Source: Crassaminicella thermophila
Lineage (GTDB): Bacteria; Bacillota; Clostridia; Peptostreptococcales; Thermotaleaceae
DNA: 64,000 nt
NCBI RefSeq assembly: GCF_008152325.1
Contig: NZ_CP042243.1
Span: forward strand, 1,431,026-1,495,025
Reading direction: 5' to 3'
The translations under genes were made by a program, and so were the position numbers. The notes below the pieces were generated by a model. That model saw nothing but the letters and a program-made list of their open reading frames with translations, was not told where the DNA came from and made no database searches. Each line of letters starts with the position of its first letter. Positions within the stretch are counted from its first letter, which is position 1. Positions 1 through 64,000 of the stretch are shown piece by piece.

Positions 1-1
1 G

Positions 2-430
2 CTTATTGGTATATCAGTAGTATTTGTTGTGGCATGCATGGCTTTTATTGATATAAAACTATTAAAAAGCCAATCACATTTAGCAGGAGCAATTCACCAA
101 ATCATACAAAGTGGGCCAGGAATTATATTTGTAATTATAAAAAGAAAGATTTCAATGAATTTGAGATTGATTGGAATTACTATATGGAGCAAAGTTTTAA
201 TATCGGCTATTATAATATTAGCTACGTTATTTTATAGACCAGTTGGTACAATATATAAATTAACTAATTTATATTCTAATTTATCAATTGGTTGGTCAGG
301 CATTATTATGGCTTGTATAGTAGCATTTTTTGTGAACGATTCGGGTGTTGTTGCTGCAGCAACAGGAATCATATTTTTAGCAATGAGTATGTTGTATCTT
401 ACTTTTATTTACTTAAAAGAAAATAGTTAG
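2..430 (+). CDS. Multi-pass membrane protein, C-terminal part (start lies outside window)
   Basis: The reading frame is open from base 2, so the first visible Met is internal and the gene begins upstream of the window. About 142 residues are visible, with at least three hydrophobic stretches (one at the window edge, one after the VLISAIIILATLF segment, and a final pair around the FVNDSGVVAAATGI motif), then a short charged tail ending in KENS. The NDSG motif within a membrane helix looks conserved-type but I cannot assign a family. It ends 9 bases before the aldo/keto reductase start, suggesting co-transcription. Function unknown. Confidence 0.6.
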   Translation, partial: LIGISVVFVVACMAFIDIKLLKSQSHLAGAIHQIIQSGPGIIFVIIKRKISMNLRLIGITIWSKVLISAIIILATLFYRPVGTIYKLTNLYSNLSIGWSGIIMACIVAFFVNDSGVVAAATGIIFLAMSMLYLTFIYLKENS

Positions 431-439
431 GAGTATAGT

Positions 440-1390
440 ATGGAATATAGAGTATTAGGGAATACAGGAATAAAAGTATCTAGATTATGCTTTGGTGGAT
501 TAACCATAGGACCGCTACAAGCAAATTTACCAATTGAAATAGGTGCTCAAATAATTTTAGAAGCTTTTAATAGAGGTGTAAATTTTATTGATACTGCAGA
601 GTTATATGAAACTTATCCATATATTAAAATGGCATTAGAAAATTATAATAAGAATCATATTGTTGTTGCTACAAAATCATATGCTTATGATGAAGAAACT
701 GCTAAGGTAAGCTTATATAAAGCATTAACTGGATTAAATATTGAAAAAATTGACATATTTTTATTGCATGAGCAGGAAAGTGAGCATACATTAAAAGGAC
801 ATTATGGAGCCTTAAATTACTACTTAAAAATGAAAGAGCAGGGAATAATAAAAGCTGTAGGTATATCTACTCATACCATTAGAGCAGTTGATGTAGCAGC
901 TAAGATGGAAGAAATAGATGTAATTCATCCTATTATTAATAAGACGGGGATAGGAATACAAGATGGTAGTAGAGATGATATGCTAAAAGCTATTAAAAAA
1001 GCCTATAAAAATGGAAAAGGTATATACGGAATGAAACCTATTGGAGGAGGGAATTTAATACATTCTGTTGGTGAATGTTTAGACTATGCAATTGGTATAA
1101 ATGAACTTCATTCCATTGCTGTTGGAATGCAAACAAAAGAAGAAGTTATTGCGAATGTATTAAAATTTAGTGGAGAAAAGATTCCAGACGAAATATTAAA
1201 TAAGATTTCAACAAAGAAAAGAAAACTTCATATAGATTATTGGTGTGAAAAGTGTGGAAACTGCGTTAAGCATTGCAAACATAAAGCATTAAGTATAGTT
1301 AGTAATAAAGTAGTTGTAGATATAGATAAATGTGTCCTTTGTGGGTATTGTAGTAGTTATTGTCCACAATTTTGTATAAAAATTGTATAG
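440..1390 (+). CDS. Aldo/keto reductase with C-terminal 2[4Fe-4S] ferredoxin domain
   Basis: 316 residues. Residues 1-250 form an aldo/keto reductase barrel: an N-terminal NTGIKVSRLCFGG strand, and the catalytic tetrad appears as D51, Y56 (FIDTAELYETY), K79 (VATKS) and H110 (IFLLHE). The C-terminal 50 residues carry two Cys-x2-Cys-x2-Cys-x3-Cys motifs (C269/272/275/279 and C298/301/304/308), expected to hold two [4Fe-4S] clusters. Known relatives in anaerobes are annotated as ferredoxin-linked oxidoreductases with unknown substrate. The start ATG follows TAGGAG at 429-434. It sits directly before ruvX with a 15-base gap, so it is likely in the same operon. Substrate cannot be inferred. Confidence 0.9.
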   Translation: MEYRVLGNTGIKVSRLCFGGLTIGPLQANLPIEIGAQIILEAFNRGVNFIDTAELYETYPYIKMALENYNKNHIVVATKSYAYDEETAKVSLYKALTGLNIEKIDIFLLHEQESEHTLKGHYGALNYYLKMKEQGIIKAVGISTHTIRAVDVAAKMEEIDVIHPIINKTGIGIQDGSRDDMLKAIKKAYKNGKGIYGMKPIGGGNLIHSVGECLDYAIGINELHSIAVGMQTKEEVIANVLKFSGEKIPDEILNKISTKKRKLHIDYWCEKCGNCVKHCKHKALSIVSNKVVVDIDKCVLCGYCSSYCPQFCIKIV

Positions 1391-1405
1391 AGATGAGGGT
1401 CAAAA

Positions 1406-1816
1406 ATGAGAATAATGGGACTAGATGTTGGTGATAAGACGATAGGGGTTGCAGTAAGTGATGCAATGGGATTAACGGCACAAGGAATTGAAACTATCAG
1501 AAGAACAAATAAAAAAGCAGATTATAAAAGGCTAGGAGAAATTATACAAGAAAAAGAAGTAACAAAAATTATCGTAGGATTACCTAAAAATATGAATGGT
1601 ACAATTGGACCACAGGGTGAAAAAGTTCTACAATTTGTAGAAGGACTCAAAAATCGTTTTAATATGGAAATTGTTTTATGGGATGAAAGATTAACAACTG
1701 TAGCCGCTGAGAGAGTATTAATAAGTGCTGATGTCAGCAGAAAAAAAAGAAAAAAAGTAATTGATATGATAGCTGCAACTTATATTTTGCAAAGCTATTT
1801 AGACTCACAAAATTAA
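1406..1816 (+). CDS. ruvX: Putative pre-16S rRNA nuclease / Holliday junction resolvase-like YqgF
   Basis: 136 residues, the normal length for the family. It has an RNase H-like fold signature: the first strand [19 protein letters not shown] with Asp7, the VGLPKNMNG loop, the WDERLTT motif with an acidic residue, and the C-terminal DMIAATYIL helix with Asp. E. coli YqgF acts in 16S rRNA 5' end maturation. The ATG is preceded by GAGGGT at about 1394-1399. Its neighbour DUF1292 protein downstream is the standard Firmicutes context. Family assignment is secure; the exact in vivo role rests on homology. Confidence 0.93.
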
Positions 1817-1832
1817 TAAAGAGGTGATCATA

Positions 1833-2090
1833 GTGGAAAATAATAATATAATAACTTTACTTGATGAAGATGGAAAAGAGATGGATTTTGAAATAATTGC
1901 AACCTTAAAAGTGAATGATTTTGAATATGCAATTCTTCAACCATTAGATGAAAATGATGATGAAGAGGTAGTGATTTTTAAAATTGTACAAGTAGATAGA
2001 GAAGAAGTACTTGAAAATGTTCAAAATGAAGAGGAGCTTAATTTAGTTCTTGAAGCTTATGAAGAATTATTTAATGAAAAGAAAAAATAA
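1833..2090 (+). CDS. DUF1292 family acidic protein
   Basis: 85 residues, very acidic (many Asp/Glu, for example DEDGKEMDFEIIATLKVND and PLDENDDEEVV), matching small DUF1292 proteins of Firmicutes, which usually follow ruvX as here. I chose the GTG at 1833 because GAGGTGAT at 1821-1828 gives a proper ribosome-binding site for it, while the upstream in-frame GTG at 1824 lies inside that site. Function unknown in the family. It is followed at once by an intrinsic terminator, so it closes the operon. Confidence 0.85.
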   Translation: MENNNIITLLDEDGKEMDFEIIATLKVNDFEYAILQPLDENDDEEVVIFKIVQVDREEVLENVQNEEELNLVLEAYEELFNEKKK

Positions 2091-2120
2091 AAACTATGGC
2101 ATTTTTACGTCATAGTTTTT
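2091..2120 (+). terminator. Intrinsic terminator after DUF1292 gene
   Basis: Inverted repeat AAACTATG / CATAGTTT (2091-2098 and 2111-2118) running into five T, directly after the stop codon. Confidence 0.75.
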
Positions 2121-2236
2121 ATTCTAATATATAGAAATTATAATATTTACATATAATTATAGAGGGATAAAAATTATATGATAATAAATATCAAATGATA
2201 CAGATTGAGATTTAGAATTTTTAAAGGGGTGATTCT

Positions 2237-2383
2237 ATGCAAATTATTTGCAAAATATGTGGAAATATTATTAATGATTATAATTGTAAAAGATGTCCAA
2301 GGTGTTATGCAATAATAAAGCAAAAACCTAAGTGTGAAGATTGTAAGTTATGTACTTTGAAAATCAAAAATTGCAGGCAATAA
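2237..2383 (+). CDS. Small cysteine-rich protein (48 aa)
   Basis: A short frame with a strong ribosome-binding site (AAAGGGGTGATT, 2223-2234) and an ATG at 2237. The 48-residue product has nine cysteines in five Cys-x2-Cys pairs (CKIC at 5-8, CKRC and CPRC sharing Cys20, CEDC and CKLC sharing Cys36), a pattern expected for a small zinc-binding or Fe-S peptide. It is isolated between a terminator and a Fur-family gene. I do not recognise a named family. Metal binding is inferred from the cysteine spacing. Confidence 0.65.
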   Translation: MQIICKICGNIINDYNCKRCPRCYAIIKQKPKCEDCKLCTLKIKNCRQ

Positions 2384-2436
2384 TAGATACTGATAATTAG
2401 AAAAACCAGTTTTTTATCTAGTAATAGAATTACACC

Positions 2437-2465
2437 TTGACTTTTGTATCCTTAGCAATTAAACT
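2437..2465 (+). promoter_or_regulatory. Possible sigma-A promoter of the Fur-family gene
   Basis: TTGACT, 17-base spacer, TAAACT. The -10 differs from consensus at two positions. No clear Fur or PerR box was recognised around it. Confidence 0.35.
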
Positions 2466-2509
2466 ATTCCATGTAAGAGATATTATTAATTGAAAAAGAA
2501 GGTGCTAAA

Positions 2510-2944
2510 ATGAAGGAGATTATGGAAAATTTAAAAGATAGATTAAAGGAAAAAGGATATAAGCTTACTCCACAAAGGAGAGCTACTTTAGATACAATCA
2601 TTGAAAATCAAGGAAAACATTTGAGCACTGAAGAAATCTATGATATGGTTAAGAAAAAATGCCCTGAAATTGGTTTAGCTACAGTTTATAGAACATTACA
2701 ACTCCTAGATGAGTTAGAGATTATATTAAAGATTAATCTTGATGATGGATGTAGTAGATATGAACTGAATACCCATGAAGACAATCATCAGCACCACCAT
2801 TTAATATGTGTAAAATGTGGAGAGATCATTGAGGTTGAAGTGGATTTACTGGAAACATTAGAAGAAGAAATTGAAAAAAATTATGATTTTAAAATTAATG
2901 ATCATAAGGTTAAGTTCTTTGGATATTGTTCTAAGTGTCAATAA
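2510..2944 (+). CDS. Fur-family metal-responsive transcriptional regulator
   Basis: 144 residues. An N-terminal winged helix (residues 8-80; LTPQRRATLDTI and GLATVYRTLQLL recognition helix region) is followed by the dimerisation/metal domain with a His cluster (HQHHHLIC, H94-H97) and the two structural-zinc Cys pairs C100/C103 and C140/C143. These features define the Fur/PerR/Zur superfamily; which metal or peroxide it senses cannot be decided from the sequence alone. Start ATG at 2510 has GAAGGTG upstream. The gene is monocistronic, bounded by a terminator downstream. Confidence 0.92.
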   Translation: MKEIMENLKDRLKEKGYKLTPQRRATLDTIIENQGKHLSTEEIYDMVKKKCPEIGLATVYRTLQLLDELEIILKINLDDGCSRYELNTHEDNHQHHHLICVKCGEIIEVEVDLLETLEEEIEKNYDFKINDHKVKFFGYCSKCQ

Positions 2945-2976
2945 ATCCTGTATCTAAAAAGTTACAGGATTTTTTT
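2944..2976 (+). terminator. Intrinsic terminator after Fur-family gene
   Basis: AATCCTGTA / TACAGGATT stem (2944-2952, 2963-2971) followed by a T run. Confidence 0.85.
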
Positions 2977-3089
2977 CTCTATTAAGTAATAAAATTTTAG
3001 ATACTAGTGGTTTACTTATAAAAAAAAAAGTAATAATAAGTATAAAGGGTTATGTATTTTAATTAAAACTTTGTTAAAACTGTTACATA

Positions 3090-3118
3090 TTGCTAACATA
3101 TATCAAATAAAGTATAAT
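3090..3118 (+). promoter_or_regulatory. Sigma-A promoter of the RNase J gene
   Basis: TTGCTA (3090-3095), exact 17-base spacer, TATAAT (3113-3118). The predicted start is about 80 bases before the coding region, leaving a leader with a GC-richer patch (CCGGGG, AGGGCGGG) whose role is unclear. Confidence 0.65.
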
Positions 3119-3205
3119 AGATAAGGTGAAATTGTCCGGGGTTATAGATTTAAAATGTAATATCAGGGCGGGTTTATATACAGTAAATATAAGGAGTGTG
3201 ATAAT

Positions 3206-4873
3206 GTGGCAAGAAAATTAGCAAAAATAAAAGTAATTCCTCTTGGTGGTTTAAATGAAATTGGAAAAAATATGATGGCTTTTGAATATAAAGATGATAT
3301 TATTGTTGTTGATTGCGGAATGAGTTTTCCAGAGGATGAAATGCTAGGAATTGACATAGTAATTCCAGATATTACATATTTGATAAAGAATAAGGATAAG
3401 GTACGAGGTATTGTACTTACACATGGGCATGAAGACCATATAGGTGCATTACCATATGTTTTAAAAAAGCTAAATGTGCCTGTATATGGAACAAAATTAA
3501 CTCTAGGGTTAGTAGACAATAAACTAAAAGAGCATAAATTATCTTCAAATGTACATATGGAAGTTGTTAAGCCTGGAGATATAATGAAGCTTGGAGAATT
3601 TAAAGTAGAATTTATTAGAACAAGTCATTCCATTGCGGATGCAGTTTGCTTAGCAATTCATACTTCTCTTGGAACGATTGTACATACTGGTGATTTCAAA
3701 ATAGATTTTACCCCTATTGATGGAGAGCCAATAGATTTTCATAGGTTAGCAGAACTAGGAAAAAGAGGAGTACTATTACTTCTAGCGGATAGTACAAATG
3801 TTGAAAGACAAGGGTATACAATGTCTGAGAGAACTGTTGGAGTAACCCTAGAAAACATATTTAGAAATGCAAACAAAAGAATTATTGTAGCTACTTTTGC
3901 TTCAAATGTTCACAGAGTACAGCAAATTATTGATGCAGCATATAAATTTAATCGAAAAATTTCTGTTTCAGGAAGAAGTATGGTAAATGTAGTAAATGTA
4001 GCAATGGATTTAGGATATTTAAATGTTCCAGAAGATATGCTAATAGACATTAATGATATCAATAAATATCCGGATAGCGAAGTTGTTATCATCACTACAG
4101 GCAGCCAAGGAGAGCCTATGTCAGCTTTATCCAGAATGGCATCATCAGAACATAAAAAGTTAGAAATACAACCTGGAGATTTGGTTATTCTTTCTGCATC
4201 ACCAATACCAGGCAATGAAAAAACTGTTGCAAGAGTTGTAAATCTATTATTTGAAAAAGGTGCAAATGTTATTTATGAATCTTTAGCAGATGTTCATGTA
4301 TCTGGTCATGCATGTCAAGAAGAACTCAAGTTAATGCATTCTTTAATTAAACCAAAGTATTTTATACCAGTACATGGTGAATATAGGCATCTAAAGCAAC
4401 ATGGTCAACTTGCTGAGAGTCTTGGAATGGAAAGTGAAAACATATTTACAATTGAAAATGGGCAGGTTGTAGAGATATCAAAGGAAGGGGCTAAAATTTG
4501 TGGAAATGTACCAGCAGGTAATATTCTAGTAGATGGCTTAGGTGTTGGAGATGTGGGGAATATTGTATTAAGAGATAGAAAACATTTATCAGAAGATGGA
4601 CTTATGGTTGTAGTTGTTACAATTACGAAGGAAAATGGACAAGTAGTTTCGGGACCAGATATTATATCAAGAGGATTTGTTTATGTAAGAGAATCTGAAG
4701 TTCTAATGGATGAAGCTAGGGCAGTAGTGAGAAATGCATTACAAATTTGTCAAGCGAATGGAGTAAGAGAATGGGCTGCATTAAAAGCTTCAATAAAAGA
4801 TAGTCTGAAAGGTTTCTTGTATGAAAAAACTAAGAGAAGTCCAATGATTTTGCCTATCATTATGGAAGTATAA
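3206..4873 (+). CDS. rnj: Ribonuclease J
   Basis: 555 residues, normal length. Metallo-beta-lactamase domain with the zinc motif THGHEDHIGALPY (H73, H75, D77, H78), a beta-CASP domain in the middle, GSQGEPMSALSRMA near residue 300, the HVSGHA motif and the PVHGEYRHL motif, and a C-terminal domain. RNase J is a 5'-3' exo- and endonuclease of mRNA decay and rRNA maturation. GTG at 3206 is the start: AAGGAG lies at 3191-3196, and the nearby ATG at 3204 reads into a stop after five codons. Single gene between a promoter and a terminator. Confidence 0.96.
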   Translation: MARKLAKIKVIPLGGLNEIGKNMMAFEYKDDIIVVDCGMSFPEDEMLGIDIVIPDITYLIKNKDKVRGIVLTHGHEDHIGALPYVLKKLNVPVYGTKLTLGLVDNKLKEHKLSSNVHMEVVKPGDIMKLGEFKVEFIRTSHSIADAVCLAIHTSLGTIVHTGDFKIDFTPIDGEPIDFHRLAELGKRGVLLLLADSTNVERQGYTMSERTVGVTLENIFRNANKRIIVATFASNVHRVQQIIDAAYKFNRKISVSGRSMVNVVNVAMDLGYLNVPEDMLIDINDINKYPDSEVVIITTGSQGEPMSALSRMASSEHKKLEIQPGDLVILSASPIPGNEKTVARVVNLLFEKGANVIYESLADVHVSGHACQEELKLMHSLIKPKYFIPVHGEYRHLKQHGQLAESLGMESENIFTIENGQVVEISKEGAKICGNVPAGNILVDGLGVGDVGNIVLRDRKHLSEDGLMVVVVTITKENGQVVSGPDIISRGFVYVRESEVLMDEARAVVRNALQICQANGVREWAALKASIKDSLKGFLYEKTKRSPMILPIIMEV

Positions 4874-4881
4874 TATAAAAG

Positions 4882-4910
4882 TATGCTGTTGATGCAGCAT
4901 ATTTTTATTT
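4882..4910 (+). terminator. Intrinsic terminator after rnj
   Basis: TATGCTG / CAGCATA stem followed by TTTTTATTT. Confidence 0.75.
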
Positions 4911-5083
4911 GTGAAAATATGAAAAAGAGGATGATGTTTATATGTTCTAGATTTTAAATAGGTGATTTAGCTGTTAGACAGAACAATAGAACTTAGTTTA
5001 TAATATAAAAAAGGGATAAAATTATGAAGAGAAAAACACTTATATAACTTAATAAAATGAAAACATTTATTGGAGGTATATGA

Positions 5084-6097
5084 ATGAAATCATCTCTAAA
5101 GAATAGAATGATAATATTTATATTTTCTATCGTTATTTTATTAGGTGGATTTAAACTTTATTTTGATAAGCAAGTGGGTCCTGTAAATGCTAATAGTGAT
5201 AATGAAGTTACGATAGAAATACCTATTGGTGCTTCTACAAATAAAATTGCAAAAATATTAAAAGAAAAGAATGTAGTCAATAATGAATTAGCTTTTCGTA
5301 TTTTAAGTAAATTATCAAAAACGGATGGTAAAATGCAAGCAGGGATATATTTACTTAAAGTAAATATGTCTGCTAATGAAATTATAAATACTTTAGTAAA
5401 GGGAGAAACTATAAAAGATACAGTAAAATTTACTATTCCTGAAGGATTTGAGTTTAATCAAATTGTAGACAGATTGGAAACAAAAGGATTAATCAATAGA
5501 GATGAATTTGTGAGAATAGCAAATTATGGAGATTTTGAGTATAAATTCTTAAGAGATGTTCCTAAAGGACAAAATAGACTTGAGGGATATTTGTTTCCTG
5601 ATACGTATGAAGTTTCTAAAAATGCTTCGGAAAGAGAGATTATTATAAAGATGCTTAATCGTTTTGATGATATTTTTGTTGATACTTATTATAATAGAGC
5701 AAAAGAATTAAATATGAGCGTAAATGAGATCGTAACCCTTGCGTCTATAATAGAAAAAGAAGCTAAGCTAAATAAAGAAAGGGCACTTGTATCAAGTGTT
5801 TTTTATAATAGAATGAAAAAAGGTATGTATCTTCAATCATGTGCAACAGTTCAATATGTTTTAGATAAAAGAAAAACAAAGCTAAGTTTAAAAGATCTAG
5901 AAGTTAATTCTCCTTATAATACTTATAAATATTATGGTTTACCACCAAAGCCAATAGCGTCACCTGGAAAAGCATCTATAGAAGCAGCTTTGTATCCAAA
6001 AGATTCTGATTATCTATATTTTGTTGTAGGGAAAAATGGAGAGCATCATTTTAGTAAGACCTATAAAGAGCATTTAAATGCAAAGAATGGTAATTGA
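5084..6097 (+). CDS. mltG: Endolytic murein transglycosylase MltG (YceG family)
   Basis: 337 residues. One N-terminal transmembrane helix (about 9-26), a LysM-like region, then the YceG domain with EGYLFPDTYEV (167-176) and the catalytic region TLASIIEKEA, in which E224 matches the catalytic Glu of E. coli MltG. It cleaves nascent glycan strands at the membrane and so sets their length. ATG follows GGAGGTAT. It opens the mltG-trmR-trhP-udk-pbpI cluster that mirrors yrrL-yrrM-yrrO-udk-yrrR of Bacillus subtilis. Confidence 0.95.
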   Translation: MKSSLKNRMIIFIFSIVILLGGFKLYFDKQVGPVNANSDNEVTIEIPIGASTNKIAKILKEKNVVNNELAFRILSKLSKTDGKMQAGIYLLKVNMSANEIINTLVKGETIKDTVKFTIPEGFEFNQIVDRLETKGLINRDEFVRIANYGDFEYKFLRDVPKGQNRLEGYLFPDTYEVSKNASEREIIIKMLNRFDDIFVDTYYNRAKELNMSVNEIVTLASIIEKEAKLNKERALVSSVFYNRMKKGMYLQSCATVQYVLDKRKTKLSLKDLEVNSPYNTYKYYGLPPKPIASPGKASIEAALYPKDSDYLYFVVGKNGEHHFSKTYKEHLNAKNGN

Positions 6098-6112
6098 TTT
6101 TAAGGAGAAATT

Positions 6113-6143
6113 AATACGTAAAGATATTTACGTATTCCTTTTT
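6113..6143 (+). terminator. Hairpin with T-rich tail between mltG and trmR
   Basis: Perfect 10-base stem AATACGTAAA / TTTACGTATT with a 4-base loop followed by CCTTTTTG. It may attenuate rather than end transcription, because the next gene starts 30 bases on. Confidence 0.65.
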
Positions 6144-6173
6144 GTTTATAAAGAATAAAAGGAGTTGTGTATT

Positions 6174-6815
6174 TTGAGTAATATAGTTAATTATTTGGTT
6201 GAAAGATATATAAGGGATACTTTGCCGAAAAATACTGATTTATTAAAAGAAATGGAAGAATTTGCTTTTGAAAATCATGTACCTATTATTCAACCAGAAG
6301 TGGCAAAGCTTTTAGAAGTTATTACAAAAATAAATAGAACAAAATCAATTTTAGAAATTGGAACAGCAATAGGGTATTCTGCAATTATCTTAACAAATGC
6401 TATGGAGGATGGTAAATTAGTAAGTATTGAAAAACGTTCTGATATGGTGGAAATTGCAACAAACAATATTCATAAGGCTGGATTAAGTGAAAAAATTAAA
6501 ATTATAGAAGGAAGTGCCGAATATATTTTGCCGGCTTTAAATGAAGAATTTGATCTTATATTTCTTGATGCTGCAAAAGGTCAATATATGAGTTTTTTTT
6601 CTGCAAGTATTAATCTTTTAAAAAAAGGTGGCGTACTTGTTTCAGATAATGTATTATACAAGGGAATGGTAGCTTCAAATGAATATGTAGTAAGAAGAAA
6701 AAGGACTATTGTAAAGAGAATGAGGACATATTTAGACTATATAATGAATCATCCACATCTTACAACTTCGATATTACCTATAGGAGATGGAGTAGCTATA
6801 AGTTACAAGGATTAG
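6174..6815 (+). CDS. trmR: tRNA 5-hydroxyuridine methyltransferase (O-methyltransferase, YrrM family)
   Basis: 213 residues counted from the TTG at 6174, chosen because AAAGGAG (6158-6164) is well spaced for it, while the upstream TTG at 6165 abuts that site. Class I SAM methyltransferase: ILEIGTAIGYSAIIL SAM-binding loop, IEKRSDMVEIA, FDLIFLDAAKGQY, and VSDNVLYKGMV. In B. subtilis TrmR methylates ho5U34 of tRNA to mo5U. The next gene, a U32 protein, is expected to make that ho5U, so the two form a wobble-uridine modification pair. Confidence 0.88.
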   Translation: MSNIVNYLVERYIRDTLPKNTDLLKEMEEFAFENHVPIIQPEVAKLLEVITKINRTKSILEIGTAIGYSAIILTNAMEDGKLVSIEKRSDMVEIATNNIHKAGLSEKIKIIEGSAEYILPALNEEFDLIFLDAAKGQYMSFFSASINLLKKGGVLVSDNVLYKGMVASNEYVVRRKRTIVKRMRTYLDYIMNHPHLTTSILPIGDGVAISYKD

Positions 6816-6826
6816 GAGGCAAAAAA

Positions 6827-8068
6827 ATGAAGAAAATAGAATTATTAGCACCTGCGGGAGACTTAGAAAAATTAAAAATGGCAATTATATATGGAGCAGA
6901 TGCTGTATATTTAGGAGGGCAGATTTTTGGGTTAAGAGCTAGTGCAAGAAATTTTTCATTTGAAGATATGAAAAAAGGAATTGATTTTGCTCATGAAAAA
7001 GGAAAAAAAGTATATGTTACATTAAATATTATTCCTCACAATGAAGATTTAGAAGAACTGCCAACTTATTTAGAACAATTAAGAAAGTTGAATGTAGATG
7101 CCATTATCTTGTCTGATCCTGGTACATTGATGTATGTAAAAGAATTGATGCCAGATATTGAAATTCATTTGAGTACACAAGCAAATACTACAAATTTTAT
7201 GAGTGCAAAATTTTGGTACAAGCAAGGAGTGAAAAGAATTGTCTTAGCTAGAGAATTGGCTTTGCATGAGATAAGAAAAATAAGGGAAAATATTCCTAAA
7301 GATCTTGAATTAGAAGCTTTTGTACATGGTGCAATGTGCATATCATATTCAGGAAGATGCTTACTTAGCAATTATATGGCAAATAGAGATGCAAATAGAG
7401 GAGAATGTGCACATCCGTGTAGATGGCAATATTATTTGATGGAAGAGAAAAGACCTGGAGAATACATACCAGTTTTTGAAGACGAAAAAGGTACGTATTT
7501 CTTTAATTCGAAAGATTTATGCATGATTGAATACATTCCTGAGCTAATTGAATCTGGAATATCAAGTTTAAAAATAGAAGGAAGAATGAAAAGTGCATAT
7601 TATGTTGCCAACATAGTAAATGTTTATAGAAAAGCTATTGACACTTATTACGAAATGGGAAGGAATTACAAATTTGATCCTATGTGGATATATGAAATAA
7701 AAAAAGCCAGCCATAGGGAATTTACTACTGGTTTTTATTTTGATAAGCCTAGTTATAAAGAACAATTATATGCAAGTAGTTCGTATGTTCGAGAATATGA
7801 TTTCTTAGGTTTAGTAATAGATTATGATAAAAATACAGGTATTGCTACAATCGAACAACGAAATAGAATTTTTAAGGGAGATATAGTCGAAATAATGGGT
7901 CCTAACATGAAAAATTTTGATCAGACTATTGAATACATGTGGAATAGTGATGGAGAAGAAATCAGTGTTGCGCCACATCCTCAACAAATTATTAAAATAA
8001 AAATGAATAAACCAGTTGAAAAATACTATATTATTAGAAAGTGTAGGAAGGATGATACTGTTGAGTAA
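6827..8068 (+). CDS. trhP: U32-family tRNA U34 hydroxylation protein (TrhP/YrrO-like)
   Basis: 413 residues, the usual size of YrrO/YegQ-type U32 proteins. It starts with the conserved [17 protein letters not shown] segment, has LSTQANTTN, the core [22 protein letters not shown] with conserved Cys, then [10 protein letters not shown], and [15 protein letters not shown]. Family members TrhP hydroxylate U34 of tRNA using a prephenate-dependent route and Fe-S chemistry; the family was long labelled peptidase. Bacillus has two paralogues (yrrN, yrrO) here; only one is present in this window. Confidence 0.88.
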
Positions 8069-8711
8069 GCCTATTTTAATTGGAATTACAGGAGGAACAG
8101 GATCAGGAAAAAGTACAGTTGCAAAGGCTATTTTTGATTGTTTACCAGAAAAAAATATTACAATTATTGAACAAGATTCTTATTATAAAGATCAAAGTCA
8201 TTTACCAATGGAAAAAAGAGTTAAAACCAATTATGATCACCCTTTAGCTTTTGATATTGAATTGCTGCTGCAACAATTAAAGGATCTTTTAGAAAACAAA
8301 GCTATTCAAAAACCGATTTATAATTTTTCAATGCATACAAGAGAGAAAGAAACTATTCTTGTAGAACCTAAAGATATTATAATTTTAGAAGGTATTATGA
8401 TTTTAGAGGATGAAAGACTTCGAGATTTAATGGATATTAAGATATTTGTAGATACAGATGCAGATGTTAGAATTATCAGAAGAATTACAAGAGATATAAG
8501 AGAAAGAGGTAGAACCTTAGAATCAGTAATTGAACAATATTTAAATACAGTTAGACCTGCACATCTTCAATTTATTGAGCCAAATAAAAGATATGCAGAT
8601 ATTATTATTCCAGAGGGTGGTTATAATAAAGTAGCAATAGATATTATGGTTTCAAAAGTAAGATCTATTATATATGAAAAACAAAATAGCAATAGAATGC
8701 TGATTGGGTAA
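8061..8711 (+). CDS. udk: Uridine kinase
   Basis: 216 residues from the TTG at 8061. This start gives [19 protein letters not shown], which lines up with the family N-terminus, and AGGAAGG at 8045-8051 is well placed; longer starts at 8016 or 8052 fit worse. The P-loop GGTGSGKST, the EQDSYYKD motif and the YDHPLAFD motif mark uridine/cytidine kinase, which salvages uridine to UMP. It overlaps the end of trhP by 8 bases, so translation is probably coupled. Confidence 0.93.
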
Positions 8712-8718
8712 AGTATAT

Positions 8719-8778
8719 ACCTTCCTAGAATTGGATATTATTATAATATCTAATTTTTCTAAGGAAGGTGTTTTTTTT
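8719..8778 (+). terminator. Terminator-like hairpin whose 3' arm contains the pbpI ribosome-binding site
   Basis: ACCTTCCTAGAA (8719-8730) pairs with TTCTAAGGAAGGT (8757-8769, one bulged A). Inside lies GATATTA / TAATATC (8734-8750). Eight T follow at 8771-8778. The 3' arm holds AAGGAAGG, the likely Shine-Dalgarno of the next gene, so folding would both end transcription and hide the ribosome site. Confidence 0.55.
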
Positions 8779-10480
8779 GGGGTGTAGAGTAGATAGAAAA
8801 AACAAAGAACAACAAATTGCAGTATTAGATATATATAAAAAAAGAATCTTTTCAATTGCATTTGTTTTTACAATTATGCTTTTTGGACTTATAGGTAGAT
8901 TAATATATGTTCAAATAATTAAAGGAAATGATTATTATATAAGGGCTAAAAGTCAATGGATGAAAGAGATACCTATTGGAATTGAAAGAGGAAAAATCTA
9001 TGATAGAAATACTGTTTTATTAACCAATAAGCATAAATTTAAGTATTTGATTATCTTTCCAGAATATTTTATAGCATCAGAGAATAATCTTAAAATTATT
9101 AGCAATATAACAGGTATTAAATCTGATAAATTAAAATTTAATTACTTAACTAGTAACCGATCTATTAGACTCAAGATAGTTAACAATAATATAGATCTGA
9201 TTAAAAAGACAACAATGATGAAGGGAGTATTTTCTGTTGAATATAGTGATAGATATGATAAGAATGGCTTAGCATCTCATGTTATAGGTTATATTAATAA
9301 GATAGATAATACTGGAGAAAAAGGAATAGAGAAAAGATATGATAAAATTCTTAAAGAAAATCAGTTTTCTAAAATATACGCAATTGTAGATGCTAAAAAA
9401 AGAATTATACCAGGCTTAGGGTATAAAAAAATTGATAATGTATTACCAAACAGTAAAAAAAATATAGTTACTACATTGGATTACCGTATACAAAGTATTG
9501 CAGAAATGGAATTTGACAAACTTAAAAAAAATGGTAGTGTTGTCATATTAGATGTTAAAAGTGGAGAAATATTAGCAATGGTTAGTAGACCTAATTTCGA
9601 TCAAAATAATGTTGCAGCGTATTTAAAAAGTAAAAATAAAGAACTTTATAATAGGTCGATCCAAATTGGATATCCACCTGGGTCTATTTTTAAGATAGTT
9701 GTTGCAGCAGCGGCGCTTGAAAATCAAATTACAGATATAGATGAAACTTTTTATTGTAAAGGATATGAAAAAATAGGAAAGACTAGAATAAGATGCAGTA
9801 GTTTTGATAATGGTGGACATGGAGAATTAAATTTAGAAGAAGCATTTGCTTTATCTTGTAATGCTGCTTTTATTCAATTAGGACAGAAGATAGGTGGAGA
9901 AAAAATTATATCAATGGCAAAGAAATTAGGACTGGGTACTTTGACAAACATAGGATTATTAGAAGAAATACCTGGTAGGTTACCAACAAAAGATTATATA
10001 AAGGGAGCTGGTATTGGTAATATTTCTATTGGGCAAGGAACATTAGAGGTTACACCATTACAAGTGGCAAAGATGACTTCTATTATTGCTAATAATGGTA
10101 TTGATAAAGGTGTTTATCTAGTAAAAAAAATAATCGATGATAATGGAAATCTTGTTAAAAAGATCAAAAAAAACAATCCAACTAGAGTGTTAAGTTATAA
10201 AACTGCAAAAAAGATTCAATACATGATGGAGAAAGTAGTAACAATAGGTACAGCTAAAAATGCAAGATTAAACGAAATTGGTAGTGTTGCAGGAAAAACA
10301 GGTTCATCACAAGCAATATTGCAAGGGAAAGCTACTGTACATGCTTGGTTCACAGGTTACTTTCCTGCAAATAATCCTAAATATGTGATTACTATTATTG
10401 TTGAAGATGGTGGTTCTGGATCAAAAGTAGCTGCACCTTTATTTAAAAAAATTGCAAGAGAAATTAATTCATTAAGATAA
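8777..10480 (+). CDS. pbpI: Class B penicillin-binding protein (transpeptidase; PbpI/YrrR-like)
   Basis: 567 residues from the TTG at 8777 (AAGGAAGG lies 8 bases upstream; the GTG at 8768 overlaps that site). One N-terminal transmembrane helix (about residues 25-46), a PBP dimerisation domain, then a transpeptidase domain with all three motifs: SIFK (SxxK, after YPPG), SCNAAF (SxN) and GKTGSSQ (KTG). It cross-links peptidoglycan outside the membrane. Position after udk matches YrrR/PbpI of B. subtilis, a sporulation-associated PBP, though greA is missing between them. Symbol is by context and similarity; other class B PBPs such as SpoVD are alternatives. Confidence 0.85.
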   Translation: MGCRVDRKNKEQQIAVLDIYKKRIFSIAFVFTIMLFGLIGRLIYVQIIKGNDYYIRAKSQWMKEIPIGIERGKIYDRNTVLLTNKHKFKYLIIFPEYFIASENNLKIISNITGIKSDKLKFNYLTSNRSIRLKIVNNNIDLIKKTTMMKGVFSVEYSDRYDKNGLASHVIGYINKIDNTGEKGIEKRYDKILKENQFSKIYAIVDAKKRIIPGLGYKKIDNVLPNSKKNIVTTLDYRIQSIAEMEFDKLKKNGSVVILDVKSGEILAMVSRPNFDQNNVAAYLKSKNKELYNRSIQIGYPPGSIFKIVVAAAALENQITDIDETFYCKGYEKIGKTRIRCSSFDNGGHGELNLEEAFALSCNAAFIQLGQKIGGEKIISMAKKLGLGTLTNIGLLEEIPGRLPTKDYIKGAGIGNISIGQGTLEVTPLQVAKMTSIIANNGIDKGVYLVKKIIDDNGNLVKKIKKNNPTRVLSYKTAKKIQYMMEKVVTIGTAKNARLNEIGSVAGKTGSSQAILQGKATVHAWFTGYFPANNPKYVITIIVEDGGSGSKVAAPLFKKIAREINSLR

Positions 10481-10504
10481 ATCACATTTTTTCTTAAAAG
10501 ACAT

Positions 10505-10534
10505 GCACAAATTCATTTTTAGACACATATAATT
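10505..10534 (+). promoter_or_regulatory. Possible mother-cell (sigma-E/sigma-K type) promoter of sigK
   Basis: GCACAAA at 10505-10511 and CATATAATT at 10526-10534 resemble sigma-K elements (AC and CATAnnnTA). The match is partial and no mapped start is available. Confidence 0.3.
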
Positions 10535-10568
10535 TAGAATGACGTATAATTAGGAGGTGTATACCTAA

Positions 10569-11036
10569 ATGTGGACGACTTTAGTTACTTTATCTGTTAT
10601 TATAGCAAAACCAGTTTGTATGTTTGTATCTTATATTTCTAGCAATACTTCTTTTCCAAAGCCATTAACACCTGAAGAAGAAAATCACTATTTAGAGCTT
10701 TATGAACAAGGAGACGAAGATGCAAAAAACATTCTAGTTGAAAGGAACTTAAGATTGGTTGCACATATAGTTAAAAAATATCACAATACAGGAAGAGAAA
10801 TAGATGATTTAATTTCAATCGGAACTATTGGATTAATAAAAGCAATAACATCATTCGATAGAAGTAAAGGCACCCGATTAGCTACTTATGCAGCACGCTG
10901 TATTGAAAATGAAATTCTTATGACAATCCGTTCAAGTAAGAAAACTAAAAGTGAAGTATCTTTGCAAGATCCTATTGGGATAGACAAAGAAGGCAATGAA
11001 ATGCCTTCAGTGCTTTATCAACAAGTATTAGATTAA
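10569..11036 (+). CDS. sigK: Sporulation sigma factor pro-SigK, N-terminal part (split by skin element)
   Basis: Codons 1-142 encode the N-terminal half of sigma-K: a hydrophobic pro-sequence ([20 protein letters not shown]), then [10 protein letters not shown], region 2 motifs [12 protein letters not shown] and [27 protein letters not shown], and [13 protein letters not shown]. After Asn143-Glu144 the sequence leaves the family and stops 11 residues later inside the element. The rest of sigK lies at 13544-13852 in a frame that joins perfectly at AATGAAAT. Sigma-K drives late mother-cell genes. The pro-sequence implies SpoIVFB-type processing; C. difficile SigK lacks one. ATG at 10569 has TAGGAGGTG upstream. 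Confidence 0.93.
10989..11008 (+). repeat. Left attachment site of the sigK intervening element
   Basis: GAAGGCA (10989-10995) and TGCCTTC (11002-11008) form a perfect inverted repeat around ATGAAA. The octamer AATGAAAT (10995-11002) recurs at 13544-13551. B. subtilis sigK rearrangement occurs within AATGA, which is contained here. Confidence 0.8.
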
Positions 11037-12568
11037 TGAGGAAGCTTTGGATAGAGAATCAATGTAAATTCATCATTACGCTGATTCTTTTTTTTGCTAT
11101 ATACAGCATAATAAAGGATGCTTTTCAGTAATATATTCTTCTTTTCTGGATTATTTGTTTTTGAATATAGATCTAGCACTTTTTCTATTTTTAGTATATT
11201 AACTTGCTTTCTTTTTTGTCTTTTTAATTCTTTTTTTAGTTCAAATTTTGATTTTTCAATAACATATCTGGTATTATCAATTCTTTCAGTAATATTTTGG
11301 AATCTTTTTATATACGTATCAAAGTTATATAATCCACGTTCTAAAAAATCATGTAATCTTTCTTTTTGCTTCTCTAATTCAATTAATTCTCTTTCTAAAT
11401 GTTTTATTCTTTTTTTATGCAAATTTATAGTCTCAGATATGTTTTGCTCAGCCTTATTTATTAAATTCCATTGAGCTTTATAGTGTTCTAACCATTTGTA
11501 TAAACCATCAATTAACCTTTGTTCAACATATTTAAGTTTACTACTTTTATTTCCACATTTTTTATAACACATTATATGAGAATCTTTAGTTTTGTAAGGC
11601 CGTAGGATCATTGATGCATTGCATTTTTTGCAGTATATTAATCCTGCTAATGGATTTGAAATATTATTTTTTAGCTGATAGGGGACATGATACTTCATTT
11701 TTAGAATCTTTTGTGCTTTTTGAAAAGTTTCCATAGAAATTAGCGGTTCATGTTTTCCATCTGCAATGATCCATTCATTTATTGGTCTTTGTCTAGAAAC
11801 TCTTATTTTATTTGGAGTTGTGGATTTTTTTATCTCTTTTTTTTTCCAGGTAATTTTTCCAGTATATATAGGATTTTTTATAATGTTTAAAACAGAAGAA
11901 GGAGTCCAATCTTTATTTGTATATGTTTTGTAATTTAATTGATTTAATTTATTAGCTATTTTATTGCAACCTATTTTATGATTTACATAAAAGTTAAATA
12001 TCATTTTTACTATATCTGCTTGATTTGGATGAGGTTTTAGTGTTCTGAAATTGTCTTTGTAATGTATCATGTAACCATAAGGAGGAAGAGGAGAAATATA
12101 ATTACCCTCTTCAACAGAGCGTATTCGACCTGATTGAAGCCTCCGATTAATAATTTTTAATTCTTTTCTAGCCATAAACGCTTCAAATTCACTGTATTCT
12201 TCATCAAATTCATCATGTAAGTTATAGATTTTTCTTGGAGTAATTATTTTTGTATTTGCTTTTTTTAGTGTTTCAAGTATTAAACCCTGTTCTTGCATAT
12301 TTCCTCTCCCAAGTCTATCTATATCCATACATAATACAGCATCATATTTTTTGTTTTCTACTTCCTTTAGCAATTCAAGCATCTTTGGTCTATGCATTAA
12401 ACTTTCTCCTGATACAATCTCTTCATATATTTTTATAATACATAATTCTTTCTCTTCTGCAAGCTTAAGCAAGGTTTTTTTATGTTTTGCAAGTGTTTCA
12501 CCTTCACCTCTTGCTTCTGCATCAAGATCGGCACGGGATTTACGCAAATACATACAAACTCGTTTCAT
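11033..12568 (-). CDS. Large serine recombinase of the skin element (SpoIVCA-like)
   Basis: 511 residues. Resolvase catalytic domain 1-150 with the active serine at S11 (YLRKSRAD) and conserved [10 protein letters not shown] near 80-89; recombinase domain about 155-290; zinc ribbon with C313, C316, C334, C338; then a coiled coil of about 350-450 ([15 protein letters not shown]). This layout is that of skin and phage large serine integrases. It should cut and rejoin the two AATGAAAT sites to rebuild sigK. Its stop overlaps the stop of the sigK 5' fragment tail to tail. ATG at 12568 has GAGGTGAT upstream. In known systems such genes are sigma-E controlled; I saw no clear promoter. Confidence 0.95.
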
Positions 12569-12672
12569 TCCAAATCACCTCAAAAATTTTTTATATTATA
12601 ATTTATGAGTCATATTTATTACTTTAGAATATTATGTAAAAGATTTTGTATTTAAATAGGTTCATGGCATAG

Positions 12673-12699
12673 TACAAACTGTTATTTTCATAGTTTGTA
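12673..12699 (+). promoter_or_regulatory. Inverted repeat upstream of the 67-residue skin ORF
   Basis: TACAAACT (12673-12680) and AGTTTGTA (12692-12699) flank an 11-base centre, ending three bases before GGAGGTGG. It could be an operator or a translation-control hairpin. GCATAGT / 15 bases / CATAGTTT at 12667-12696 vaguely resembles a sigma-E promoter but would leave almost no leader. Confidence 0.4.
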
Positions 12700-12713
12700 G
12701 TGGAGGTGGTTAT

Positions 12714-12917
12714 ATGGAAGAAAAGTATGCAAAAACATATAAGTTTGGAAATACAACCGTTAAGATAGTAGCACCCCCACCGAAAAAGAAGGAGGAAATT
12801 GAAAAAATTCTTGTTGAATATCATCAAGCTGGATGGGATATTATTGAAGAATTGCTAGTGAATGGAGAAAATGTAGATATAGTGACATCTTCTATAGAAG
12901 AATCGATAGAGTTTTAG
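12714..12917 (+). CDS. Small skin-element protein (67 aa), candidate recombination directionality factor
   Basis: 67 residues with a strong GGAGGTGG site 4 bases before the ATG. It begins MEEKYAKTYKFGNTTVKIVA, followed by PPPKKKEEIEKILVEYHQAGW and a predicted helical acidic tail. This FGNTTV...APPP...YHxAGW pattern seems a compact conserved domain that I have the impression occurs beside serine recombinases, but I cannot verify that. The C. difficile skin needs a small directionality factor besides its recombinase; this is the best candidate here because it is the best-supported small gene of the element. Function is an inference. Confidence 0.7.
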   Translation: MEEKYAKTYKFGNTTVKIVAPPPKKKEEIEKILVEYHQAGWDIIEELLVNGENVDIVTSSIEESIEF

Positions 12918-12927
12918 TGTATATTAT

Positions 12928-12961
12928 ATAAAAATCGTGTCCAGATTTATTTAGACACGAT
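12928..12961 (-). terminator. Minus-strand intrinsic terminator
   Basis: On the minus strand ATCGTGTC / GACACGAT (12954-12961 and 12934-12941) is followed by TTTTATATAA. The 5' arm overlaps the last codons of the 33-residue ORF, so this ends that gene. Confidence 0.6.
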
Positions 12962-13048
12962 CCAAAGTAAATAAACGATGCAAAATCCTACAATACCAAT
13001 TAAAAAACTATATAAATTAATATTTTTCTTGTATGAACTTTTTTTCAT
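12947..13048 (-). CDS. 33-residue single-pass membrane peptide in the skin element
   Basis: Minus-strand ATG at 13048 with AGGAGG nine bases upstream (13058-13063). The 33-residue product has a basic N-terminus (KKSSYKKN) and one hydrophobic helix (SFLIGIVGFCIVYLLWIV), ending SK. A dedicated terminator overlaps its 3' end. A good ribosome site plus own terminator support a real gene. I do not recognise it; small sporulation-membrane peptides look similar in layout, but that is only analogy. Confidence 0.6.
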   Translation of the reverse strand: MKKSSYKKNINLYSFLIGIVGFCIVYLLWIVSK

Positions 13049-13240
13049 TATTTATATCCTCCTATGTTTAATTATGATTGTATTTAGAATAAAATGTAGT
13101 AATTATAAGATGGTAGATTATTTAAAAAGATAATAAAAAGATTATAACAGAATATATTTAGAAAATATGTAGAAAGCTGTTGTCGTTATTTTTCTATTTA
13201 CTGGTACTTGTATAAAATTAATTAGATTAATTCTAAATAT

Positions 13241-13417
13241 CTAACGAATAGCATATAAGATAGATAAGTCATTATGGCTGTTACAAAGATGTACTAAATA
13301 TTTTATTTGTAATTCATTAGTTGGCGTATAAGTAAATACATCAATGCATTTTAATTGAGAATCATAAATGATAATTTTATGTTTGTTTTGAGCTACCCAT
13401 AAAGGAAAAGTAGTCAT
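13241..13417 (-). CDS. Hypothetical 58-residue protein in the skin element
   Basis: Minus-strand frame starting at the ATG at 13417, with AGAAAGG nine bases upstream; the ATG at 13426 lies against that site. The product begins MTTFPLWVAQNKHKIIIYD and contains one Cys pair in its second half (LKCID, HLCNSH). No family recognised. It lies between the 33-residue ORF and the right end of the element. Coding status is moderately supported by the start and ordinary residue composition. Confidence 0.45.
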   Translation of the reverse strand: MTTFPLWVAQNKHKIIIYDSQLKCIDVFTYTPTNELQIKYLVHLCNSHNDLSILYAIR

Positions 13418-13534
13418 CTTATACATCCTTTCTGATAAAATAATTTTAGTTATATAACTAGAGTATATTGATAATATACTGTGAATATGACAAAAAATTT
13501 TAAATGGAATGAATCATATAATTGTTGATAAACT

Positions 13535-13554
13535 GATAAAGGTAATGAAATATC
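13535..13554 (+). repeat. Right attachment site of the sigK intervening element
   Basis: Second AATGAAAT copy at 13544-13551, flanked by weakly symmetric GATA and TATC (13535-13538, 13551-13554). The codon phase of AAT here continues into the sigK 3' half. Confidence 0.8.
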
Positions 13555-13852
13555 TCTAATGGATATTTTAGGGAGTGAAACGGATGAAGTTTTAGATGAA
13601 GTTGAATTAAAAATCCAAGTGAAAAAACTGTATCAAAAAATGACAAATATATTAAGAAATAGAGAAAGAACAGTTATTCAATTAAGATATGGATTGGTAA
13701 ATGGTGGAAGTAAAACACAAAGAGAAATTGCAAAAATGTTAGGAATTTCACGCTCTTATGTATCTCGAATTGAAAAAAGAGCCATAAAAAAATTGAGTAA
13801 GGCATTTCATTGTAATAATGAAACCGATAAAGAAGATAACAAGAATGAATAA
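13544..13852 (+). CDS. sigK: SigK, C-terminal part (becomes expressed after excision)
   Basis: 102 codons plus stop. The frame reads NEISLMDILGSETDEV, then region 3/4: RNRERTVIQLRYGLVNGG and TQREIAKMLGISRSYVSRIEKRA, the last being the -35 recognition helix-turn-helix. It has no ribosome-binding site of its own; it makes sense only joined to 10569-10994, giving a 244-residue pro-SigK. An internal ATG at 13559 exists but lacks a Shine-Dalgarno sequence. Tail is Lys/Asp/Asn rich as is common. Confidence 0.93.
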   Translation, partial: NEISLMDILGSETDEVLDEVELKIQVKKLYQKMTNILRNRERTVIQLRYGLVNGGSKTQREIAKMLGISRSYVSRIEKRAIKKLSKAFHCNNETDKEDNKNE

Positions 13853-13883
13853 ATGTTAGCAATTTAGCTAGCATTTTGTTTTT
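13852..13883 (+). terminator. Intrinsic terminator after sigK
   Basis: AATGTTAGC / GCTAGCATT (one G-T pair) with TTTGTTTTT following. Confidence 0.75.
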
Positions 13884-14080
13884 AAAAAATATTTTTAGTA
13901 AAAAGCTGTAGAAATATATATTATTATCACTATTTCCTCGGAAATGCAAATAAAATATGAATATTTCCTGATTAAATAGAATGTAAGGTACTTACAAAAT
14001 GAATCTGGAAAATGTTATAATAAATGGTATAATATTTTATAGTATACAAATATAAAACATTGAAATATTAGGTGATTATG

Positions 14081-15379
14081 ATGAAAAAAATAATTCTGCT
14101 AATGATTTTTGTCTGCATAATGAATTTTGGAGGGTGTGCTTTTTTAAATAATATGCACTATATATCAGCAGATAATATATTATCAGATGTAGAAAATGAA
14201 AAGCCAGAAGATAAAGTACAAGATCCACTTGAAATAAAAATTTCAGCAGTGGGGGATATTATGGTTCATGGACCTCAACTAAGAGCACAATATAATCAAA
14301 ATAAAGAAGAATATAATTTTAAAAATAATTTTCAGTTTGTAAAACCGTATATTTCCCAGGCTGATATTGCATTGTGTAATTTAGAAACTACATTTGGTGG
14401 AGTAAATAAAGGATATTCAAGTTTTCCAAAATTTAATACACCAGATTCCTTAGGAGAAGCAATAAAAGATGCAGGATTTGATGCAGTAATTACAGCTAAT
14501 AATCATACTATTGACAGCGGTGGTAAGGGCGTATTTAGAACAATAAAAGAGCTGAAAAAATTAGGATTAGATGTAGTTGGAACCAAAGAAAATGAAGCGT
14601 GTGAGAATTTTATAGTCAAAAAAGTAAAAAATGTAAAATTTGGAATCATTGCTTATACCTATGAAACACCAAAATGGGGTAATCATAAGACCTTAAATTC
14701 TTTGATTGTTCCAAAAGAAGTAGAAAGTTGTATTAATACTTTTAATTATGCAAATGTAGATGAAGATTTAAAAAAAATGAAGAAAGAAATACAAAGGATG
14801 AGAGAGCAAGGTGTAGAAGTTATTATTTTTTATCTTCATTGGGGAAATGAGTATCATAGAGAGCCGAATAAATATCAGAAAAAAATTGCTCAGTATTTAA
14901 CTGATGTTGGAGTGGATATTATATTTGGAAGTCATCCCCATGTACTCCAGCCTATTGAGTTTATGGAGAATGAGAATAGGAAAAAAAAGACGTTAGTAGT
15001 ATATTCAATGGGAAATTTTCTATCTAATCAAAGATATGAAATTTTAAAAAATAGATATACAGAAGATGGTATCATATTAAATATTACTTTGCTAAAGGAT
15101 TTTGAAAAAAATTTAATTACGATAAAAGAAGTAGCATATGTTCCTACATGGGTACACAAATATTTTAAAAATGGTAGAAAAGTATATGAAATTATACCTT
15201 TGAATGATGCATTAGATAATCCAACAATATATCATTTACTAAATAAAGATAGTTTATGGAGAGCAAAAAATTCTAAAAATAATACAACAATATTGATTGA
15301 ATCAGAAACAAATGAAAAAATTTATCAAACACCTCCTATATCTAATGCAGAAAACAACAAAATAACAGGTAATATGTAG
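14081..15379 (+). CDS. CapA-family (poly-gamma-glutamate capsule type) metallophosphatase lipoprotein
   Basis: 432 residues from the ATG at 14081 (AGGTG at 14070-14074; earlier GTG and ATG at 14072/14078 are less well placed). The N-terminus is a lipoprotein signal (MKKIILLMIFVCIMNFGGC). The mature part shows the CapA/YwtB calcineurin-like signature: AVGDIMVHG, LCNLETTFGG, ITANNHTIDSGG, FYLHWGNEYH, and FGSHPHVLQPIEF. Known CapA proteins take part in poly-gamma-glutamate synthesis or release, but no capB/capC genes are nearby, so substrate is open. Single gene, anchored outside the membrane. Confidence 0.88.
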   Translation: MKKIILLMIFVCIMNFGGCAFLNNMHYISADNILSDVENEKPEDKVQDPLEIKISAVGDIMVHGPQLRAQYNQNKEEYNFKNNFQFVKPYISQADIALCNLETTFGGVNKGYSSFPKFNTPDSLGEAIKDAGFDAVITANNHTIDSGGKGVFRTIKELKKLGLDVVGTKENEACENFIVKKVKNVKFGIIAYTYETPKWGNHKTLNSLIVPKEVESCINTFNYANVDEDLKKMKKEIQRMREQGVEVIIFYLHWGNEYHREPNKYQKKIAQYLTDVGVDIIFGSHPHVLQPIEFMENENRKKKTLVVYSMGNFLSNQRYEILKNRYTEDGIILNITLLKDFEKNLITIKEVAYVPTWVHKYFKNGRKVYEIIPLNDALDNPTIYHLLNKDSLWRAKNSKNNTTILIESETNEKIYQTPPISNAENNKITGNM

Positions 15380-15455
15380 AATTATGTTGAGAAATAAATT
15401 TGCATAGATTAAGAAGGAATTCACTAAAACATATTGAAATAATAATTGAATCTAC

Positions 15456-15531
15456 TGTGTTAGAGCAAATGATGCATGGATGTATTTGGACGCCTATGCC
15501 ATGCTGATGTAGTGGCGTAACCGACTAACAA
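15456..15531 (+). promoter_or_regulatory. Cyclic di-GMP-II riboswitch
   Basis: The segment matches the c-di-GMP-II layout: P1 5' arm TGTTAG (15458-15463), ATGATGCATGG after an A-rich link, TTGGACGCC, a variable hairpin (GCCATGCTGATG), then TAGTGGCGTAACCGAC, and P1 3' arm CTAACA (15525-15530). The internal CGCC / GGCG helix and the AACCGAC segment are hallmarks. A terminator whose 5' arm re-uses the P1 3' arm follows, so ligand binding should prevent termination (ON switch), as known for the C. difficile pilA1 locus. Confidence 0.88.
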
Positions 15532-15561
15532 TATATATAATATATGTTGTTAGTTCTTTTT
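15524..15561 (+). terminator. Riboswitch-controlled terminator
   Basis: ACTAACAATATAT pairs with ATATATGTTGTTAGT, then TCTTTTTT. The left arm overlaps the P1 3' strand of the riboswitch, so the two folds exclude each other. Confidence 0.8.
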
Positions 15562-15626
15562 AATTCAGAAGAAAGATTTTGGGTTCACAATAGTGTTGAA
15601 TGAATATAGAAGATGAGGGATGTAGC

Positions 15627-17306
15627 ATGAATAGAAAGAATAAAAGATTAGGAGATTTATTAATTGATGCAAAACTTATTACAAAAGATCAACTTGATCG
15701 TGCGCTAAATCTTCAAAAAACAACAGGTAAAAAATTAGGGGAATTATTGATTGCTGAAGGGTTAGTCAATGAAAAACAAATTATTGAAGTATTAGAATTT
15801 CAGTTAGGAATACCTCATTTAGATTTAGAAAAATATTTTATTGATCCAGAAATACCAAGACTTATTACTGAAAGATTAGCAAAAAGGCATATATTAATTC
15901 CTGTAAGAAAGGAAAAAGATAAATTAATTGTTGCTATGTCTGATCCTTTAAATATTTTTGCTATAGATGATGTGAAAATTGCAACAGGCTTAGAAGTAAG
16001 TTTAGCTATAGCAACAAAGGAACAAATTTTAAATGCTATAGAGCAATATTATGGAAGAGAAAGAGCAGAGAAAGCTATAGAGGATTTTAAAAGAGAATAT
16101 GACATGACAAATATTGAAGATATAGAAAATACTCTACTGGATGACATTGATAATTCACCTACTGTTAGATTGGTTAACTCTATTATCAAGCAGGCGGTTA
16201 AATTAAAAGCAAGTGATATTCATTTGGAGCCAACGGAAAAAAATCTTCGTATTCGATTTCGTATTGATGGGGAACTACAAGAAATCATGACTATAGCAAA
16301 ATCAGCTCATTCATCCATTGTGTCAAGAATAAAAATATTGAGCAATATGGATATTGCAGAAAAAAGAATACCTCAAGATGGGCGAATTGAGATGATTTTT
16401 GATGAGAGAGAGATGGATATGCGTATATCTACGCTACCAACAGTACATGGAGAAAAAATAGTTATTCGTATTCTTGACAGAGGGAATTTTATATTTTCTA
16501 AAAATCAACTTGGCTTTACAAACAAGAATCTAAATATTTTTGAAAAAATTATAAAAAATCCTTATGGTATAGTTTTAGTAACAGGCCCTACTGGAAGTGG
16601 AAAAACTACAACTTTATATGTCGCTTTAAAAGAGCTAAACAAAATTAATAGAAATATTGTTACAATAGAAGATCCTGTTGAATATAGATTAGATGGAATA
16701 AGCCAAGTACAGGTTAATAATAAAGCAGGATTATCTTTTACAAGTGGTTTAAGAGCTATCTTAAGACAAGATCCTGATGTAATAATGATAGGAGAGATAA
16801 GAGATTCTGAAACAGCTAGAATCGCAGTGCGTGCTGCAATAACTGGACATTTGGTTTTAAGTACTATGCATACAAATGATACTGCATCTACAGTAACAAG
16901 ATTGGTTGATATGGGAATTGAACCTTATTTAGTATCAGCCTCAGTAGTTGGTATTATTGCACAAAGGCTGGTTAAAAGAATTTGTTTTAACTGTAAAACG
17001 ACTTATATACCAAATTTTATGGAAAAAACCTTTTTAAATATAGATAATGATGTAACCTTATACAAGGGGAAAGGTTGTAGTGTGTGCAACTACACAGGTT
17101 ATAAAGGCAGACAAGTAGTGCATGAGATTATGCCAATTAATGAGAAAATAAGATTTTTAATTGATGATAAGGCAGGGATAGATAAAATTAGGAAAGAAGC
17201 ATGTAATATAGGAATGACATCATTAAAAGAAAATTGCAAACAATTAGTGTTAGAAGGAGTTACTACGATTGATGAATTGATTCGTATTGCATATAGCTTA
17301 GAATAG
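15627..17306 (+). CDS. pilB: Type IV pilus extension ATPase PilB
   Basis: 559 residues from the ATG at 15627, which has GAGGGA six bases upstream; the in-frame ATG at 15600 has none. Residues 7-60 carry the duplicated RLGDLLxxxxLIxxxQLxxAL / LGELLIxEGLV pattern of the MshEN domain, known in some PilB/MshE proteins to bind c-di-GMP. ATPase core: Walker A GPTGSGKTTT (about 320-328), Asp box, Walker B DPDVIMIGEIRD, and a zinc site CFNCK...CSVCNYTG. It powers pilus assembly in the cytoplasm. First gene after the c-di-GMP riboswitch. Confidence 0.95.
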   Translation: MNRKNKRLGDLLIDAKLITKDQLDRALNLQKTTGKKLGELLIAEGLVNEKQIIEVLEFQLGIPHLDLEKYFIDPEIPRLITERLAKRHILIPVRKEKDKLIVAMSDPLNIFAIDDVKIATGLEVSLAIATKEQILNAIEQYYGRERAEKAIEDFKREYDMTNIEDIENTLLDDIDNSPTVRLVNSIIKQAVKLKASDIHLEPTEKNLRIRFRIDGELQEIMTIAKSAHSSIVSRIKILSNMDIAEKRIPQDGRIEMIFDEREMDMRISTLPTVHGEKIVIRILDRGNFIFSKNQLGFTNKNLNIFEKIIKNPYGIVLVTGPTGSGKTTTLYVALKELNKINRNIVTIEDPVEYRLDGISQVQVNNKAGLSFTSGLRAILRQDPDVIMIGEIRDSETARIAVRAAITGHLVLSTMHTNDTASTVTRLVDMGIEPYLVSASVVGIIAQRLVKRICFNCKTTYIPNFMEKTFLNIDNDVTLYKGKGCSVCNYTGYKGRQVVHEIMPINEKIRFLIDDKAGIDKIRKEACNIGMTSLKENCKQLVLEGVTTIDELIRIAYSLE

Positions 17307-17316
17307 GAGGAAATAC

Positions 17317-18372
17317 ATGGATATTACTAATTTACTAAAGATAGCTACTGATAAAAAAGCATCTGATATTCACATTACCGTTGGAACTCCTCCAACAATA
17401 AGAGTGAATGGGAATTTGATAAGATGTGGAGATAATCCTCTTTCACAAGATGATACTGAGCTTTTGGTAAAACAAGTATTAAATGAGGAACAAATAAAGA
17501 AATTAGATAAAAAAGGTGAATTAGATTTATCTTTTTCTATCATGGGTTTAGGAAGATTTCGAATTAATGCTTTTAAACAAAGAGGAACCTATAGCATAGC
17601 ATTAAGAGTTGTATCTCTTAAGATTCCAACTATGGAAGAATTAGGATTGCCTCCTGTATTAAGTGAGTTAGCAAGAAAAAAGAAAGGGCTGGTATTAGTA
17701 ACAGGACCTACTGGAAGTGGAAAATCAACTACCCTCGCTTCTATGATTGATTTGATTAATAACGAAAGATATTGTCATATTTTAACACTTGAAGATCCAA
17801 TTGAATATATACATAGTCATAATAAAAGTATTGTAAATCAAAGGGAAATTGGTAGCGATTCTACAAGTTTTGCAAATGGACTAAGAGCAGCATTAAGACA
17901 AGATCCTGATGTTATTCTAGTAGGAGAGATGAGAGATCTAGAGACTATTAGCATAGCTATAACAGCTGCAGAAACAGGGCACTTAGTATTATCAACATTA
18001 CATACTTTAGGAACAGCTCAAACTGTAGATCGTATTATTGATGTATTTCCACCACATCAACAACAACAAGTAAGAATACAATTAGCTGCTTCATTAGAAG
18101 GAATAATATCTCAACAATTGCTTCCTAAAGCTGATGGAAGTGGAAGAGTTGCAGCATATGAAATAATGGTAGCAACACCAGCTATTAGAAATCTTATAAG
18201 AGAAGGAAAGACTCATCAAATTCAGACTTCTGTTCAAACAGGAGCAAGATTTGGAATGCAAACAATGGATAACTCTCTTATGGAATTATATAATAAAGGA
18301 ATTATTTCAAAAGAAATTCTTTTGTCTTATGCTATTGATAAAGATATGGTAAGACGATTTGTAAGCTTATAA
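17317..18372 (+). CDS. pilT: Type IV pilus retraction ATPase PilT
   Basis: 351 residues, usual PilT length. KKASDIHITVGTPPTIRVNG opens the N-terminal domain; Walker A GPTGSGKST (about 129-137), Walker B DPDVILVGEMRD, His box GHLVLSTLHT, and the C-terminal AIRNLIREGK motif specific for PilT. It depolymerises pili and drives twitching. ATG is preceded by AGGAGG, 10 bases after pilB. Confidence 0.95.
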   Translation: MDITNLLKIATDKKASDIHITVGTPPTIRVNGNLIRCGDNPLSQDDTELLVKQVLNEEQIKKLDKKGELDLSFSIMGLGRFRINAFKQRGTYSIALRVVSLKIPTMEELGLPPVLSELARKKKGLVLVTGPTGSGKSTTLASMIDLINNERYCHILTLEDPIEYIHSHNKSIVNQREIGSDSTSFANGLRAALRQDPDVILVGEMRDLETISIAITAAETGHLVLSTLHTLGTAQTVDRIIDVFPPHQQQQVRIQLAASLEGIISQQLLPKADGSGRVAAYEIMVATPAIRNLIREGKTHQIQTSVQTGARFGMQTMDNSLMELYNKGIISKEILLSYAIDKDMVRRFVSL

Positions 18373-18406
18373 AAATAAAATCACTGAATTTTAAAGAGGT
18401 GATAGT

Positions 18407-19618
18407 GTGCCAGTTTACCGATATAAGGCTGTAACAAATACTGGAGAAAATATTGAAGGAAATTATGATGCTAAAGATAAGAATGAAGTTATTGCTATGC
18501 TTAGGCAAAAGAAATATTATCCTGTTAGCATTTCACAAGTAGTTGAAGGTAAGAATATATTTGATTTCTCTATTCTAAGTAGAATAAATACAAAAGATAT
18601 TGCAGTTTTTTGTAGACAATTCTATACTATGTTAAATGCTGGAGTTCCTATTTTACAATGCCTTAATGTTTTAAGTATACAAAGTGAAAATAAAAAACTT
18701 AAAAAAGTTATTAGAAGTGTACAAGTTGATATCCAAAAAGGTGCAACTTTTTCTAATGCCCTTAGAAGCAACAAAAGAATTTTTCCAGAATTATTAATTA
18801 ATATGATAGAGGCAGGGGAAGTAAGTGGAAATCTAGATGGTATTATGGAAAGAATGGCTGTTCATTATGAAAAGGAAAGTAAAATTAACAATAAGATACA
18901 AAAAGCAATGGTTTATCCTATTATTTTAAGTATTTTATGTATATTCGTTATTGTTTTTTTACTAACATTTGTAACACCGATCTTTATTAGTATGTTTGAA
19001 AGTGCTAATGTACCATTACCTATTCCTACAAGAATCTTATTATTTATTAGCAATACTATAATACACTATTGGTACATTTATATAATTGTATTTTCTGTTT
19101 TACTGTATATGGTTAGTAGATTTATAAACAGTGAGACTGGAAAGTTTTTTATTGATCGGTTAAAATTTAAAATTCCAGTTATAAAAAATACCACAAAAAA
19201 AATAGTAACAAGCCGTTTCACAAGAACACTAGCAACCCTGCTTTCTAGTGGGATTCCTTTAATTCAATGTTTAGAAAGTACAAGAAAGGTTGTAGGAAAC
19301 AAAGTAGTAGAGATTGGTTTGAAAAATGCAATTCAAGAAATCGCTAAAGGAGCAAGCTTGGGAAGTGTTATAAAAAAAATAGGAGTTTTTCCACCAATGG
19401 TAATTTCTATGATTGAAATAGGTGAAGAATCAGGGGCATTAGATGATATTTTAGATAAGACAGCAAACTTTTTTGATGAAGAGACAGAAACTGCTTTACA
19501 AAAACTAGCAACTATGTTTGAACCATTAATGATTATAGTAATGGCTCTTGTAGTTGGGTTTATTGTATTAGCTATGATGTTGCCATTATTTGATATGATA
19601 AGTACTATTGAAATGTAG
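18407..19618 (+). CDS. pilC: Type IV pilus inner-membrane platform protein PilC
   Basis: 403 residues. Two T2SSF domains (about 65-190 and 270-390), each with the FCRQFYTMLNAGVPILQCL / FTRTLATLLSSGIPLIQCL pattern, with membrane helices around 170-195, 215-235 and near the C-terminus (LMIIVMALVVGFIVLAMML). It is the membrane platform on which PilB and PilT act. GTG start at 18407 follows AGAGGTGAT and gives MPVYRYKAV, the typical N-terminus. Confidence 0.94.
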   Translation: MPVYRYKAVTNTGENIEGNYDAKDKNEVIAMLRQKKYYPVSISQVVEGKNIFDFSILSRINTKDIAVFCRQFYTMLNAGVPILQCLNVLSIQSENKKLKKVIRSVQVDIQKGATFSNALRSNKRIFPELLINMIEAGEVSGNLDGIMERMAVHYEKESKINNKIQKAMVYPIILSILCIFVIVFLLTFVTPIFISMFESANVPLPIPTRILLFISNTIIHYWYIYIIVFSVLLYMVSRFINSETGKFFIDRLKFKIPVIKNTTKKIVTSRFTRTLATLLSSGIPLIQCLESTRKVVGNKVVEIGLKNAIQEIAKGASLGSVIKKIGVFPPMVISMIEIGEESGALDDILDKTANFFDEETETALQKLATMFEPLMIIVMALVVGFIVLAMMLPLFDMISTIEM

Positions 19619-19624
19619 CTAATT

Positions 19625-19660
19625 ATCAAATTTTATTTGTAAAATTATTTAAAATTTGAT
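19625..19660 (+). other. AT-rich hairpin between pilC and the major pilin gene
   Basis: ATCAAATTTT (19625-19634) and AAAATTTGAT (19651-19660) form a 10-base stem. There is no T run, so it may protect or process the transcript. The rest of 19661-19791 holds three purine-rich tracts resembling ribosome sites without a usable start codon. Confidence 0.5.
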
Positions 19661-19791
19661 TTAAATGAAGGGAGGAGGATATAAATTTATTAGAAATAAA
19701 ATATAATTTATTTGCGATCATTGGAAAGGGGGGATAAAAAAGCTACATAGCGATCAATTTTTTAGTTAAAAAAGAAGGGAGAAATGTAAAA

Positions 19792-20178
19792 ATGTTAAAA
19801 ATGTTTAGTAAAAGAATTAATAACAAAAAAGGTTTTACTCTAATTGAATTAATTGTGGTTATTGCTATTTTAGGTATCTTAGGTATGATTGCAGTACCAA
19901 AATTTAGTGGTTTCACTGATAAAGCAAAAGAGCAAGCAGATAATACAAGTCTAGCTACAATAAATAATGCTATTAGAATTTATTGTGCAGAAAAAGGTAT
20001 AGATAATTTAATTGATCAAACTACTGGTAGTGGTAATAATCAAAAAACAATAACTGCTAATTCAACTGTAGATGATATTATTGATTTTTTAAAGATTGAA
20101 GGTTTATTAGAAAGTGATGCAAAATTATATGATAGTACAAATTTATCATATGATAGCGATGAAAATATAATAAATTAA
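19792..20178 (+). CDS. pilA: Major type IV pilin (prepilin)
   Basis: 128 residues. A 14-residue leader ends NNKKG, then the prepilin peptidase site followed by FTLIELIVVIAILGILGMIA with Glu5. The mature part is short (114 residues) with one Cys and a Ser/Thr/Gly-rich segment (TTGSGNNQKT). Its size, position after pilC, and a hairpin terminator directly downstream suggest it is the abundant subunit. ATG at 19792 is preceded by AGAAGGGAG. Calling it the major pilin is inference. Confidence 0.88.
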   Translation: MLKMFSKRINNKKGFTLIELIVVIAILGILGMIAVPKFSGFTDKAKEQADNTSLATINNAIRIYCAEKGIDNLIDQTTGSGNNQKTITANSTVDDIIDFLKIEGLLESDAKLYDSTNLSYDSDENIIN

Positions 20179-20213
20179 TTATTATACAAAATTTATTGAC
20201 TTATTATAAAAAT

Positions 20214-20252
20214 AGGAGGAGAGTCAACGACCTCCTCCTTATATTATTTTTA
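20214..20252 (+). terminator. Terminator after the major pilin gene
   Basis: AGGAGGAG (20214-20221) and CTCCTCCT (20232-20239) followed by TATATTATTTTT. It probably ends most transcripts here, giving pilA a higher level than the downstream genes. Confidence 0.75.
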
Positions 20253-20266
20253 AGATAGGTGATTTT

Positions 20267-21277
20267 ATGTGCATAGTTAAATTATTTGGATATAAAAAAG
20301 ATACAGATAGTAGTAAAAAAAATTCAAAAAAAATATATGGTAAAAGAGGATTTACATTAATAGAAATTGTTTTGATCATTGCAATTATAGGCATTTTATC
20401 AGCAATAGCAGTTCCTAAGTTTGAAGAATTTATAGAAGTAGCAAAAGTAAGAGCAGATGAATCCAATATTAAAATTTTAAATAACGCTACGAAATATTAT
20501 GCAGCTTATGAAAATAAAAATTTAACAGATATTTCGGCTGAGGAATTAGGAGTAAATGGAGAAAAACTTGTCCCGAGTTTTTTAGCAAATTCACCAAATC
20601 CGCAAAGCAAAGGAATTAAATATTTATGGATTCAGGAGATGGGGATTTGGACACTAAATATGTCTGATTCTGGACAAAGCAATGAAAAATATAAAGGATT
20701 ATTGGAAAATTTACAAAATGCTATTTATAAAAGAGGCCATTGGACAATTAAAGATGATGTACTTAAAAATAAATATTGGTTTGAAGAACGTATGTTTATT
20801 CCTAATGACAATAGTCAATATGAGATTATAGCGAGAGTAAAATTAAGTAGAGATGCAATACTTTTGGGAAATGGATATGGTATTATATTTGAAAGCAAAG
20901 TAAAAAATAGCGGAAATAAAATTGAAGATACAGGTTATATATTTCAATTTGATCCTGGTTATAATCATAAATTAATTTTGAGAGAAAGAAAAAATGGTAG
21001 TGAAAATGATCCGTTTTTTATCATGGATCCTTCTGAAAAAATGATTAAAAATAGTAGCACTTGGTGGACTGATGAACATGATATTAAGATTATTGTTAAA
21101 AAAGTTTTAAATGAATCGAATAAAAAAGAAGTTACCATTTTTGTTGATGATATTTCAATAGGGGAACCTATTTTTATAGATGCTTTAGATGAGGGAGAAC
21201 AAGGTTATGTTGGATTTAGAACTTGGGGGCCTTCAACTACTGAATTTATCAAACCACAAATTAAAGCTATAGAATAA
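20267..21277 (+). CDS. Large prepilin with C-terminal lectin-like beta-sandwich domain
   Basis: 336 residues. A long 28-residue leader ends YGKRG, then FTLIEIVLIIAIIGILSAIA and a pilin-like helix to about residue 90. From about 150 to the end the sequence changes to beta-rich stretches (EIIARVKLSRDA, GYGIIFESKV, GYIFQFDPGYNHKLILRER, HDIKIIVKKV, VTIFVDDISIG, QGYVGFRTWGP) resembling LamG/concanavalin-like sugar-binding folds. It could be a tip or adhesive minor pilin. The domain call is by strand pattern only. ATG follows ATAGGTGAT. Confidence 0.75.
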   Translation: MCIVKLFGYKKDTDSSKKNSKKIYGKRGFTLIEIVLIIAIIGILSAIAVPKFEEFIEVAKVRADESNIKILNNATKYYAAYENKNLTDISAEELGVNGEKLVPSFLANSPNPQSKGIKYLWIQEMGIWTLNMSDSGQSNEKYKGLLENLQNAIYKRGHWTIKDDVLKNKYWFEERMFIPNDNSQYEIIARVKLSRDAILLGNGYGIIFESKVKNSGNKIEDTGYIFQFDPGYNHKLILRERKNGSENDPFFIMDPSEKMIKNSSTWWTDEHDIKIIVKKVLNESNKKEVTIFVDDISIGEPIFIDALDEGEQGYVGFRTWGPSTTEFIKPQIKAIE

Positions 21278-21324
21278 TATCTATAAAAATATAAAATAGA
21301 TATAAAAATATTGGAGGGATGCCC

Positions 21325-21744
21325 ATGTACATAAAAAATGAAAAGGGAGCTGTACTCTCGTTAATGTTAATTGTTATATTGTTTCTCATAATTTTGGGCA
21401 CTACTCTTGTTTTTATTAGTATTACAGAAGTAAAACAGGTTGCAAGAGAAGAAAAGAAATTGCAAGCTTATTATATAGCCAAATCAGGAGCAGATGTAGT
21501 TGCAGCGTATATTATAAATCCAAAAAATAAGCATAATATCCAAAATTTAAAAGGGAAAGAGTCAGATTCCTTTATATTAGGAGAAGGGTCCTTTGTAGTA
21601 AAAGTAAAGGAAGATGAAGACAATACGGATAATATTATTATTGAATCAAAAGGGATAGTAGGTGAAGTTGAAGTTTCTATTAGTTTATCATTAATCAAAA
21701 AAGGTGATAGTTATGAACGAGGTATTTGGCAATTAAAGAGGTGA
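21325..21744 (+). CDS. PilX-like pilus assembly protein
   Basis: 139 residues from the ATG at 21325 (GGAGGG at 21313-21318; the ATG at 21319 touches that site). The N-terminus KNEKGAVLSLMLIVILFLII is a class III-type hydrophobic helix with a Gly before it, followed by REEKKLQAYYIAKSGADVVAAY, the usual AYYxAxSG motif of PilX/GspK-like minor pilins. Likely part of the pilus-initiating minor pilin complex. Confidence 0.75.
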   Translation: MYIKNEKGAVLSLMLIVILFLIILGTTLVFISITEVKQVAREEKKLQAYYIAKSGADVVAAYIINPKNKHNIQNLKGKESDSFILGEGSFVVKVKEDEDNTDNIIIESKGIVGEVEVSISLSLIKKGDSYERGIWQLKR

Positions 21745-21748
21745 AATT

Positions 21749-22102
21749 ATGAAATTTATTAGGAACAAAAAAGGAGTTACACTAGTAGAAATAATTGTAT
21801 CTATAGCTATTTTAGGAATTATTTTAACTTCTATTACTACACTTTTTAGTAGTACTTTTACAGGAGTTTTTTCTGCAGGAAAGAAAAGTAAAGCGATTCA
21901 CAAAGCTCAGATGGAAATGGAACAATACATTGCTACATCAATTCAGACTTCAAATATTAAAGTGAAAAATATCAGTACGAGTAACTATAAAATTGTATTC
22001 TCAGGAAACCCACCTATTAAAATTTCAATGAGGGGAAAAGAAATTCAATATCATAATGAAAATAATGATGTGTCATTAACACTTTTTGTGCCTGATAACT
22101 AA
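21749..22102 (+). CDS. Minor prepilin (PilV-like)
   Basis: 117 residues. Short leader MKFIRNKKG, then VTLVEIIVSIAILGIILTSI with Glu5 of the mature chain, and a small C-terminal domain. It follows the PilX-like gene by four bases and has AAAGAGGTGA upstream, so it is in the same operon. Confidence 0.82.
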   Translation: MKFIRNKKGVTLVEIIVSIAILGIILTSITTLFSSTFTGVFSAGKKSKAIHKAQMEMEQYIATSIQTSNIKVKNISTSNYKIVFSGNPPIKISMRGKEIQYHNENNDVSLTLFVPDN

Positions 22103-22145
22103 TAATATTATTACGTAAACCAATTTAATAAAAAGGAGGATACAA

Positions 22146-23567
22146 GTGTTTTATTATAAAGGAAGATATAGATTTACTTTTCAATCCTATGTTGCAAATA
22201 AAAAAGGTATAACACTTATAGAGCTTTTACTTGCTTTAGCACTGATCAGTATGATCTTATCAATTAGTTATTCTTTAAATATTTTTGGAATTAAATCTTT
22301 TTCAAAAGCATCTTCTCAGGCCAATGTACAGGAAAATGTTCGTTTAGCAGTAGATTTTATTACGCAAGAAACACGGTATGCAACACAGTTAGAAATTTTA
22401 GATAATTTAGAAACAATTCCAGAAAAAGCTCAAATTGATGAGGATGAGTATTATATTCTTTTAAATGATCATTCGATAGAATATAGATATAAAGATCATT
22501 CAAAAGTTATTGCGAATATTATTGAGAATTTATCTTTTCATAAGGATAAAGATGCAGATAAAATTCTAAGTTTCATAATTGAAGGAAAGGATAAGAAACA
22601 AAAATATGATTTGAATTCAAAAGTACTTGCAATAAACTTGACTAAGGAGATTATGACTTCTTCAGAAAACGGTATTGCAATTAAATATAAAAAAACAAAA
22701 GAGAAGGAAAATAAAACAGACTATGAAAAATGGAAAAACTGTGTTTTAAGTACTAATTTTTTAGCGGTTGGTAAAAATACAATGATTAAAAAGATAAACA
22801 CGCCTAATCCAATAATATATGTAAATGGAGATATTTATTTAGATAAGAATTCTCAAATTAGTCTGCCTAAAAATGCAATAATTTATGCAAAAGGAGATAT
22901 ATTTTTAGGACAAAATGCTCAGATTCGTATGGAGGAAAATTCAACTATTTATACAGATGGAAATATTTATATTGGCAAAAACGCATGGATTTATTCAAAA
23001 GAAAATACAACAATTTATGCAAAAGGATCTATTGAACTTGAACAAAATTCGCTTATTAAATTGAAAGAAAATTCGAGAATTTTCTCGTGTAATAGAATAT
23101 ATTTAGAAAAAAATGCAACAATTTATTTGTATAGAAATTCAATGATTTATGCAAAAGGAAATATTCATAAGGAAAAAAATGCTTTAGTTTATGGGAAGGA
23201 AGTAAATTTTAATTTACCAAATATTTCAATTTCAGATCTTTCAATCCCTCCATTACAGAAAGATGAATGGTATATAGAAAAAAAATACAGTAGTATAATG
23301 ATTGCCAGAAATAATATGAAATTTTTTGGTTCATATTTTGAACTACCCAAAAACAGGCAGTGTTATAATATAACAATTGTTAGTAAAGGAATGATTGGTA
23401 TTTCGAAAAATTGCAAAGCTAGTGGAGTACTGTATGCACCAGATGATATAGTTATAATTAACAAAAATTCATTTTTTGATGGTATTGTGATTGCTAATGA
23501 GATTTATTTAGATAAAAATGTGCAATTATCACAAGTGCTGGATTATTCAAATGACCTACCATTTTAA
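22146..23567 (+). CDS. PilW-like prepilin fused to a 22-residue-repeat beta-solenoid
   Basis: 473 residues. Leader ends ANKKG, then ITLIELLLALALISMILSI; residues 50-180 look like PilW. Residues 224-355 are six tandem repeats of exactly 22 residues with the pattern IYaxGdIyLxkNaxIxlxeNst, for example IYAKGDIFLGQNAQIRMEEN. After a break, another similar turn appears near 440-470. Such spacing predicts a beta-solenoid, as in polymer-forming bactofilin-like or adhesin rods. GTG start follows AAAAGGAGG. Combining this with a pilin is unusual; role perhaps surface binding. Confidence 0.78.
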   Translation: MFYYKGRYRFTFQSYVANKKGITLIELLLALALISMILSISYSLNIFGIKSFSKASSQANVQENVRLAVDFITQETRYATQLEILDNLETIPEKAQIDEDEYYILLNDHSIEYRYKDHSKVIANIIENLSFHKDKDADKILSFIIEGKDKKQKYDLNSKVLAINLTKEIMTSSENGIAIKYKKTKEKENKTDYEKWKNCVLSTNFLAVGKNTMIKKINTPNPIIYVNGDIYLDKNSQISLPKNAIIYAKGDIFLGQNAQIRMEENSTIYTDGNIYIGKNAWIYSKENTTIYAKGSIELEQNSLIKLKENSRIFSCNRIYLEKNATIYLYRNSMIYAKGNIHKEKNALVYGKEVNFNLPNISISDLSIPPLQKDEWYIEKKYSSIMIARNNMKFFGSYFELPKNRQCYNITIVSKGMIGISKNCKASGVLYAPDDIVIINKNSFFDGIVIANEIYLDKNVQLSQVLDYSNDLPF

Positions 23568-23628
23568 TGTTTTATAAATTTTTATTCTAGTTTGTTAATA
23601 ATATTTTACTTAAGGAAGTGAATGCATA

Positions 23629-24378
23629 ATGCAATTTATTATTTTATTATTAGGATTATTAATTGGTTCATTCCTAAATGTATGTATATTTAGAATTCCA
23701 AGAGGAGAATCTATTGTTTATCCATCATCCCATTGTCTTAAATGCAATACTCCTTTAAAATCGATAGATTTAGTTCCTGTTTTTAGTTACTTGATTTATA
23801 GAGGGAAATGTCGCTATTGCGGTGCAAAACTATCTATACAGTATCCAACAATAGAGCTTATGAATGCAATCATTTATATGTTATTATACTATAAGTTTGG
23901 ATGTACTTTTGATTTTTTACAATATACTATATTAGCAAGCTTGCTAATAGTGATTAGTTTAATTGACTTTTATCATCAAATTATTCCGGATGGTTTGATT
24001 ATGTTTGGTCTTATTGTAACTTTTTTGCTTAAAATTCCACTCTTAGTAAAAGATTTTACACTTATATATAATTATTTAATAGGGTTATTATTAGGAGGAG
24101 GTTTTTTTTTATTACTTGCTATTATAACAAATGGTGCTATGGGTGGCGGAGATATTAAATTAATGGGATTACTTGGATTGTGGTTAGGATGGAAGTGGAT
24201 TCTTTTAATTATGTTTTTATCCTTTTTTCTTGGAAGTATTATTTCTATATTATTAATGATTTCAAAGAAAAAAGGACGCAAAGATATGATTCCTTTTGCT
24301 CCGTTTATTGGTTTAGCTGTATTAATGACAGTTTGTTACGGGAATGATATAATATATTATTATATGCTTTTTCTTTAA
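23629..24378 (+). CDS. pilD: Prepilin peptidase / N-methyltransferase
   Basis: 249 residues. N-terminal GSFLNVCIFRIPRGESI, two Cys pairs (CLKCN, CRYCG) typical of the methyltransferase part, and the two aspartates of the aspartic peptidase: LIDFYHQIIPD and GGGDIKLMG. Seven or eight membrane helices. It cleaves prepilin leaders after Gly and methylates the new N-terminus. ATG has AAGGAAGTG upstream. It can serve all the prepilins in this locus. Confidence 0.94.
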   Translation: MQFIILLLGLLIGSFLNVCIFRIPRGESIVYPSSHCLKCNTPLKSIDLVPVFSYLIYRGKCRYCGAKLSIQYPTIELMNAIIYMLLYYKFGCTFDFLQYTILASLLIVISLIDFYHQIIPDGLIMFGLIVTFLLKIPLLVKDFTLIYNYLIGLLLGGGFFLLLAIITNGAMGGGDIKLMGLLGLWLGWKWILLIMFLSFFLGSIISILLMISKKKGRKDMIPFAPFIGLAVLMTVCYGNDIIYYYMLFL

Positions 24379-24406
24379 TATTTATTAAAGAAGGGAGGTA
24401 AAACAG

Positions 24407-25477
24407 TTGTTTTCAAAAAATGTTTTATCAGTTGATATTGGTACATATAATATAAAAATGGTTGTTGGAAAATACATAAATAATAATGTAATTATTGATA
24501 ATGTATTTTCTTTACCTACCCCGCCTAATGTTGTTCAAGATGGTCAAATTACAAATATAGATAAGTTAAAAGATATAATTTACGATGCATTAAAGAACAG
24601 AAAAATAAAAACTAAAAAAGTTATTTTTACATTAGAAAGTACATCTATTATTACAAGAGAACTATTATTACCTTATGTAAAGGAAAAAGACCTTGAGCAA
24701 ATGCTTGAATATGAAATACAACAGCAGTTTCCTACTACTTTGGAAGAATATGTGATTCAATATAAAAAACTAGAAGAGGTAGATGAAATAGATTCAAAAA
24801 AAATAAGAATATTAGTTGCTACACTTCCTAAAATTATTGCACAAAACTATTTGGAGTTGGTAAAAAAACTAAACTTAAAGCCGATAGCTTTAGATAGTCA
24901 TTCAAATGCTATTTCTAAGCTGTTCCATAAGAACGTAAAAATTAATGATGAGCAAGTTAGTAAAAATGAAAATGCAATAGAAATAAATATAGATAAAAAT
25001 GCCTTAGATGAAAATAAGACAATAGCAATTGTTGATTTGGGTTATGAAAATATTAATATAAATATTATAGATGATGGAATTCTTAAATTTAGCCGTCTTT
25101 TAACAGTAGGGGGAAAGGAAATTGATATACATATAGCAAATACTTTTAATATTTCGCTAAAGGATGCTGAAAAAAAGAAACGAGAAAATGTAATGTTGTA
25201 TGATAACATTATTAGGTCATGTGTGAATGATTGGATAGAGGAAATGCAGCGTATTTTCAAGTATTATACCAGTAGAAAACCGGGAAATAAGATTGATAAA
25301 ATATATCTTTTAGGAGGACAGGCAAATCTAACAGATATTGATCAATATTTTAAAGAAAACTTTTATATACCTATTCAAAAAATTGAGAGAATGAGTAATA
25401 TAAACTTAGAGCATCTGAAATTAGATTTTGATATAAAGGTTTATTTAAATGCAATTGGAGCAATTATCAGAAGATAA
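24407..25477 (+). CDS. pilM: Type IV pilus assembly protein PilM
   Basis: 356 residues, actin-like fold: phosphate loop SVDIGTYNIKMV at the N-terminus, second phosphate/Asp motif AIVDLGYENININI, and IYLLGGQANLTDI. PilM sits in the cytoplasm and binds the N-terminal tail of PilN; here the next gene is pilN. TTG at 24407 is preceded by GGGAGG. Confidence 0.9.
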   Translation: MFSKNVLSVDIGTYNIKMVVGKYINNNVIIDNVFSLPTPPNVVQDGQITNIDKLKDIIYDALKNRKIKTKKVIFTLESTSIITRELLLPYVKEKDLEQMLEYEIQQQFPTTLEEYVIQYKKLEEVDEIDSKKIRILVATLPKIIAQNYLELVKKLNLKPIALDSHSNAISKLFHKNVKINDEQVSKNENAIEINIDKNALDENKTIAIVDLGYENININIIDDGILKFSRLLTVGGKEIDIHIANTFNISLKDAEKKKRENVMLYDNIIRSCVNDWIEEMQRIFKYYTSRKPGNKIDKIYLLGGQANLTDIDQYFKENFYIPIQKIERMSNINLEHLKLDFDIKVYLNAIGAIIRR

Positions 25478-25491
25478 GTAGGTGTATAACC

Positions 25492-26055
25492 ATGAGGGAT
25501 TTTAATTTTTTTGAACCATTTTTATCAAACAAGAAAAAAAAGAATAGCAAAAAAATAGCATATCGTGTAGGTGTTTTTATTCTATTAGGTATTTTTATTA
25601 TTATACCGTTAATGAATCTATACACAATAAGAAAATTAGAGAATGAAGTGGTTGAAACAAATAATACAATGAATACTTCTGAAAATTATGAAGAGAGAAA
25701 AGATATAGAGATAAAAGTACAAAAAATTGATGAACTGAAAAAAAAATTGAAAAAGCTAAAAAAAATTGAAACTGATATAAAAGAAAAAGATATAATTAAT
25801 GATTTCCTAATCTATACAATTCGAGATATGGTTCCAGAAAATTTGTTCTTTGAATCAATTACTATACATCCTGATAATGTAGAAATATGTGGAATAGCAA
25901 AAAATAAAATTGCAATTGCAGAGCTCAAACATAATTTTAAAAATATAGATATTTTTAAAAATATATTTATTCCAACTATTTCAGGTAATGAAGGAAGATA
26001 TGAATTCATGCTTAGTTTTACTATTAAGGATGTGAGCAGAGATGAAACTAACTAA
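25492..26055 (+). CDS. pilN: Type IV pilus assembly protein PilN
   Basis: 187 residues. It opens with MRDFNFFEPFL, which matches the INLLP-like PilM-binding tail by position, then a basic stretch, a single transmembrane helix (about 24-43) and a coiled coil, ending in a small alpha-beta domain. It links PilM to PilO in the membrane. Overlaps the next gene by 14 bases. Confidence 0.85.
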   Translation: MRDFNFFEPFLSNKKKKNSKKIAYRVGVFILLGIFIIIPLMNLYTIRKLENEVVETNNTMNTSENYEERKDIEIKVQKIDELKKKLKKLKKIETDIKEKDIINDFLIYTIRDMVPENLFFESITIHPDNVEICGIAKNKIAIAELKHNFKNIDIFKNIFIPTISGNEGRYEFMLSFTIKDVSRDETN

Positions 26056-27658
26056 AAGAGAAAAAGTATTAAGTATATTTTTGTCTATTATATTAATAGG
26101 CTATGTTTATGTGTACTTTATAATAGGACCGCAAATGACTAAATTGAAAGGATTAAAGAAAGATATACAAACATTTCAATCACAAATTGAGAAAAGTGAG
26201 AAAATAGTAGCTTCTAAAGATAGAATAGAAAAAGAATACAACAAATTAAAAGGAGAGGTTTCTCTTATAGAAAAAAAGTTTTTTTCATCAACAGAGCAAG
26301 AAAATATTATTGTTTTATTAAATGAAATGTTAAAAGACAGTGCGCTTAAAGTTTCAGCTATAGATTTCTCAGAATTGAAAACAGAAGATGTTAAAGAATA
26401 TACATTAGATGTCATAACTGTACATCTTCCATTTGAAGGAAGTTATGATGCATTATTAGATTTCATAAAAAAAATTAGAGAATACGAAAAGAAAATTATT
26501 GTCAATGGTTTACATATTGAAAATAGCAAGGATGGAAACTTATCTGGCTCTATATATTTGGATTTTTATAGTTTACCGGATAAGGCTAATAATGATTATA
26601 TGAATGAGTATTTTTCAAATCATGAAAGCGGAAAAGAAAATCCATTTATTCCCTTTGATGGATTTATATGGAGTGATGATCAGTTAGAGGATGAGTATTT
26701 GACAGAAGATAATGGACAAGCGTTCATTGCAGAAAAAAAATTTGTGTTAAATAAAGTATTATTAAATGGTTTTGAAAAATTAAATACTTTTTTTGTTGGT
26801 ACACCTAAAAAAGTATATGGAAAAATATCAAGAGATATAAAAAGTAGAGAAGGAAAATATGCCTTAAAACTAGAATACGATTTTTTAAGGCCTAGAGAGA
26901 ATAGCCAAGCAAATGTTGTATATGAGGGAAAAAAAGTATTGATTTCAAAACAAGCTGAAAATATTGGAATTTGGGTTTATGCTTTTGAGAAGAGCAATCA
27001 CAAAATAGGAATTACATTGAAAGATTCAAAAGGGAAGATATATACAGTTCTATTAACAAATCAAATAGATTGGGTAGGTTGGAATAATATTGAGGCAGTT
27101 CTTCCTATAGAAATTGCTTATCCAGCTGAAGTGCAAAGAATTTATGTTGAGAGTGTAAATTTTGATAATAAAACAAAAGGAATATTGTTATTTGATAGAT
27201 TAGAAGTAACTTATCCTAGTGCATTAATTTATAATACTAATAGTTCTAGTAATAAACAATTTACTGTAAATAATACAAAGGATATTGAGTACAAGGTGCA
27301 AAGTGGAGACACGATTTTTAGTATTGCAAAAAAATTTTATAACGACTATGAAAAACGTGAGCTTATTAAACAATATAATAATATTTTAGATGTTAAAAAT
27401 ATTTCTGTAGGACAGATTCTTCGTATTCCTAAAGTAAATGTCAATAAAGATAACTCAAAATCATATGAACAAACTTCAAAAGAAAATAATGCTGAAGTAA
27501 TCTATTATAAGGTACAACCAAATGATACTATTTTTAGTATTAGCAAGAAATTTTATGGAAATTATTCTAAGAGAAATTTGATTATTGAGTATAATCATAT
27601 AAAGGACCCAACGGATATTAAAGTAGGACAAGTTATATATATACCAAAAATACAATAA
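26042..27658 (+). CDS. pilO: PilO-like protein fused to a beta-sandwich domain and two LysM domains
   Basis: 538 residues against about 200 for ordinary PilO. Residues 1-185: N-terminal membrane helix (LSIFLSIILIGYVYVYFII), coiled coil and the PilO ferredoxin-like domain. Residues about 230-400: a beta-rich module with a carbohydrate-binding look (GKYALKLEYDF, IGIWVYAF, ILLFDRLEVTYP). Residues about 415-475 and 490-538: two LysM repeats (YKVQSGDTIFSIAKKFY and YKVQPNDTIFSISKKFY). LysM binds peptidoglycan, so this would tie the pilus machine to the wall, replacing PilP/PilQ of Gram-negatives. Function of the fusion is inference. Confidence 0.85.
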   Translation: MKLTKREKVLSIFLSIILIGYVYVYFIIGPQMTKLKGLKKDIQTFQSQIEKSEKIVASKDRIEKEYNKLKGEVSLIEKKFFSSTEQENIIVLLNEMLKDSALKVSAIDFSELKTEDVKEYTLDVITVHLPFEGSYDALLDFIKKIREYEKKIIVNGLHIENSKDGNLSGSIYLDFYSLPDKANNDYMNEYFSNHESGKENPFIPFDGFIWSDDQLEDEYLTEDNGQAFIAEKKFVLNKVLLNGFEKLNTFFVGTPKKVYGKISRDIKSREGKYALKLEYDFLRPRENSQANVVYEGKKVLISKQAENIGIWVYAFEKSNHKIGITLKDSKGKIYTVLLTNQIDWVGWNNIEAVLPIEIAYPAEVQRIYVESVNFDNKTKGILLFDRLEVTYPSALIYNTNSSSNKQFTVNNTKDIEYKVQSGDTIFSIAKKFYNDYEKRELIKQYNNILDVKNISVGQILRIPKVNVNKDNSKSYEQTSKENNAEVIYYKVQPNDTIFSISKKFYGNYSKRNLIIEYNHIKDPTDIKVGQVIYIPKIQ

Positions 27659-27706
27659 GTTATAATTATTAATATAGTTGACTTAATTACAAAGGGGTGC
27701 TTTGCT

Positions 27707-29470
27707 TTGAAAAGAAAACTTATTCTTTATACGATATTATTAATAATTGCTATATCACCTAGCGTGAGCTTTTCATATGATGATGATTATGAGAAAGAAA
27801 AAAAAGAAGCCTATGAGGATGGAAAATCTTTTGGAGAAATTACAGGAGAACTATATGGTCAAAAAGATGCTATTAACGACCGAAAAAGTAATTGGGAGCA
27901 GGCGTATGATAAGGAGAAAAAGGATCTTAATGATGATTATGGATTAGATGATAAGACTGGAACTTATCGTATAAACTTTAAAAAAGGATTTGAAGATGGA
28001 TTTAAGCAGGGATATGAAAGAGGATATAGAAATATTAAGAAAGATGCAGATAGTAAAAAGTCTGCAGAAGAGCTTGGATTAGAACATGGAAAGATGTTTG
28101 GAGAGATGCTTGGGGAAGTACATGGAAAAAAAGATTATTATTCTGGAAAAACAAATGATTATAGAAGAGATATGCCAACGGATACAATGATAGAAGATGA
28201 ATATTTTTTAGATAAAGATATAAGAGAATATAGTGAGAATTTTATAAAAGGATATAAAGAAGCATATGAAGAAAGCTATACTTATGCATATAGGATTTCT
28301 AATATTGATAATGAAAGATTAACAAGAGAAAGAGGAATTTCTCAAGGAAAAGAAGTAGGAAAAAAAATGGGGGAATTCTATGGAAAAATAGATTATACTG
28401 AGAATAAAATAAATGATTGGAAAAGAGCATTGCCATCGGATGAAGAAATTATAATAAAATTTCATCTATCAAAAGAAGAAACTGATTATATAATGGGTTT
28501 TTTAGTTGGTTATAAGGACGGTTTTAGAGAAGGATATATAGAAGCTTTTCAAAGTTCAAACATGGATATGGCAGATGAAAATATAAATTATATTAAGATA
28601 GGCATGGAAGGAAAAAATATTACTAGTTTAGACCAAAATTTAACATTAGCTATAAAGCCGGGCTCATTTTATAAAGATACTTTTTTTAGTATTCAAAAGA
28701 AGGATTTTTTCTCAAATAATTATAATCAACTTTATGAAAAAGTAACAGATATATATGAAATAAAAATTAAAAATAATTTAAACTATATAGAACTTAAAAA
28801 ACCTATTTCTCTTAGTTTTAAATACTATGGACCTGAAACAGGCGGCATTTACAAGTTAGTTGATAATAAATGGATGTATTTATATAGTACAATAAAAAAT
28901 AATACAATTACTACTATTATCCCTGCTTCTTCTTATAATGGAGGAATATATGCTGTATTAATTGATGAAAATTATCCAGAATTAAAGGATGTTTATATTA
29001 ATTGGGCTGGAGAAGAAATATACTCTTACATAAGAAGAAAGTATATATCAGGTTATCCTGATAATACCTTTAGGCCAGAAAATAATGTAACAAGAGGAGA
29101 ATTTGTAACCATATTAGGACGAGTAAATAATTGGAAATACCCAGTACAAATTACAGATATAAATAAATTTAAAGATGTTGAAAGTTTTGGTGTTTTTAGA
29201 GAATCCATAAAAAACGCACTTTCAAGAGGATATATTAATGGATATCCAGATAATACTTTTAGACCTAAGAATTTTATTACTTATCAAGAAATTGAATGGA
29301 TTATGAAAAAATTACCTGGAAATGAAGATTTTAAATGGGATGATATAGCAGAAAAAATGAAGTATGAAAAATATATTCGTTCAAAAAGTCGCTATGGAAA
29401 AGATCATTATATTTCTAGAGCAGAAGTTGTTTATATGTTATATGTTTTACAGCAAGAAGGAGTGCTATAA
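27707..29470 (+). CDS. Secreted SLH-domain protein with three Gly-zipper repeats
   Basis: 587 residues with a signal peptide (MKRKLILYTILLIIAISPSV, cleaved near residue 23). Three repeats of about 75-85 residues (34-108, 124-196, 207-282), each starting GxxxGexxGxxyGkxD and ending in a Gly/Tyr-rich KGYKEaY-type helix. A middle domain (300-420) precedes SLH repeats with GYPDNTFRPENNVTRGEF and GYPDNTFRPKNFITYQE. SLH domains bind pyruvylated secondary wall polymers. It is the last gene before a strong terminator in the pilus operon, so it may be a wall-side pilus partner. TTG start after AAAGGGGTG. Confidence 0.8.
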   Translation: MKRKLILYTILLIIAISPSVSFSYDDDYEKEKKEAYEDGKSFGEITGELYGQKDAINDRKSNWEQAYDKEKKDLNDDYGLDDKTGTYRINFKKGFEDGFKQGYERGYRNIKKDADSKKSAEELGLEHGKMFGEMLGEVHGKKDYYSGKTNDYRRDMPTDTMIEDEYFLDKDIREYSENFIKGYKEAYEESYTYAYRISNIDNERLTRERGISQGKEVGKKMGEFYGKIDYTENKINDWKRALPSDEEIIIKFHLSKEETDYIMGFLVGYKDGFREGYIEAFQSSNMDMADENINYIKIGMEGKNITSLDQNLTLAIKPGSFYKDTFFSIQKKDFFSNNYNQLYEKVTDIYEIKIKNNLNYIELKKPISLSFKYYGPETGGIYKLVDNKWMYLYSTIKNNTITTIIPASSYNGGIYAVLIDENYPELKDVYINWAGEEIYSYIRRKYISGYPDNTFRPENNVTRGEFVTILGRVNNWKYPVQITDINKFKDVESFGVFRESIKNALSRGYINGYPDNTFRPKNFITYQEIEWIMKKLPGNEDFKWDDIAEKMKYEKYIRSKSRYGKDHYISRAEVVYMLYVLQQEGVL

Positions 29471-29520
29471 AATAGATTAGGAGGTAGATAAAACAATTAT
29501 CTACCTCCTAATCTATTTAT
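29471..29520 (+). terminator. Strong terminator ending the main pilus operon
   Basis: A perfect 21-base stem (29471-29491 with 29497-29517) that includes GATTAGGAGGTAGATAA, loop of five bases, then TTATT. Confidence 0.85.
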
Positions 29521-29589
29521 TAAAACTATTATAAAATTTTATGCTTATGTCAATAATTTGGTTAGAAATATTCTATAGGGAGGAATAGA

Positions 29590-30036
29590 TTGAATACAAA
29601 CAATAATGGATTTACTTTGATAGAAATGGTAATAGTTTTGATGATTATAGGAATATTTTCATTAATGGTGTTTCCTGCATATGAAGGATTATATGACAAG
29701 ATATTACTAGAAACAACAGCAAATAAAATAAAGAGTAGTTTATTATTAGCACAACAACTAAGTTTAAATGAATCAATGTTATATTGTGTTGAGATCATTA
29801 ATGAAGGAAGAGGTTTTCGTATAAGAGAAGATAAGTTTCAAGGTAAAGTAATATTTGTTGAAAAGCTTAATAAAAAAATAAAATTTGATTTAGTAATACA
29901 TTGTTATAAGATTACGTATAGCAGAAAAGGCGTACCTAATTATGGGAAGTTTATTATTTCAAATGAGGAAGGTGAAAAAATAAAAATTGAAACACTTATT
30001 GGAACAGGAAGAGTACAAATTACAAAAATGTATTAG
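29590..30036 (+). CDS. Minor prepilin, GspH/FimT-like
   Basis: 148 residues. Leader of seven residues ends NNNG, then FTLIEMVIVLMIIGIFSLMVF with Glu5. The following KIKSSLLLAQQLSLNES helix is typical of FimT/GspH pseudopilins. TTG at 29590 has GGGAGGAA upstream. First of a second set of four minor pilin genes after the operon terminator. Confidence 0.82.
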   Translation: MNTNNNGFTLIEMVIVLMIIGIFSLMVFPAYEGLYDKILLETTANKIKSSLLLAQQLSLNESMLYCVEIINEGRGFRIREDKFQGKVIFVEKLNKKIKFDLVIHCYKITYSRKGVPNYGKFIISNEEGEKIKIETLIGTGRVQITKMY

Positions 30037-30052
30037 AAGGGGATAAATGGTA

Positions 30053-30504
30053 ATGGGATAGATAAAAATGGATTTACACTAATAGAAGTACTGATATCTT
30101 TACTGATATTAGGTTTAATTGTAATTGTTACGATACCAATTTTGTTTCAAATAAACAAATTAAATCTTATGTTGACAAAGCAATATGATATCAGTAGAGT
30201 TGCACAGAAATATATAGAAGAATTAAAATCATCTAATTTAATTATACATGGTGATAGAATATATTCTCTAGATGATCTTTTAAATAAAGAAACAAAGTTT
30301 TTTATAGATCAATATGAAGTAAAGATTAGAGCAGAAGAAGTAATTGAACAGGAAAATTTTTTCAGAATAGATATAGAGTTAAGGGACATAAAAAGCAGTT
30401 ATAAGTATATACTATCAAGTTATATTAGTTCAATAAAAGATACATATTCTTCAACGGAGTGTTATTATGAATTTCCAATAAACAGTAAAGATATAATAAA
30501 ATAA
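30053..30504 (+). CDS. Minor prepilin (PilV-like) with no in-frame standard start
   Basis: From base 30061 the frame reads DKNG then FTLIEVLISLLILGLIVIVT, a clear prepilin N-terminus, and runs to the stop at 30502-30504. Upstream in this frame there is no ATG, GTG or TTG before the stop at 30034. The well-placed ATG codons at 30047 and 30053 (after AGAAGGGG) are in another frame that stops at 30059. One extra base, for example in GGG at 30055-30057, would join ATG-GGG-ATA to the pilin. So this is a frameshift, sequencing error, or a non-standard start (ATA at 30058). Confidence 0.65.
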
Positions 30505-30520
30505 ATTTGGAGGCATTCTT

Positions 30521-31027
30521 TTGAAAAAGTTGTACGTATGTAAAAAAGGAGTTACTTTAATTGAGGTTATGATATCTATTACGTTATTTTCGATTATTAT
30601 GATAAGTTTAACAACTTACTTTTTAGGTATAATTAATAATTGTAATAGTCAAATGGAAATATTAAAAATGAAACAGAATGTACGTTTTGCATTAAATCAA
30701 ATTGATAAGATTTTAAGAGAATGCAATCAACAAGAAATAATCTATTATGATAATATGAAAAAGTTTGAGTTAAAGAATAATAAAGATGATACTGTTTTTG
30801 TTGACTTAAGTGGTATTCAGCAGAATAAATTTAATACTATTTTATATTTTAACAAAGATAAGAGACAGTTAAGAATTAACAAAAAAGGTGAGCACAATGT
30901 TTTAATAGATTATATAAAAGATATTTCTATTAAAGAAATTATAGATAATAAGTTAATTGAAATTGAAGTGTTTAGTGATAAAATTGATTATTCTGTAAAA
31001 ATGAGATTAAATTTAAGTGAAAGGTAA
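30521..31027 (+). CDS. Minor prepilin, PilW-like
   Basis: 168 residues. Leader MKKLYVCKKG, then VTLIEVMISITLFSIIMISL with Glu5. Central NVRFALNQIDKILREC is the common PilW/GspJ helix. TTG at 30521 with TTGGAGG upstream. Cys residues at the leader and in the NNCNSQ segment are unexplained. Confidence 0.8.
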   Translation: MKKLYVCKKGVTLIEVMISITLFSIIMISLTTYFLGIINNCNSQMEILKMKQNVRFALNQIDKILRECNQQEIIYYDNMKKFELKNNKDDTVFVDLSGIQQNKFNTILYFNKDKRQLRINKKGEHNVLIDYIKDISIKEIIDNKLIEIEVFSDKIDYSVKMRLNLSER

Positions 31028-31034
31028 AAAAGAA

Positions 31035-31637
31035 ATGAAAATATACTTGTTTAATAAAAATGGATCTATTGCTATGTGTAGTTTTATGATTAGTATTATT
31101 TTAATTACTGTTTTAGTTTCTACTTTGACTGTATTTATGCATGACTATTATGCAGTTCAATCTAGTATGGATAGTATAAGAGCCTATTACTTAGCAGAAA
31201 TTGCAACAGAAAAAGCATTATATGAAATTAAGGGTACAACAGATAGTATTATTACCAAATACTTGACAAAACTAAAGGAGTATAAAATACATTATATTAA
31301 CAATATTATAAAAGGAGATAATATAGAAGAATATAAACCTCCTGAATTAGATGAGTACTTAAAAGAATTAGTAGAATCTAGTAGTTGTATTACTGAAAAT
31401 AATCCATTTTCTAATTATTTATGTGATCATTTTTATACTGCAAATATTACATATGATTTAGCAAATAAAAAAATAGATATTGTGAGCAAGGGTGTATATA
31501 ATGGTGCTAGAAAATTTATACATGCTACAATAAGATTTCCAATTGTATGTGATGATGGAATAGATGAGTATAATATGCCTATGAAAAAAGTTATCCCACT
31601 ACAACTTGAATCTTATTATCAAACAATCGGTCAATAA
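31035..31637 (+). CDS. PilX-like minor pilus protein
   Basis: 200 residues from the ATG at 31035 (AAAGG at 31020-31024; the in-frame GTG at 31017 overlaps the previous gene without a site). N-terminus NKNGSIAMCSFMISIILITVL, then SIRAYYLAEIATEKALYEI, the AYYxAE motif shared with the 21325 gene. It completes a GspH/V/W/X-type set, which in other type IV pilus systems forms the priming complex. Confidence 0.75.
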   Translation: MKIYLFNKNGSIAMCSFMISIILITVLVSTLTVFMHDYYAVQSSMDSIRAYYLAEIATEKALYEIKGTTDSIITKYLTKLKEYKIHYINNIIKGDNIEEYKPPELDEYLKELVESSSCITENNPFSNYLCDHFYTANITYDLANKKIDIVSKGVYNGARKFIHATIRFPIVCDDGIDEYNMPMKKVIPLQLESYYQTIGQ

Positions 31638-31783
31638 TTTGATATTTGCTGGATATAATAAGGAAAGAAACAGATAAAAATTCTACTCAAAAGAATAAAA
31701 TTATGGTATCATATTATAGGGTTATAATCAGAAATCTTTGTCAGTTTGGGTAAAATATATAATTTATTATTGGGGGGATTCCA

Positions 31784-32845
31784 TTGCTTCGTAGGCTTTC
31801 TAAACTCAGAGAAATATTAAAGAAAAAGAATTTAGATGCTGCTATTATTTATAAACCTGAAAATAGAAGGTATATAAGTCAGTTTACTGGAACTTCGGGG
31901 TATGCATTAATTACAGTAGACAGAGCCTTTCTTATTACAGATTTTAGATATATTGAACAGTCAAGAAAAGAATGCAAAGAATATGAAATTATTGAACACA
32001 GCAATAATTATAGCATTTATTCAATCTTAAATGAGTTAAGTATAAATCGTTTGGGATTTGAAGATGATTTTGTTACATACATGCAATACAAAGAATTTAG
32101 TGAAAAACTGAATAATATAGAACTAGTTCCCCTTGATGGTGCAATAAATATTTTAAGAAAAATTAAATATGAAGAAGAAATTAACAATATAGAAAAAGCA
32201 GCTATAATTGCAGATGAAGCTTTTGGTTATATTTGTGAGTATATAAAACCAGGCATTTCTGAAAAAGATATAGCTCTAGAATTAGAAAATTATATGAAAA
32301 GAAAAGGTGCAACAGCTACTTCCTTTACAACTATAGTTGCTTCAGGTGTTAGATCATCCTTGCCTCATGGAGTAGCTTCTGATAAGTTAGTTGAGAAAGG
32401 AGACTTTATCACTATTGATTTTGGATGTATATATAATGGATATTGCTCTGATATGACAAGAACAATTGTTCTTGGGAAAGCCAACGATAAGCAAAAGGAA
32501 ATATATAATATTGTATTAGAAGCACAATTAAGAGCTTTGGATGCTATAAAACCAGGTATTACAGGAATGGATGCCGATAAGATAGCAAGAGATTTTATTA
32601 AATCGAAAGGTTATGGCGAAAATTTTGGCCATGGGTTAGGGCATGGTGTTGGACTTGAAATTCATGAAGATCCAAGATTATCGCCTACAGGAAAAGATAC
32701 TCTACAATCTGGAATGGTTGTTACTGATGAACCTGGGATTTATATTCCTGATTTTGGCGGAGTAAGAATTGAGGATTTAGTAGTTATAACTAAAACTGGA
32801 AATAGAGTGTTATCAAAATCACCCAAACAGTTACTTGAGTTATAA
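31784..32845 (+). CDS. M24-family aminopeptidase P (Xaa-Pro peptidase)
   Basis: 353 residues. N-terminal creatinase-like domain (1-125), then the pita-bread metallopeptidase: metal ligands in TIDFGCIYNGYCSDMTRT (two Asp), GHGLGHGVGLEIHEDP (His), TDEPGIYIPDFGGVRIEDLV (two Glu). It removes an N-terminal residue before proline. TTG start after TTGGGGGGAT. Location directly before efp is the usual Firmicutes order (yqhT-efp in Bacillus). Confidence 0.93.
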   Translation: MLRRLSKLREILKKKNLDAAIIYKPENRRYISQFTGTSGYALITVDRAFLITDFRYIEQSRKECKEYEIIEHSNNYSIYSILNELSINRLGFEDDFVTYMQYKEFSEKLNNIELVPLDGAINILRKIKYEEEINNIEKAAIIADEAFGYICEYIKPGISEKDIALELENYMKRKGATATSFTTIVASGVRSSLPHGVASDKLVEKGDFITIDFGCIYNGYCSDMTRTIVLGKANDKQKEIYNIVLEAQLRALDAIKPGITGMDADKIARDFIKSKGYGENFGHGLGHGVGLEIHEDPRLSPTGKDTLQSGMVVTDEPGIYIPDFGGVRIEDLVVITKTGNRVLSKSPKQLLEL

Positions 32846-32896
32846 TGATTTCTAAAAATAGGATAAAAATTTATATTTCATATTGGAGGGATACAA

Positions 32897-33454
32897 ATGA
32901 TTTATGCTAGTGATTTTAGAAAGGGGATTACATTTGAAATAAATGGAGAACCATTCGTTGTTGTTGATTTTCAACATGTTAAACCAGGTAAAGGAGCTGC
33001 TTTTGTTAGAACAAAATATAAAAGTATTTTAACTGGAGCTATTCGTGAAGAGGCTTTCAATCCAAATGATAAATTCCCAAAAGCGCATATTGAAACAAAA
33101 GAGATGCAATATTTATATAGCGATGGTGAATTATACTATTTTATGGATAATGAAACTTATGATCAAATTCCTTTGACAAAAGATCAAGTTGAAGATGCAA
33201 TGTTATATTTAAGAGAAAATGATACTGCTACAGTAAAGTTTTTCAAAGGTAAAGCGTTCCAAGTTGATCCGCCAAATTTTGTTGAATTGTTAGTTACATA
33301 TACAGAACCAGGGGTAAAAGGTGCAACAGCTACAAATGTAACAAAACCAGCTACATTAGAAACAGGTGCAACAGTACAAGTTCCTATTTTTGTTAATGAA
33401 GGTGATAAAATAAAAGTAGATACAAGAACCGGTGAGTATTTATCAAGAGCTTAG
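32897..33454 (+). CDS. efp: Translation elongation factor P
   Basis: 185 residues, three-domain EF-P. The loop [12 protein letters not shown] carries the modifiable Lys32, and the C-terminal SGGTG-like end reads [16 protein letters not shown] rescues ribosomes stalled at proline runs. ATG has TTGGAGGG upstream. Follows the peptidase gene by 51 bases. Confidence 0.97.
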
Positions 33455-33499
33455 GGAATACTACTATAGTAGATTAACCTTAAAAGGAGGCGTTGTACC

Positions 33500-33931
33500 T
33501 TGAATTATCTTTATGAAAGAGTATCATACTTAAGAGGATTAGCTGATGGGATGGAATTAAGTGAAGAATCTAAAGAAGGTAAACTTTTATTAAACATGTT
33601 AGATGTATTGGAAGATTTTGCGGATGCTATTAATGAAGTACATGATGATGTTAAAGATTTAGATGATTATGTTGAAACAATTGATGAAGATTTAGCAGCT
33701 GTAGAAGATGAAGTATTTGAAGAAATTGACACTGAAGAATTTAATGAAGATGACATTGACTTTATAGAGGTTAAATGTCCTAACTGTAAGGAAATTATTT
33801 ATCTAGATGAAAACTTATTAAACAACCAAGATGATGAAACAGAAGTAATTTGTCCAAGTTGTCACGAAAAAATTTATATCGAAGAAAACTGTGATCATGA
33901 TAATTGTTGTTGCAATGATCATAATGAATAA
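33500..33931 (+). CDS. CD1247-type zinc-ribbon protein
   Basis: 143 residues. The first 60 form an acidic helical region (LYERVSYLRGLADGMEL...) matching what is annotated as the CD1247 N-terminal domain in Clostridia. The second half has two CPxC pairs (VKCPNCKE and VICPSCHEK), a zinc ribbon, and a His/Asp/Cys-rich tail (CDHDNCCCND). TTG start with AAAGGAGG upstream. It lies between efp and spoIIIAA, a conserved clostridial place. Function unknown. Confidence 0.8.
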   Translation: MNYLYERVSYLRGLADGMELSEESKEGKLLLNMLDVLEDFADAINEVHDDVKDLDDYVETIDEDLAAVEDEVFEEIDTEEFNEDDIDFIEVKCPNCKEIIYLDENLLNNQDDETEVICPSCHEKIYIEENCDHDNCCCNDHNE

Positions 33932-33961
33932 CCTGATACGTTTTGTATCAGGTTTTTTTTT
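33931..33961 (+). terminator. Intrinsic terminator upstream of the spoIIIA operon
   Basis: ACCTGATAC / GTATCAGGT stem followed by eight or more T. Confidence 0.9.
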
Positions 33962-34030
33962 ATTGTAGAAAAAAATTTAATCATAATATTTGCGTATTCA
34001 AAATATTAATGATATAAAGGGGGACATGTT

Positions 34031-35074
34031 ATGAAAGCATCTAATGATAAAAATTTTAAAAGTACAAATTTCCATCAAAATCACATAAAAAGAGAAATAT
34101 TAGAAGCACTACCGATAAATATTAGAGATATATTTATCAGGCTTCCATCATTCTTAATAGAAGATATTGAAGAAATAAGATTGAGAGTAAATAAACCACT
34201 TATGATTAGTGCAGCAAACAAGGATTATTTTGTAGGAAAGAATGGTGAGGTTGCACAAAGCATATCTCAAAGTTATATAGTTACAAAAATGGATATAGAA
34301 AAAGCATATCAATTAATTACAGACTATTCTATTTATGCTTTAGAAGAAGAAATACGTAATGGATTTGTGACATTAAAGGGAGGACATAGAGTTGGAATAT
34401 GTGGAACAACTGTATTGAATAATCATAAAATTAAAACTATAAAAAATATATCTGGATTAAATATTAGAATTTCAAAACAAAAGATTGGTATTTCAGATAA
34501 AATAATGCCGTATTTAATCAATGATTATAAATTTTATAATACGTTAATTGTATCACCTCCACAATGCGGTAAAACAACTCTACTAAGAGATATTATAAGA
34601 AATTTAGGTAATGGCATGAAATTTCCAAAATTCACTGGATTTAAAGTTGGTGTTGTAGATGAAAGATCAGAAATTTGTGCTATGTATCAGGGTATCCCTC
34701 AAAACGATGTAGGAATAAAAACCGATATTCTTGATGCATGTCCTAAAGCGGAAGGTATTATTATGATGATACGTTCTATGTCTCCGCAGATTATAGCTAC
34801 TGATGAAATCGGTAAAAAAGAAGATGTTGATGCTATAGAAGAAGCTTTAAATGCGGGCATTAAATTAATTACAACAGTACATGGTATGAACTTAGAAGAA
34901 ATAACCAGACGAGCAAATCTTAATAATTTGTTACTTCAAGGCATTTTTGATAGAATAATTATTCTTTCAAATCAGCCTAGAGTAGGTACTATTAGGATGA
35001 TCATTGACGGAAAAGACAATAAAGTAATTGCTACTTATCCTACTAATGATAGGAGGAATAATTTTGTTTGTTAA
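34031..35074 (+). CDS. spoIIIAA: Stage III sporulation protein AA (ATPase)
   Basis: 347 residues. AAA-type secretion ATPase related to PilT: SPPQCGKTTLLRD Walker A near 174-183, GVVDERSEICAMYQG, and IIATDEIGKKEDVDAIEEA Walker B. It powers the SpoIIIA-SpoIIQ channel between mother cell and forespore. First gene of the eight-gene spoIIIA operon, which is sigma-E driven in known species; I saw no unambiguous sigma-E site. ATG at 34031 after AAAGGGGGACA. Confidence 0.95.
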   Translation: MKASNDKNFKSTNFHQNHIKREILEALPINIRDIFIRLPSFLIEDIEEIRLRVNKPLMISAANKDYFVGKNGEVAQSISQSYIVTKMDIEKAYQLITDYSIYALEEEIRNGFVTLKGGHRVGICGTTVLNNHKIKTIKNISGLNIRISKQKIGISDKIMPYLINDYKFYNTLIVSPPQCGKTTLLRDIIRNLGNGMKFPKFTGFKVGVVDERSEICAMYQGIPQNDVGIKTDILDACPKAEGIIMMIRSMSPQIIATDEIGKKEDVDAIEEALNAGIKLITTVHGMNLEEITRRANLNNLLLQGIFDRIIILSNQPRVGTIRMIIDGKDNKVIATYPTNDRRNNFVC

Positions 35075-35585
35075 GACTATATTTTCTATTATTATTATTG
35101 TAGCAACTGCTGCAATAGGCTATATTTTTTCATATGGATATGTACAAAGGCTACAACAGCTGAAAAATCTATACTTATCTTTTCAATTATTAGAAACAGA
35201 AATTATTTACTCATCAAACCCATTGCCTATAGCGATGGAAAGGGTAGGTAAAAAAAGCAATAAATATATATGTAACATATTCAATGATACGTATAAGATC
35301 CTCAATAGTAAAATTGGTTATAGTATTGAAGAAGCATGGAATAAAGCCATCAATGATAATTTAATGAAAACATCTTTAAATAATGAGGATAAAGAAATAT
35401 TGATAGATTTTGGAAAAAATTTAGGATTTACAGATAAAGAAAATCAAATCAAGAATTTTCAATTAGTTTATCTGCAATTACAAAAACAACAAAAAATAGC
35501 AGAGCAGTTAAAAATGAAGAACGAAAAGATGTGTAAAAGTTTAGGCGTTTTAATAGGAATAGCAATTGTTATAGTACTTATATAA
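35064..35585 (+). CDS. spoIIIAB: Stage III sporulation protein AB
   Basis: 173 residues from the TTG at 35064 (AGGAGG at 35051-35056), overlapping spoIIIAA by 11 bases. N-terminal membrane helix (IFSIIIIVATAAIGYIFSYGY), helical cytoplasmic part with QLLETEIIYSSNPLP, and a C-terminal helix. Resembles the GspF/PilC class and is thought to be part of the channel platform. Confidence 0.92.
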   Translation: MFVKTIFSIIIIVATAAIGYIFSYGYVQRLQQLKNLYLSFQLLETEIIYSSNPLPIAMERVGKKSNKYICNIFNDTYKILNSKIGYSIEEAWNKAINDNLMKTSLNNEDKEILIDFGKNLGFTDKENQIKNFQLVYLQLQKQQKIAEQLKMKNEKMCKSLGVLIGIAIVIVLI

Positions 35586-35615
35586 AAATTTATGTGATGA
35601 TAAGGAGGATTATAA

Positions 35616-35819
35616 ATGAATGTTAGTGTTGATTTAATTTTTAAAATAGCAGCTATAGGTATATTGGTTTCAGTACTGAATCAAGTTTTAATTCGTTCAG
35701 GAAGAGAAGAACAAGCTATGATGACTACTCTTGTTGGTATTGTTGTAGTGTTATTTATGGTAATTCAATTAATTAGTAATTTGTTTACAACAGTAAAAAC
35801 AATGTTCCAACTATACTAG
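35616..35819 (+). CDS. spoIIIAC: Stage III sporulation protein AC
   Basis: 67 residues, two membrane helices (IFKIAAIGILVSVLNQVL and MTTLVGIVVVLFMVIQLI), typical SpoIIIAC. ATG after AAGGAGG. Membrane component of the feeding-tube channel. Confidence 0.93.
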   Translation: MNVSVDLIFKIAAIGILVSVLNQVLIRSGREEQAMMTTLVGIVVVLFMVIQLISNLFTTVKTMFQLY

Positions 35820-35836
35820 ATAAAGGTGTGATGTAG

Positions 35837-36223
35837 ATGGAAATATTTAAGATTGTTGGTTTAGGGATAATTGCCACAATTTTAACAGTAGTTTTAAAAA
35901 ATCAAAGACCTGAGATATCCTTACAAATTAGTATTGTTACAGGGATTATTATATTTATTTTCATTATTACAAAATTGGCTTCAGTGTTAGAAGTTCTAAA
36001 TATGCTAGCAAGAAAAATAGACATTGATTTAGTATATATAACTACAATATTAAAAATTGTTGGTATTGCATATGTAGCAGAATTTGGCGCACAGGTTTGT
36101 AGAGATGCTGGAGAAACAGCTATTGCTTCAAAAGTAGAATTTGCAGGGAAAATATTGATAATGGTGCTTGCGATACCAATTTTAATTGCATTATTTAATT
36201 TAATTGTAGAATTAATGCCATAG
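35837..36223 (+). CDS. spoIIIAD: Stage III sporulation protein AD
   Basis: 128 residues with four hydrophobic helices; the first half repeats the SpoIIIAC pattern (IFKIVGLGIIATILTVVLKN). The GAQVCRDAGETAIASKVEFAGK segment is characteristic. ATG at 35837 after AAAGGTG. Confidence 0.93.
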   Translation: MEIFKIVGLGIIATILTVVLKNQRPEISLQISIVTGIIIFIFIITKLASVLEVLNMLARKIDIDLVYITTILKIVGIAYVAEFGAQVCRDAGETAIASKVEFAGKILIMVLAIPILIALFNLIVELMP

Positions 36224-36232
36224 GATGTGAAT

Positions 36233-37420
36233 ATGATGAGGAGGCTATTATTGATCATTATTTTTGTGCTAGGATTTTGTATTAACAGTACCTATGCAAT
36301 AGAGGCTAATAGTAATAAAGATACTATAAGCGATGAACTTATTATGAAACAGCTAGAAAATATAGATATGTCTGTTATAGAAAAAACAATTAAAGATATT
36401 AATCGAGAAACTGAAGAGTATTTTCCTAAAATAAGTATGAAAAAACTTATATTTTCATTGATAAAAGGTGAAGAAATTTTAAATCTAAAGGATACATTGA
36501 ATGGTTTACTTAGATATATATTTAAAGAAACGATAGCAAATTCTGCTTTATTAGCAAAGCTAATTGTTTTATCAGTTATCTGTGCATTTTTAAACAATTT
36601 ATCTAATGCATTTAAAAGCGAAGCAGTAGGGAAATTAGCTTATACAGCATGTTATCTAGTAATTATTGCAATAGCTATAAAAAGTTTTTCTATTGCTAGC
36701 AAAATTGGGATTAATGCAATGAGTGATATGGTGTCCTTTATGCAAGCACTGTTACCAGTATTGTTAACTTTTTTGATGACAATGGGAGGAATAACGACAA
36801 CAGCTTTGTTTCAACCAATTGTTATTGCATCGGTAAGTATAATAAGTACATTAATGAAGGATATAATTATGCCAATTATATATTTTTCAGCTATTTTATC
36901 TATAGTGAACAATTTATCTCCAAAGATACAAGTATCAAGATTAACCTCTTTACTTAGACAAACTTGTATTGTTCTTATAGGCTTTACATTAACCATATTT
37001 AGTGGTGTTATTACTATTCAGGGAGTTGCAGCATCTACAACTGATGGCGTTACAATTAGGACAGCAAGATTTGCAGTAGATCGATTTGTTCCTATTATAG
37101 GAGGGTTTATATCAGATGCGTTTGATACTATTATAGGATGTTCGTTACTTGTAAAAAATGCTATAGGTGCTCTTGGACTAATAGTACTTGCGATTATTGT
37201 TATAATGCCTCTTTTGAAAATTTTGTCATTAATATTTATTTACAAGATCTCTATTTCTGTAATAGAGCCTATTGCAGAAAATCAATTTGTAAGCTGTATA
37301 AATGATATAAGTAATGCTATGGTTTTGATATTTGTAACAGTTCTTTCTGTAGCTATTATGTTTTTTCTTACTGTGACAATAATTGTAGGAGCAGGAAATG
37401 TAACGCTTATGTTAAGGTAG
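36233..37420 (+). CDS. spoIIIAE: Stage III sporulation protein AE
   Basis: 395 residues from the ATG at 36233 (GTG at 36227 also possible). A signal-like N-terminus (RRLLLIIIFVLGFCINSTYA), then a polytopic membrane protein with about seven helices and the conserved ITIQGVAASTTDGVTIRTARFAVDRFVP-type loop, shown here around residues 265-290. Large membrane subunit of the SpoIIIA channel. Confidence 0.93.
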   Translation: MMRRLLLIIIFVLGFCINSTYAIEANSNKDTISDELIMKQLENIDMSVIEKTIKDINRETEEYFPKISMKKLIFSLIKGEEILNLKDTLNGLLRYIFKETIANSALLAKLIVLSVICAFLNNLSNAFKSEAVGKLAYTACYLVIIAIAIKSFSIASKIGINAMSDMVSFMQALLPVLLTFLMTMGGITTTALFQPIVIASVSIISTLMKDIIMPIIYFSAILSIVNNLSPKIQVSRLTSLLRQTCIVLIGFTLTIFSGVITIQGVAASTTDGVTIRTARFAVDRFVPIIGGFISDAFDTIIGCSLLVKNAIGALGLIVLAIIVIMPLLKILSLIFIYKISISVIEPIAENQFVSCINDISNAMVLIFVTVLSVAIMFFLTVTIIVGAGNVTLMLR

Positions 37421-37429
37421 GTGATGTAG

Positions 37430-38059
37430 GTGGTTGATTTTTTAAAAACATGGATATTAAATATTATAGCGGTTATTATTTTTATTACTTTTTTAGAGAT
37501 ATTATTACCAAGTAGTAATATGAAAAAATATATAAATATGATTGTGGGATTATTGGTTATGTTAGTAATTATTAGTCCTGTATTAGAACTTGTAAACAGG
37601 AATACTAGGATCCAGGAAGAGATTATTAAAACTTCTTCAGATATCGATAGGAAAGCTTTATCTTTAAGTTTAGAACAGTTTGAAGAAGCACAAGAAAAAC
37701 AAATTATAGCTTTGTACAAGTCAAAATTAGAAAATCACATTAAGGATCAGATTGAGTATAAGCGTAATATAGATGTTTTAAGAATTAATTCTCAAATTGA
37801 AGAAAATAGGCAAAGTAAAGAGTTTGGAAATATAAAACAATTAGAGATATTATTAGGTAGTGAAATAAAAAGTCAATCAAAAAATCAAGAAATTAAGCCT
37901 GTTTCAAATATTATGATTAATATAAAAACAAAGAAACAGCCATTAAATAGTAAAGAAAGTACAAAAAATAAGCAATATATTATCGAACAAATAAAAGAAA
38001 ATATTTCCAATTTCTATGGTGTTGATAAAGATAAAATTCGTATAAGCATAAATAAATGA
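37430..38059 (+). CDS. spoIIIAF: Stage III sporulation protein AF
   Basis: 209 residues. Two N-terminal membrane helices (WILNIIAVIIFITFLEILLP and MIVGLLVMLVIISPVLEL) with the conserved LPSSNMKKYI between them, then a soluble domain ending GVDKDKIRISIN. GTG start at 37430, nine bases after spoIIIAE. Confidence 0.92.
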   Translation: MVDFLKTWILNIIAVIIFITFLEILLPSSNMKKYINMIVGLLVMLVIISPVLELVNRNTRIQEEIIKTSSDIDRKALSLSLEQFEEAQEKQIIALYKSKLENHIKDQIEYKRNIDVLRINSQIEENRQSKEFGNIKQLEILLGSEIKSQSKNQEIKPVSNIMINIKTKKQPLNSKESTKNKQYIIEQIKENISNFYGVDKDKIRISINK

Positions 38060-38073
38060 AGGAGGTAAAAAAA

Positions 38074-38655
38074 ATGAATATGAAAATCATTGATAAATTT
38101 AAAGCATATATTAATAATAATGGATATAAAAAAGTTGTATATAATCTTATAGCAGTTATTATTATCTGTATAATAGGTTTAATAACTTTGGATACATTTT
38201 TTCCAAGATCAGTTAAAAATAGTACCAATACAACAATAAAGGAAAATAATGATGATGTTTGGAAAAGTAATTATCAAGATACAGCAGAAGTTAAACTAAA
38301 ACAAATACTGAATCAAATAAAAGGAGTTGGAGAAGTTGAGGTAATGATCACATACGAAACCAGTACAGAAGTAGTACCAGCTTTAAATGTAACAAAATCA
38401 AGTCAAATAACGGAAGAAAAGGATTCGCAAGGAGGTACGAGAACAACAACACAGAATGATTCAAGTGAAAATGTAGTTATGACAAATCAAAATGACAACC
38501 TTGTAGTTATTAAAGAAATTAAACCTCAGATAAGAGGGGTAGTAGTAGTAGCAGAGGGAGCAGGGGATATAAAGATAAAGCTAGAAATTATAGAAGCTGT
38601 ACGAACAATTTTCCAGATACCAGCACATAAGGTAATGGTATATGAAAAAAAATAG
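38074..38655 (+). CDS. spoIIIAG: Stage III sporulation protein AG
   Basis: 193 residues from the ATG at 38074, since AAGGAGG at 38058-38064 serves it; the ATG at 38056 overlaps spoIIIAF. One membrane helix (LIAVIIICIIGLITLDTFF) and a ring-building motif domain (LKQILNQIKGVGEVEVMITYE ... VVVAEGAGDIKIKLEIIEAV). SpoIIIAG forms the large ring of the channel in the intermembrane space. Confidence 0.94.
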   Translation: MNMKIIDKFKAYINNNGYKKVVYNLIAVIIICIIGLITLDTFFPRSVKNSTNTTIKENNDDVWKSNYQDTAEVKLKQILNQIKGVGEVEVMITYETSTEVVPALNVTKSSQITEEKDSQGGTRTTTQNDSSENVVMTNQNDNLVVIKEIKPQIRGVVVVAEGAGDIKIKLEIIEAVRTIFQIPAHKVMVYEKK

Positions 38656-38672
38656 TTTAGGGGGAATACAAT

Positions 38673-39359
38673 ATGTTAAAAATAAAAAAAAGAAACATCT
38701 TTGTTTTTTCATTAGTGTTAGTACTTTGTTTCATTGGTTATTTAAACTATGCAATCAACAGATATACCCTATTAGAAACGTCTAGCGATTTTGAAAAATA
38801 TGAAGAGAATAAGCTTGCTGAAGTAAATTTAGAAAATGAAAACAAAGAAATATCAAGTAAAGATATAGAAAGCAACATATGTGTAGAGCAAAATGATGCT
38901 ACGAAAGAAGTTGTTGTTGTTGATAGTAATAAAAATCAAATAGAAGATATTATTTCAGAAACTAGTCAAAACATTAAAGAGACTATAAGCAATACTAAAA
39001 ATATAAAGAGAACAAACTATTTTATTGAGTCTAGGCTAAGTATGGACTTAGAAAGAGAAAGAATAATTTCACTATTAAACGAAATTATCAATAATGATAG
39101 AACAGATGAAAGTAATAGAAAAGCAGCGAATGATCAAAAAATGAAATTAATTGATATAATGAATAAAGAAAAGATAACAGAAAATTTGATTAAGGCAAAG
39201 GGATTTGAAGATGCACTTGTTTTTATTACTGATCAATCTGTGAATGTAATTGTAGAAACTGAAAAACTAATAGATTCTGATGTAGCTAAAATACTAGATA
39301 TTGTTATGCGAGAGACGAAATTTACAACAGATAATATAAAAATATCAAATATATATTAG
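38673..39359 (+). CDS. spoIIIAH: Stage III sporulation protein AH
   Basis: 228 residues. N-terminal membrane helix (IFVFSLVLVLCFIGYLNYAI), a variable acidic linker, then the ring-building domain ending KILDIVMRETKFTTDNIKIS. Partner of SpoIIQ (not in this window). Last gene of the operon. Confidence 0.93.
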   Translation: MLKIKKRNIFVFSLVLVLCFIGYLNYAINRYTLLETSSDFEKYEENKLAEVNLENENKEISSKDIESNICVEQNDATKEVVVVDSNKNQIEDIISETSQNIKETISNTKNIKRTNYFIESRLSMDLERERIISLLNEIINNDRTDESNRKAANDQKMKLIDIMNKEKITENLIKAKGFEDALVFITDQSVNVIVETEKLIDSDVAKILDIVMRETKFTTDNIKISNIY

Positions 39360-39365
39360 TAAGGT

Positions 39366-39394
39366 TTGTAAATAATAAAGGGTTTTGATATAAT
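39366..39394 (+). promoter_or_regulatory. Sigma-A promoter of asp23 operon
   Basis: TTGTAA, exact 17-base spacer, TATAAT (39389-39394). Confidence 0.65.
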
Positions 39395-39439
39395 GTTCAT
39401 TAGAAAAAAGTATTTACATATAAGCAGGGGGTATAGACA

Positions 39440-39832
39440 TTGAGTAATAATAATTTAGATGTTGTTGAACATGGGCAAATAAAAATTGCAGATGAAGTTG
39501 TTGGTGTTATAGCAGGAATAGCAGCTACAGAAGTGCCAGGTGTTGCAGGTATGAGTGGCGGTATTGGTGGCGGTATCGCAGAAATGTTAGGACGAAAGAA
39601 TTTATCTAAGGGTGTCAAAGTAGAAGTTGGAGAAAAGGAAGCAGCTGTTGACCTGTACATTATTGTAGAATATGGTATTAAAATACCTGATGTTGCATGG
39701 CAGATACAAGAAAGTGTAAAAAAAGCAATAGAAAACATGACAGGGCTTAATGTTGTTGAAGTAAATATCCATGTTCAAGGTGTAAACATGGATAAGGATG
39801 AAAAAGAAGAAAATCCTTTAAGAGTAAAATAG
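39440..39832 (+). CDS. Asp23/Gls24 family envelope stress protein
   Basis: 130 residues. Conserved GQIKIADEVVGVIAGIAATEVPGV pattern, a Gly-rich loop (MSGGIGGGIAEMLG), VEVGEKEAAVDLYIIVEYG and VVEVNIHVQGV. Such proteins sit under the membrane via AmaP and relate to cell-envelope stress. TTG start with AGGGGG upstream. It is followed by a hairpin and then amaP and a DUF2273 gene. Confidence 0.92.
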   Translation: MSNNNLDVVEHGQIKIADEVVGVIAGIAATEVPGVAGMSGGIGGGIAEMLGRKNLSKGVKVEVGEKEAAVDLYIIVEYGIKIPDVAWQIQESVKKAIENMTGLNVVEVNIHVQGVNMDKDEKEENPLRVK

Positions 39833-39840
39833 ATATTTAT

Positions 39841-39877
39841 TTAAACTAACCCTCTGTATTTCAGAGGGTTAGTTTAA
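39841..39877 (+). terminator. Hairpin between asp23 and amaP
   Basis: Perfect stem TTAAACTAACCCTCTG / CAGAGGGTTAGTTTAA; T-rich tract follows after ATG. Probably partial termination or transcript processing, giving more asp23 than amaP. Confidence 0.75.
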
Positions 39878-39902
39878 ATGTTTTTGTGAAAGGAGATTTT
39901 CT

Positions 39903-40439
39903 ATGAAATTGATTGATAGATTTTTTATAAGTATTTATACTTTATTAATTGCAATTATATCTATCGTTTTAATATTAGTTCCTATAAACGATTGGATATA
40001 TAATTGGACAAGTTATTTTTTAGAGCAATATAGACTGGATTTGACAAATGTATTTATTCCTGTATTTTTTCTTATCATTAGTATAAGATTTCTTATCTCA
40101 GGAATAAACTCTAAAAAAATTAATACTAATGCAGTAATAAGGCATACAGATTTTGGTGAAGTCAAAATATCAATGCAAGCTATTGAAGGAATGGCACAAA
40201 AATCAGCTAAATTGTCACATGGCTTAAGAGATATAAAAGCAACTGCTCAACAAAGAGATGATAGCCTTATTATCATTATTAAAGCATTAGCATTAAGTGA
40301 TATTAATATTCCTAGCACAGTTATTAATATACAAAAAAATATAAAAGAACATATTGAAGAATCTACAGGAATTATTGTAAAAGAAATCAAAGTAAACATT
40401 GATGATATCGCAATACAAAGTAAAAAAAGAGTAGAATAG
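39903..40439 (+). CDS. amaP: Alkaline shock response membrane anchor protein AmaP
   Basis: 178 residues. Two N-terminal membrane helices (FFISIYTLLIAIISIVLILV and NVFIPVFFLIISIRFLI) and a soluble Asp23-like domain (ISMQAIEGMAQKSAKLSHGLRDIKA). It tethers Asp23 to the membrane in Staphylococcus. ATG after AAAGGAGA. Confidence 0.87.
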   Translation: MKLIDRFFISIYTLLIAIISIVLILVPINDWIYNWTSYFLEQYRLDLTNVFIPVFFLIISIRFLISGINSKKINTNAVIRHTDFGEVKISMQAIEGMAQKSAKLSHGLRDIKATAQQRDDSLIIIIKALALSDINIPSTVINIQKNIKEHIEESTGIIVKEIKVNIDDIAIQSKKRVE

Positions 40440-40457
40440 ATTTAGAGGGGTATCATT

Positions 40458-40685
40458 ATGAATAAAGAAAAAATACTTAATATTGCTATTAAAAATTATG
40501 GTAAAATTGTAGGTATGCTCTTAGGATTAATCTTTAGTATTTTAATTATTTGGATTGGACTTATAAAAACAATTTTTATATGCTTATGTATATACATAGG
40601 ATACTTTTTTGGTAGCAAAATAGACAATAAAGAAAATATAATAGAATTTTTAGATAGAATATTGCCTCTAGGAAAATATAAATGA
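40458..40685 (+). CDS. DUF2273 small membrane protein
   Basis: 75 residues with two membrane helices (IVGMLLGLIFSILIIWIGLI and TIFICLCIYIGYFFGSKID). DUF2273 proteins accompany amaP and asp23 in Firmicutes. ATG after AGAGGGG. Confidence 0.87.
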   Translation: MNKEKILNIAIKNYGKIVGMLLGLIFSILIIWIGLIKTIFICLCIYIGYFFGSKIDNKENIIEFLDRILPLGKYK

Positions 40686-40765
40686 GCTTTACATACTAGT
40701 ATAAAATTGAGGTAGAATATTTAAAGAATAGATAATATAATGAATAGAATAATAGGAGGAACTTT

Positions 40766-41161
40766 ATGAACAGAAAACTAGCACGAGAGATGACAATGAA
40801 ATTAATTTTTCAAATGGATATTCATGACGATTTTTCTAATGAAATGATAACTAGATATATTCAAGAGTTACCTGATGATAGTCAAATTTCCTATATAAAA
40901 GAACTAATAGAAAAGTTTATTAAAAATAAAGATAAGATTGATGGTATTATTGAAGAAAACTCAAGAGGGTGGAAGTTAAACAGAATTGCGAAAGTTGATC
41001 TTACAATTTTAAGACTGGCTATAACAGAAATTTATTATATGGATGATATTCCTAATAGTGTTTCAATTAATGAAGCAGTTGAAATGGCAAAAACATTTAG
41101 TACTGAAGAATCAAGCAGTTTTATAAATGGCATATTAGGTAGTATTGTAGAGAAGAAGTGA
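40766..41161 (+). CDS. nusB: Transcription antitermination factor NusB
   Basis: 131 residues, all-helical NusB: ARExxMKLIFQMD at the N-terminus, SRGWKLNRIAKVDLTILRLAITEI, and PNSVSINEAVEMAKTFSTEESSSFINGILG. It acts with NusE/S10 on rRNA operons. ATG with AGGAGG upstream. Begins the nusB-tsaD-like-folD-xseAB-ispA run. Confidence 0.96.
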   Translation: MNRKLAREMTMKLIFQMDIHDDFSNEMITRYIQELPDDSQISYIKELIEKFIKNKDKIDGIIEENSRGWKLNRIAKVDLTILRLAITEIYYMDDIPNSVSINEAVEMAKTFSTEESSSFINGILGSIVEKK

Positions 41162-41166
41162 TTACA

Positions 41167-42111
41167 ATGAAGAATTATGTTTTAGGAATTGATACAAGTA
41201 ACTATACTACTTCTATAGCAGTAATTGATGACCAAGCTAATTTAATATTAGATCATAGAAAAATACTTACTGTTAAAGAGGGAGAGAGGGGGTTAAGACA
41301 ATCAGATGCCCTCTTTCAGCATATTATGAATATGCCGGTTTTATTTAGTAAGTTATCTGACTTAAATATTGGACACCGTATAAAGACAGTTTCAGTTAGC
41401 AGTAGGCCTAGGCCAGTAGAAGGTTCATACATGCCTGTTTTTAGGGCTTCACAGTCATTTGGTAAAATAATTGCAAATACATTGAATTGTGAGTATAAAG
41501 AGTTCAGTCACCAAGAAGGCCACATAGAAGCAGCCAAATGGTCTTCAAAGCAAATGTTAGATAGTGAATTTCTTGCTGTCCATGTATCAGGAGGAACTAC
41601 AGAGATACTTCATGTTAAAAACAATGATAAATTTGGCTATAATATAAATATTTTAGGTGGGACCTTAGATATTAGTGCTGGTCAGTTTATAGACCGTATT
41701 GGTGTTAAGTTGGGATTTAGTTTTCCAGCTGGAAAGCGAATGGATGAATTAATTATGGGATCTAAAAACACAGAAATATCTTTGCCAGTATCTGTAAAAG
41801 ATACTTATATGAGTTTTTCAGGACCAGAAACTGCTGCAAATAAGTTAATACAAGAAAAGTATGATAAAGATATAATAGCTATGGCTGTATTTAAATGTAT
41901 TGCAAGATCATTAAAGAAAACTATTAAAAACAGTTGTAAAAATACAAGGTTAAAGCAAATTCTACTGACTGGTGGAGTAGCTTCAAGTGAATATATTAGA
42001 AGTTATTTGCTTAAACAATTTTCTAGGGAAAACTACAAAATTTATTTTGGTAATAGAAAGTATTGTACTGATAATGCTGTAGGAACAGCATTATTAGCAA
42101 TAAAAAGATAG
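41167..42111 (+). CDS. TsaD/Kae1-like paralogue (O-sialoglycoprotein endopeptidase-related)
   Basis: 314 residues from the ATG at 41167; a GTG at 41158 overlapping nusB is possible. ASKHA fold: GIDTSNYTTSIAVID at the start, the metal-binding histidines in HQEGHIEAAKW (TsaD has HMEGH), VHVSGGTTEIL, GVKLGFSFPAGKRMDEL and LLTGGVASSEYI. True TsaD makes t6A37 in tRNA; this shorter divergent form is a known clostridial paralogue always near nusB/folD, of unproven role. Confidence 0.85.
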   Translation: MKNYVLGIDTSNYTTSIAVIDDQANLILDHRKILTVKEGERGLRQSDALFQHIMNMPVLFSKLSDLNIGHRIKTVSVSSRPRPVEGSYMPVFRASQSFGKIIANTLNCEYKEFSHQEGHIEAAKWSSKQMLDSEFLAVHVSGGTTEILHVKNNDKFGYNINILGGTLDISAGQFIDRIGVKLGFSFPAGKRMDELIMGSKNTEISLPVSVKDTYMSFSGPETAANKLIQEKYDKDIIAMAVFKCIARSLKKTIKNSCKNTRLKQILLTGGVASSEYIRSYLLKQFSRENYKIYFGNRKYCTDNAVGTALLAIKR

Positions 42112-42130
42112 ATATATAGGAGGGATACTG

Positions 42131-42982
42131 ATGTATGCCAATATATTAGATGGGAGAAAAATTTCTCAAGAAATACGCAAAAATATTATGGATGAAGTGC
42201 ATAAACTTAAGTTAAATTATGGAATTACGCCAGGTCTTTCTGTGATAATTGTAGGTGATGATGAAGCTTCTCATGTATATGTTTCAATGAAGGAGAAAGC
42301 TTGCAAAATGGTTGGATTTCATTCAGAGGTGTATAAACTGCCAAAAGAAACGACACAAGATCAATTAATTAAGCTTATAGATGGGTTAAATCATAATGAT
42401 AAAATACATGGTATTTTGGTTCAATTACCTTTGCCAGAAGGAATAGATGAAAATCTTATTAACTCTCATATTCTTCCTAGTAAAGATGTTGATGGTTTCC
42501 ATGCAATAAATACAGGAAATCTTTTGCTAGGAGAAGAAAGCTTTATTCCTTGTACTCCTAGAGGAATTATTGAATTAATAAAAAGAACAGGAGAAGATAT
42601 TACAGGAAAACATGCAGTTGTTGTTGGAAGAAGTAATATTGTTGGAAAGCCTGTTGGAGTATTATTGTTAAGAGAAAATATGACGGTTACTATTTGTCAT
42701 TCTAAAACTAAGAATATTGAAGAACATCTAAGAATGGCAGACGTTATTGTAGCTGCTGCAGGCATACCAGAATTAATAAAAGGAAATATGATTAAAAAAG
42801 ATGCAATTGTAATTGATGCAGGAACTAGAAAAGTAGGAGATAAATTAGTAGGAGACGTTGAATTTAAAGAAGCTTCAAAAGTTGCTTCATGGATCACTCC
42901 TGTTCCAGGCGGGGTTGGACCAATGACAATTGCAATGTTATTGGAAAATACATTAAAGGCAGCTAAAAAGAAATGCGAATAA
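42131..42982 (+). CDS. folD: Bifunctional methylenetetrahydrofolate dehydrogenase / cyclohydrolase FolD
   Basis: 283 residues. SVIIVGDDEASHVYVSMKEKAC (catalytic Lys region), GILVQLPLPEGID, PSKDVDGFH, and the NADP-binding VVGRSNIVGKPVG motif, plus PVPGGVGPMTIAMLLENT. It converts methylene-THF to formyl-THF. ATG with AGGAGG upstream. Confidence 0.97.
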   Translation: MYANILDGRKISQEIRKNIMDEVHKLKLNYGITPGLSVIIVGDDEASHVYVSMKEKACKMVGFHSEVYKLPKETTQDQLIKLIDGLNHNDKIHGILVQLPLPEGIDENLINSHILPSKDVDGFHAINTGNLLLGEESFIPCTPRGIIELIKRTGEDITGKHAVVVGRSNIVGKPVGVLLLRENMTVTICHSKTKNIEEHLRMADVIVAAAGIPELIKGNMIKKDAIVIDAGTRKVGDKLVGDVEFKEASKVASWITPVPGGVGPMTIAMLLENTLKAAKKKCE

Positions 42983-44226
42983 GGGCTTTGAGTGTTTCAG
43001 AATTAAATAAGTATATCAAAAAGATATTAAGCAGTGATCCTATATTAAATAATATTGTCTTAAAAGCAGAAATTTCAAACTTAAAAATGCATGGTAGTGG
43101 GCATTTATACTTTTCTCTCAAAGATGAAAATAGTAAGATAAATTGTGTTATGTTTAAAGGTAACAATCAAAAAATTAGATTCAATCCAGAAAATGGAATG
43201 AAGATAATTGCTAAAGGTTATGTATCTGCTTATGAAAGAGATGGACAATATCAGATGTACATAAATGAAATGGAACCTGATGGCATAGGTGCTTTATATT
43301 TAGCATTTGAACAATTAAAATCAAAACTTAAAAAGGAAGGGCTATTTGATCCATCCCGTAAGAAAAAAATTCCTTTTTTTCCTGAGAAAATTGCTGTAAT
43401 CACTTCTCCTACAGGGGCAGCAATTAAAGATATTATTTCTGTAATAAAAAGAAGAAATAATTATGTAGATATTTATATATTTCCCGTATTTGTACAAGGT
43501 GAAATTGCTAGTACACAAATTTCTGAAGCTATTGATAAAATCAATATTCAATTTAAAGATATAGATTTAATTATTGTTGGAAGAGGCGGAGGATCTATTG
43601 AGGAATTATGGGCTTTTAATGAAGAAATTGTTGCAAGAAGTATAGCTAAATCAAAAATTCCTATAATCTCTGCTGTAGGACATGAAAGTGATTATACAAT
43701 TTGTGATTTTGTTGCTGATTTGAGAGCTCCAACGCCTTCAGCTGCAGCTGAATTAGCAGTTCCACAAATACTAGATATTAAAAATTCAATAGATATATTT
43801 TATAATAATATGCATACCTATGTTTCTAACTATTTAAAAGAAAAAAGAAATAAACTTGCCTCATTTGACAATATAAAAATGTTTTCATTTGTTCAGAATA
43901 AAATTACTGAGGAGCAACAGACACTAGATATGCTACAAAAAGATTTGTTGAATTGTTTACGTTTAAAAGTAGCAGCTTCAAGAACAAGGATTATGGCAAA
44001 TATTTCAAAATTAGAAGCAATAAATCCACTATCAACAATCTTAAGAGGATATGCTATCGTATTCAATGATGAAAATAAAAAAACAGTAATCTCAGTGGAT
44101 CAGGTAAATAAAGATGACTATATAAATATTATGTTAACTGACGGAAAAATATCTTGTATAGTCAAAGAAAAGGAAAAGGAGGATCATTTATTTGAATGCT
44201 TTTATAAATCTAAAACTCCAAAGTAA
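42973..44226 (+). CDS. xseA: Exodeoxyribonuclease VII large subunit
   Basis: 417 residues. OB-fold (residues 1-100), catalytic domain with VITSPTGAAIKDI, GRGGGSIEELWAFNEE, AVGHESDYTICDFVADLRAPTPSAAAE, then a long coiled coil and a C-terminal cap (GYAIVFN). With XseB it degrades single-stranded DNA. ATG at 42973 overlaps folD by 10 bases. Confidence 0.96.
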   Translation: MRIRALSVSELNKYIKKILSSDPILNNIVLKAEISNLKMHGSGHLYFSLKDENSKINCVMFKGNNQKIRFNPENGMKIIAKGYVSAYERDGQYQMYINEMEPDGIGALYLAFEQLKSKLKKEGLFDPSRKKKIPFFPEKIAVITSPTGAAIKDIISVIKRRNNYVDIYIFPVFVQGEIASTQISEAIDKINIQFKDIDLIIVGRGGGSIEELWAFNEEIVARSIAKSKIPIISAVGHESDYTICDFVADLRAPTPSAAAELAVPQILDIKNSIDIFYNNMHTYVSNYLKEKRNKLASFDNIKMFSFVQNKITEEQQTLDMLQKDLLNCLRLKVAASRTRIMANISKLEAINPLSTILRGYAIVFNDENKKTVISVDQVNKDDYINIMLTDGKISCIVKEKEKEDHLFECFYKSKTPK

Positions 44227-44452
44227 TGATTCCTTTGAAGTTGCAATAAAAAAACTTGAAGAAATTGTTATGCTACTAGATGAAGGAAAGTTAACTTTAG
44301 ATGAGACATTGACTCTTTATGAAGAAGGAATTAGAATATATAGATATTGTAATCGTAAACTAGACAATGCAGAACAAAAGATAAGTTTAATGATGAATGA
44401 GAATAAAGTACCTTTTGATTTTGCAGAATCAGATGATTTTAAGGGGGAATAG
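44192..44452 (+). CDS. xseB: Exodeoxyribonuclease VII small subunit
   Basis: 86 residues: FEVAIKKLEEIVMLLDEGKLTLDETLTLYEEGIR is the family signature. TTG start at 44192, with AAAGGAGGATC upstream, overlaps the end of xseA by 35 bases, consistent with tight coupling of the two subunits. Confidence 0.93.
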   Translation: MNAFINLKLQSNDSFEVAIKKLEEIVMLLDEGKLTLDETLTLYEEGIRIYRYCNRKLDNAEQKISLMMNENKVPFDFAESDDFKGE

Positions 44453-44453
44453 T

Positions 44454-45344
44454 ATGGACTTTAAAATAGAATTACAAAAAAAAGCGGATATAATTGATAA
44501 AGCATTAGATAAATATCTTCCAAAGGAAACTAGTCCTCAGAATCTTATTTTTGATGCTATGAGATACAGTGTTTTTGCTGGAGGAAAAAGGTTAAGACCT
44601 ATTCTTATGACTGCAGCATCTGAATTTGTAGGAGGTAAAATAGATGATATTTTACCATTTGCATGTGCAATTGAAATGATACATACTTACTCATTAATTC
44701 ATGATGATTTACCTGCTATGGATAATGATGATTATAGAAGAGGAAAATTAACGAATCATAAAGTATATGGTGAAGGGATTGCAATTCTTGCAGGAGATGG
44801 TCTTCTAAATTATGCTTTTGAATTAATGATTAAAGATGCACTAGAGGATAATAAAAATTTACAAAGAAAAATTTTAGCTATGAAAGAGATTGCATCTGCT
44901 TCTGGGATTTATGGTATGATTGGAGGACAAGTTGTTGATTTGATTAGTGAAAGTAAAAAAATAGATGCAGATACATTAGACTATATTCATAATAATAAAA
45001 CTGCAGCACTTATTGTTGCATCTATTAGAGCTGGCGCTATAATAGGTGGAGCTGATGAAGAATTATTAAAATGTCTTACTGAATTTGCAAAGAATGTTGG
45101 ACTTGGTTTTCAAATTACTGATGATATTTTAGACATTGTTGGAGATGAGAAGAAGCTTGGCAAGAAAGTTGGAAGCGATATTGACAATCAAAAGGCAACA
45201 TATCCGTCAATACATGGTTTAGATGTGTCAATAAAAAAGGTGAATGAGCTATTTAATAAAAGTGTTAAATCTATAGAGCGTTTTGGAGAAAAAGCAGAAT
45301 TTTTTATTCAATTGTCTGATTATCTTGTAAAAAGGGAATATTAA
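44454..45344 (+). CDS. ispA: Geranyl/farnesyl diphosphate synthase
   Basis: 296 residues from the ATG at 44454 (AAGGGGGAAT upstream). Both Asp-rich motifs are present: LIHDDLPAMDNDD with the FARM, and FQITDDILDIVGD (SARM). GGKRLRPIL is the IPP-binding patch. It makes C10-C15 isoprenoid diphosphates; dxs nearby supplies precursors. Confidence 0.95.
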   Translation: MDFKIELQKKADIIDKALDKYLPKETSPQNLIFDAMRYSVFAGGKRLRPILMTAASEFVGGKIDDILPFACAIEMIHTYSLIHDDLPAMDNDDYRRGKLTNHKVYGEGIAILAGDGLLNYAFELMIKDALEDNKNLQRKILAMKEIASASGIYGMIGGQVVDLISESKKIDADTLDYIHNNKTAALIVASIRAGAIIGGADEELLKCLTEFAKNVGLGFQITDDILDIVGDEKKLGKKVGSDIDNQKATYPSIHGLDVSIKKVNELFNKSVKSIERFGEKAEFFIQLSDYLVKREY

Positions 45345-45361
45345 TATGAGGAGGAAGTGAA

Positions 45362-45805
45362 TTGCACTTTTTTCAACAAATTGGCGAAAATGATGTATTA
45401 TACGCCACTTTATTATCTTGGTTTATAGCACAATTGTTGAAAGTAATTATTACGCTTATAAAAGAGAAGAAAGTTAATTTATATAGATTTGTTGGTTCTG
45501 GTGGTATGCCTAGCTCTCATTCTTCTTTAGTTATGGGATTATCAACAGCAATTGGACTAAAGCGAGGATGGAATTCTACTCAATATGCTCTTGCTCTTGC
45601 TTTTGCACTAATTGTTATGTATGATGCATCAGGTGTTAGAAGAGCTGTTGGGAAACAGGCAATCATATTGAATAAGATTATAGAGGATAGGCATAAACAT
45701 AAACCTATTGGTGAAAGAAGACTAAAAGAATTGATAGGTCATACACCTGTTGAAGTTGTTGCAGGGGCACTTTTGGGTATTTTAATTGCAAATATGGTTA
45801 TTTGA
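45362..45805 (+). CDS. Divergent PAP2 (acid phosphatase/vanadium haloperoxidase-related) membrane protein
   Basis: 147 residues, YuiD-like. VGSGGMPSSHSSLVMGLSTAIG and SGVRRAVGKQA and HTPVEVVAGALLGI are the divPAP2 motifs, with three or four membrane segments. Probable lipid-phosphate phosphatase; in Firmicutes it often lies by isoprenoid genes. TTG start at 45362 with GAGGAAGTG upstream. Its TGA stop lies inside the -35 box of the OLE RNA promoter. Confidence 0.88.
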   Translation: MHFFQQIGENDVLYATLLSWFIAQLLKVIITLIKEKKVNLYRFVGSGGMPSSHSSLVMGLSTAIGLKRGWNSTQYALALAFALIVMYDASGVRRAVGKQAIILNKIIEDRHKHKPIGERRLKELIGHTPVEVVAGALLGILIANMVI

Positions 45806-45830
45806 CATAAGTATTCATTTATGTTAAAAT
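45802..45830 (+). promoter_or_regulatory. Sigma-A promoter of OLE RNA
   Basis: Consensus TTGACA (45802-45807), 17-base spacer, TAAAAT (45825-45830). Transcript expected to start near 45837. The -35 overlaps the stop codon of the preceding gene. Confidence 0.8.
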
Positions 45831-45836
45831 ACAGTT

Positions 45837-46455
45837 TGCTTTACGAGTGGCGCAGTATTCTAGTCAGTTCTATCATTTCTGAAGGCGGGGCTAAAAATCC
45901 GTCAAAGGGCACATCGATGAAGTTCCTGGTATCGGCTGCTGACGCCCAGTTGGGGGTCGATTCTGGGAGTAAGAAGAAGGGGGCGATCCACAATGGCATG
46001 TGGGCGATGACCCTCTCTTCGTGGAGACCTAAAAAAAGAATAAATTTCTATTTTTTAGGATAAACCTACAATGTGATGCATTTACTTTTGTGTTACGTGT
46101 AGCGTAGCCTGCCTTGAGTGGAATAGGTAGATAAATAGGTACAAACGTTATTTATATGGGCCCATATGAACAACGCTATTGCTATTTGAAACCTATTCTG
46201 CAAAAGAGGCTAAGAAATGATGTGACTGTTGAGGAAAACTCCTAGACTGTTCGTAAGAAGCATGCTGAGGATTACAGTGCGGACTAAGTGGTAGTCTAGT
46301 CATACTTTTGGTGACAAAGTATAAAGAGATTTAATGGGAAACCTCTGATTTGGCGACAAACCAGTATCTCTTTGGGAAATCCTACTGGACCTAAGCCGTA
46401 AAATTTACTCAGCATGTTGCCACTCAAAATATTAAAGGTATTTTGATTAAGCATT
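45837..46455 (+). ncRNA. ole: OLE RNA (ornate large extremophilic RNA)
   Basis: About 620 bases without a credible gene, clearly richer in G+C than the surroundings and full of pairing segments, for example CTCCTAGACTGTTC near 46240 and GGCATGTGGGCGATGACCC near 45993. Size, the position between isoprenoid genes, and the membrane protein OapA directly downstream match the known OLE locus of anaerobic and extremophilic Firmicutes. OLE RNA forms a membrane ribonucleoprotein with Oap proteins and is linked to stress and magnesium tolerance. A short reading frame at 45821-46063 here is not a gene. 3' end is approximate. Confidence 0.85.
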
Positions 46456-46499
46456 AATAATTACACGGGAACTAAATATAGCAATGAAGGTGTTTCCAA

Positions 46500-47102
46500 A
46501 TGAGAAAAATAAGAATAAATATAGATGGATATAATATAAAATGGGTAATCATTATAACAATATGGACCTTTTTTCTTGCTGTAGGAATGAGTTTTTCATC
46601 AGAAATAGTATTAAAAAATGTCAATATAGTTACAGCATTTATTATTCTTATTATGATTATTTTTATAGGTATAATTTTTGATTTGATTGGAATTGCCGTA
46701 GCATCGGCCAGAGAAAAACCATTTCATTCTATGGCAGCAAATAAAATTATAGGTGCAAAATATGCGGTAAAATTAGTGAGAAATGCTGGTCCTGTTTCAA
46801 ATTTTTGTAATGATGTGATTGGTGATATTTGTGGAATTGTTAGTGGAGCAGCAGCAGCAATTATTATTTTACAAATCCGTAAATTAAGTAATTTAAATAT
46901 TCCTTATTTAAGTGTTATTTTGAGTGGATTAGTTGCAGCGATTACTGTTGGTGGAAAAGCCATAGGAAAAGAAATTGCTTTAAAAAAATCTAAAGAAATA
47001 GTTTTTCGTGTCGGTAAGATACTATATTATGTTTATAATAAATTTGGAATCGATTTCTTACCTAAAAAAAGAAATGTAAGAATCAATCAGAAAGAGAGAT
47101 GA
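46500..47102 (+). CDS. oapA: OLE RNA-associated membrane protein OapA
   Basis: 200 residues with four membrane helices (WVIIITIWTFFLAVGMSF; IVTAFIILIMIIFIGIIFDLI; GIVSGAAAAIIILQ; YLSVILSGLVAAITVGG). Conserved polar loop DLIGIAVASAREKPFHSMAA followed by GAKYAVKLVRNAGPVSNFCNDVIGDICG. In B. halodurans the adjacent gene product binds OLE RNA at the membrane. ATG has GAAGGTG upstream and sits just beyond the RNA. Assignment rests on context, length and topology. Confidence 0.85.
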   Translation: MRKIRINIDGYNIKWVIIITIWTFFLAVGMSFSSEIVLKNVNIVTAFIILIMIIFIGIIFDLIGIAVASAREKPFHSMAANKIIGAKYAVKLVRNAGPVSNFCNDVIGDICGIVSGAAAAIIILQIRKLSNLNIPYLSVILSGLVAAITVGGKAIGKEIALKKSKEIVFRVGKILYYVYNKFGIDFLPKKRNVRINQKER

Positions 47103-47107
47103 AATAA

Positions 47108-48982
47108 GTGAGAGATTTATTATCAAGCATTAAATCTCCTGATATATTAAAGAATGCAAGTGATGAAGAATTAGTATATTTGGCAGAAAATATACGAAAA
47201 TTTCTCTTAAATAATGTTTCAAAAACAGGAGGTCATTTAGCTTCGAATTTAGGTATAGTAGAATTGACTTTAGCAATTCATAGTGTTTTTGATAGTCCTT
47301 ATGATCATATTATATGGGATGTAGGCCACCAAGCTTATGTACATAAAATATTAACTGGGAGAAAACATTTATTTCATACGTTAAGAAAACATAATGGTTT
47401 AAGTGGTTTTCCTAAAAGGTCAGAGAGTAAACACGATTGTTTTGAAACAGGGCATAGCAGTACTTCTATTTCTGCAGCATTAGGTATAGCTAAAGCTCGT
47501 GACTTGAAAGGAAAAAAAAATTCTGTTATTGCAGTAATTGGAGATGGGGCACTAACCGGTGGAATGGCATTTGAAGCATTAAATCATGCTGGACATGCTA
47601 ATACAGACCTTATTGTTATATTAAATGACAACGAAATGTCTATATCACAAAATGTTGGAGGAATTTCTAGATATTTAAATCGATTAAGAACCGACCCAAA
47701 GTATTTTAAAGTGAAAGATGATGTTGAATATATTCTTAATAAAATTCCTGCTGTTGGAAAAGCTATGTACAAAACCGCTGAAAAAGCAAAAGATAGTTTG
47801 AAATATTTTTTAGTACCAGGAATTATTTTTGAAGAACTGGGTTTTACCTATATTGGTCCAGTAAATGGGCATGATATAAAAGAATTAAAAGTTGTTTTGC
47901 AAAGAGCAAAAAATATTAAAGGGCCGGTTTTTATTCATGTAATTACAAAAAAAGGGAAAGGCTATAAATATGCTGAAAAGAATCCAGATAAGTTTCATGG
48001 AATAGGTCCTTTTGATATTGAAAGTGGTAAATTAATTAAAAGTGGTAATAAAAGGGAAAGTTATTCATCTATATTTGGAAAAACACTAGTTAATTTAGCA
48101 AAAGAAGATCTAAGAATAGTAGCAATTACAGCAGCAATGCCGTCAGGAACAGGTTTAAATGATTTTGCATCAATTTATCCAGATCGTTTCTTTGATGTTG
48201 GAATTGCAGAACAACATGCTGTTACTTTTTCTGCAGGATTAGCTTCTAATGGTTTAAAGCCTGTATTTGCTGTATATTCAACATTTTTACAAAGAGCTTA
48301 TGATCAAGTTGTTCATGATGTATGTCTGCAAAATTTGCCAGTTGTATTTTGTATAGATAGGAGTGGATTAGTAGGAAATGACGGAGAAACACATCATGGT
48401 GTATTTGATATATCATACTTAACACATATACCTAATATAACTATTATGGCTCCTAAAGACGGTACTGAATTGATTGAAATGTTAAAATATGCAGTAAAGT
48501 TAAATTCTCCAGTTGCTATTAGATATCCTAGGGGAGAAAGTGACGATTTTACTTTTATTAGCGATAATTATTGTATTGAGGATAGGAAAGCTGAAGTCCT
48601 TTTGAGTGGAAAGGATGTATGTATAATTGCTTTTGGAAAAATGGTAAGAACTGCTTATGAAGCAGCTAAAAGATTAAAATCTAAAAATATCCATTGTACA
48701 GTGATTAATGCTAGATTTGCAAAACCTTTAGATGAAAAGACAATTTTAGAAGAATGTTCGGATATAAAAAATATTATTACATTAGAAGATAACGTAGTAA
48801 AAGGTGGCTTTGGTAGCGAAATACTAGCATTATTATGTAAGAGTAAAAAGAATGATAAAAATATAAAAATATTAGGTCTTCCAGATAAATTTGTTGAACA
48901 TGGAGATACAGAAGAACTTATGAGATATTATAATCTTGATGTGTATAGTGTAATTGAACATATAAAAGAAATGATAAGTTAA
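47108..48982 (+). CDS. dxs: 1-deoxy-D-xylulose-5-phosphate synthase
   Basis: 624 residues. TPP-binding GDGALTGGMAFEALNHAG...NDNEMSISQN, GHSSTSISAALG, and C-terminal DVGIAEQHAVTFSAGLA with catalytic Glu. It makes DXP from pyruvate and glyceraldehyde 3-phosphate, first step of the MEP pathway feeding ispA. GTG start six bases after oapA. Confidence 0.97.
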   Translation: MRDLLSSIKSPDILKNASDEELVYLAENIRKFLLNNVSKTGGHLASNLGIVELTLAIHSVFDSPYDHIIWDVGHQAYVHKILTGRKHLFHTLRKHNGLSGFPKRSESKHDCFETGHSSTSISAALGIAKARDLKGKKNSVIAVIGDGALTGGMAFEALNHAGHANTDLIVILNDNEMSISQNVGGISRYLNRLRTDPKYFKVKDDVEYILNKIPAVGKAMYKTAEKAKDSLKYFLVPGIIFEELGFTYIGPVNGHDIKELKVVLQRAKNIKGPVFIHVITKKGKGYKYAEKNPDKFHGIGPFDIESGKLIKSGNKRESYSSIFGKTLVNLAKEDLRIVAITAAMPSGTGLNDFASIYPDRFFDVGIAEQHAVTFSAGLASNGLKPVFAVYSTFLQRAYDQVVHDVCLQNLPVVFCIDRSGLVGNDGETHHGVFDISYLTHIPNITIMAPKDGTELIEMLKYAVKLNSPVAIRYPRGESDDFTFISDNYCIEDRKAEVLLSGKDVCIIAFGKMVRTAYEAAKRLKSKNIHCTVINARFAKPLDEKTILEECSDIKNIITLEDNVVKGGFGSEILALLCKSKKNDKNIKILGLPDKFVEHGDTEELMRYYNLDVYSVIEHIKEMIS

Positions 48983-48996
48983 TAGGAGAGATTAAT

Positions 48997-49812
48997 ATGG
49001 GAGAGAAGAAAAGATTAGATATTGTTTTAGTTGAGAGAGGTTTTTTTGACTCCCGTGAAAAAGCAAAAAAATCTATTATGTCAGGTGTAATTTTTGTGAA
49101 TAATCAAAGAGTAGACAAAGCTGGAACAAACATTCATGTAGATGCAGAAATTGAAATTAAAGGTAAAGTTCTTCCTTATGTAAGTAGAGGAGGATTAAAA
49201 TTAGAAAAAGCAATAGAGACCTTTAATATTGATTTAAGGAATAAAACAGCATTAGATATAGGTGCATCAACAGGTGGTTTTACAGATTGTATGTTAATAA
49301 ATGGTGCAAAAAAAGTTTTTGCTATTGATGTTGGTTATGGACAGTTAGCATGGAAATTGAGAAAAGATGAAAGAGTTGTTCCAATGGAAAGAACCAACAT
49401 TAGATATGTCACAAAAGAAAATATAAATGAAGAAATAGATTTTGCTTCTATTGATGTTTCATTTATATCTTTAAAGCTTGTATTACCGGTTGTGAAAAAT
49501 TTGGTAAAAGAAAATGGAGAAATAGTTTGCTTAATTAAGCCACAGTTTGAAGCAGGAAGAGAAAAGGTAGGAAAAAAAGGTGTTATAAGAGATATTAATG
49601 TTCATAAAGAGGTTATTATTAATATACTCTCTTTTATAGCAGATATAGGTCTTTCTATTAAAGGATTATCTTTTTCACCTATAAAAGGACCTGAAGGAAA
49701 TATTGAATATTTAGCCTATCTAATAAATAAAGAGATGGATAAAAAGGTTGATATTGAAGGAATGGCTCAAGATATAGTTAATAGTTCGCATAGTACATTA
49801 AATAAAAGATAA
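48997..49812 (+). CDS. tlyA: TlyA-family rRNA 2'-O-methyltransferase
   Basis: 271 residues. N-terminal S4 RNA-binding domain (RLDIVLVERGFFDSREKAKKSIM), then a FtsJ-type SAM domain with LDIGASTGGFTDCML, and SFISLKLVLPV...IKPQFEAG. TlyA methylates C1409/C1920 of rRNA in mycobacteria. ATG after AGGAGAG, 14 bases after dxs. Confidence 0.93.
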   Translation: MGEKKRLDIVLVERGFFDSREKAKKSIMSGVIFVNNQRVDKAGTNIHVDAEIEIKGKVLPYVSRGGLKLEKAIETFNIDLRNKTALDIGASTGGFTDCMLINGAKKVFAIDVGYGQLAWKLRKDERVVPMERTNIRYVTKENINEEIDFASIDVSFISLKLVLPVVKNLVKENGEIVCLIKPQFEAGREKVGKKGVIRDINVHKEVIINILSFIADIGLSIKGLSFSPIKGPEGNIEYLAYLINKEMDKKVDIEGMAQDIVNSSHSTLNKR

Positions 49813-49834
49813 CCAAAGTGGTTATCTATTTATT
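49808..49834 (+). terminator. Hairpin terminator after tlyA
   Basis: GATAACC / GGTTATC around the stop codon, then TATTTATTTG. Confidence 0.6.
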
Positions 49835-49848
49835 TGAATAAATATTTA
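49835..49848 (+). promoter_or_regulatory. Possible ARG box upstream of argR
   Basis: TGAATAAATATTTA differs at one position from the symmetric ARG box TGAATwwwwATTCA. About 120 bases upstream of the argR start. Confidence 0.3.
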
Positions 49849-49968
49849 TTAAAGAATAAAGGATAAAATTGAATTATGTAGAATATTGAATGTAGAAATA
49901 AGTATAATATCGGATAGTTTTTATACATATTTCATATGATAAATAAAAATAATGTTAGGAGGTTAAAT

Positions 49969-50418
49969 ATGAAATATGCAAGACATGCTAAAATTTTAGA
50001 AATTATTGATAAAAATGAAATAGAAACACAGGAAGACCTGGCTGATGCTTTAAAAAAGAATAATATAAATGTTACGCAAGCTACAGTTTCAAGAGATATA
50101 AAAGAATTAAGACTTATAAAAGTTTTAGGAAAGAATGGTAGATATAAATATGCTTCTATGAAACAACAGGAAAGCGCTATCTCTGATAGGTTAGTAAAAA
50201 TATTTAAGGATTCTATTTTATCAATAGATTGTGCTGGAAATATAATTGTGTTAAAAACGTTAGTAGGAGCAGGACAAGCAGCCTGTGCTGCACTTGATGC
50301 GTTAGATATTAAAGAAATAGTAGGTACAATTGCTGGCGATGATACAATTTTTATTCTCGTTCGAGAACAGGAAAAAATCGAAGAAATAGTAGAGAAGTTT
50401 AAGAAACTCATGAAATAG
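49969..50418 (+). CDS. argR: Arginine repressor ArgR
   Basis: 149 residues from the ATG at 49969, which has TTAGGAGG upstream; the in-frame ATG at 49936 has none. Winged helix ([21 protein letters not shown] ... [15 protein letters not shown]) and a C-terminal arginine-binding trimerisation domain with [11 protein letters not shown] and [12 protein letters not shown]. Next to recN, the classic Firmicutes order. Confidence 0.96.
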
Positions 50419-50433
50419 AGCGGGGGTATTAAA

Positions 50434-52152
50434 ATGCTCTTAGAGTTAATTATAGAAAATTTTGCATTGATTGAAAAAATAGATATTCGTTTTGGTGGAG
50501 GATTAAATATTCTTACTGGTGAAACTGGTGCAGGTAAATCAATTATTATTGATGCAGTAAATATGGCTATTGGTGAAAGAGCAGATAAAAGTTATATTCG
50601 AAGAGGTGCTGATAGATCAGTTATTCAAATGGTATTTCGTACTCAAAATAAGTACTTAATAGAACTACTAAAAGAAAAAGGAATTGATTTATATGATGAT
50701 GATATAATTATTATAACTAGGGAAATTTATAATAATGGAAGAAGTACTTCAAGAATAAACGATAGAGTTGTTACTATATCTTTAGTTAAAGAAATTAGTA
50801 AATTTTTAATTGATATACACGGTCAACATGCTCATCAATCTTTACTTTATCCTGAAAATCATATTGATATTTTGGATTCTTTAGCGGAAAAAGAAATATT
50901 AAATCTTAAGCAAGAGGTTGCAAATAAATATTATGAACTTAAAGAATTAAAAAATAAATTAGCAAGTTTATGTGGAAATGAATTAGAAAGAGAGCGAAAA
51001 AAAGATTTGTTAAGATTTCAGTTAAATGAAATTGACGAGTGCGATCTTAAAATAGGTGAAGACTTAGAGTTAATGTCGCAATATAACCTTTTATCTAATA
51101 GCGAGAAAATTTACAATGTTATGTCTGATTCTTATGAAAAAATTTATAGTGGTAATAACAGATATCTATCTATTGTAGATGGAATTGGGAATATTGTTAA
51201 AGAACTAGAAGATATTAAAGAATTTGACAATAATATTTATAATATTTATAATATCTTACAAGAATGCTTATATAATATTGAGGATGTTTCTAGAGATATT
51301 AGAAATTATAGAGACAATATAGAATTTGATCCATTTTTATTAGAGCAAACTGAAAAACGATTGGATTTGATTAACAATTTAAAAAGAAAATATGGAAATA
51401 CAATAGAAGAAATTTTATCCTATAGAAATAAAATATTTTTAGAATTAGAAGAAATTGAAAATAGCCAAGACATAATAGAAGCTTTAAAAAATAATATTAA
51501 CAAATTAACAGAAGAGTATTTTGATTTGGCAAAAAAATTGAGTGATATTAGAAGATCAATAGCAAAAAAATTTGAAACAAAAATAACTCATGAATTAATG
51601 GATTTAAATATGAACAAAGTTATTTTTAAAGTAAATTTTATAAATGATAGCACTCAAATAAATGATATTAATTATACAGAAAAAGGTATTGATAGGATTG
51701 AATTTTTAATTTCTACAAATGCTGGAGAGCAGCTTAAATCTTTAGCTAAAATAGCTTCTGGTGGAGAAATATCAAGAATTATGTTGGCTTTTAAAACAAT
51801 TTTAGCTAAATCTGATAATATTCCGACTTTAATTTTTGATGAAATAGATACTGGTATAAGTGGAAGAGCAGCAAATGTTGTTGGTGAGAAGTTAGCAGTT
51901 ATTTCTAGAACACATCAAATTTTGTGTATAACACATTTACCTCAAATTGCATTAATGGCAGATCATCATTATTATATTGAAAAAAATATACAAGATGATA
52001 AAACATCAACATGTATAATTAAATTGTCAGAAGAAGATAGAATTACTGAATTAGGAAGATTATTAGGTGGAATGACAATAACTAACTTAACAATGGAACA
52101 TGCAAAAGAAATGTTAAGTATAGGCTATAACTTTAAAAATAACTTAAAATAA
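50434..52152 (+). CDS. recN: DNA repair protein RecN
   Basis: 572 residues, SMC-like. Walker A GETGAGKSI at about 29-37, long central coiled coil, signature SGGEISRIMLAFK, Walker B TLIFDEIDTGISG. Acts in double-strand break repair. ATG after GAGCGGGGG. No LexA box was seen directly upstream; it is probably co-transcribed with argR. Confidence 0.96.
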   Translation: MLLELIIENFALIEKIDIRFGGGLNILTGETGAGKSIIIDAVNMAIGERADKSYIRRGADRSVIQMVFRTQNKYLIELLKEKGIDLYDDDIIIITREIYNNGRSTSRINDRVVTISLVKEISKFLIDIHGQHAHQSLLYPENHIDILDSLAEKEILNLKQEVANKYYELKELKNKLASLCGNELERERKKDLLRFQLNEIDECDLKIGEDLELMSQYNLLSNSEKIYNVMSDSYEKIYSGNNRYLSIVDGIGNIVKELEDIKEFDNNIYNIYNILQECLYNIEDVSRDIRNYRDNIEFDPFLLEQTEKRLDLINNLKRKYGNTIEEILSYRNKIFLELEEIENSQDIIEALKNNINKLTEEYFDLAKKLSDIRRSIAKKFETKITHELMDLNMNKVIFKVNFINDSTQINDINYTEKGIDRIEFLISTNAGEQLKSLAKIASGGEISRIMLAFKTILAKSDNIPTLIFDEIDTGISGRAANVVGEKLAVISRTHQILCITHLPQIALMADHHYYIEKNIQDDKTSTCIIKLSEEDRITELGRLLGGMTITNLTMEHAKEMLSIGYNFKNNLK

Positions 52153-52165
52153 AAATACAACTTAT

Positions 52166-52200
52166 AAAAAATAGATCTTAAAAGATCTATTTTTTTATTT
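52166..52200 (+). terminator. Intrinsic terminator after recN
   Basis: AAAAATAGATCTT / AAGATCTATTTTT with a T run. Confidence 0.85.
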
Positions 52201-52386
52201 TTCTGCAAAAATATTAGAAGAATTTTATGGTTAGTAAGATGTTTTTTATGATTCCATTACAATTTTTATATAGAATAATAAAGTAGGAAAAAGGCTAAAT
52301 TAAATATATATCATAAAAACTTTTATAAAAATATTTATTTGGAGGCGATAAATGACTCATAGGGGAAAATAGGAGTGTGATATTTA

Positions 52387-53703
52387 TTGTATAACAATAA
52401 AAACAAACGCCGTTTATTGTTCTTTTTTATTGTAGTATTATTTACTTTTATATATTCTTTTACTCTTAAAGAAATTGTTAATTATCCTAATAAAATTAGA
52501 ATATTTGAAGATGAAAAACATGTTTTAAATATTAAGTTTCCTTTTCAAATAGATACTAAAAAACTTGATAAAAGTATTTTAGAATTATTATCTCAAAAGG
52601 AAAACCATAATTCTAATAGAATCTATATTAATCCAATAAAAACAGGACAAACAAATTTTCAAGTTAAGTTACTAGGAATTATACCAATAAGAAATGTTAA
52701 GGTAGATGTAATTCCTAAAATAAAAGTGGTTCCAGGAGGACAATGTATTGGTGTACGATTAAATACAAAAGGTGTTTTAGTTGTTGGACTAGAAGAAATA
52801 AAAGGAATAGATGGTAAAAAGCATAATCCTTCACGAGAAGCTGGATTAACTATAGGAGATAGTATACTAGAAATAAATAATATCAAAATAAAAGATGCTC
52901 AACATGTGACCAATATAATTAATGCAAACAAAAATACTCAAATTACTTTGAAAGTCAAACGTAGACAAAAAATATTTTATACAAAAATAACTCCAATAAA
53001 ATCAATTGATGAAGGAGAATATAGAATTGGATTATGGGTTAGGGATAAGACTGCTGGAGTAGGAACATTAACATTTTATCACTCAGATACAATGAAATTT
53101 GGAGCATTAGGACATGCAATAACAGATATTGATACGGGCTTGTTATTAACAGTAGACAATGGAGAAATTGTTAAATCTAAAGTAGCTTCAATTCAGCAAG
53201 GGAAAAGAGGTAAACCTGGAGAAATAAAGGGAATATTTTATGAAACAAGCAAACCTATAGGAAATTTAGAAAAAAATACACGTTATGGTATTTATGGCAA
53301 AGCATATAAACCTATAGAAAATAATATATATAATAAACCAATAGAAATTGCTTATCAAAATGAAATAAAAAAGGGAAAAGCAACCATATTAACTACAATA
53401 GATAATAACAAAATAGAAGAATATGAAATTTATATAGAAAAGGTTAATAGACAACGTATGCCGAATACAAAAAGTATGGTTATAAGAATAACAGATAAAA
53501 GGCTTTTGAAAAAAAGTGGAGGAATTGTTCAAGGCATGAGTGGTAGTCCTATAATTCAAAATGGAAAGTTGATTGGAGCTGTTACACATGTATTTGTAAA
53601 TGATCCTTCTAAAGGATATGGTTTATTTATTGAATGGATGATAAAAGAAGCAGGAATAAATATTTATAATAAAAGTCAAATTGCAGAAAGTGTTAATTAT
53701 TAG
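52387..53703 (+). CDS. spoIVB: SpoIVB serine peptidase
   Basis: 438 residues. N-terminal membrane helix (LLFFFIVVLFTFIYSFTL), a PDZ domain (about 130-200; REAGLTIGDSILEINNIKI), and the S55 peptidase domain with GALGHAITDIDTG (His and Asp) and the serine motif VQGMSGSPIIQNGK. SpoIVB is secreted from the forespore and triggers pro-sigma-K processing by SpoIVFB in Bacillus; fitting, since SigK here has a pro-sequence. TTG start at 52387 after TAGGAGTG. It precedes spo0A as in most spore formers. Confidence 0.95.
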   Translation: MYNNKNKRRLLFFFIVVLFTFIYSFTLKEIVNYPNKIRIFEDEKHVLNIKFPFQIDTKKLDKSILELLSQKENHNSNRIYINPIKTGQTNFQVKLLGIIPIRNVKVDVIPKIKVVPGGQCIGVRLNTKGVLVVGLEEIKGIDGKKHNPSREAGLTIGDSILEINNIKIKDAQHVTNIINANKNTQITLKVKRRQKIFYTKITPIKSIDEGEYRIGLWVRDKTAGVGTLTFYHSDTMKFGALGHAITDIDTGLLLTVDNGEIVKSKVASIQQGKRGKPGEIKGIFYETSKPIGNLEKNTRYGIYGKAYKPIENNIYNKPIEIAYQNEIKKGKATILTTIDNNKIEEYEIYIEKVNRQRMPNTKSMVIRITDKRLLKKSGGIVQGMSGSPIIQNGKLIGAVTHVFVNDPSKGYGLFIEWMIKEAGINIYNKSQIAESVNY

Positions 53704-53710
53704 ACATGAC

Positions 53711-53740
53711 AAGAATGCTCTTATGAGCATTCTTATATTA
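53711..53740 (+). terminator. Intrinsic terminator after spoIVB
   Basis: AAGAATGCTC / GAGCATTCTT with a 4-base loop, then ATATTATA. Confidence 0.75.
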
Positions 53741-53804
53741 TAGAAGAAATCCAAAAAATTCACAAAGAATACTGTAAAAAAGTATTCTAATGTTTACCAA
53801 ATTA

Positions 53805-53833
53805 GAAGGAAATAACGTGGATTTGTCGAATAA
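53805..53833 (+). promoter_or_regulatory. Sigma-H promoter of spo0A
   Basis: GAAGGAAAT (53805-53813) fits the -35 RnAGGAwww; an 11-base spacer; GTCGAATAA (53825-53833) fits RnnGAATww. In B. subtilis spo0A also has a sigma-H promoter. Confidence 0.8.
53822..53830 (+). promoter_or_regulatory. 0A box (Spo0A binding site)
   Basis: TTTGTCGAA matches the 0A box TTTGTCRAA and overlaps the sigma-H -10, a layout consistent with Spo0A autoregulation. Confidence 0.75.
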
Positions 53834-53882
53834 CTTTTAATAGAATAAAATATAAATAGAAAAGTTTTAGGGGGGTAACTAA

Positions 53883-54703
53883 GTGAAGAATATTAGAGTT
53901 TTGATTGCTGATGATAACAAAGATTTTTGCGACATATTAAGGATTTTTGCGACATATTAAGTGAATATTTAGGAAAGCAAGATGATTTAGAAATTGTTGG
54001 CATTGCAAAAGATGGATTAGAAGCTATTGAGTTAGTATCTAAAGAATTACCTGATGTATTAGTTTTAGATATTATTATGCCACATCTTGATGGTTTAGGA
54101 GTTCTTGAAAAACTTGCATCTATGAATTTACAAAAATCTCCTAAGGTTATTGTGTTATCAGCTGTAGGACAAGATAAAATTACACAAAGAGCTATTGCAT
54201 TAGGTGCTGATTATTATGTTGTAAAGCCTTTTGATTTTGAGATATTTATTAAAAGAATACGACAACTTATGGGTAATGTAAAATTTGTGCCAGAGAAAAA
54301 AACAGAATTTAGAGATTTGCTAATTAATACATCCCATACAAATCAAATTCAGAGTTTAGAGGCTGAAATTACAAACATAATACATGAAATAGGTGTACCA
54401 GCACATATTAAGGGATATTTGTATTTAAGAGAAGCTATTTCAATGGTTGTTGAAAATATTGAAATGCTTAGTGCTGTAACGAAAGAATTATATCCATCTA
54501 TTGCAAAAAAGTTCAATACAACTCCGAGTAGAGTTGAAAGAGCCATTAGACATGCTATAGAAGTAGCGTGGAGTAGAGGTAAAGTGGATACAATAAATAA
54601 TTTATTTGGTTATACAGTACATAATGATAAAGGAAAACCTACAAATAGCGAGTTTATTGCAATGGTAGCAGATAAATTAAGAATAGAAAGAGCTGCAGTT
54701 TGA
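53883..54703 (+). pseudogene. spo0A: spo0A disrupted by a 20-bp tandem duplication
   Basis: GTG at 53883 after GGGGGTAAC opens [18 protein letters not shown], the start of the Spo0A receiver, but stops at 53958 after 25 codons. The rest ([10 protein letters not shown] onward) continues in another frame to 54703 with the phospho-acceptor in VLVLDIIMP (about Asp56), KPFDFEIF, and the DNA-binding domain with [18 protein letters not shown]. Deleting either copy of the 20-base repeat gives 266 residues, the normal length. A downstream TTG at 53927 could start a protein lacking the acidic pocket. Either a real loss, a reversible switch, or an assembly error. Confidence 0.92.
53922..53961 (+). repeat. 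Perfect 20-bp tandem duplication in spo0A
   Basis: Two adjacent identical copies of GATTTTTGCGACATATTAAG (53922-53941, 53942-53961). Length 20 is not a multiple of three, hence the frameshift. Confidence 0.97.
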
Positions 54704-54806
54704 TATGAAATATTATATATGTATCAGCTTGTTAAGAAATTAACACCAATTTTGTTAAACTAACAAACTTCTATTTAGAACATAAACTGTTTGATTAGAA
54801 ATCTAT

Positions 54807-54857
54807 AAACACCTCGAATTTATTGGATAATAAATCAATATTTCGGAGGTGTTTTTG
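54807..54857 (+). terminator. Intrinsic terminator downstream of spo0A
   Basis: AACACCTC-GAA pairs with TTC-GGAGGTGTT, then TTTTGTTG. A small TTGTTA / TAACAA palindrome lies before it. Confidence 0.75.
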
Positions 54858-54936
54858 TTGTGAAGAAGTATAATAGTTTTAATTATACTAATTTGAGGTT
54901 CTTTTTATGAACATTGTAAAAAAATAAATTAAAATA

Positions 54937-54965
54937 TTTACACAAACATATGTTCGATATATAAT
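54937..54965 (+). promoter_or_regulatory. LexA-controlled promoter facing a non-coding stretch
   Basis: TTTACA (54937-54942), 17-base spacer, TATAAT (54960-54965). The spacer contains CAAACATATGTTCG, one base off the Gram-positive LexA box. The yneA-like promoter at 56140 has the same layout. Confidence 0.65.
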
Positions 54966-54971
54966 AAATAT

Positions 54972-55090
54972 ATAAGTAGATAGATAAATTATGAAGTAGC
55001 ATGTTATATCGTTAAGGAAAACGTGCAGGGTAATGCAACTTCCGAGTAGATAAGTGTTTTATGAAATTATATAAAATATAGACATTAATC
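54972..55090 (+). ncRNA. Putative SOS-induced non-coding RNA
   Basis: Downstream of the LexA-box promoter no reading frame exceeds seven codons. At 55016-55043 there is an imperfect hairpin, GGAA ... GTGCA-GGGTAA-TGCA ... TTCC, richer in G+C than its surroundings. The 3' end is not defined; no clear terminator before 55400. The remainder to 55166 is AT-rich without recognisable content. Existence as RNA is inference. Confidence 0.35.
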
Positions 55091-55166
55091 TTAAAACTTT
55101 CTTATAACAACTTTAACCTAGACATAATAGACATTTTAAAATACTTCATACCTAATAAAAAAATAT

Positions 55167-55322
55167 TCAATACAAATTATCAATACACATTGGACATATT
55201 ATATCGTCAGAAACTAAACATCCACAAAATATACAGATATTAATATCTTCATTTTCAAAATTACTATATATATTTTCATATACTTCAGTCCATTTTAACA
55301 TTCCAACTTTAAATTTAGACAA
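55167..55322 (-). CDS. Small zinc-ribbon protein (51 aa)
   Basis: Minus-strand TTG at 55322 with GGGGG seven bases upstream (55330-55334). The 51-residue product starts MSKFKVGMLKWTEVYENIY and ends with CIFCGC...CPMCIDNLY, giving two Cys-x2-Cys knuckles for a single zinc site. It lies downstream of lexA on the same strand, beyond a terminator. No family recognised. Confidence 0.55.
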   Translation of the reverse strand: MSKFKVGMLKWTEVYENIYSNFENEDINICIFCGCLVSDDIICPMCIDNLY

Positions 55323-55402
55323 TTTTATTCCCCCTTTATATAGAACACATTTTTTATATTATATATTCTAGAAATTTTAAATAAAACCTTTATAACTATA
55401 AC

Positions 55403-55438
55403 AAAAAACCTGTATTAATTATCAATACAGGTTTTTTG
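55403..55438 (-). terminator. Bidirectional-looking terminator after lexA
   Basis: AAAAAACCTGTATT / AATACAGGTTTTTT stem with A and T runs on both sides. Confidence 0.85.
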
Positions 55439-56053
55439 TTATAGTTTTCTAAATACTCCTTTTACTAATCCTAAAATTCTAACATTAGTTGTAATAATAG
55501 GATCCATAGAAAGATTTTCTGGTTGCAGTCTTATATAATTTTTTTCTTTATAAAATCTCTTTACAGTAGCTTCATCTTCAATCATGGCTACTACGATATC
55601 ACCATTATTAGCAATTTGCTGTTGTTTTACAAGTATATAATCTCCATCTAAAATTCCTGCATTTATCATACTATCTCCTTTTACAGTTAACATAAAATAT
55701 TTACTGTTATCTATAAAATCTAATGGAACAGGAAAAGTATCTTCAATATTTTCTACAGCTAGAATTGGTAATCCTGCAGTAACTTTGCCTACCACAGGTA
55801 TTTCTATAATTTCTTTTTTATTAGGTATATTTTCGTTATTATCTAATACTTCAATAGCTCTAGGTTTTGTAGGATCTCTTCTAATATAACCATTTTTTTC
55901 AAGCTTTGCTAAATGTCCATGTACAGTAGAAGTTGATTTTAAGCCAACAGCAACACATATCTCTCTGACAGAAGGAGGATAGCCTTTAGTATTAACTTCA
56001 TTTTTTATATAGTTCAGTATTTTTTCTTGCTGTTTTGTTATATCATAAGCCAT
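55439..56053 (-). CDS. lexA: SOS repressor LexA
   Basis: 204 residues from the ATG at 56053 (GAGGTGC upstream on the minus strand). Winged helix-turn-helix with [36 protein letters not shown], the self-cleavage site VTAGLP, and the S24 catalytic dyad in VKGDSM (Ser) and ATVKRFY (Lys). It represses SOS genes until RecA filaments trigger cleavage. Autoregulation is likely from the box at 56109-56122 over its -35. Divergent from a yneA-like gene as in Bacillus. Confidence 0.96.
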
Positions 56054-56082
56054 GAAAAGCACCTCGCAATGTTTTTTAATTA

Positions 56083-56111
56083 ATTATAGCATACAATCAT
56101 TATTTCATCAA
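56083..56111 (-). promoter_or_regulatory. lexA promoter
   Basis: On the minus strand TTGATG (56106-56111), 17-base spacer, TATAAT (56083-56088). Confidence 0.7.
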
Positions 56112-56191
56112 ACATCTGTTCGTTTTTTTGCATAAAGTATTTACAGGGAACACATGTTCTGTTAAAATAAAAACATAGAGAACATATGTTC
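56109..56191 (+). promoter_or_regulatory. Three LexA boxes in the lexA-yneA divergent region
   Basis: AAACATCTGTTCG (56110-56122), GAACACATGTTC (56148-56159) and GAACATATGTTC (56180-56191) fit the GAACnnnnGTTC core (first box one base off). They cover the lexA -35, the spacer of the yneA-like promoter, and its transcript start region. Confidence 0.85.
56140..56168 (+). promoter_or_regulatory. SOS promoter of the yneA-like gene
   Basis: TTTACA (56140-56145), 17-base spacer holding a LexA box, TAAAAT (56163-56168). Confidence 0.75.
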
Positions 56192-56208
56192 TAAAAGGAG
56201 GTATAACA

Positions 56209-56517
56209 ATGAAAATTAATTATTTACGAATAGCAAATAATTTTAGGTTTTTGTGGTTGATAGTAGTAATTTTATTATTTTTATATTTAGGAACAAATAT
56301 ATTTTTTAAAACAAATATAGCTGAAAGAACAAATAAATTAAAATATATTGAAATACAAATAAAATATGGAGATACAATATGGGAATTAGCAAAAAAATTT
56401 ACACCCAATGATAAAGACATACGAAAAACTATATATGAGATAAGTTTAATTAATAACTTAGATTCATTAGATATATATCCTGGACAAGTTATTAAAATAC
56501 CTACTGATCAAAACTAA
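56209..56517 (+). CDS. yneA: YneA-like SOS cell-division suppressor (membrane LysM protein)
   Basis: 102 residues. N-terminal membrane helix (WLIVVILLFLYLGTNIFF) and a C-terminal LysM domain (IKYGDTIWELAKKF ... YPGQVIKIP). Same layout, size and divergent position to lexA as YneA of Bacillus, which delays division after DNA damage. Its promoter is covered by LexA boxes. ATG after AAAGGAGG. Similarity in sequence is modest, so role is inferred from layout and context. Confidence 0.82.
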   Translation: MKINYLRIANNFRFLWLIVVILLFLYLGTNIFFKTNIAERTNKLKYIEIQIKYGDTIWELAKKFTPNDKDIRKTIYEISLINNLDSLDIYPGQVIKIPTDQN

Positions 56518-56526
56518 GCTTTATGC

Positions 56527-56560
56527 TAAAAATAGCCCTATTAAATAGGACTATTTTTTT
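56527..56560 (+). terminator. Terminator between convergent yneA-like and recombinase genes
   Basis: AAAATAG-CCTATT / AATAGG-CTATTTT stem with seven T; it overlaps the 3' end of the minus-strand recombinase gene. Confidence 0.75.
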
Positions 56561-57683
56561 TATCATATTCTTCAAGCCATTCAAATTTATTTACGATTTC
56601 TCTTTTTACATTTTTCTTATGTGCTGCATATAATTGGGTTGTTGTTACATTGTCATGATCAAGCAAATTTTGAACATCATAAATAGAAAAACCATTTTGA
56701 ATTAATGAAGTTGCAGCAGTAGCTCTTAATTTATGAGGACTATAGCCATTTTCTTTTGTAGTTCCTAATGCAAGAGAAGAATACTTCTTTACTAATTGTC
56801 TAATAGACTTTTCAGTCATTCTAGTTTTTTGTAAAGATAGAAAAAGAGCATCTTTATGTTTTTCTGGTACTTGTTCATCAGAAACTCTTTCTAATTGAAT
56901 ATAATCTAATATAACTTTTTCAACAGATTTATTTAAAGGCATATTTACTTCTTTTCCTCTTTTTCTATAAATCTTAAAATCACCTCGACCAAAATTAAAA
57001 GAAGAAACATTTAATTGTTGTAATTCTTTTAATCTTAATCCATAAGTAACAAATAATACTAAAATTGCCTTATCTCGTAATTTTGTTTTTTCCCAATATA
57101 CAAGTTCCTTTTTGGTCAATCCGTTACCGGTCTCTACTATATCAAGCATTTTAGCTACTTCATCAATTTCTAATTTCTTTATTGCATCAGGCTGAGGTTT
57201 AGGAAGCCGTATAGGGTTTAGACCATCAGTAATATTTTCTGATATTAATTCATCTCTGAATAAGAATTTAAACAATACAGTTAAAGATGATTTTTTTCTT
57301 GCTAAAGAACGGTTATGATTCTCCATAATTATTATAGAATTTTTCTCATTAATTGTATATCTTGTACAATAATCTCCCAAAAATCTATTAATATCTTTTG
57401 CTTTTATACAATTAAACTCTTCTAAAGAAATGTCCTTTGTATTTACTGCTTTAGAAATATTTGTTTGTGATATAAGATACTTGCAAAAGAAAAAAATATC
57501 TTGTAAATATGCAAATCTCGTTGATAATGCTACACCATTTCTTAAATAAATAAAAAAATCTTTCATAAAAGTTGGTAAATTATTTTCAATTGTTATACAT
57601 TTTTCTATAATTTCATTTTCTTTTTGTACAATATTATCTGGTTTATCTGATTTATTGTGTACTTTAATTATTCTTTTTTCCAT
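56541..57683 (-). CDS. Tyrosine recombinase (XerC/D-like)
   Basis: 380 residues from the ATG at 57683, which has AGGAGAG upstream. N-terminal SAM-like core-binding domain (about 40-160), then the catalytic domain with VTYGLRLKEL (Arg I), HKLRATAATS (H-x-x-R), LLDHDNVTTTQLYAA with His and the nucleophilic Tyr. All key residues look intact. Such recombinases are commonly found beside lexA in Clostridia; whether it resolves chromosome dimers or serves another element is unknown. Confidence 0.88.
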   Translation of the reverse strand: MEKRIIKVHNKSDKPDNIVQKENEIIEKCITIENNLPTFMKDFFIYLRNGVALSTRFAYLQDIFFFCKYLISQTNISKAVNTKDISLEEFNCIKAKDINRFLGDYCTRYTINEKNSIIIMENHNRSLARKKSSLTVLFKFLFRDELISENITDGLNPIRLPKPQPDAIKKLEIDEVAKMLDIVETGNGLTKKELVYWEKTKLRDKAILVLFVTYGLRLKELQQLNVSSFNFGRGDFKIYRKRGKEVNMPLNKSVEKVILDYIQLERVSDEQVPEKHKDALFLSLQKTRMTEKSIRQLVKKYSSLALGTTKENGYSPHKLRATAATSLIQNGFSIYDVQNLLDHDNVTTTQLYAAHKKNVKREIVNKFEWLEEYDKKNSPI

Positions 57684-57689
57684 AACCAA

Positions 57690-58661
57690 CTCTCCTAATT
57701 AACAAATTTATTTATTTAAATTTTATCATAAAGAGAAAATTTAAATCAATATTCATATTTTAGAATATGTATATTAGGAGATACGGAAGTACACAGCAAA
57801 ATCAAGTATAATAACTTTATCTACAATGCTGAAAAATTCTATCTAGATATTACTAATACGGAAATATTATGATTATATATTTATGGAGCTTGTAAAAAAA
57901 CTTTCTGATAAAGAACGTAATATCAATTCTAAGTGTCTATGAAAGAAGAGATATACGTAATGCTATTTTTTCTAATTAAATATATAGAAGAACTCAAGGA
58001 CAACATAAAAAAAATTAAAGTCCAAACAAAAAGTGCACATGCTTTTTTATCAAATTTTCAAATTACAGATTTAAATTATTATTAAAATTATATGCAAAAT
58101 AACATTTGTGTCAAAAGTGCACATAGATTGGTGTCAATAGACAACAAGATAACAGTAGAAGAGACTTTTTGCAATATTTTTTGACCAACTATTCCCTAAA
58201 TATACATTTAAAGAATAGTTGTTTTTTTAATAGCACTTCTTTCTTTTAGCTATATTTAAATTTTTTTAAATGTTGCCAACTCTATTCTTTTTTATAAATA
58301 AAATATAAAAAGTCTATTATTATTTAAAGCTCCAAAACTGATTTCAACGATAAACCTTTATAAAAAATATAGATTAACTAACTTTAAATAATGATATATT
58401 TCAATTAAAGAATTACATATACCGGATAAATTCTACTATATTTGCATAATTAGAATAAATTTTGCATAAACGACTACATTTTTCGACCATTCACTTGATA
58501 ATTCATATCAATTGAACACATGGCAAATATTGTATACAAACAACAAAATATAAAGAAATTTGTATAATTCAGAAGATTTATTAAAACAAAATACCTTCCT
58601 TATTTAAAATATAGAAGGTATTTTAGTATACATAAAATTATTATAATATACCTAAATCGTA
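57690..58661. other. Gene-poor AT-rich interval
   Basis: About 970 bases between two recombinase genes. The only frame of note is 57939-58085 (48 codons, MKEEIYVMLFFLIKYIEEL at its start) without a ribosome site, possibly a remnant. Two direct copies of AAAAGTGCACAT occur at 58029-58040 and 58113-58124. One strong plus-strand terminator lies at 58186-58228. Otherwise I see nothing coding. Confidence 0.6.
58186..58228 (+). terminator. Orphan intrinsic terminator
   Basis: CAACTATTC / GAATAGTTG stem followed by seven T, with no intact gene upstream on the plus strand. Confidence 0.75.
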
Positions 58662-59207
58662 TTACAAATAAAAATCTTCTATAGTTTTATCTTTAATATC
58701 CTGATTTATCCCTATGTATCGCAAAGTAACACTAGGCGATGAATGATTAAAAATATCTTGTAAAATAGCTACATCTTTATATATTTGATAATGCCAATAC
58801 CCAAAAGTTTTTCTCAAAGTATGAGTTCCAACTTCGCTAATACCGATTGCATTTGCAGCATTATTTAATATTCTATACGCTTGTACTCTTGATATAGGTT
58901 TATTCTTTCCTTTTCTGCTTTGAAACAAATATTCTTCTTCACGCATATTTTTTATATACATTTCAAAATCTTTTCTTAATTGATTATTAATTAAAAACCT
59001 CTTTTCTTTTCCTGTTTTCTTTTCTTGGATGCTTATATGTGTTCTATTCCTTACATCCGAAACTTTCAATTTTAATAAATCACTTATTCTCAATCCTGTA
59101 TTTATACCGGCAACAAAAAGTAAATAATTTTTATATCCTGATTTTAAAAGCTCATTTTTCATATCTTCTATCTTATACTTATCTCTTATGGGTTGTACAA
59201 TTTTCAT
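58662..59207 (-). CDS. Short tyrosine recombinase (catalytic domain only)
   Basis: 181 residues: only the catalytic domain. Arg I in GINTGLRISDLLKL, Lys in EKKTGKEKRF, HTLRKTFGYW (H-x-x-R), FNHSSPSVTLRYIGI with Tyr. Short integrases of this size without a core-binding domain exist in Firmicutes as complete proteins, so it need not be truncated. ATG with AGGGGGAA upstream on the minus strand. Confidence 0.85.
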   Translation of the reverse strand: MKIVQPIRDKYKIEDMKNELLKSGYKNYLLFVAGINTGLRISDLLKLKVSDVRNRTHISIQEKKTGKEKRFLINNQLRKDFEMYIKNMREEEYLFQSRKGKNKPISRVQAYRILNNAANAIGISEVGTHTLRKTFGYWHYQIYKDVAILQDIFNHSSPSVTLRYIGINQDIKDKTIEDFYL

Positions 59208-59345
59208 TTCTATTCCCCCTTTTTCTACTAAATCTTACTAAATATTATATTACATTGAAAGTTACAACACAATATAATAAGTTACTTTAACATTTTACGT
59301 TTTTAAAGATCTGTTGATTTTTCAATATTTCTATTAATTTCACTG

Positions 59346-59373
59346 ATGTAACATAATTTCTATTATGTTACAT
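59346..59373 (+). repeat. Palindrome in the recombinase region
   Basis: ATGTAACATAA (59346-59356) and TTATGTTACAT (59363-59373) with a 6-base centre. The 59208-59544 gap holds this, a terminator at 59491-59526 and no gene. Might be a recombinase or regulator binding site. Confidence 0.6.
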
Positions 59374-59490
59374 TGATGGATAGATAGCTCTATTTTTTTA
59401 CCTAGCATTTCGACAACTTTTTTTAAATAGTAAACTATCTATTTTCAAAAAAAATCTCTTAGAATCGAAATATACGTGCCAAAAATTTAG

Positions 59491-59526
59491 TAGGCGGTAG
59501 ATAATTATTTTATCTACCGCCTATAC
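59491..59526 (-). terminator. Terminator of the third recombinase gene
   Basis: TAGGCGGTAGATAA / TTATCTACCGCCTA perfect stem; on the minus strand it is followed by CTAAATTTTTGG. Confidence 0.8.
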
Positions 59527-59544
59527 AGATTAATTATTCATATT

Positions 59545-60423
59545 TTATTTCAAACTAAAATTTAGATAATCAATAGCATTATCTTCCAGTTGCTGAATTG
59601 TATATAAATATCTTTGAGCAAGATTTTCATTACTCCAGCCTAATTGTTGTTTTACTTGTTTAGAAGAAGCTCCTTTTTTAAGAGTATATGCTACTAATGT
59701 ATGCCTTAGATCTCTTGGAGTATACTCACGATCTAACGCTGCTTCTTTACATGCTTTTTTAAGTACCATTCTTATCCATCTTCCTGTTATTTTACTGCCT
59801 CTATTATTTAAAAAAACATAGCTATCTTGTGCAATTAAAGATGATAAACTATTTCTATACTTTTGTAAAAGATTCCAAGTATCTTTATGTACTTTAGTAT
59901 ATCTTTTTCCATATTTTGTCGTAAATACAATACCTATATTTCCACGATCGTCAATAACAAATTGATTCCATTTAAGATTTACAGCTTCATTTAAAGTAAG
60001 TCCTGATGTAAAAATCAACATTAAAATAGAATAATCCCTCAAATTATATGTTTTTAGTATGGAAATCAATTTATCTAACTCTTCCCAGTTTATAATTCTC
60101 TCTTTTGATATATTTCTCGATGCTATAGGTTTTGAAATTTTTTTAAAATGATTATATGATATATAGTTATTTTCTTCTAAATAATTAAAAAAACTATATA
60201 TTTGGCTATATAACTTTTCAGCAGTAGATATTGCAAGTTTCTTACTAGAAACTCTCATATTAAGATCATTAATATATTTTTTACAATCATAAAAATTTGC
60301 TTCAAGAAAATCTTTATCTATAAATTTTACAAAGCTATTTATATCTCTTTTATAATCATTTTTGGTTTTTTCTCTTTCAAGTCTTGATAAAAATGAAAGT
60401 AAAATTTTTTCACTAGTTTGCAT
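59545..60423 (-). CDS. Tyrosine recombinase-like protein with altered catalytic residues
   Basis: 292 residues with both core-binding (1-100) and catalytic domains. The segment that normally carries Arg I (TGLRxxE) reads TSGLTLNEAVNL, with Thr in place of Arg, and the box normally HDLRHT reads PRDLRHT, so the first His is Arg. The later LGWSNENLAQRYLYT still has the Trp and Tyr. The changes suggest weak or no strand cleavage, or an unusual subfamily. ATG with AAGGAG upstream on the minus strand. Residue assignments are by eye. Confidence 0.8.
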   Translation of the reverse strand: MQTSEKILLSFLSRLEREKTKNDYKRDINSFVKFIDKDFLEANFYDCKKYINDLNMRVSSKKLAISTAEKLYSQIYSFFNYLEENNYISYNHFKKISKPIASRNISKERIINWEELDKLISILKTYNLRDYSILMLIFTSGLTLNEAVNLKWNQFVIDDRGNIGIVFTTKYGKRYTKVHKDTWNLLQKYRNSLSSLIAQDSYVFLNNRGSKITGRWIRMVLKKACKEAALDREYTPRDLRHTLVAYTLKKGASSKQVKQQLGWSNENLAQRYLYTIQQLEDNAIDYLNFSLK

Positions 60424-60732
60424 GTTATAAAACTCCTTTCATTAGATTTATATTAAATATATTATTAAACTAATTGATGTTCTAATATTAAAACTACTCG
60501 GAATTACAATACTATAACAAATATTAATCAATTTCATTATATCATTATTGACAAATGGTTATCAAATAAACTTTTATGATCAATCCTCCTTAGTTATTTA
60601 AGTTAAAAAAAAAACAAAAATTTAATATTATTTATAAATATATATGGAAATAAAATACATATTATAGTATAATATCTTTTAGTTGAATTAGTAAAACGTT
60701 TAACTCAAACAATTTAAGAAAGGAAAAAAAGT
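60424..60732. other. Intergenic stretch, no gene seen
   Basis: 309 AT-rich bases. A TATAAT at about 60674-60679 lies upstream of the Spo0E-like gene without a good -35. Nothing else recognised. Confidence 0.5.
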
Positions 60733-60897
60733 ATGAACGAGCCACAAAATATTCAAATAAAAATAAAAATTTTACGAGATAAAATGCATGAATTAATTGA
60801 TGAGAAAGAAAATCTATTAGCTGCTGAAGTAATACATATAAGTCAAATGCTTGATAAAGTGTTAAATTACTATTACCAAGTTAAAAACCAAAATTAA
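60733..60897 (+). CDS. Spo0E-like aspartyl-phosphate phosphatase
   Basis: 54 residues, the normal size of the family. Two-helix pattern KIKILRDKMHELIDEKENLL, then AAEVIHISQMLDKVLNYYY, in which SQxLDKxLNxY is the Spo0E signature. Spo0E proteins remove phosphate from Spo0A~P and so hold back sporulation. ATG at 60733 follows GAAAGGA. Monocistronic. Note that the spo0A gene in this window is frameshifted. Confidence 0.88.
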   Translation: MNEPQNIQIKIKILRDKMHELIDEKENLLAAEVIHISQMLDKVLNYYYQVKNQN

Positions 60898-61235
60898 TCT
60901 ACAACTTATTCTGTTTATAAAAATAGTCTATTTCTTATTCCCTTCAATATTTTATAATGTTTATACTTTTTAAGATTGTTGTCAAATAATTTTCTAATAT
61001 AAGTATCATCTACGAACTTAATCCAATCAGCGCTGTAGTATTTTGAATCTCTTCTTATATTTATTATCCATAATTTTTCTTTACTGTAATTATTTTTTAT
61101 AATTGTTTTATATAAAATAAAAAGTAATAGGAGCACTGATATTGTAACACATGTCCTTTAATCTACATATCATGTATTAAGAAAGATTGAAAAAGATACA
61201 ATTTGTAAATCAATTATTAGAAAGGAGGTAAATCT

Positions 61236-61346
61236 ATGCCTGGATTCGGTTGTTTATTTAATAGTCGTGACGAATTATTATTTTTCTTCTTATTATTAGT
61301 AGTATTGTTCTGTGGTCCTTACTTGTTTGGTGGTTATGGTTGTTAA
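61236..61346 (+). CDS. 36-residue hydrophobic Gly/Cys peptide
   Basis: ATG at 61236 after a very strong AAAGGAGGT. The product MPGFGCLFNS... has one hydrophobic helix (ELLFFFLLLVVLFC) and ends FGGYGC. It resembles in style the tiny Gly/Tyr-ended spore-associated peptides of the YjcZ kind, but I cannot confirm. It has its own strong terminator 4 bases downstream, which supports a real gene. Confidence 0.7.
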   Translation: MPGFGCLFNSRDELLFFFLLLVVLFCGPYLFGGYGC

Positions 61347-61350
61347 TAAT

Positions 61351-61387
61351 ACAAAAAGAATTGGGATGTTTCCCAATTCTTTTTGTT
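61351..61387 (+). terminator. Strong terminator after the 36-residue peptide gene
   Basis: ACAAAAAGAATTGGGA / TCCCAATTCTTTTTGT with a 4-base loop; can act in both directions. Confidence 0.9.
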
Positions 61388-61561
61388 ATTTTTTACATTA
61401 TAGATAGAAATACTAATTCCCTTCAATAATAATGAATTATAACACTTCAATTGTAATTAACATTTATCATATAAAAGTAATAATATAATAATAAGAATAG
61501 ATATATATTGTTGATTAACAAGTATCTATTTTAATCAAAAAAGAAAGGAGAATTCAGCAAT

Positions 61562-61981
61562 GTGAGAATACTAATTGCATACGATGGTTCTGAAACTTCA
61601 AGAAAAGCACTATTAAAAGGAAAAGAACTAGCAGAAAAGCTCTCTTGTAATGTAACCATATTGTATGTAATTAATGATTTTCTTACCCGCATTTATGACT
61701 ATACACTTGTATTTAAGGTTGATAAATTTGCTCGTAAAAAGCAAGGAGAGAGAATTTTAACAAAAGGTCTAGAGTATTTTAAAGATTTTAAAAAAAGTGT
61801 GAATACTATAATAAAAACGGGTGATCCTGCTACTATTATCGTAGAAACGGCAAAACAAGAAAAAGTAGATATGATTATATTAGGGAGTAAAGGGCTATCA
61901 GGAATACAAAAACTATTCATAGGAAGTGTTTCAAATAAAGTTTTGATTCACACTGATATATCCGTATTAATTGTAAAATAA
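61562..61981 (+). CDS. Universal stress protein (UspA family)
   Basis: 139 residues. RILIAYDGSETSRKAL at the start, VTILYVIND, and the ATP-binding GSKGLSGIQKLFIGSVSNKVL (G-x2-G-x9-GS) near the end, so an ATP-binding type Usp. GTG at 61562 follows AAAGGAG. Single gene. Confidence 0.92.
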   Translation: MRILIAYDGSETSRKALLKGKELAEKLSCNVTILYVINDFLTRIYDYTLVFKVDKFARKKQGERILTKGLEYFKDFKKSVNTIIKTGDPATIIVETAKQEKVDMIILGSKGLSGIQKLFIGSVSNKVLIHTDISVLIVK

Positions 61982-62006
61982 ATATATTAAATTAAAATAT
62001 TATTTT

Positions 62007-62046
62007 AACCATCAAGAGAAAAAACAAAAATAAGCTCTTGATGGTT
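62007..62046. terminator. Bidirectional terminator between uspA-like and ynbB genes
   Basis: AACCATCAAGAG / CTCTTGATGGTT stem between convergent genes; T-rich tracts are modest. Confidence 0.7.
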
Positions 62047-62070
62047 ACTATTTCTATTCTTCCCATATTG

Positions 62071-63363
62071 TTATATCTTTAAAAAACCTTTGTCCTTCAT
62101 TGTTTGCAACGCTTTAATTACTCCATATTTTGCATGTTCATAAGTTAAGCCACCTTGATAGTATACAATATAAGGTTCTTTTATAGGTGCATCAGCACTT
62201 AACTCGATAGAAGATCCTTGTACAAAAGCTCCTGCTGCCATAATAACAGGACTATCATATCCAGGCATATCCCAAGGTTCAGGCGTTACAAAAGAGTCTA
62301 CTGGAGCAGCAGCTTGTACTCCTTGACAAAATGCAATTACCGCTTCAGGACTTTTAAGCTTTATGGATTGTATAATATCACTTCTATCTCCATTAAAACT
62401 TGGCGACACTTCATAACCTAATTTTTCGAATAACTTGGCACAAAGGATTGCACCTTTTATTGCCTCACTCACAACATGAGGAGCTATAAACAATCCTTGG
62501 AACATACTTCTTGTAAGACCAAAAGTAAGGCCACACTCCTTTCCTACCCCAGGAGAAGTCATTCTATAAGAAATTAATTCAATAAGATTTTTTCTTCCCA
62601 CTATGTAACCCCCTGTAAGAGCTAATCCTCCACCAGGATTTTTAATCAAAGATCCTGCCATAACATCTACCCCTACCTCAGTAGGTTCTAATATATCTAA
62701 AAATTCCCCATAGCAATTATCTACCATAACAATTACATCTGATTTTACATCTTTTGCTGTCTCTACAATATTTTTTATATCTGTTATAGTTAATGCTTTT
62801 CTCCAGCTATAGCCTGTTGATCTTTGAATATAAACCATCTTAGTTTTCTTTGTAATGCTTTTTGCTAATAATTCTAAATCTACTTCTCCATTACTTAAAA
62901 AGTCAATTTGATTATAGCTTACACCAAATTCCATTAAAGAACCATTATATTCTCCTCTAATTCCAATTACTTCCTCAAGTGTATCATATGGCTTTCCTGT
63001 AACAGAAATCATTTCATCACCTGGTCTTAATATACCTGTAAGACAGAGAGTTAGAGCGTGTGTGCCATTTACAATAGTAGGACGTACAATAGCGTCTTCT
63101 GTTTTAAAAAGATTTGCGTAAACTTTTTCAATAGCCTCTCTTCCTATATCATTATACCCATATCCTGTATTCCAGTTAAAATGCATGTCACTTATTCTCG
63201 TCTCTTGCATTACTTTTAATACTTTATATTGGTTATATTGCTTTAAATCATCAATTTTTTTAAATTCTTCTTGAATTTCATTTTCTGTTTCTAATACTAA
63301 ATTTAACACTTCATTACTTATATTCATTTGCTCTCTTAAAAATTCTTCTATATTTTTTCGCAA
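62071..63363 (-). CDS. ynbB: Methionine gamma-lyase family PLP protein (YnbB-like)
   Basis: 430 residues from the TTG at 63363; GGATGG and GGTGAT lie just upstream and the N-terminus becomes MRKNIEEFLREQ, as in relatives. Fold-type I PLP enzyme: VNGTHALTLCLTGIL, VYIQRSTGYSW, DNCYGEFLD with the cofactor Asp, and the Schiff-base Lys in AGSLIKNPGGGLALTGGY. Family is annotated as aluminium resistance protein or methionine gamma-lyase-like; the real reaction is unclear. Often near hfq/miaA and lexA in Firmicutes. Confidence 0.9.
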   Translation of the reverse strand: MRKNIEEFLREQMNISNEVLNLVLETENEIQEEFKKIDDLKQYNQYKVLKVMQETRISDMHFNWNTGYGYNDIGREAIEKVYANLFKTEDAIVRPTIVNGTHALTLCLTGILRPGDEMISVTGKPYDTLEEVIGIRGEYNGSLMEFGVSYNQIDFLSNGEVDLELLAKSITKKTKMVYIQRSTGYSWRKALTITDIKNIVETAKDVKSDVIVMVDNCYGEFLDILEPTEVGVDVMAGSLIKNPGGGLALTGGYIVGRKNLIELISYRMTSPGVGKECGLTFGLTRSMFQGLFIAPHVVSEAIKGAILCAKLFEKLGYEVSPSFNGDRSDIIQSIKLKSPEAVIAFCQGVQAAAPVDSFVTPEPWDMPGYDSPVIMAAGAFVQGSSIELSADAPIKEPYIVYYQGGLTYEHAKYGVIKALQTMKDKGFLKI

Positions 63364-63398
63364 TCTTATCACCATCCAATATATAATTCTTTTGTATT

Positions 63399-63596
63399 TT
63401 AACACATTATATCTTTATTATCAATTTGGTTATTACATAATGGACAACTATGGTCATTATAAACATCTTCTCGCATTTTCAATGGTGCATAATAAACTCC
63501 TTTTTTATATCCTTCCTTTATTCCTATCCTACGTCCTATAGCATAACCTAATAAAAATATTGATAATATTATGATAGAATAAATACCGTATATCAT
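63399..63596 (-). CDS. Small membrane protein with Cys-x2-Cys tail (65 aa)
   Basis: 65 residues; ATG at 63596 with AAGGAGG upstream on the minus strand. One N-terminal membrane helix (YSIIILSIFLLGYAIG), a basic stretch GRRIGIKEGYKKGVYYAPL, and a C-terminal CPLCNN...C, possibly half a zinc site. No family recognised. Likely in one operon with the ynbB gene, which begins 36 bases downstream. Confidence 0.65.
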   Translation of the reverse strand: MIYGIYSIIILSIFLLGYAIGRRIGIKEGYKKGVYYAPLKMREDVYNDHSCPLCNNQIDNKDIMC

Positions 63597-63622
63597 AAAA
63601 ACCTCCTTAATTTTACAACTAT

Positions 63623-64000
63623 TTATTTGTTAGAACCTAATTTTGCTAAAAGGTTTATACTAATTTTTTGATAAATAACATTTATTAATATATAACATAA
63701 AAGTACAATAATTAATTTGATATAATCAAACATCAATAGAAGTATAATCATAATTAAGCCCATAAGAATAATCTCTATTTTTCCAAACTTGTTTGCAAAA
63801 TTCTTATATCCATACTTTCTATCAAGTTTCATATCATGAATATCATCAATAAACTGTATTACAATCATTATAAGCATTGATGTAGTAATAGACCTAAAAG
63901 AAAACATACAACAATTTATAATAAATATAATAATACTTTCCTGATATCCTTTAAATCCTGTTGACAATTTCATATTTAAATCATGAAACATTCCAACAAT
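63623..64000 (-). CDS. UbiA-like prenyltransferase family membrane protein, C-terminal part (start beyond window)
   Basis: The minus-strand frame is open to the window edge, so the N-terminus is outside. About 125 residues visible with several hydrophobic helices. The polar loop FIDDIHDMKLDRKYGYKNFA resembles the second Asp motif of UbiA prenyltransferases (DxxxDxxxG). This is a weak assignment; only the tail is seen. Confidence 0.45.
   Translation of the reverse strand: MVGMFHDLNMKLSTGFKGYQESIIIFIINCCMFSFRSITTSMLIMIVIQFIDDIHDMKLDRKYGYKNFANKFGKIEIILMGLIMIILLLMFDYIKLIIVLLCYILINVIYQKISINLLAKLGSNK

Follow-up and report, generated by a model that had tools for sequence, protein, structure and literature searches.

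At this locus ispA, DUF212, OLE, oapA, and dxs follow one another in that order (Table 1), an arrangement kept in all 29 other genomes that were first compared (30/30 with the present one). The earlier note had proposed a structured noncoding gene of about 620 bases at 45837-46455, identified as OLE RNA and lying between a PAP2-like gene and oapA within an isoprenoid cluster, and this placement was borne out: the PAP2-like gene is the DUF212 gene directly upstream, and ispA and dxs flank the group. A cmscan search of the window (the whole 64-kb stretch of DNA that we analyzed) matched the Rfam OLE model RF01071 over model positions 1-616 of 616, i.e., at full length, with 538.9 bits and an E value of 3e-155, far above the curated cutoff of 50 bits for this model. 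Lack of a covariance-model match over the proposed interval had been singled out as the finding that would speak against OLE, and the match is there; the interval itself agrees with transcription beginning some 7 nt past the -10 box. Searching the 3.08-Mb genome (2 contigs, 99.8% complete) returned this single copy, and no OLE match was obtained in 14 control genomes.

Table 1. Features of the OLE locus, OLE partner genes encoded elsewhere in the genome, and free-standing OLE genes of a relative
Feature	Position	Strand	Basis or detail
ispA-type farnesyl/geranylgeranyl diphosphate synthase, upstream neighbor	44397..45344	+	PF00348, E 1.6e-59; NF045485 FPPsyn
DUF212 (divergent PAP2) gene	45362..45805	+	PF02681, E 6e-52; TGA stop 45803-45805
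OLE promoter, sigma-A type	45802..45830	+	TTGACA 45802-45807, 17 nt, TAAAAT 45825-45830
OLE RNA, full-length form	45831..46439	+	RF01071 match; covariation in 20 aligned sequences
P9 hairpin tip, ATATGGGCCCATAT	46154..46167	+	Self-complementary GGGCCC at 46158-46163
oapA, CNNM-like membrane protein (predicted), 200 aa	46500..47102	+	Position, DVIGD motif, predicted fold
dxs	47108..48982	+	TIGR00204, 862 bits
OapB, KOW-type RNA-binding protein, 95 aa	L039:1181-1468		PDB 7k9b 'OLE-associated protein B', E 4e-15
OapC (YbxF), L7Ae-type kink-turn protein	L033:1474-1743		PDB 4lck YbxF, E 1.5e-16
Free-standing OLE genes without oapA (G013)	L034:4591-5180 and L035:4576-5125		Each with its own promoter

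The fold of the RNA is backed by covariation. When the window sequence was aligned with 19 relatives (RNAalifold), two-sided changes with pairing kept were found at 82 of the 173 consensus pairs, a pair being counted when at least one sequence had both sides changed with the pairing intact. The regions of the OapC kink turn and of the OapB site at P12.2/P13 are present and conserved at the level of alignment columns. We also weighed an 80-aa reading frame inside OLE (45821-46063) and dismissed it: it falls within RNA that is itself structured and conserved, and its conservation is accounted for by the covariance pattern. Compared with the shortened OLE variants described previously (PMC11332333), which do not fit, the RNA agrees with the full-length form. 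It resembles the full-length OLE of Halalkalibacterium halodurans and Clostridium acetobutylicum in its length, its coverage of all model positions, the conserved A-rich P4 loop, the self-complementary P9 loop, its own promoter, and the adjoining oapA and dxs, as well as in a genome that encodes OapA, OapB, and OapC; it differs from them in the DUF212 gene between ispA and OLE, whose stop codon lies in the promoter.

Among the protein partners, OapA had no match by sequence in Pfam or NCBIfam and a sequence search of the PDB gave nothing useful; where these searches were barren, fold comparison resolved the protein. OapA was predicted (mean pLDDT 80) to form four long helices (residues 13-39, 43-69, 96-129, and 134-162), and the model matched MtCorB (7m1t), an archaeal CNNM protein, in its transmembrane part with Z 13.0 and 2.1 Å over 128 residues, the best unrelated rows of the comparison reaching Z 7 to 9. 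The DxxxD motif reads DVIGD here and DV[IV]GD across 30/30 genomes, where it is part of an invariant core, and both this motif and a resemblance to CNNM proteins have been published as hallmarks of OapA (PMC11332333). We assign the reading frame at 46500-47102 to oapA by its position, the DVIGD motif, and the CNNM-like predicted fold, with Anaerosolibacter, Anaerophilus, and Geosporobacter among the named relatives that hold the closest OapA proteins. The predicted fold is like the CNNM domain (PF01595) of the Mg2+ transporters MpfA and CorB, from which OapA differs by its DxxxD motif and by the lack of CBS and CorC domains.

The earlier note had suggested looking for oapB and oapC elsewhere in the genome, and both were found: oapB sits between map and infA, and oapC (ybxF) between rpoC and rpsL. 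A second L7Ae-type protein is the YlxQ homologue in the nusA operon. The genome also has one MpfA-type CNNM-CBS protein, which fits the reported pattern that OLE genomes carry 'no more than one' MpfA (PMC11332333). As judged from gene content, the known OLE RNP core (OapA, OapB, and OapC, the three partners known to be essential) is complete in this genome. We hold with high confidence that 45831-46439 is a genuine, intact OLE gene accompanied by the genes of its RNP, and the identity of the RNA, taken by itself, is near certain. The locus is in that sense a sound annotation of a known system, of modest novelty, which adds a complete OLE RNP set from a small, nearly closed genome. Among structured bacterial RNAs that have no known biochemical activity, OLE is, to our knowledge, one of the largest.

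The promoter of OLE carries 11 of the 12 consensus letters and a TG before the -10 box (extended -10), no other site in the region having more than 9 consensus letters, in agreement with the consensus promoter claimed in the earlier note. The TGA within its TTGACA is the stop codon of DUF212, so that the -35 box is, as had been noticed, built on the end of the previous gene; the overlap proved to be conserved across the order and not a quirk of a single genome. A promoter of its own inside a large operon is already known for H. halodurans ole (PMC9723947). Across 73 different DUF212-OLE loci, the promoter lies on the stop in 43, spanning eight families of the order. Within these 43, the stop is always TGA, the -10 is always extended, and the spacer is 17 nt in 42, with most spacer bases poorly conserved. 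In 11 loci a promoter-like site has shifted downstream, to 14 to 51 nt beyond the stop, and no clear promoter lies between DUF212 and OLE in the other 19; a TGA stop is found in just 3 of these 30. The genes of this operon are tightly packed, the loci are kin to one another, so that the Fisher value of 5e-17 for the TGA association does not describe independent events, and defining the class by a promoter on the stop in itself favors TGA, all of which would suit an overlap that arose as a by-product of compact gene spacing without selection. Such an origin is nonetheless unlikely for an overlap kept in eight families with this constancy of stop codon, spacing, and extended -10 amid mostly unconserved spacer bases, and with a TGA that becomes so infrequent once the promoter is displaced or missing.

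We found no earlier report of this promoter/stop overlap in the open literature, which does not establish that none exists; the conserved stop-codon promoter appears to be new, and the coupling of promoter position to the preceding gene's stop codon offers a lead. A stop-overlapping -35 box as a general trait of OLE was rejected: loci with ispA directly upstream nearly always have their promoter downstream of the stop. The 19 loci without a clear promoter come mostly from one family (f2), with the OLE start usually 12 to 39 nt past the DUF212 stop. Loci of this family without a recognizable OLE promoter are L027, L130, L131, L136, L139, L147, L150, L152, L158, and L159. With no recognizable promoter, OLE in this family must come from read-through and processing, and a family that lost the OLE promoter and depends on these two steps is a further lead.

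Cryo-EM has shown OLE dimers to be held partly by a symmetric P9 kissing loop, with switches of its core tetranucleotide already published (PMC12286853, PMC12265935), and by analogy with these solved structures the GGGCCC of P9 in the window corresponds to the kissing-loop dimer contact. A 6-nt palindrome lies near the P9 tip in 107 of 120 long-arm sequences, compared with 32 in composition shuffles. The palindromes are GGGCCC (56 sequences), TGGCCA (42), GAGCTC (3), and GGATCC (2), together with GGCGCC, CGGCCG, TGCGCA, and TTTAAA (once each); the remaining 13 long-arm sequences retain GGCC, and six sequences have a short P9 arm without a palindrome. Whereas the window OLE has GGGCCC in this loop, the Bacilli that we compared have TGGCCA. 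At the level of sequence, swaps among full hexamer palindromes support, and slightly extend, the known P9 contact.

In one relative (G013), OLE was matched three times (516.6, 494.1, and 398.1 bits), against a single oapA. The copy adjacent to oapA has no recognizable promoter, and the other two are free-standing. One of these is flanked by a YdcF-like gene and a gene for a MocR-type regulator (gene names given by reading translations), preceded by TTGACA-17-TATAAT and followed by the terminator AGCTCATCC TTT GGATGGGCT TTTTT; the other, with the promoter TTGACT-17-TATAAT, lacks the P9 arm and has a terminator-like hairpin that is weaker. The three RNAs form one clade (98/93) in which the two free-standing genes are sisters (100/100), and the copies most likely arose by duplication within the lineage and not from contamination. 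We lean slightly toward a history in which OLE was duplicated in this lineage and freed from the oapA/isoprenoid operon, the extra genes standing as single-gene units whose promoters are near-perfect, with the in-operon copy losing its promoter. Of the 78 genomes with OLE that were sampled in the order, two have more than one full-length OLE, this one and a fragmented genome (G059); in a sample of the class, scored for its two best candidates in each genome, no listed genome had more than one, a split-fragment case aside. A prior report of multiple OLE copies per genome was not found in the open literature, its absence not being thereby established, and the free-standing paralogs appear to be new. 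Functional copies would mean that OLE acts in trans and that its RNA forms, among them one unable to make the P9 dimer contact, can share out the work. The free-standing genes are also a lead, as a natural separation of the RNA from the expression of oapA. On the 5.5-kb piece that carries one of them (L035), the Clostridiales-2 small RNA (RF02937) occurs twice, at 683-766 and 5200-5284.

The same genes bear on the possibility that OLE is mainly a cis-acting leader of the oapA-dxs transcript (riboswitch-like or attenuating) and not a separate RNA. OLE directly precedes oapA, in a position fixed in 30/30 genomes, and no intrinsic terminator was found between the two, all as expected of a leader; the two free-standing genes, however, have promoters of their own and no oapA behind them, one ending in a clear terminator, and OLE of H. 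halodurans is a separate, abundant RNA of ~630 nt (PMC9723947). On this evidence a leader function is very improbable, and a riboswitch-type leader as the main role of OLE was rejected.

OLE is lost or damaged in some relatives. In G001 (L177:1527-3004) the order is ispA-DUF212-dxs with OLE and oapA both missing, which on gene order is a joint loss of the RNA and the OapA protein gene; the end of DUF212 still carries TTTGATATTC, followed by dxs, and this -35-like sequence at the DUF212 stop looks like a relic. In the metagenome-assembled G002 (L037:3319-3939), DUF212 coding sequence replaces the first ~100 nt of OLE, possibly through a 5' deletion or an assembly fault. Two genomes listed as lacking OLE (G044, at L161, and G032, at L163) have DUF212 followed by the OLE promoter and the OLE 5' motif; the contig probably ends at the locus in both, and OLE absence is overcounted in draft genomes. 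That the window OLE is itself a decaying or inactive relic, as the damaged or missing copies of G002 (possibly an assembly fault) and G001 might suggest, is extremely improbable for a copy scoring 538.9 bits over the whole model, with a near-consensus promoter and all partners present.

In the proposal of Fernando and Breaker, OLE takes for OapA the part that the CBS/CorC domains play in MpfA (PMC11332333). We tentatively hypothesize, with somewhat less than even confidence, that OLE and OapA make up a CNNM-like membrane module in which the RNA is the regulatory component, which we regard as its most likely role; Mg2+ transport or sensing by a CNNM-like OapA does not follow from co-occurrence. 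By extension from work on H. halodurans and the cryo-EM of clostridial OLE, the RNA would be transcribed from its own promoter. Published work further suggests that its 3' end may be cut from the oapA-dxs read-through transcript, that it may dimerize via contacts between loops, among them the GGGCCC at the end of P9, and that OapA would hold it at the membrane, with OapC bound at the kink turn and OapB at P12.2/P13. The assembled RNA would then assist cells under stress in adjusting their growth and their handling of Mg2+, as in the systems already described.

Elsewhere in the window, a c-di-GMP-II riboswitch (15453-15535, 58.7 bits) lies before genes for PilB-/PilT-like type IV pilus ATPases at 15600-18372.
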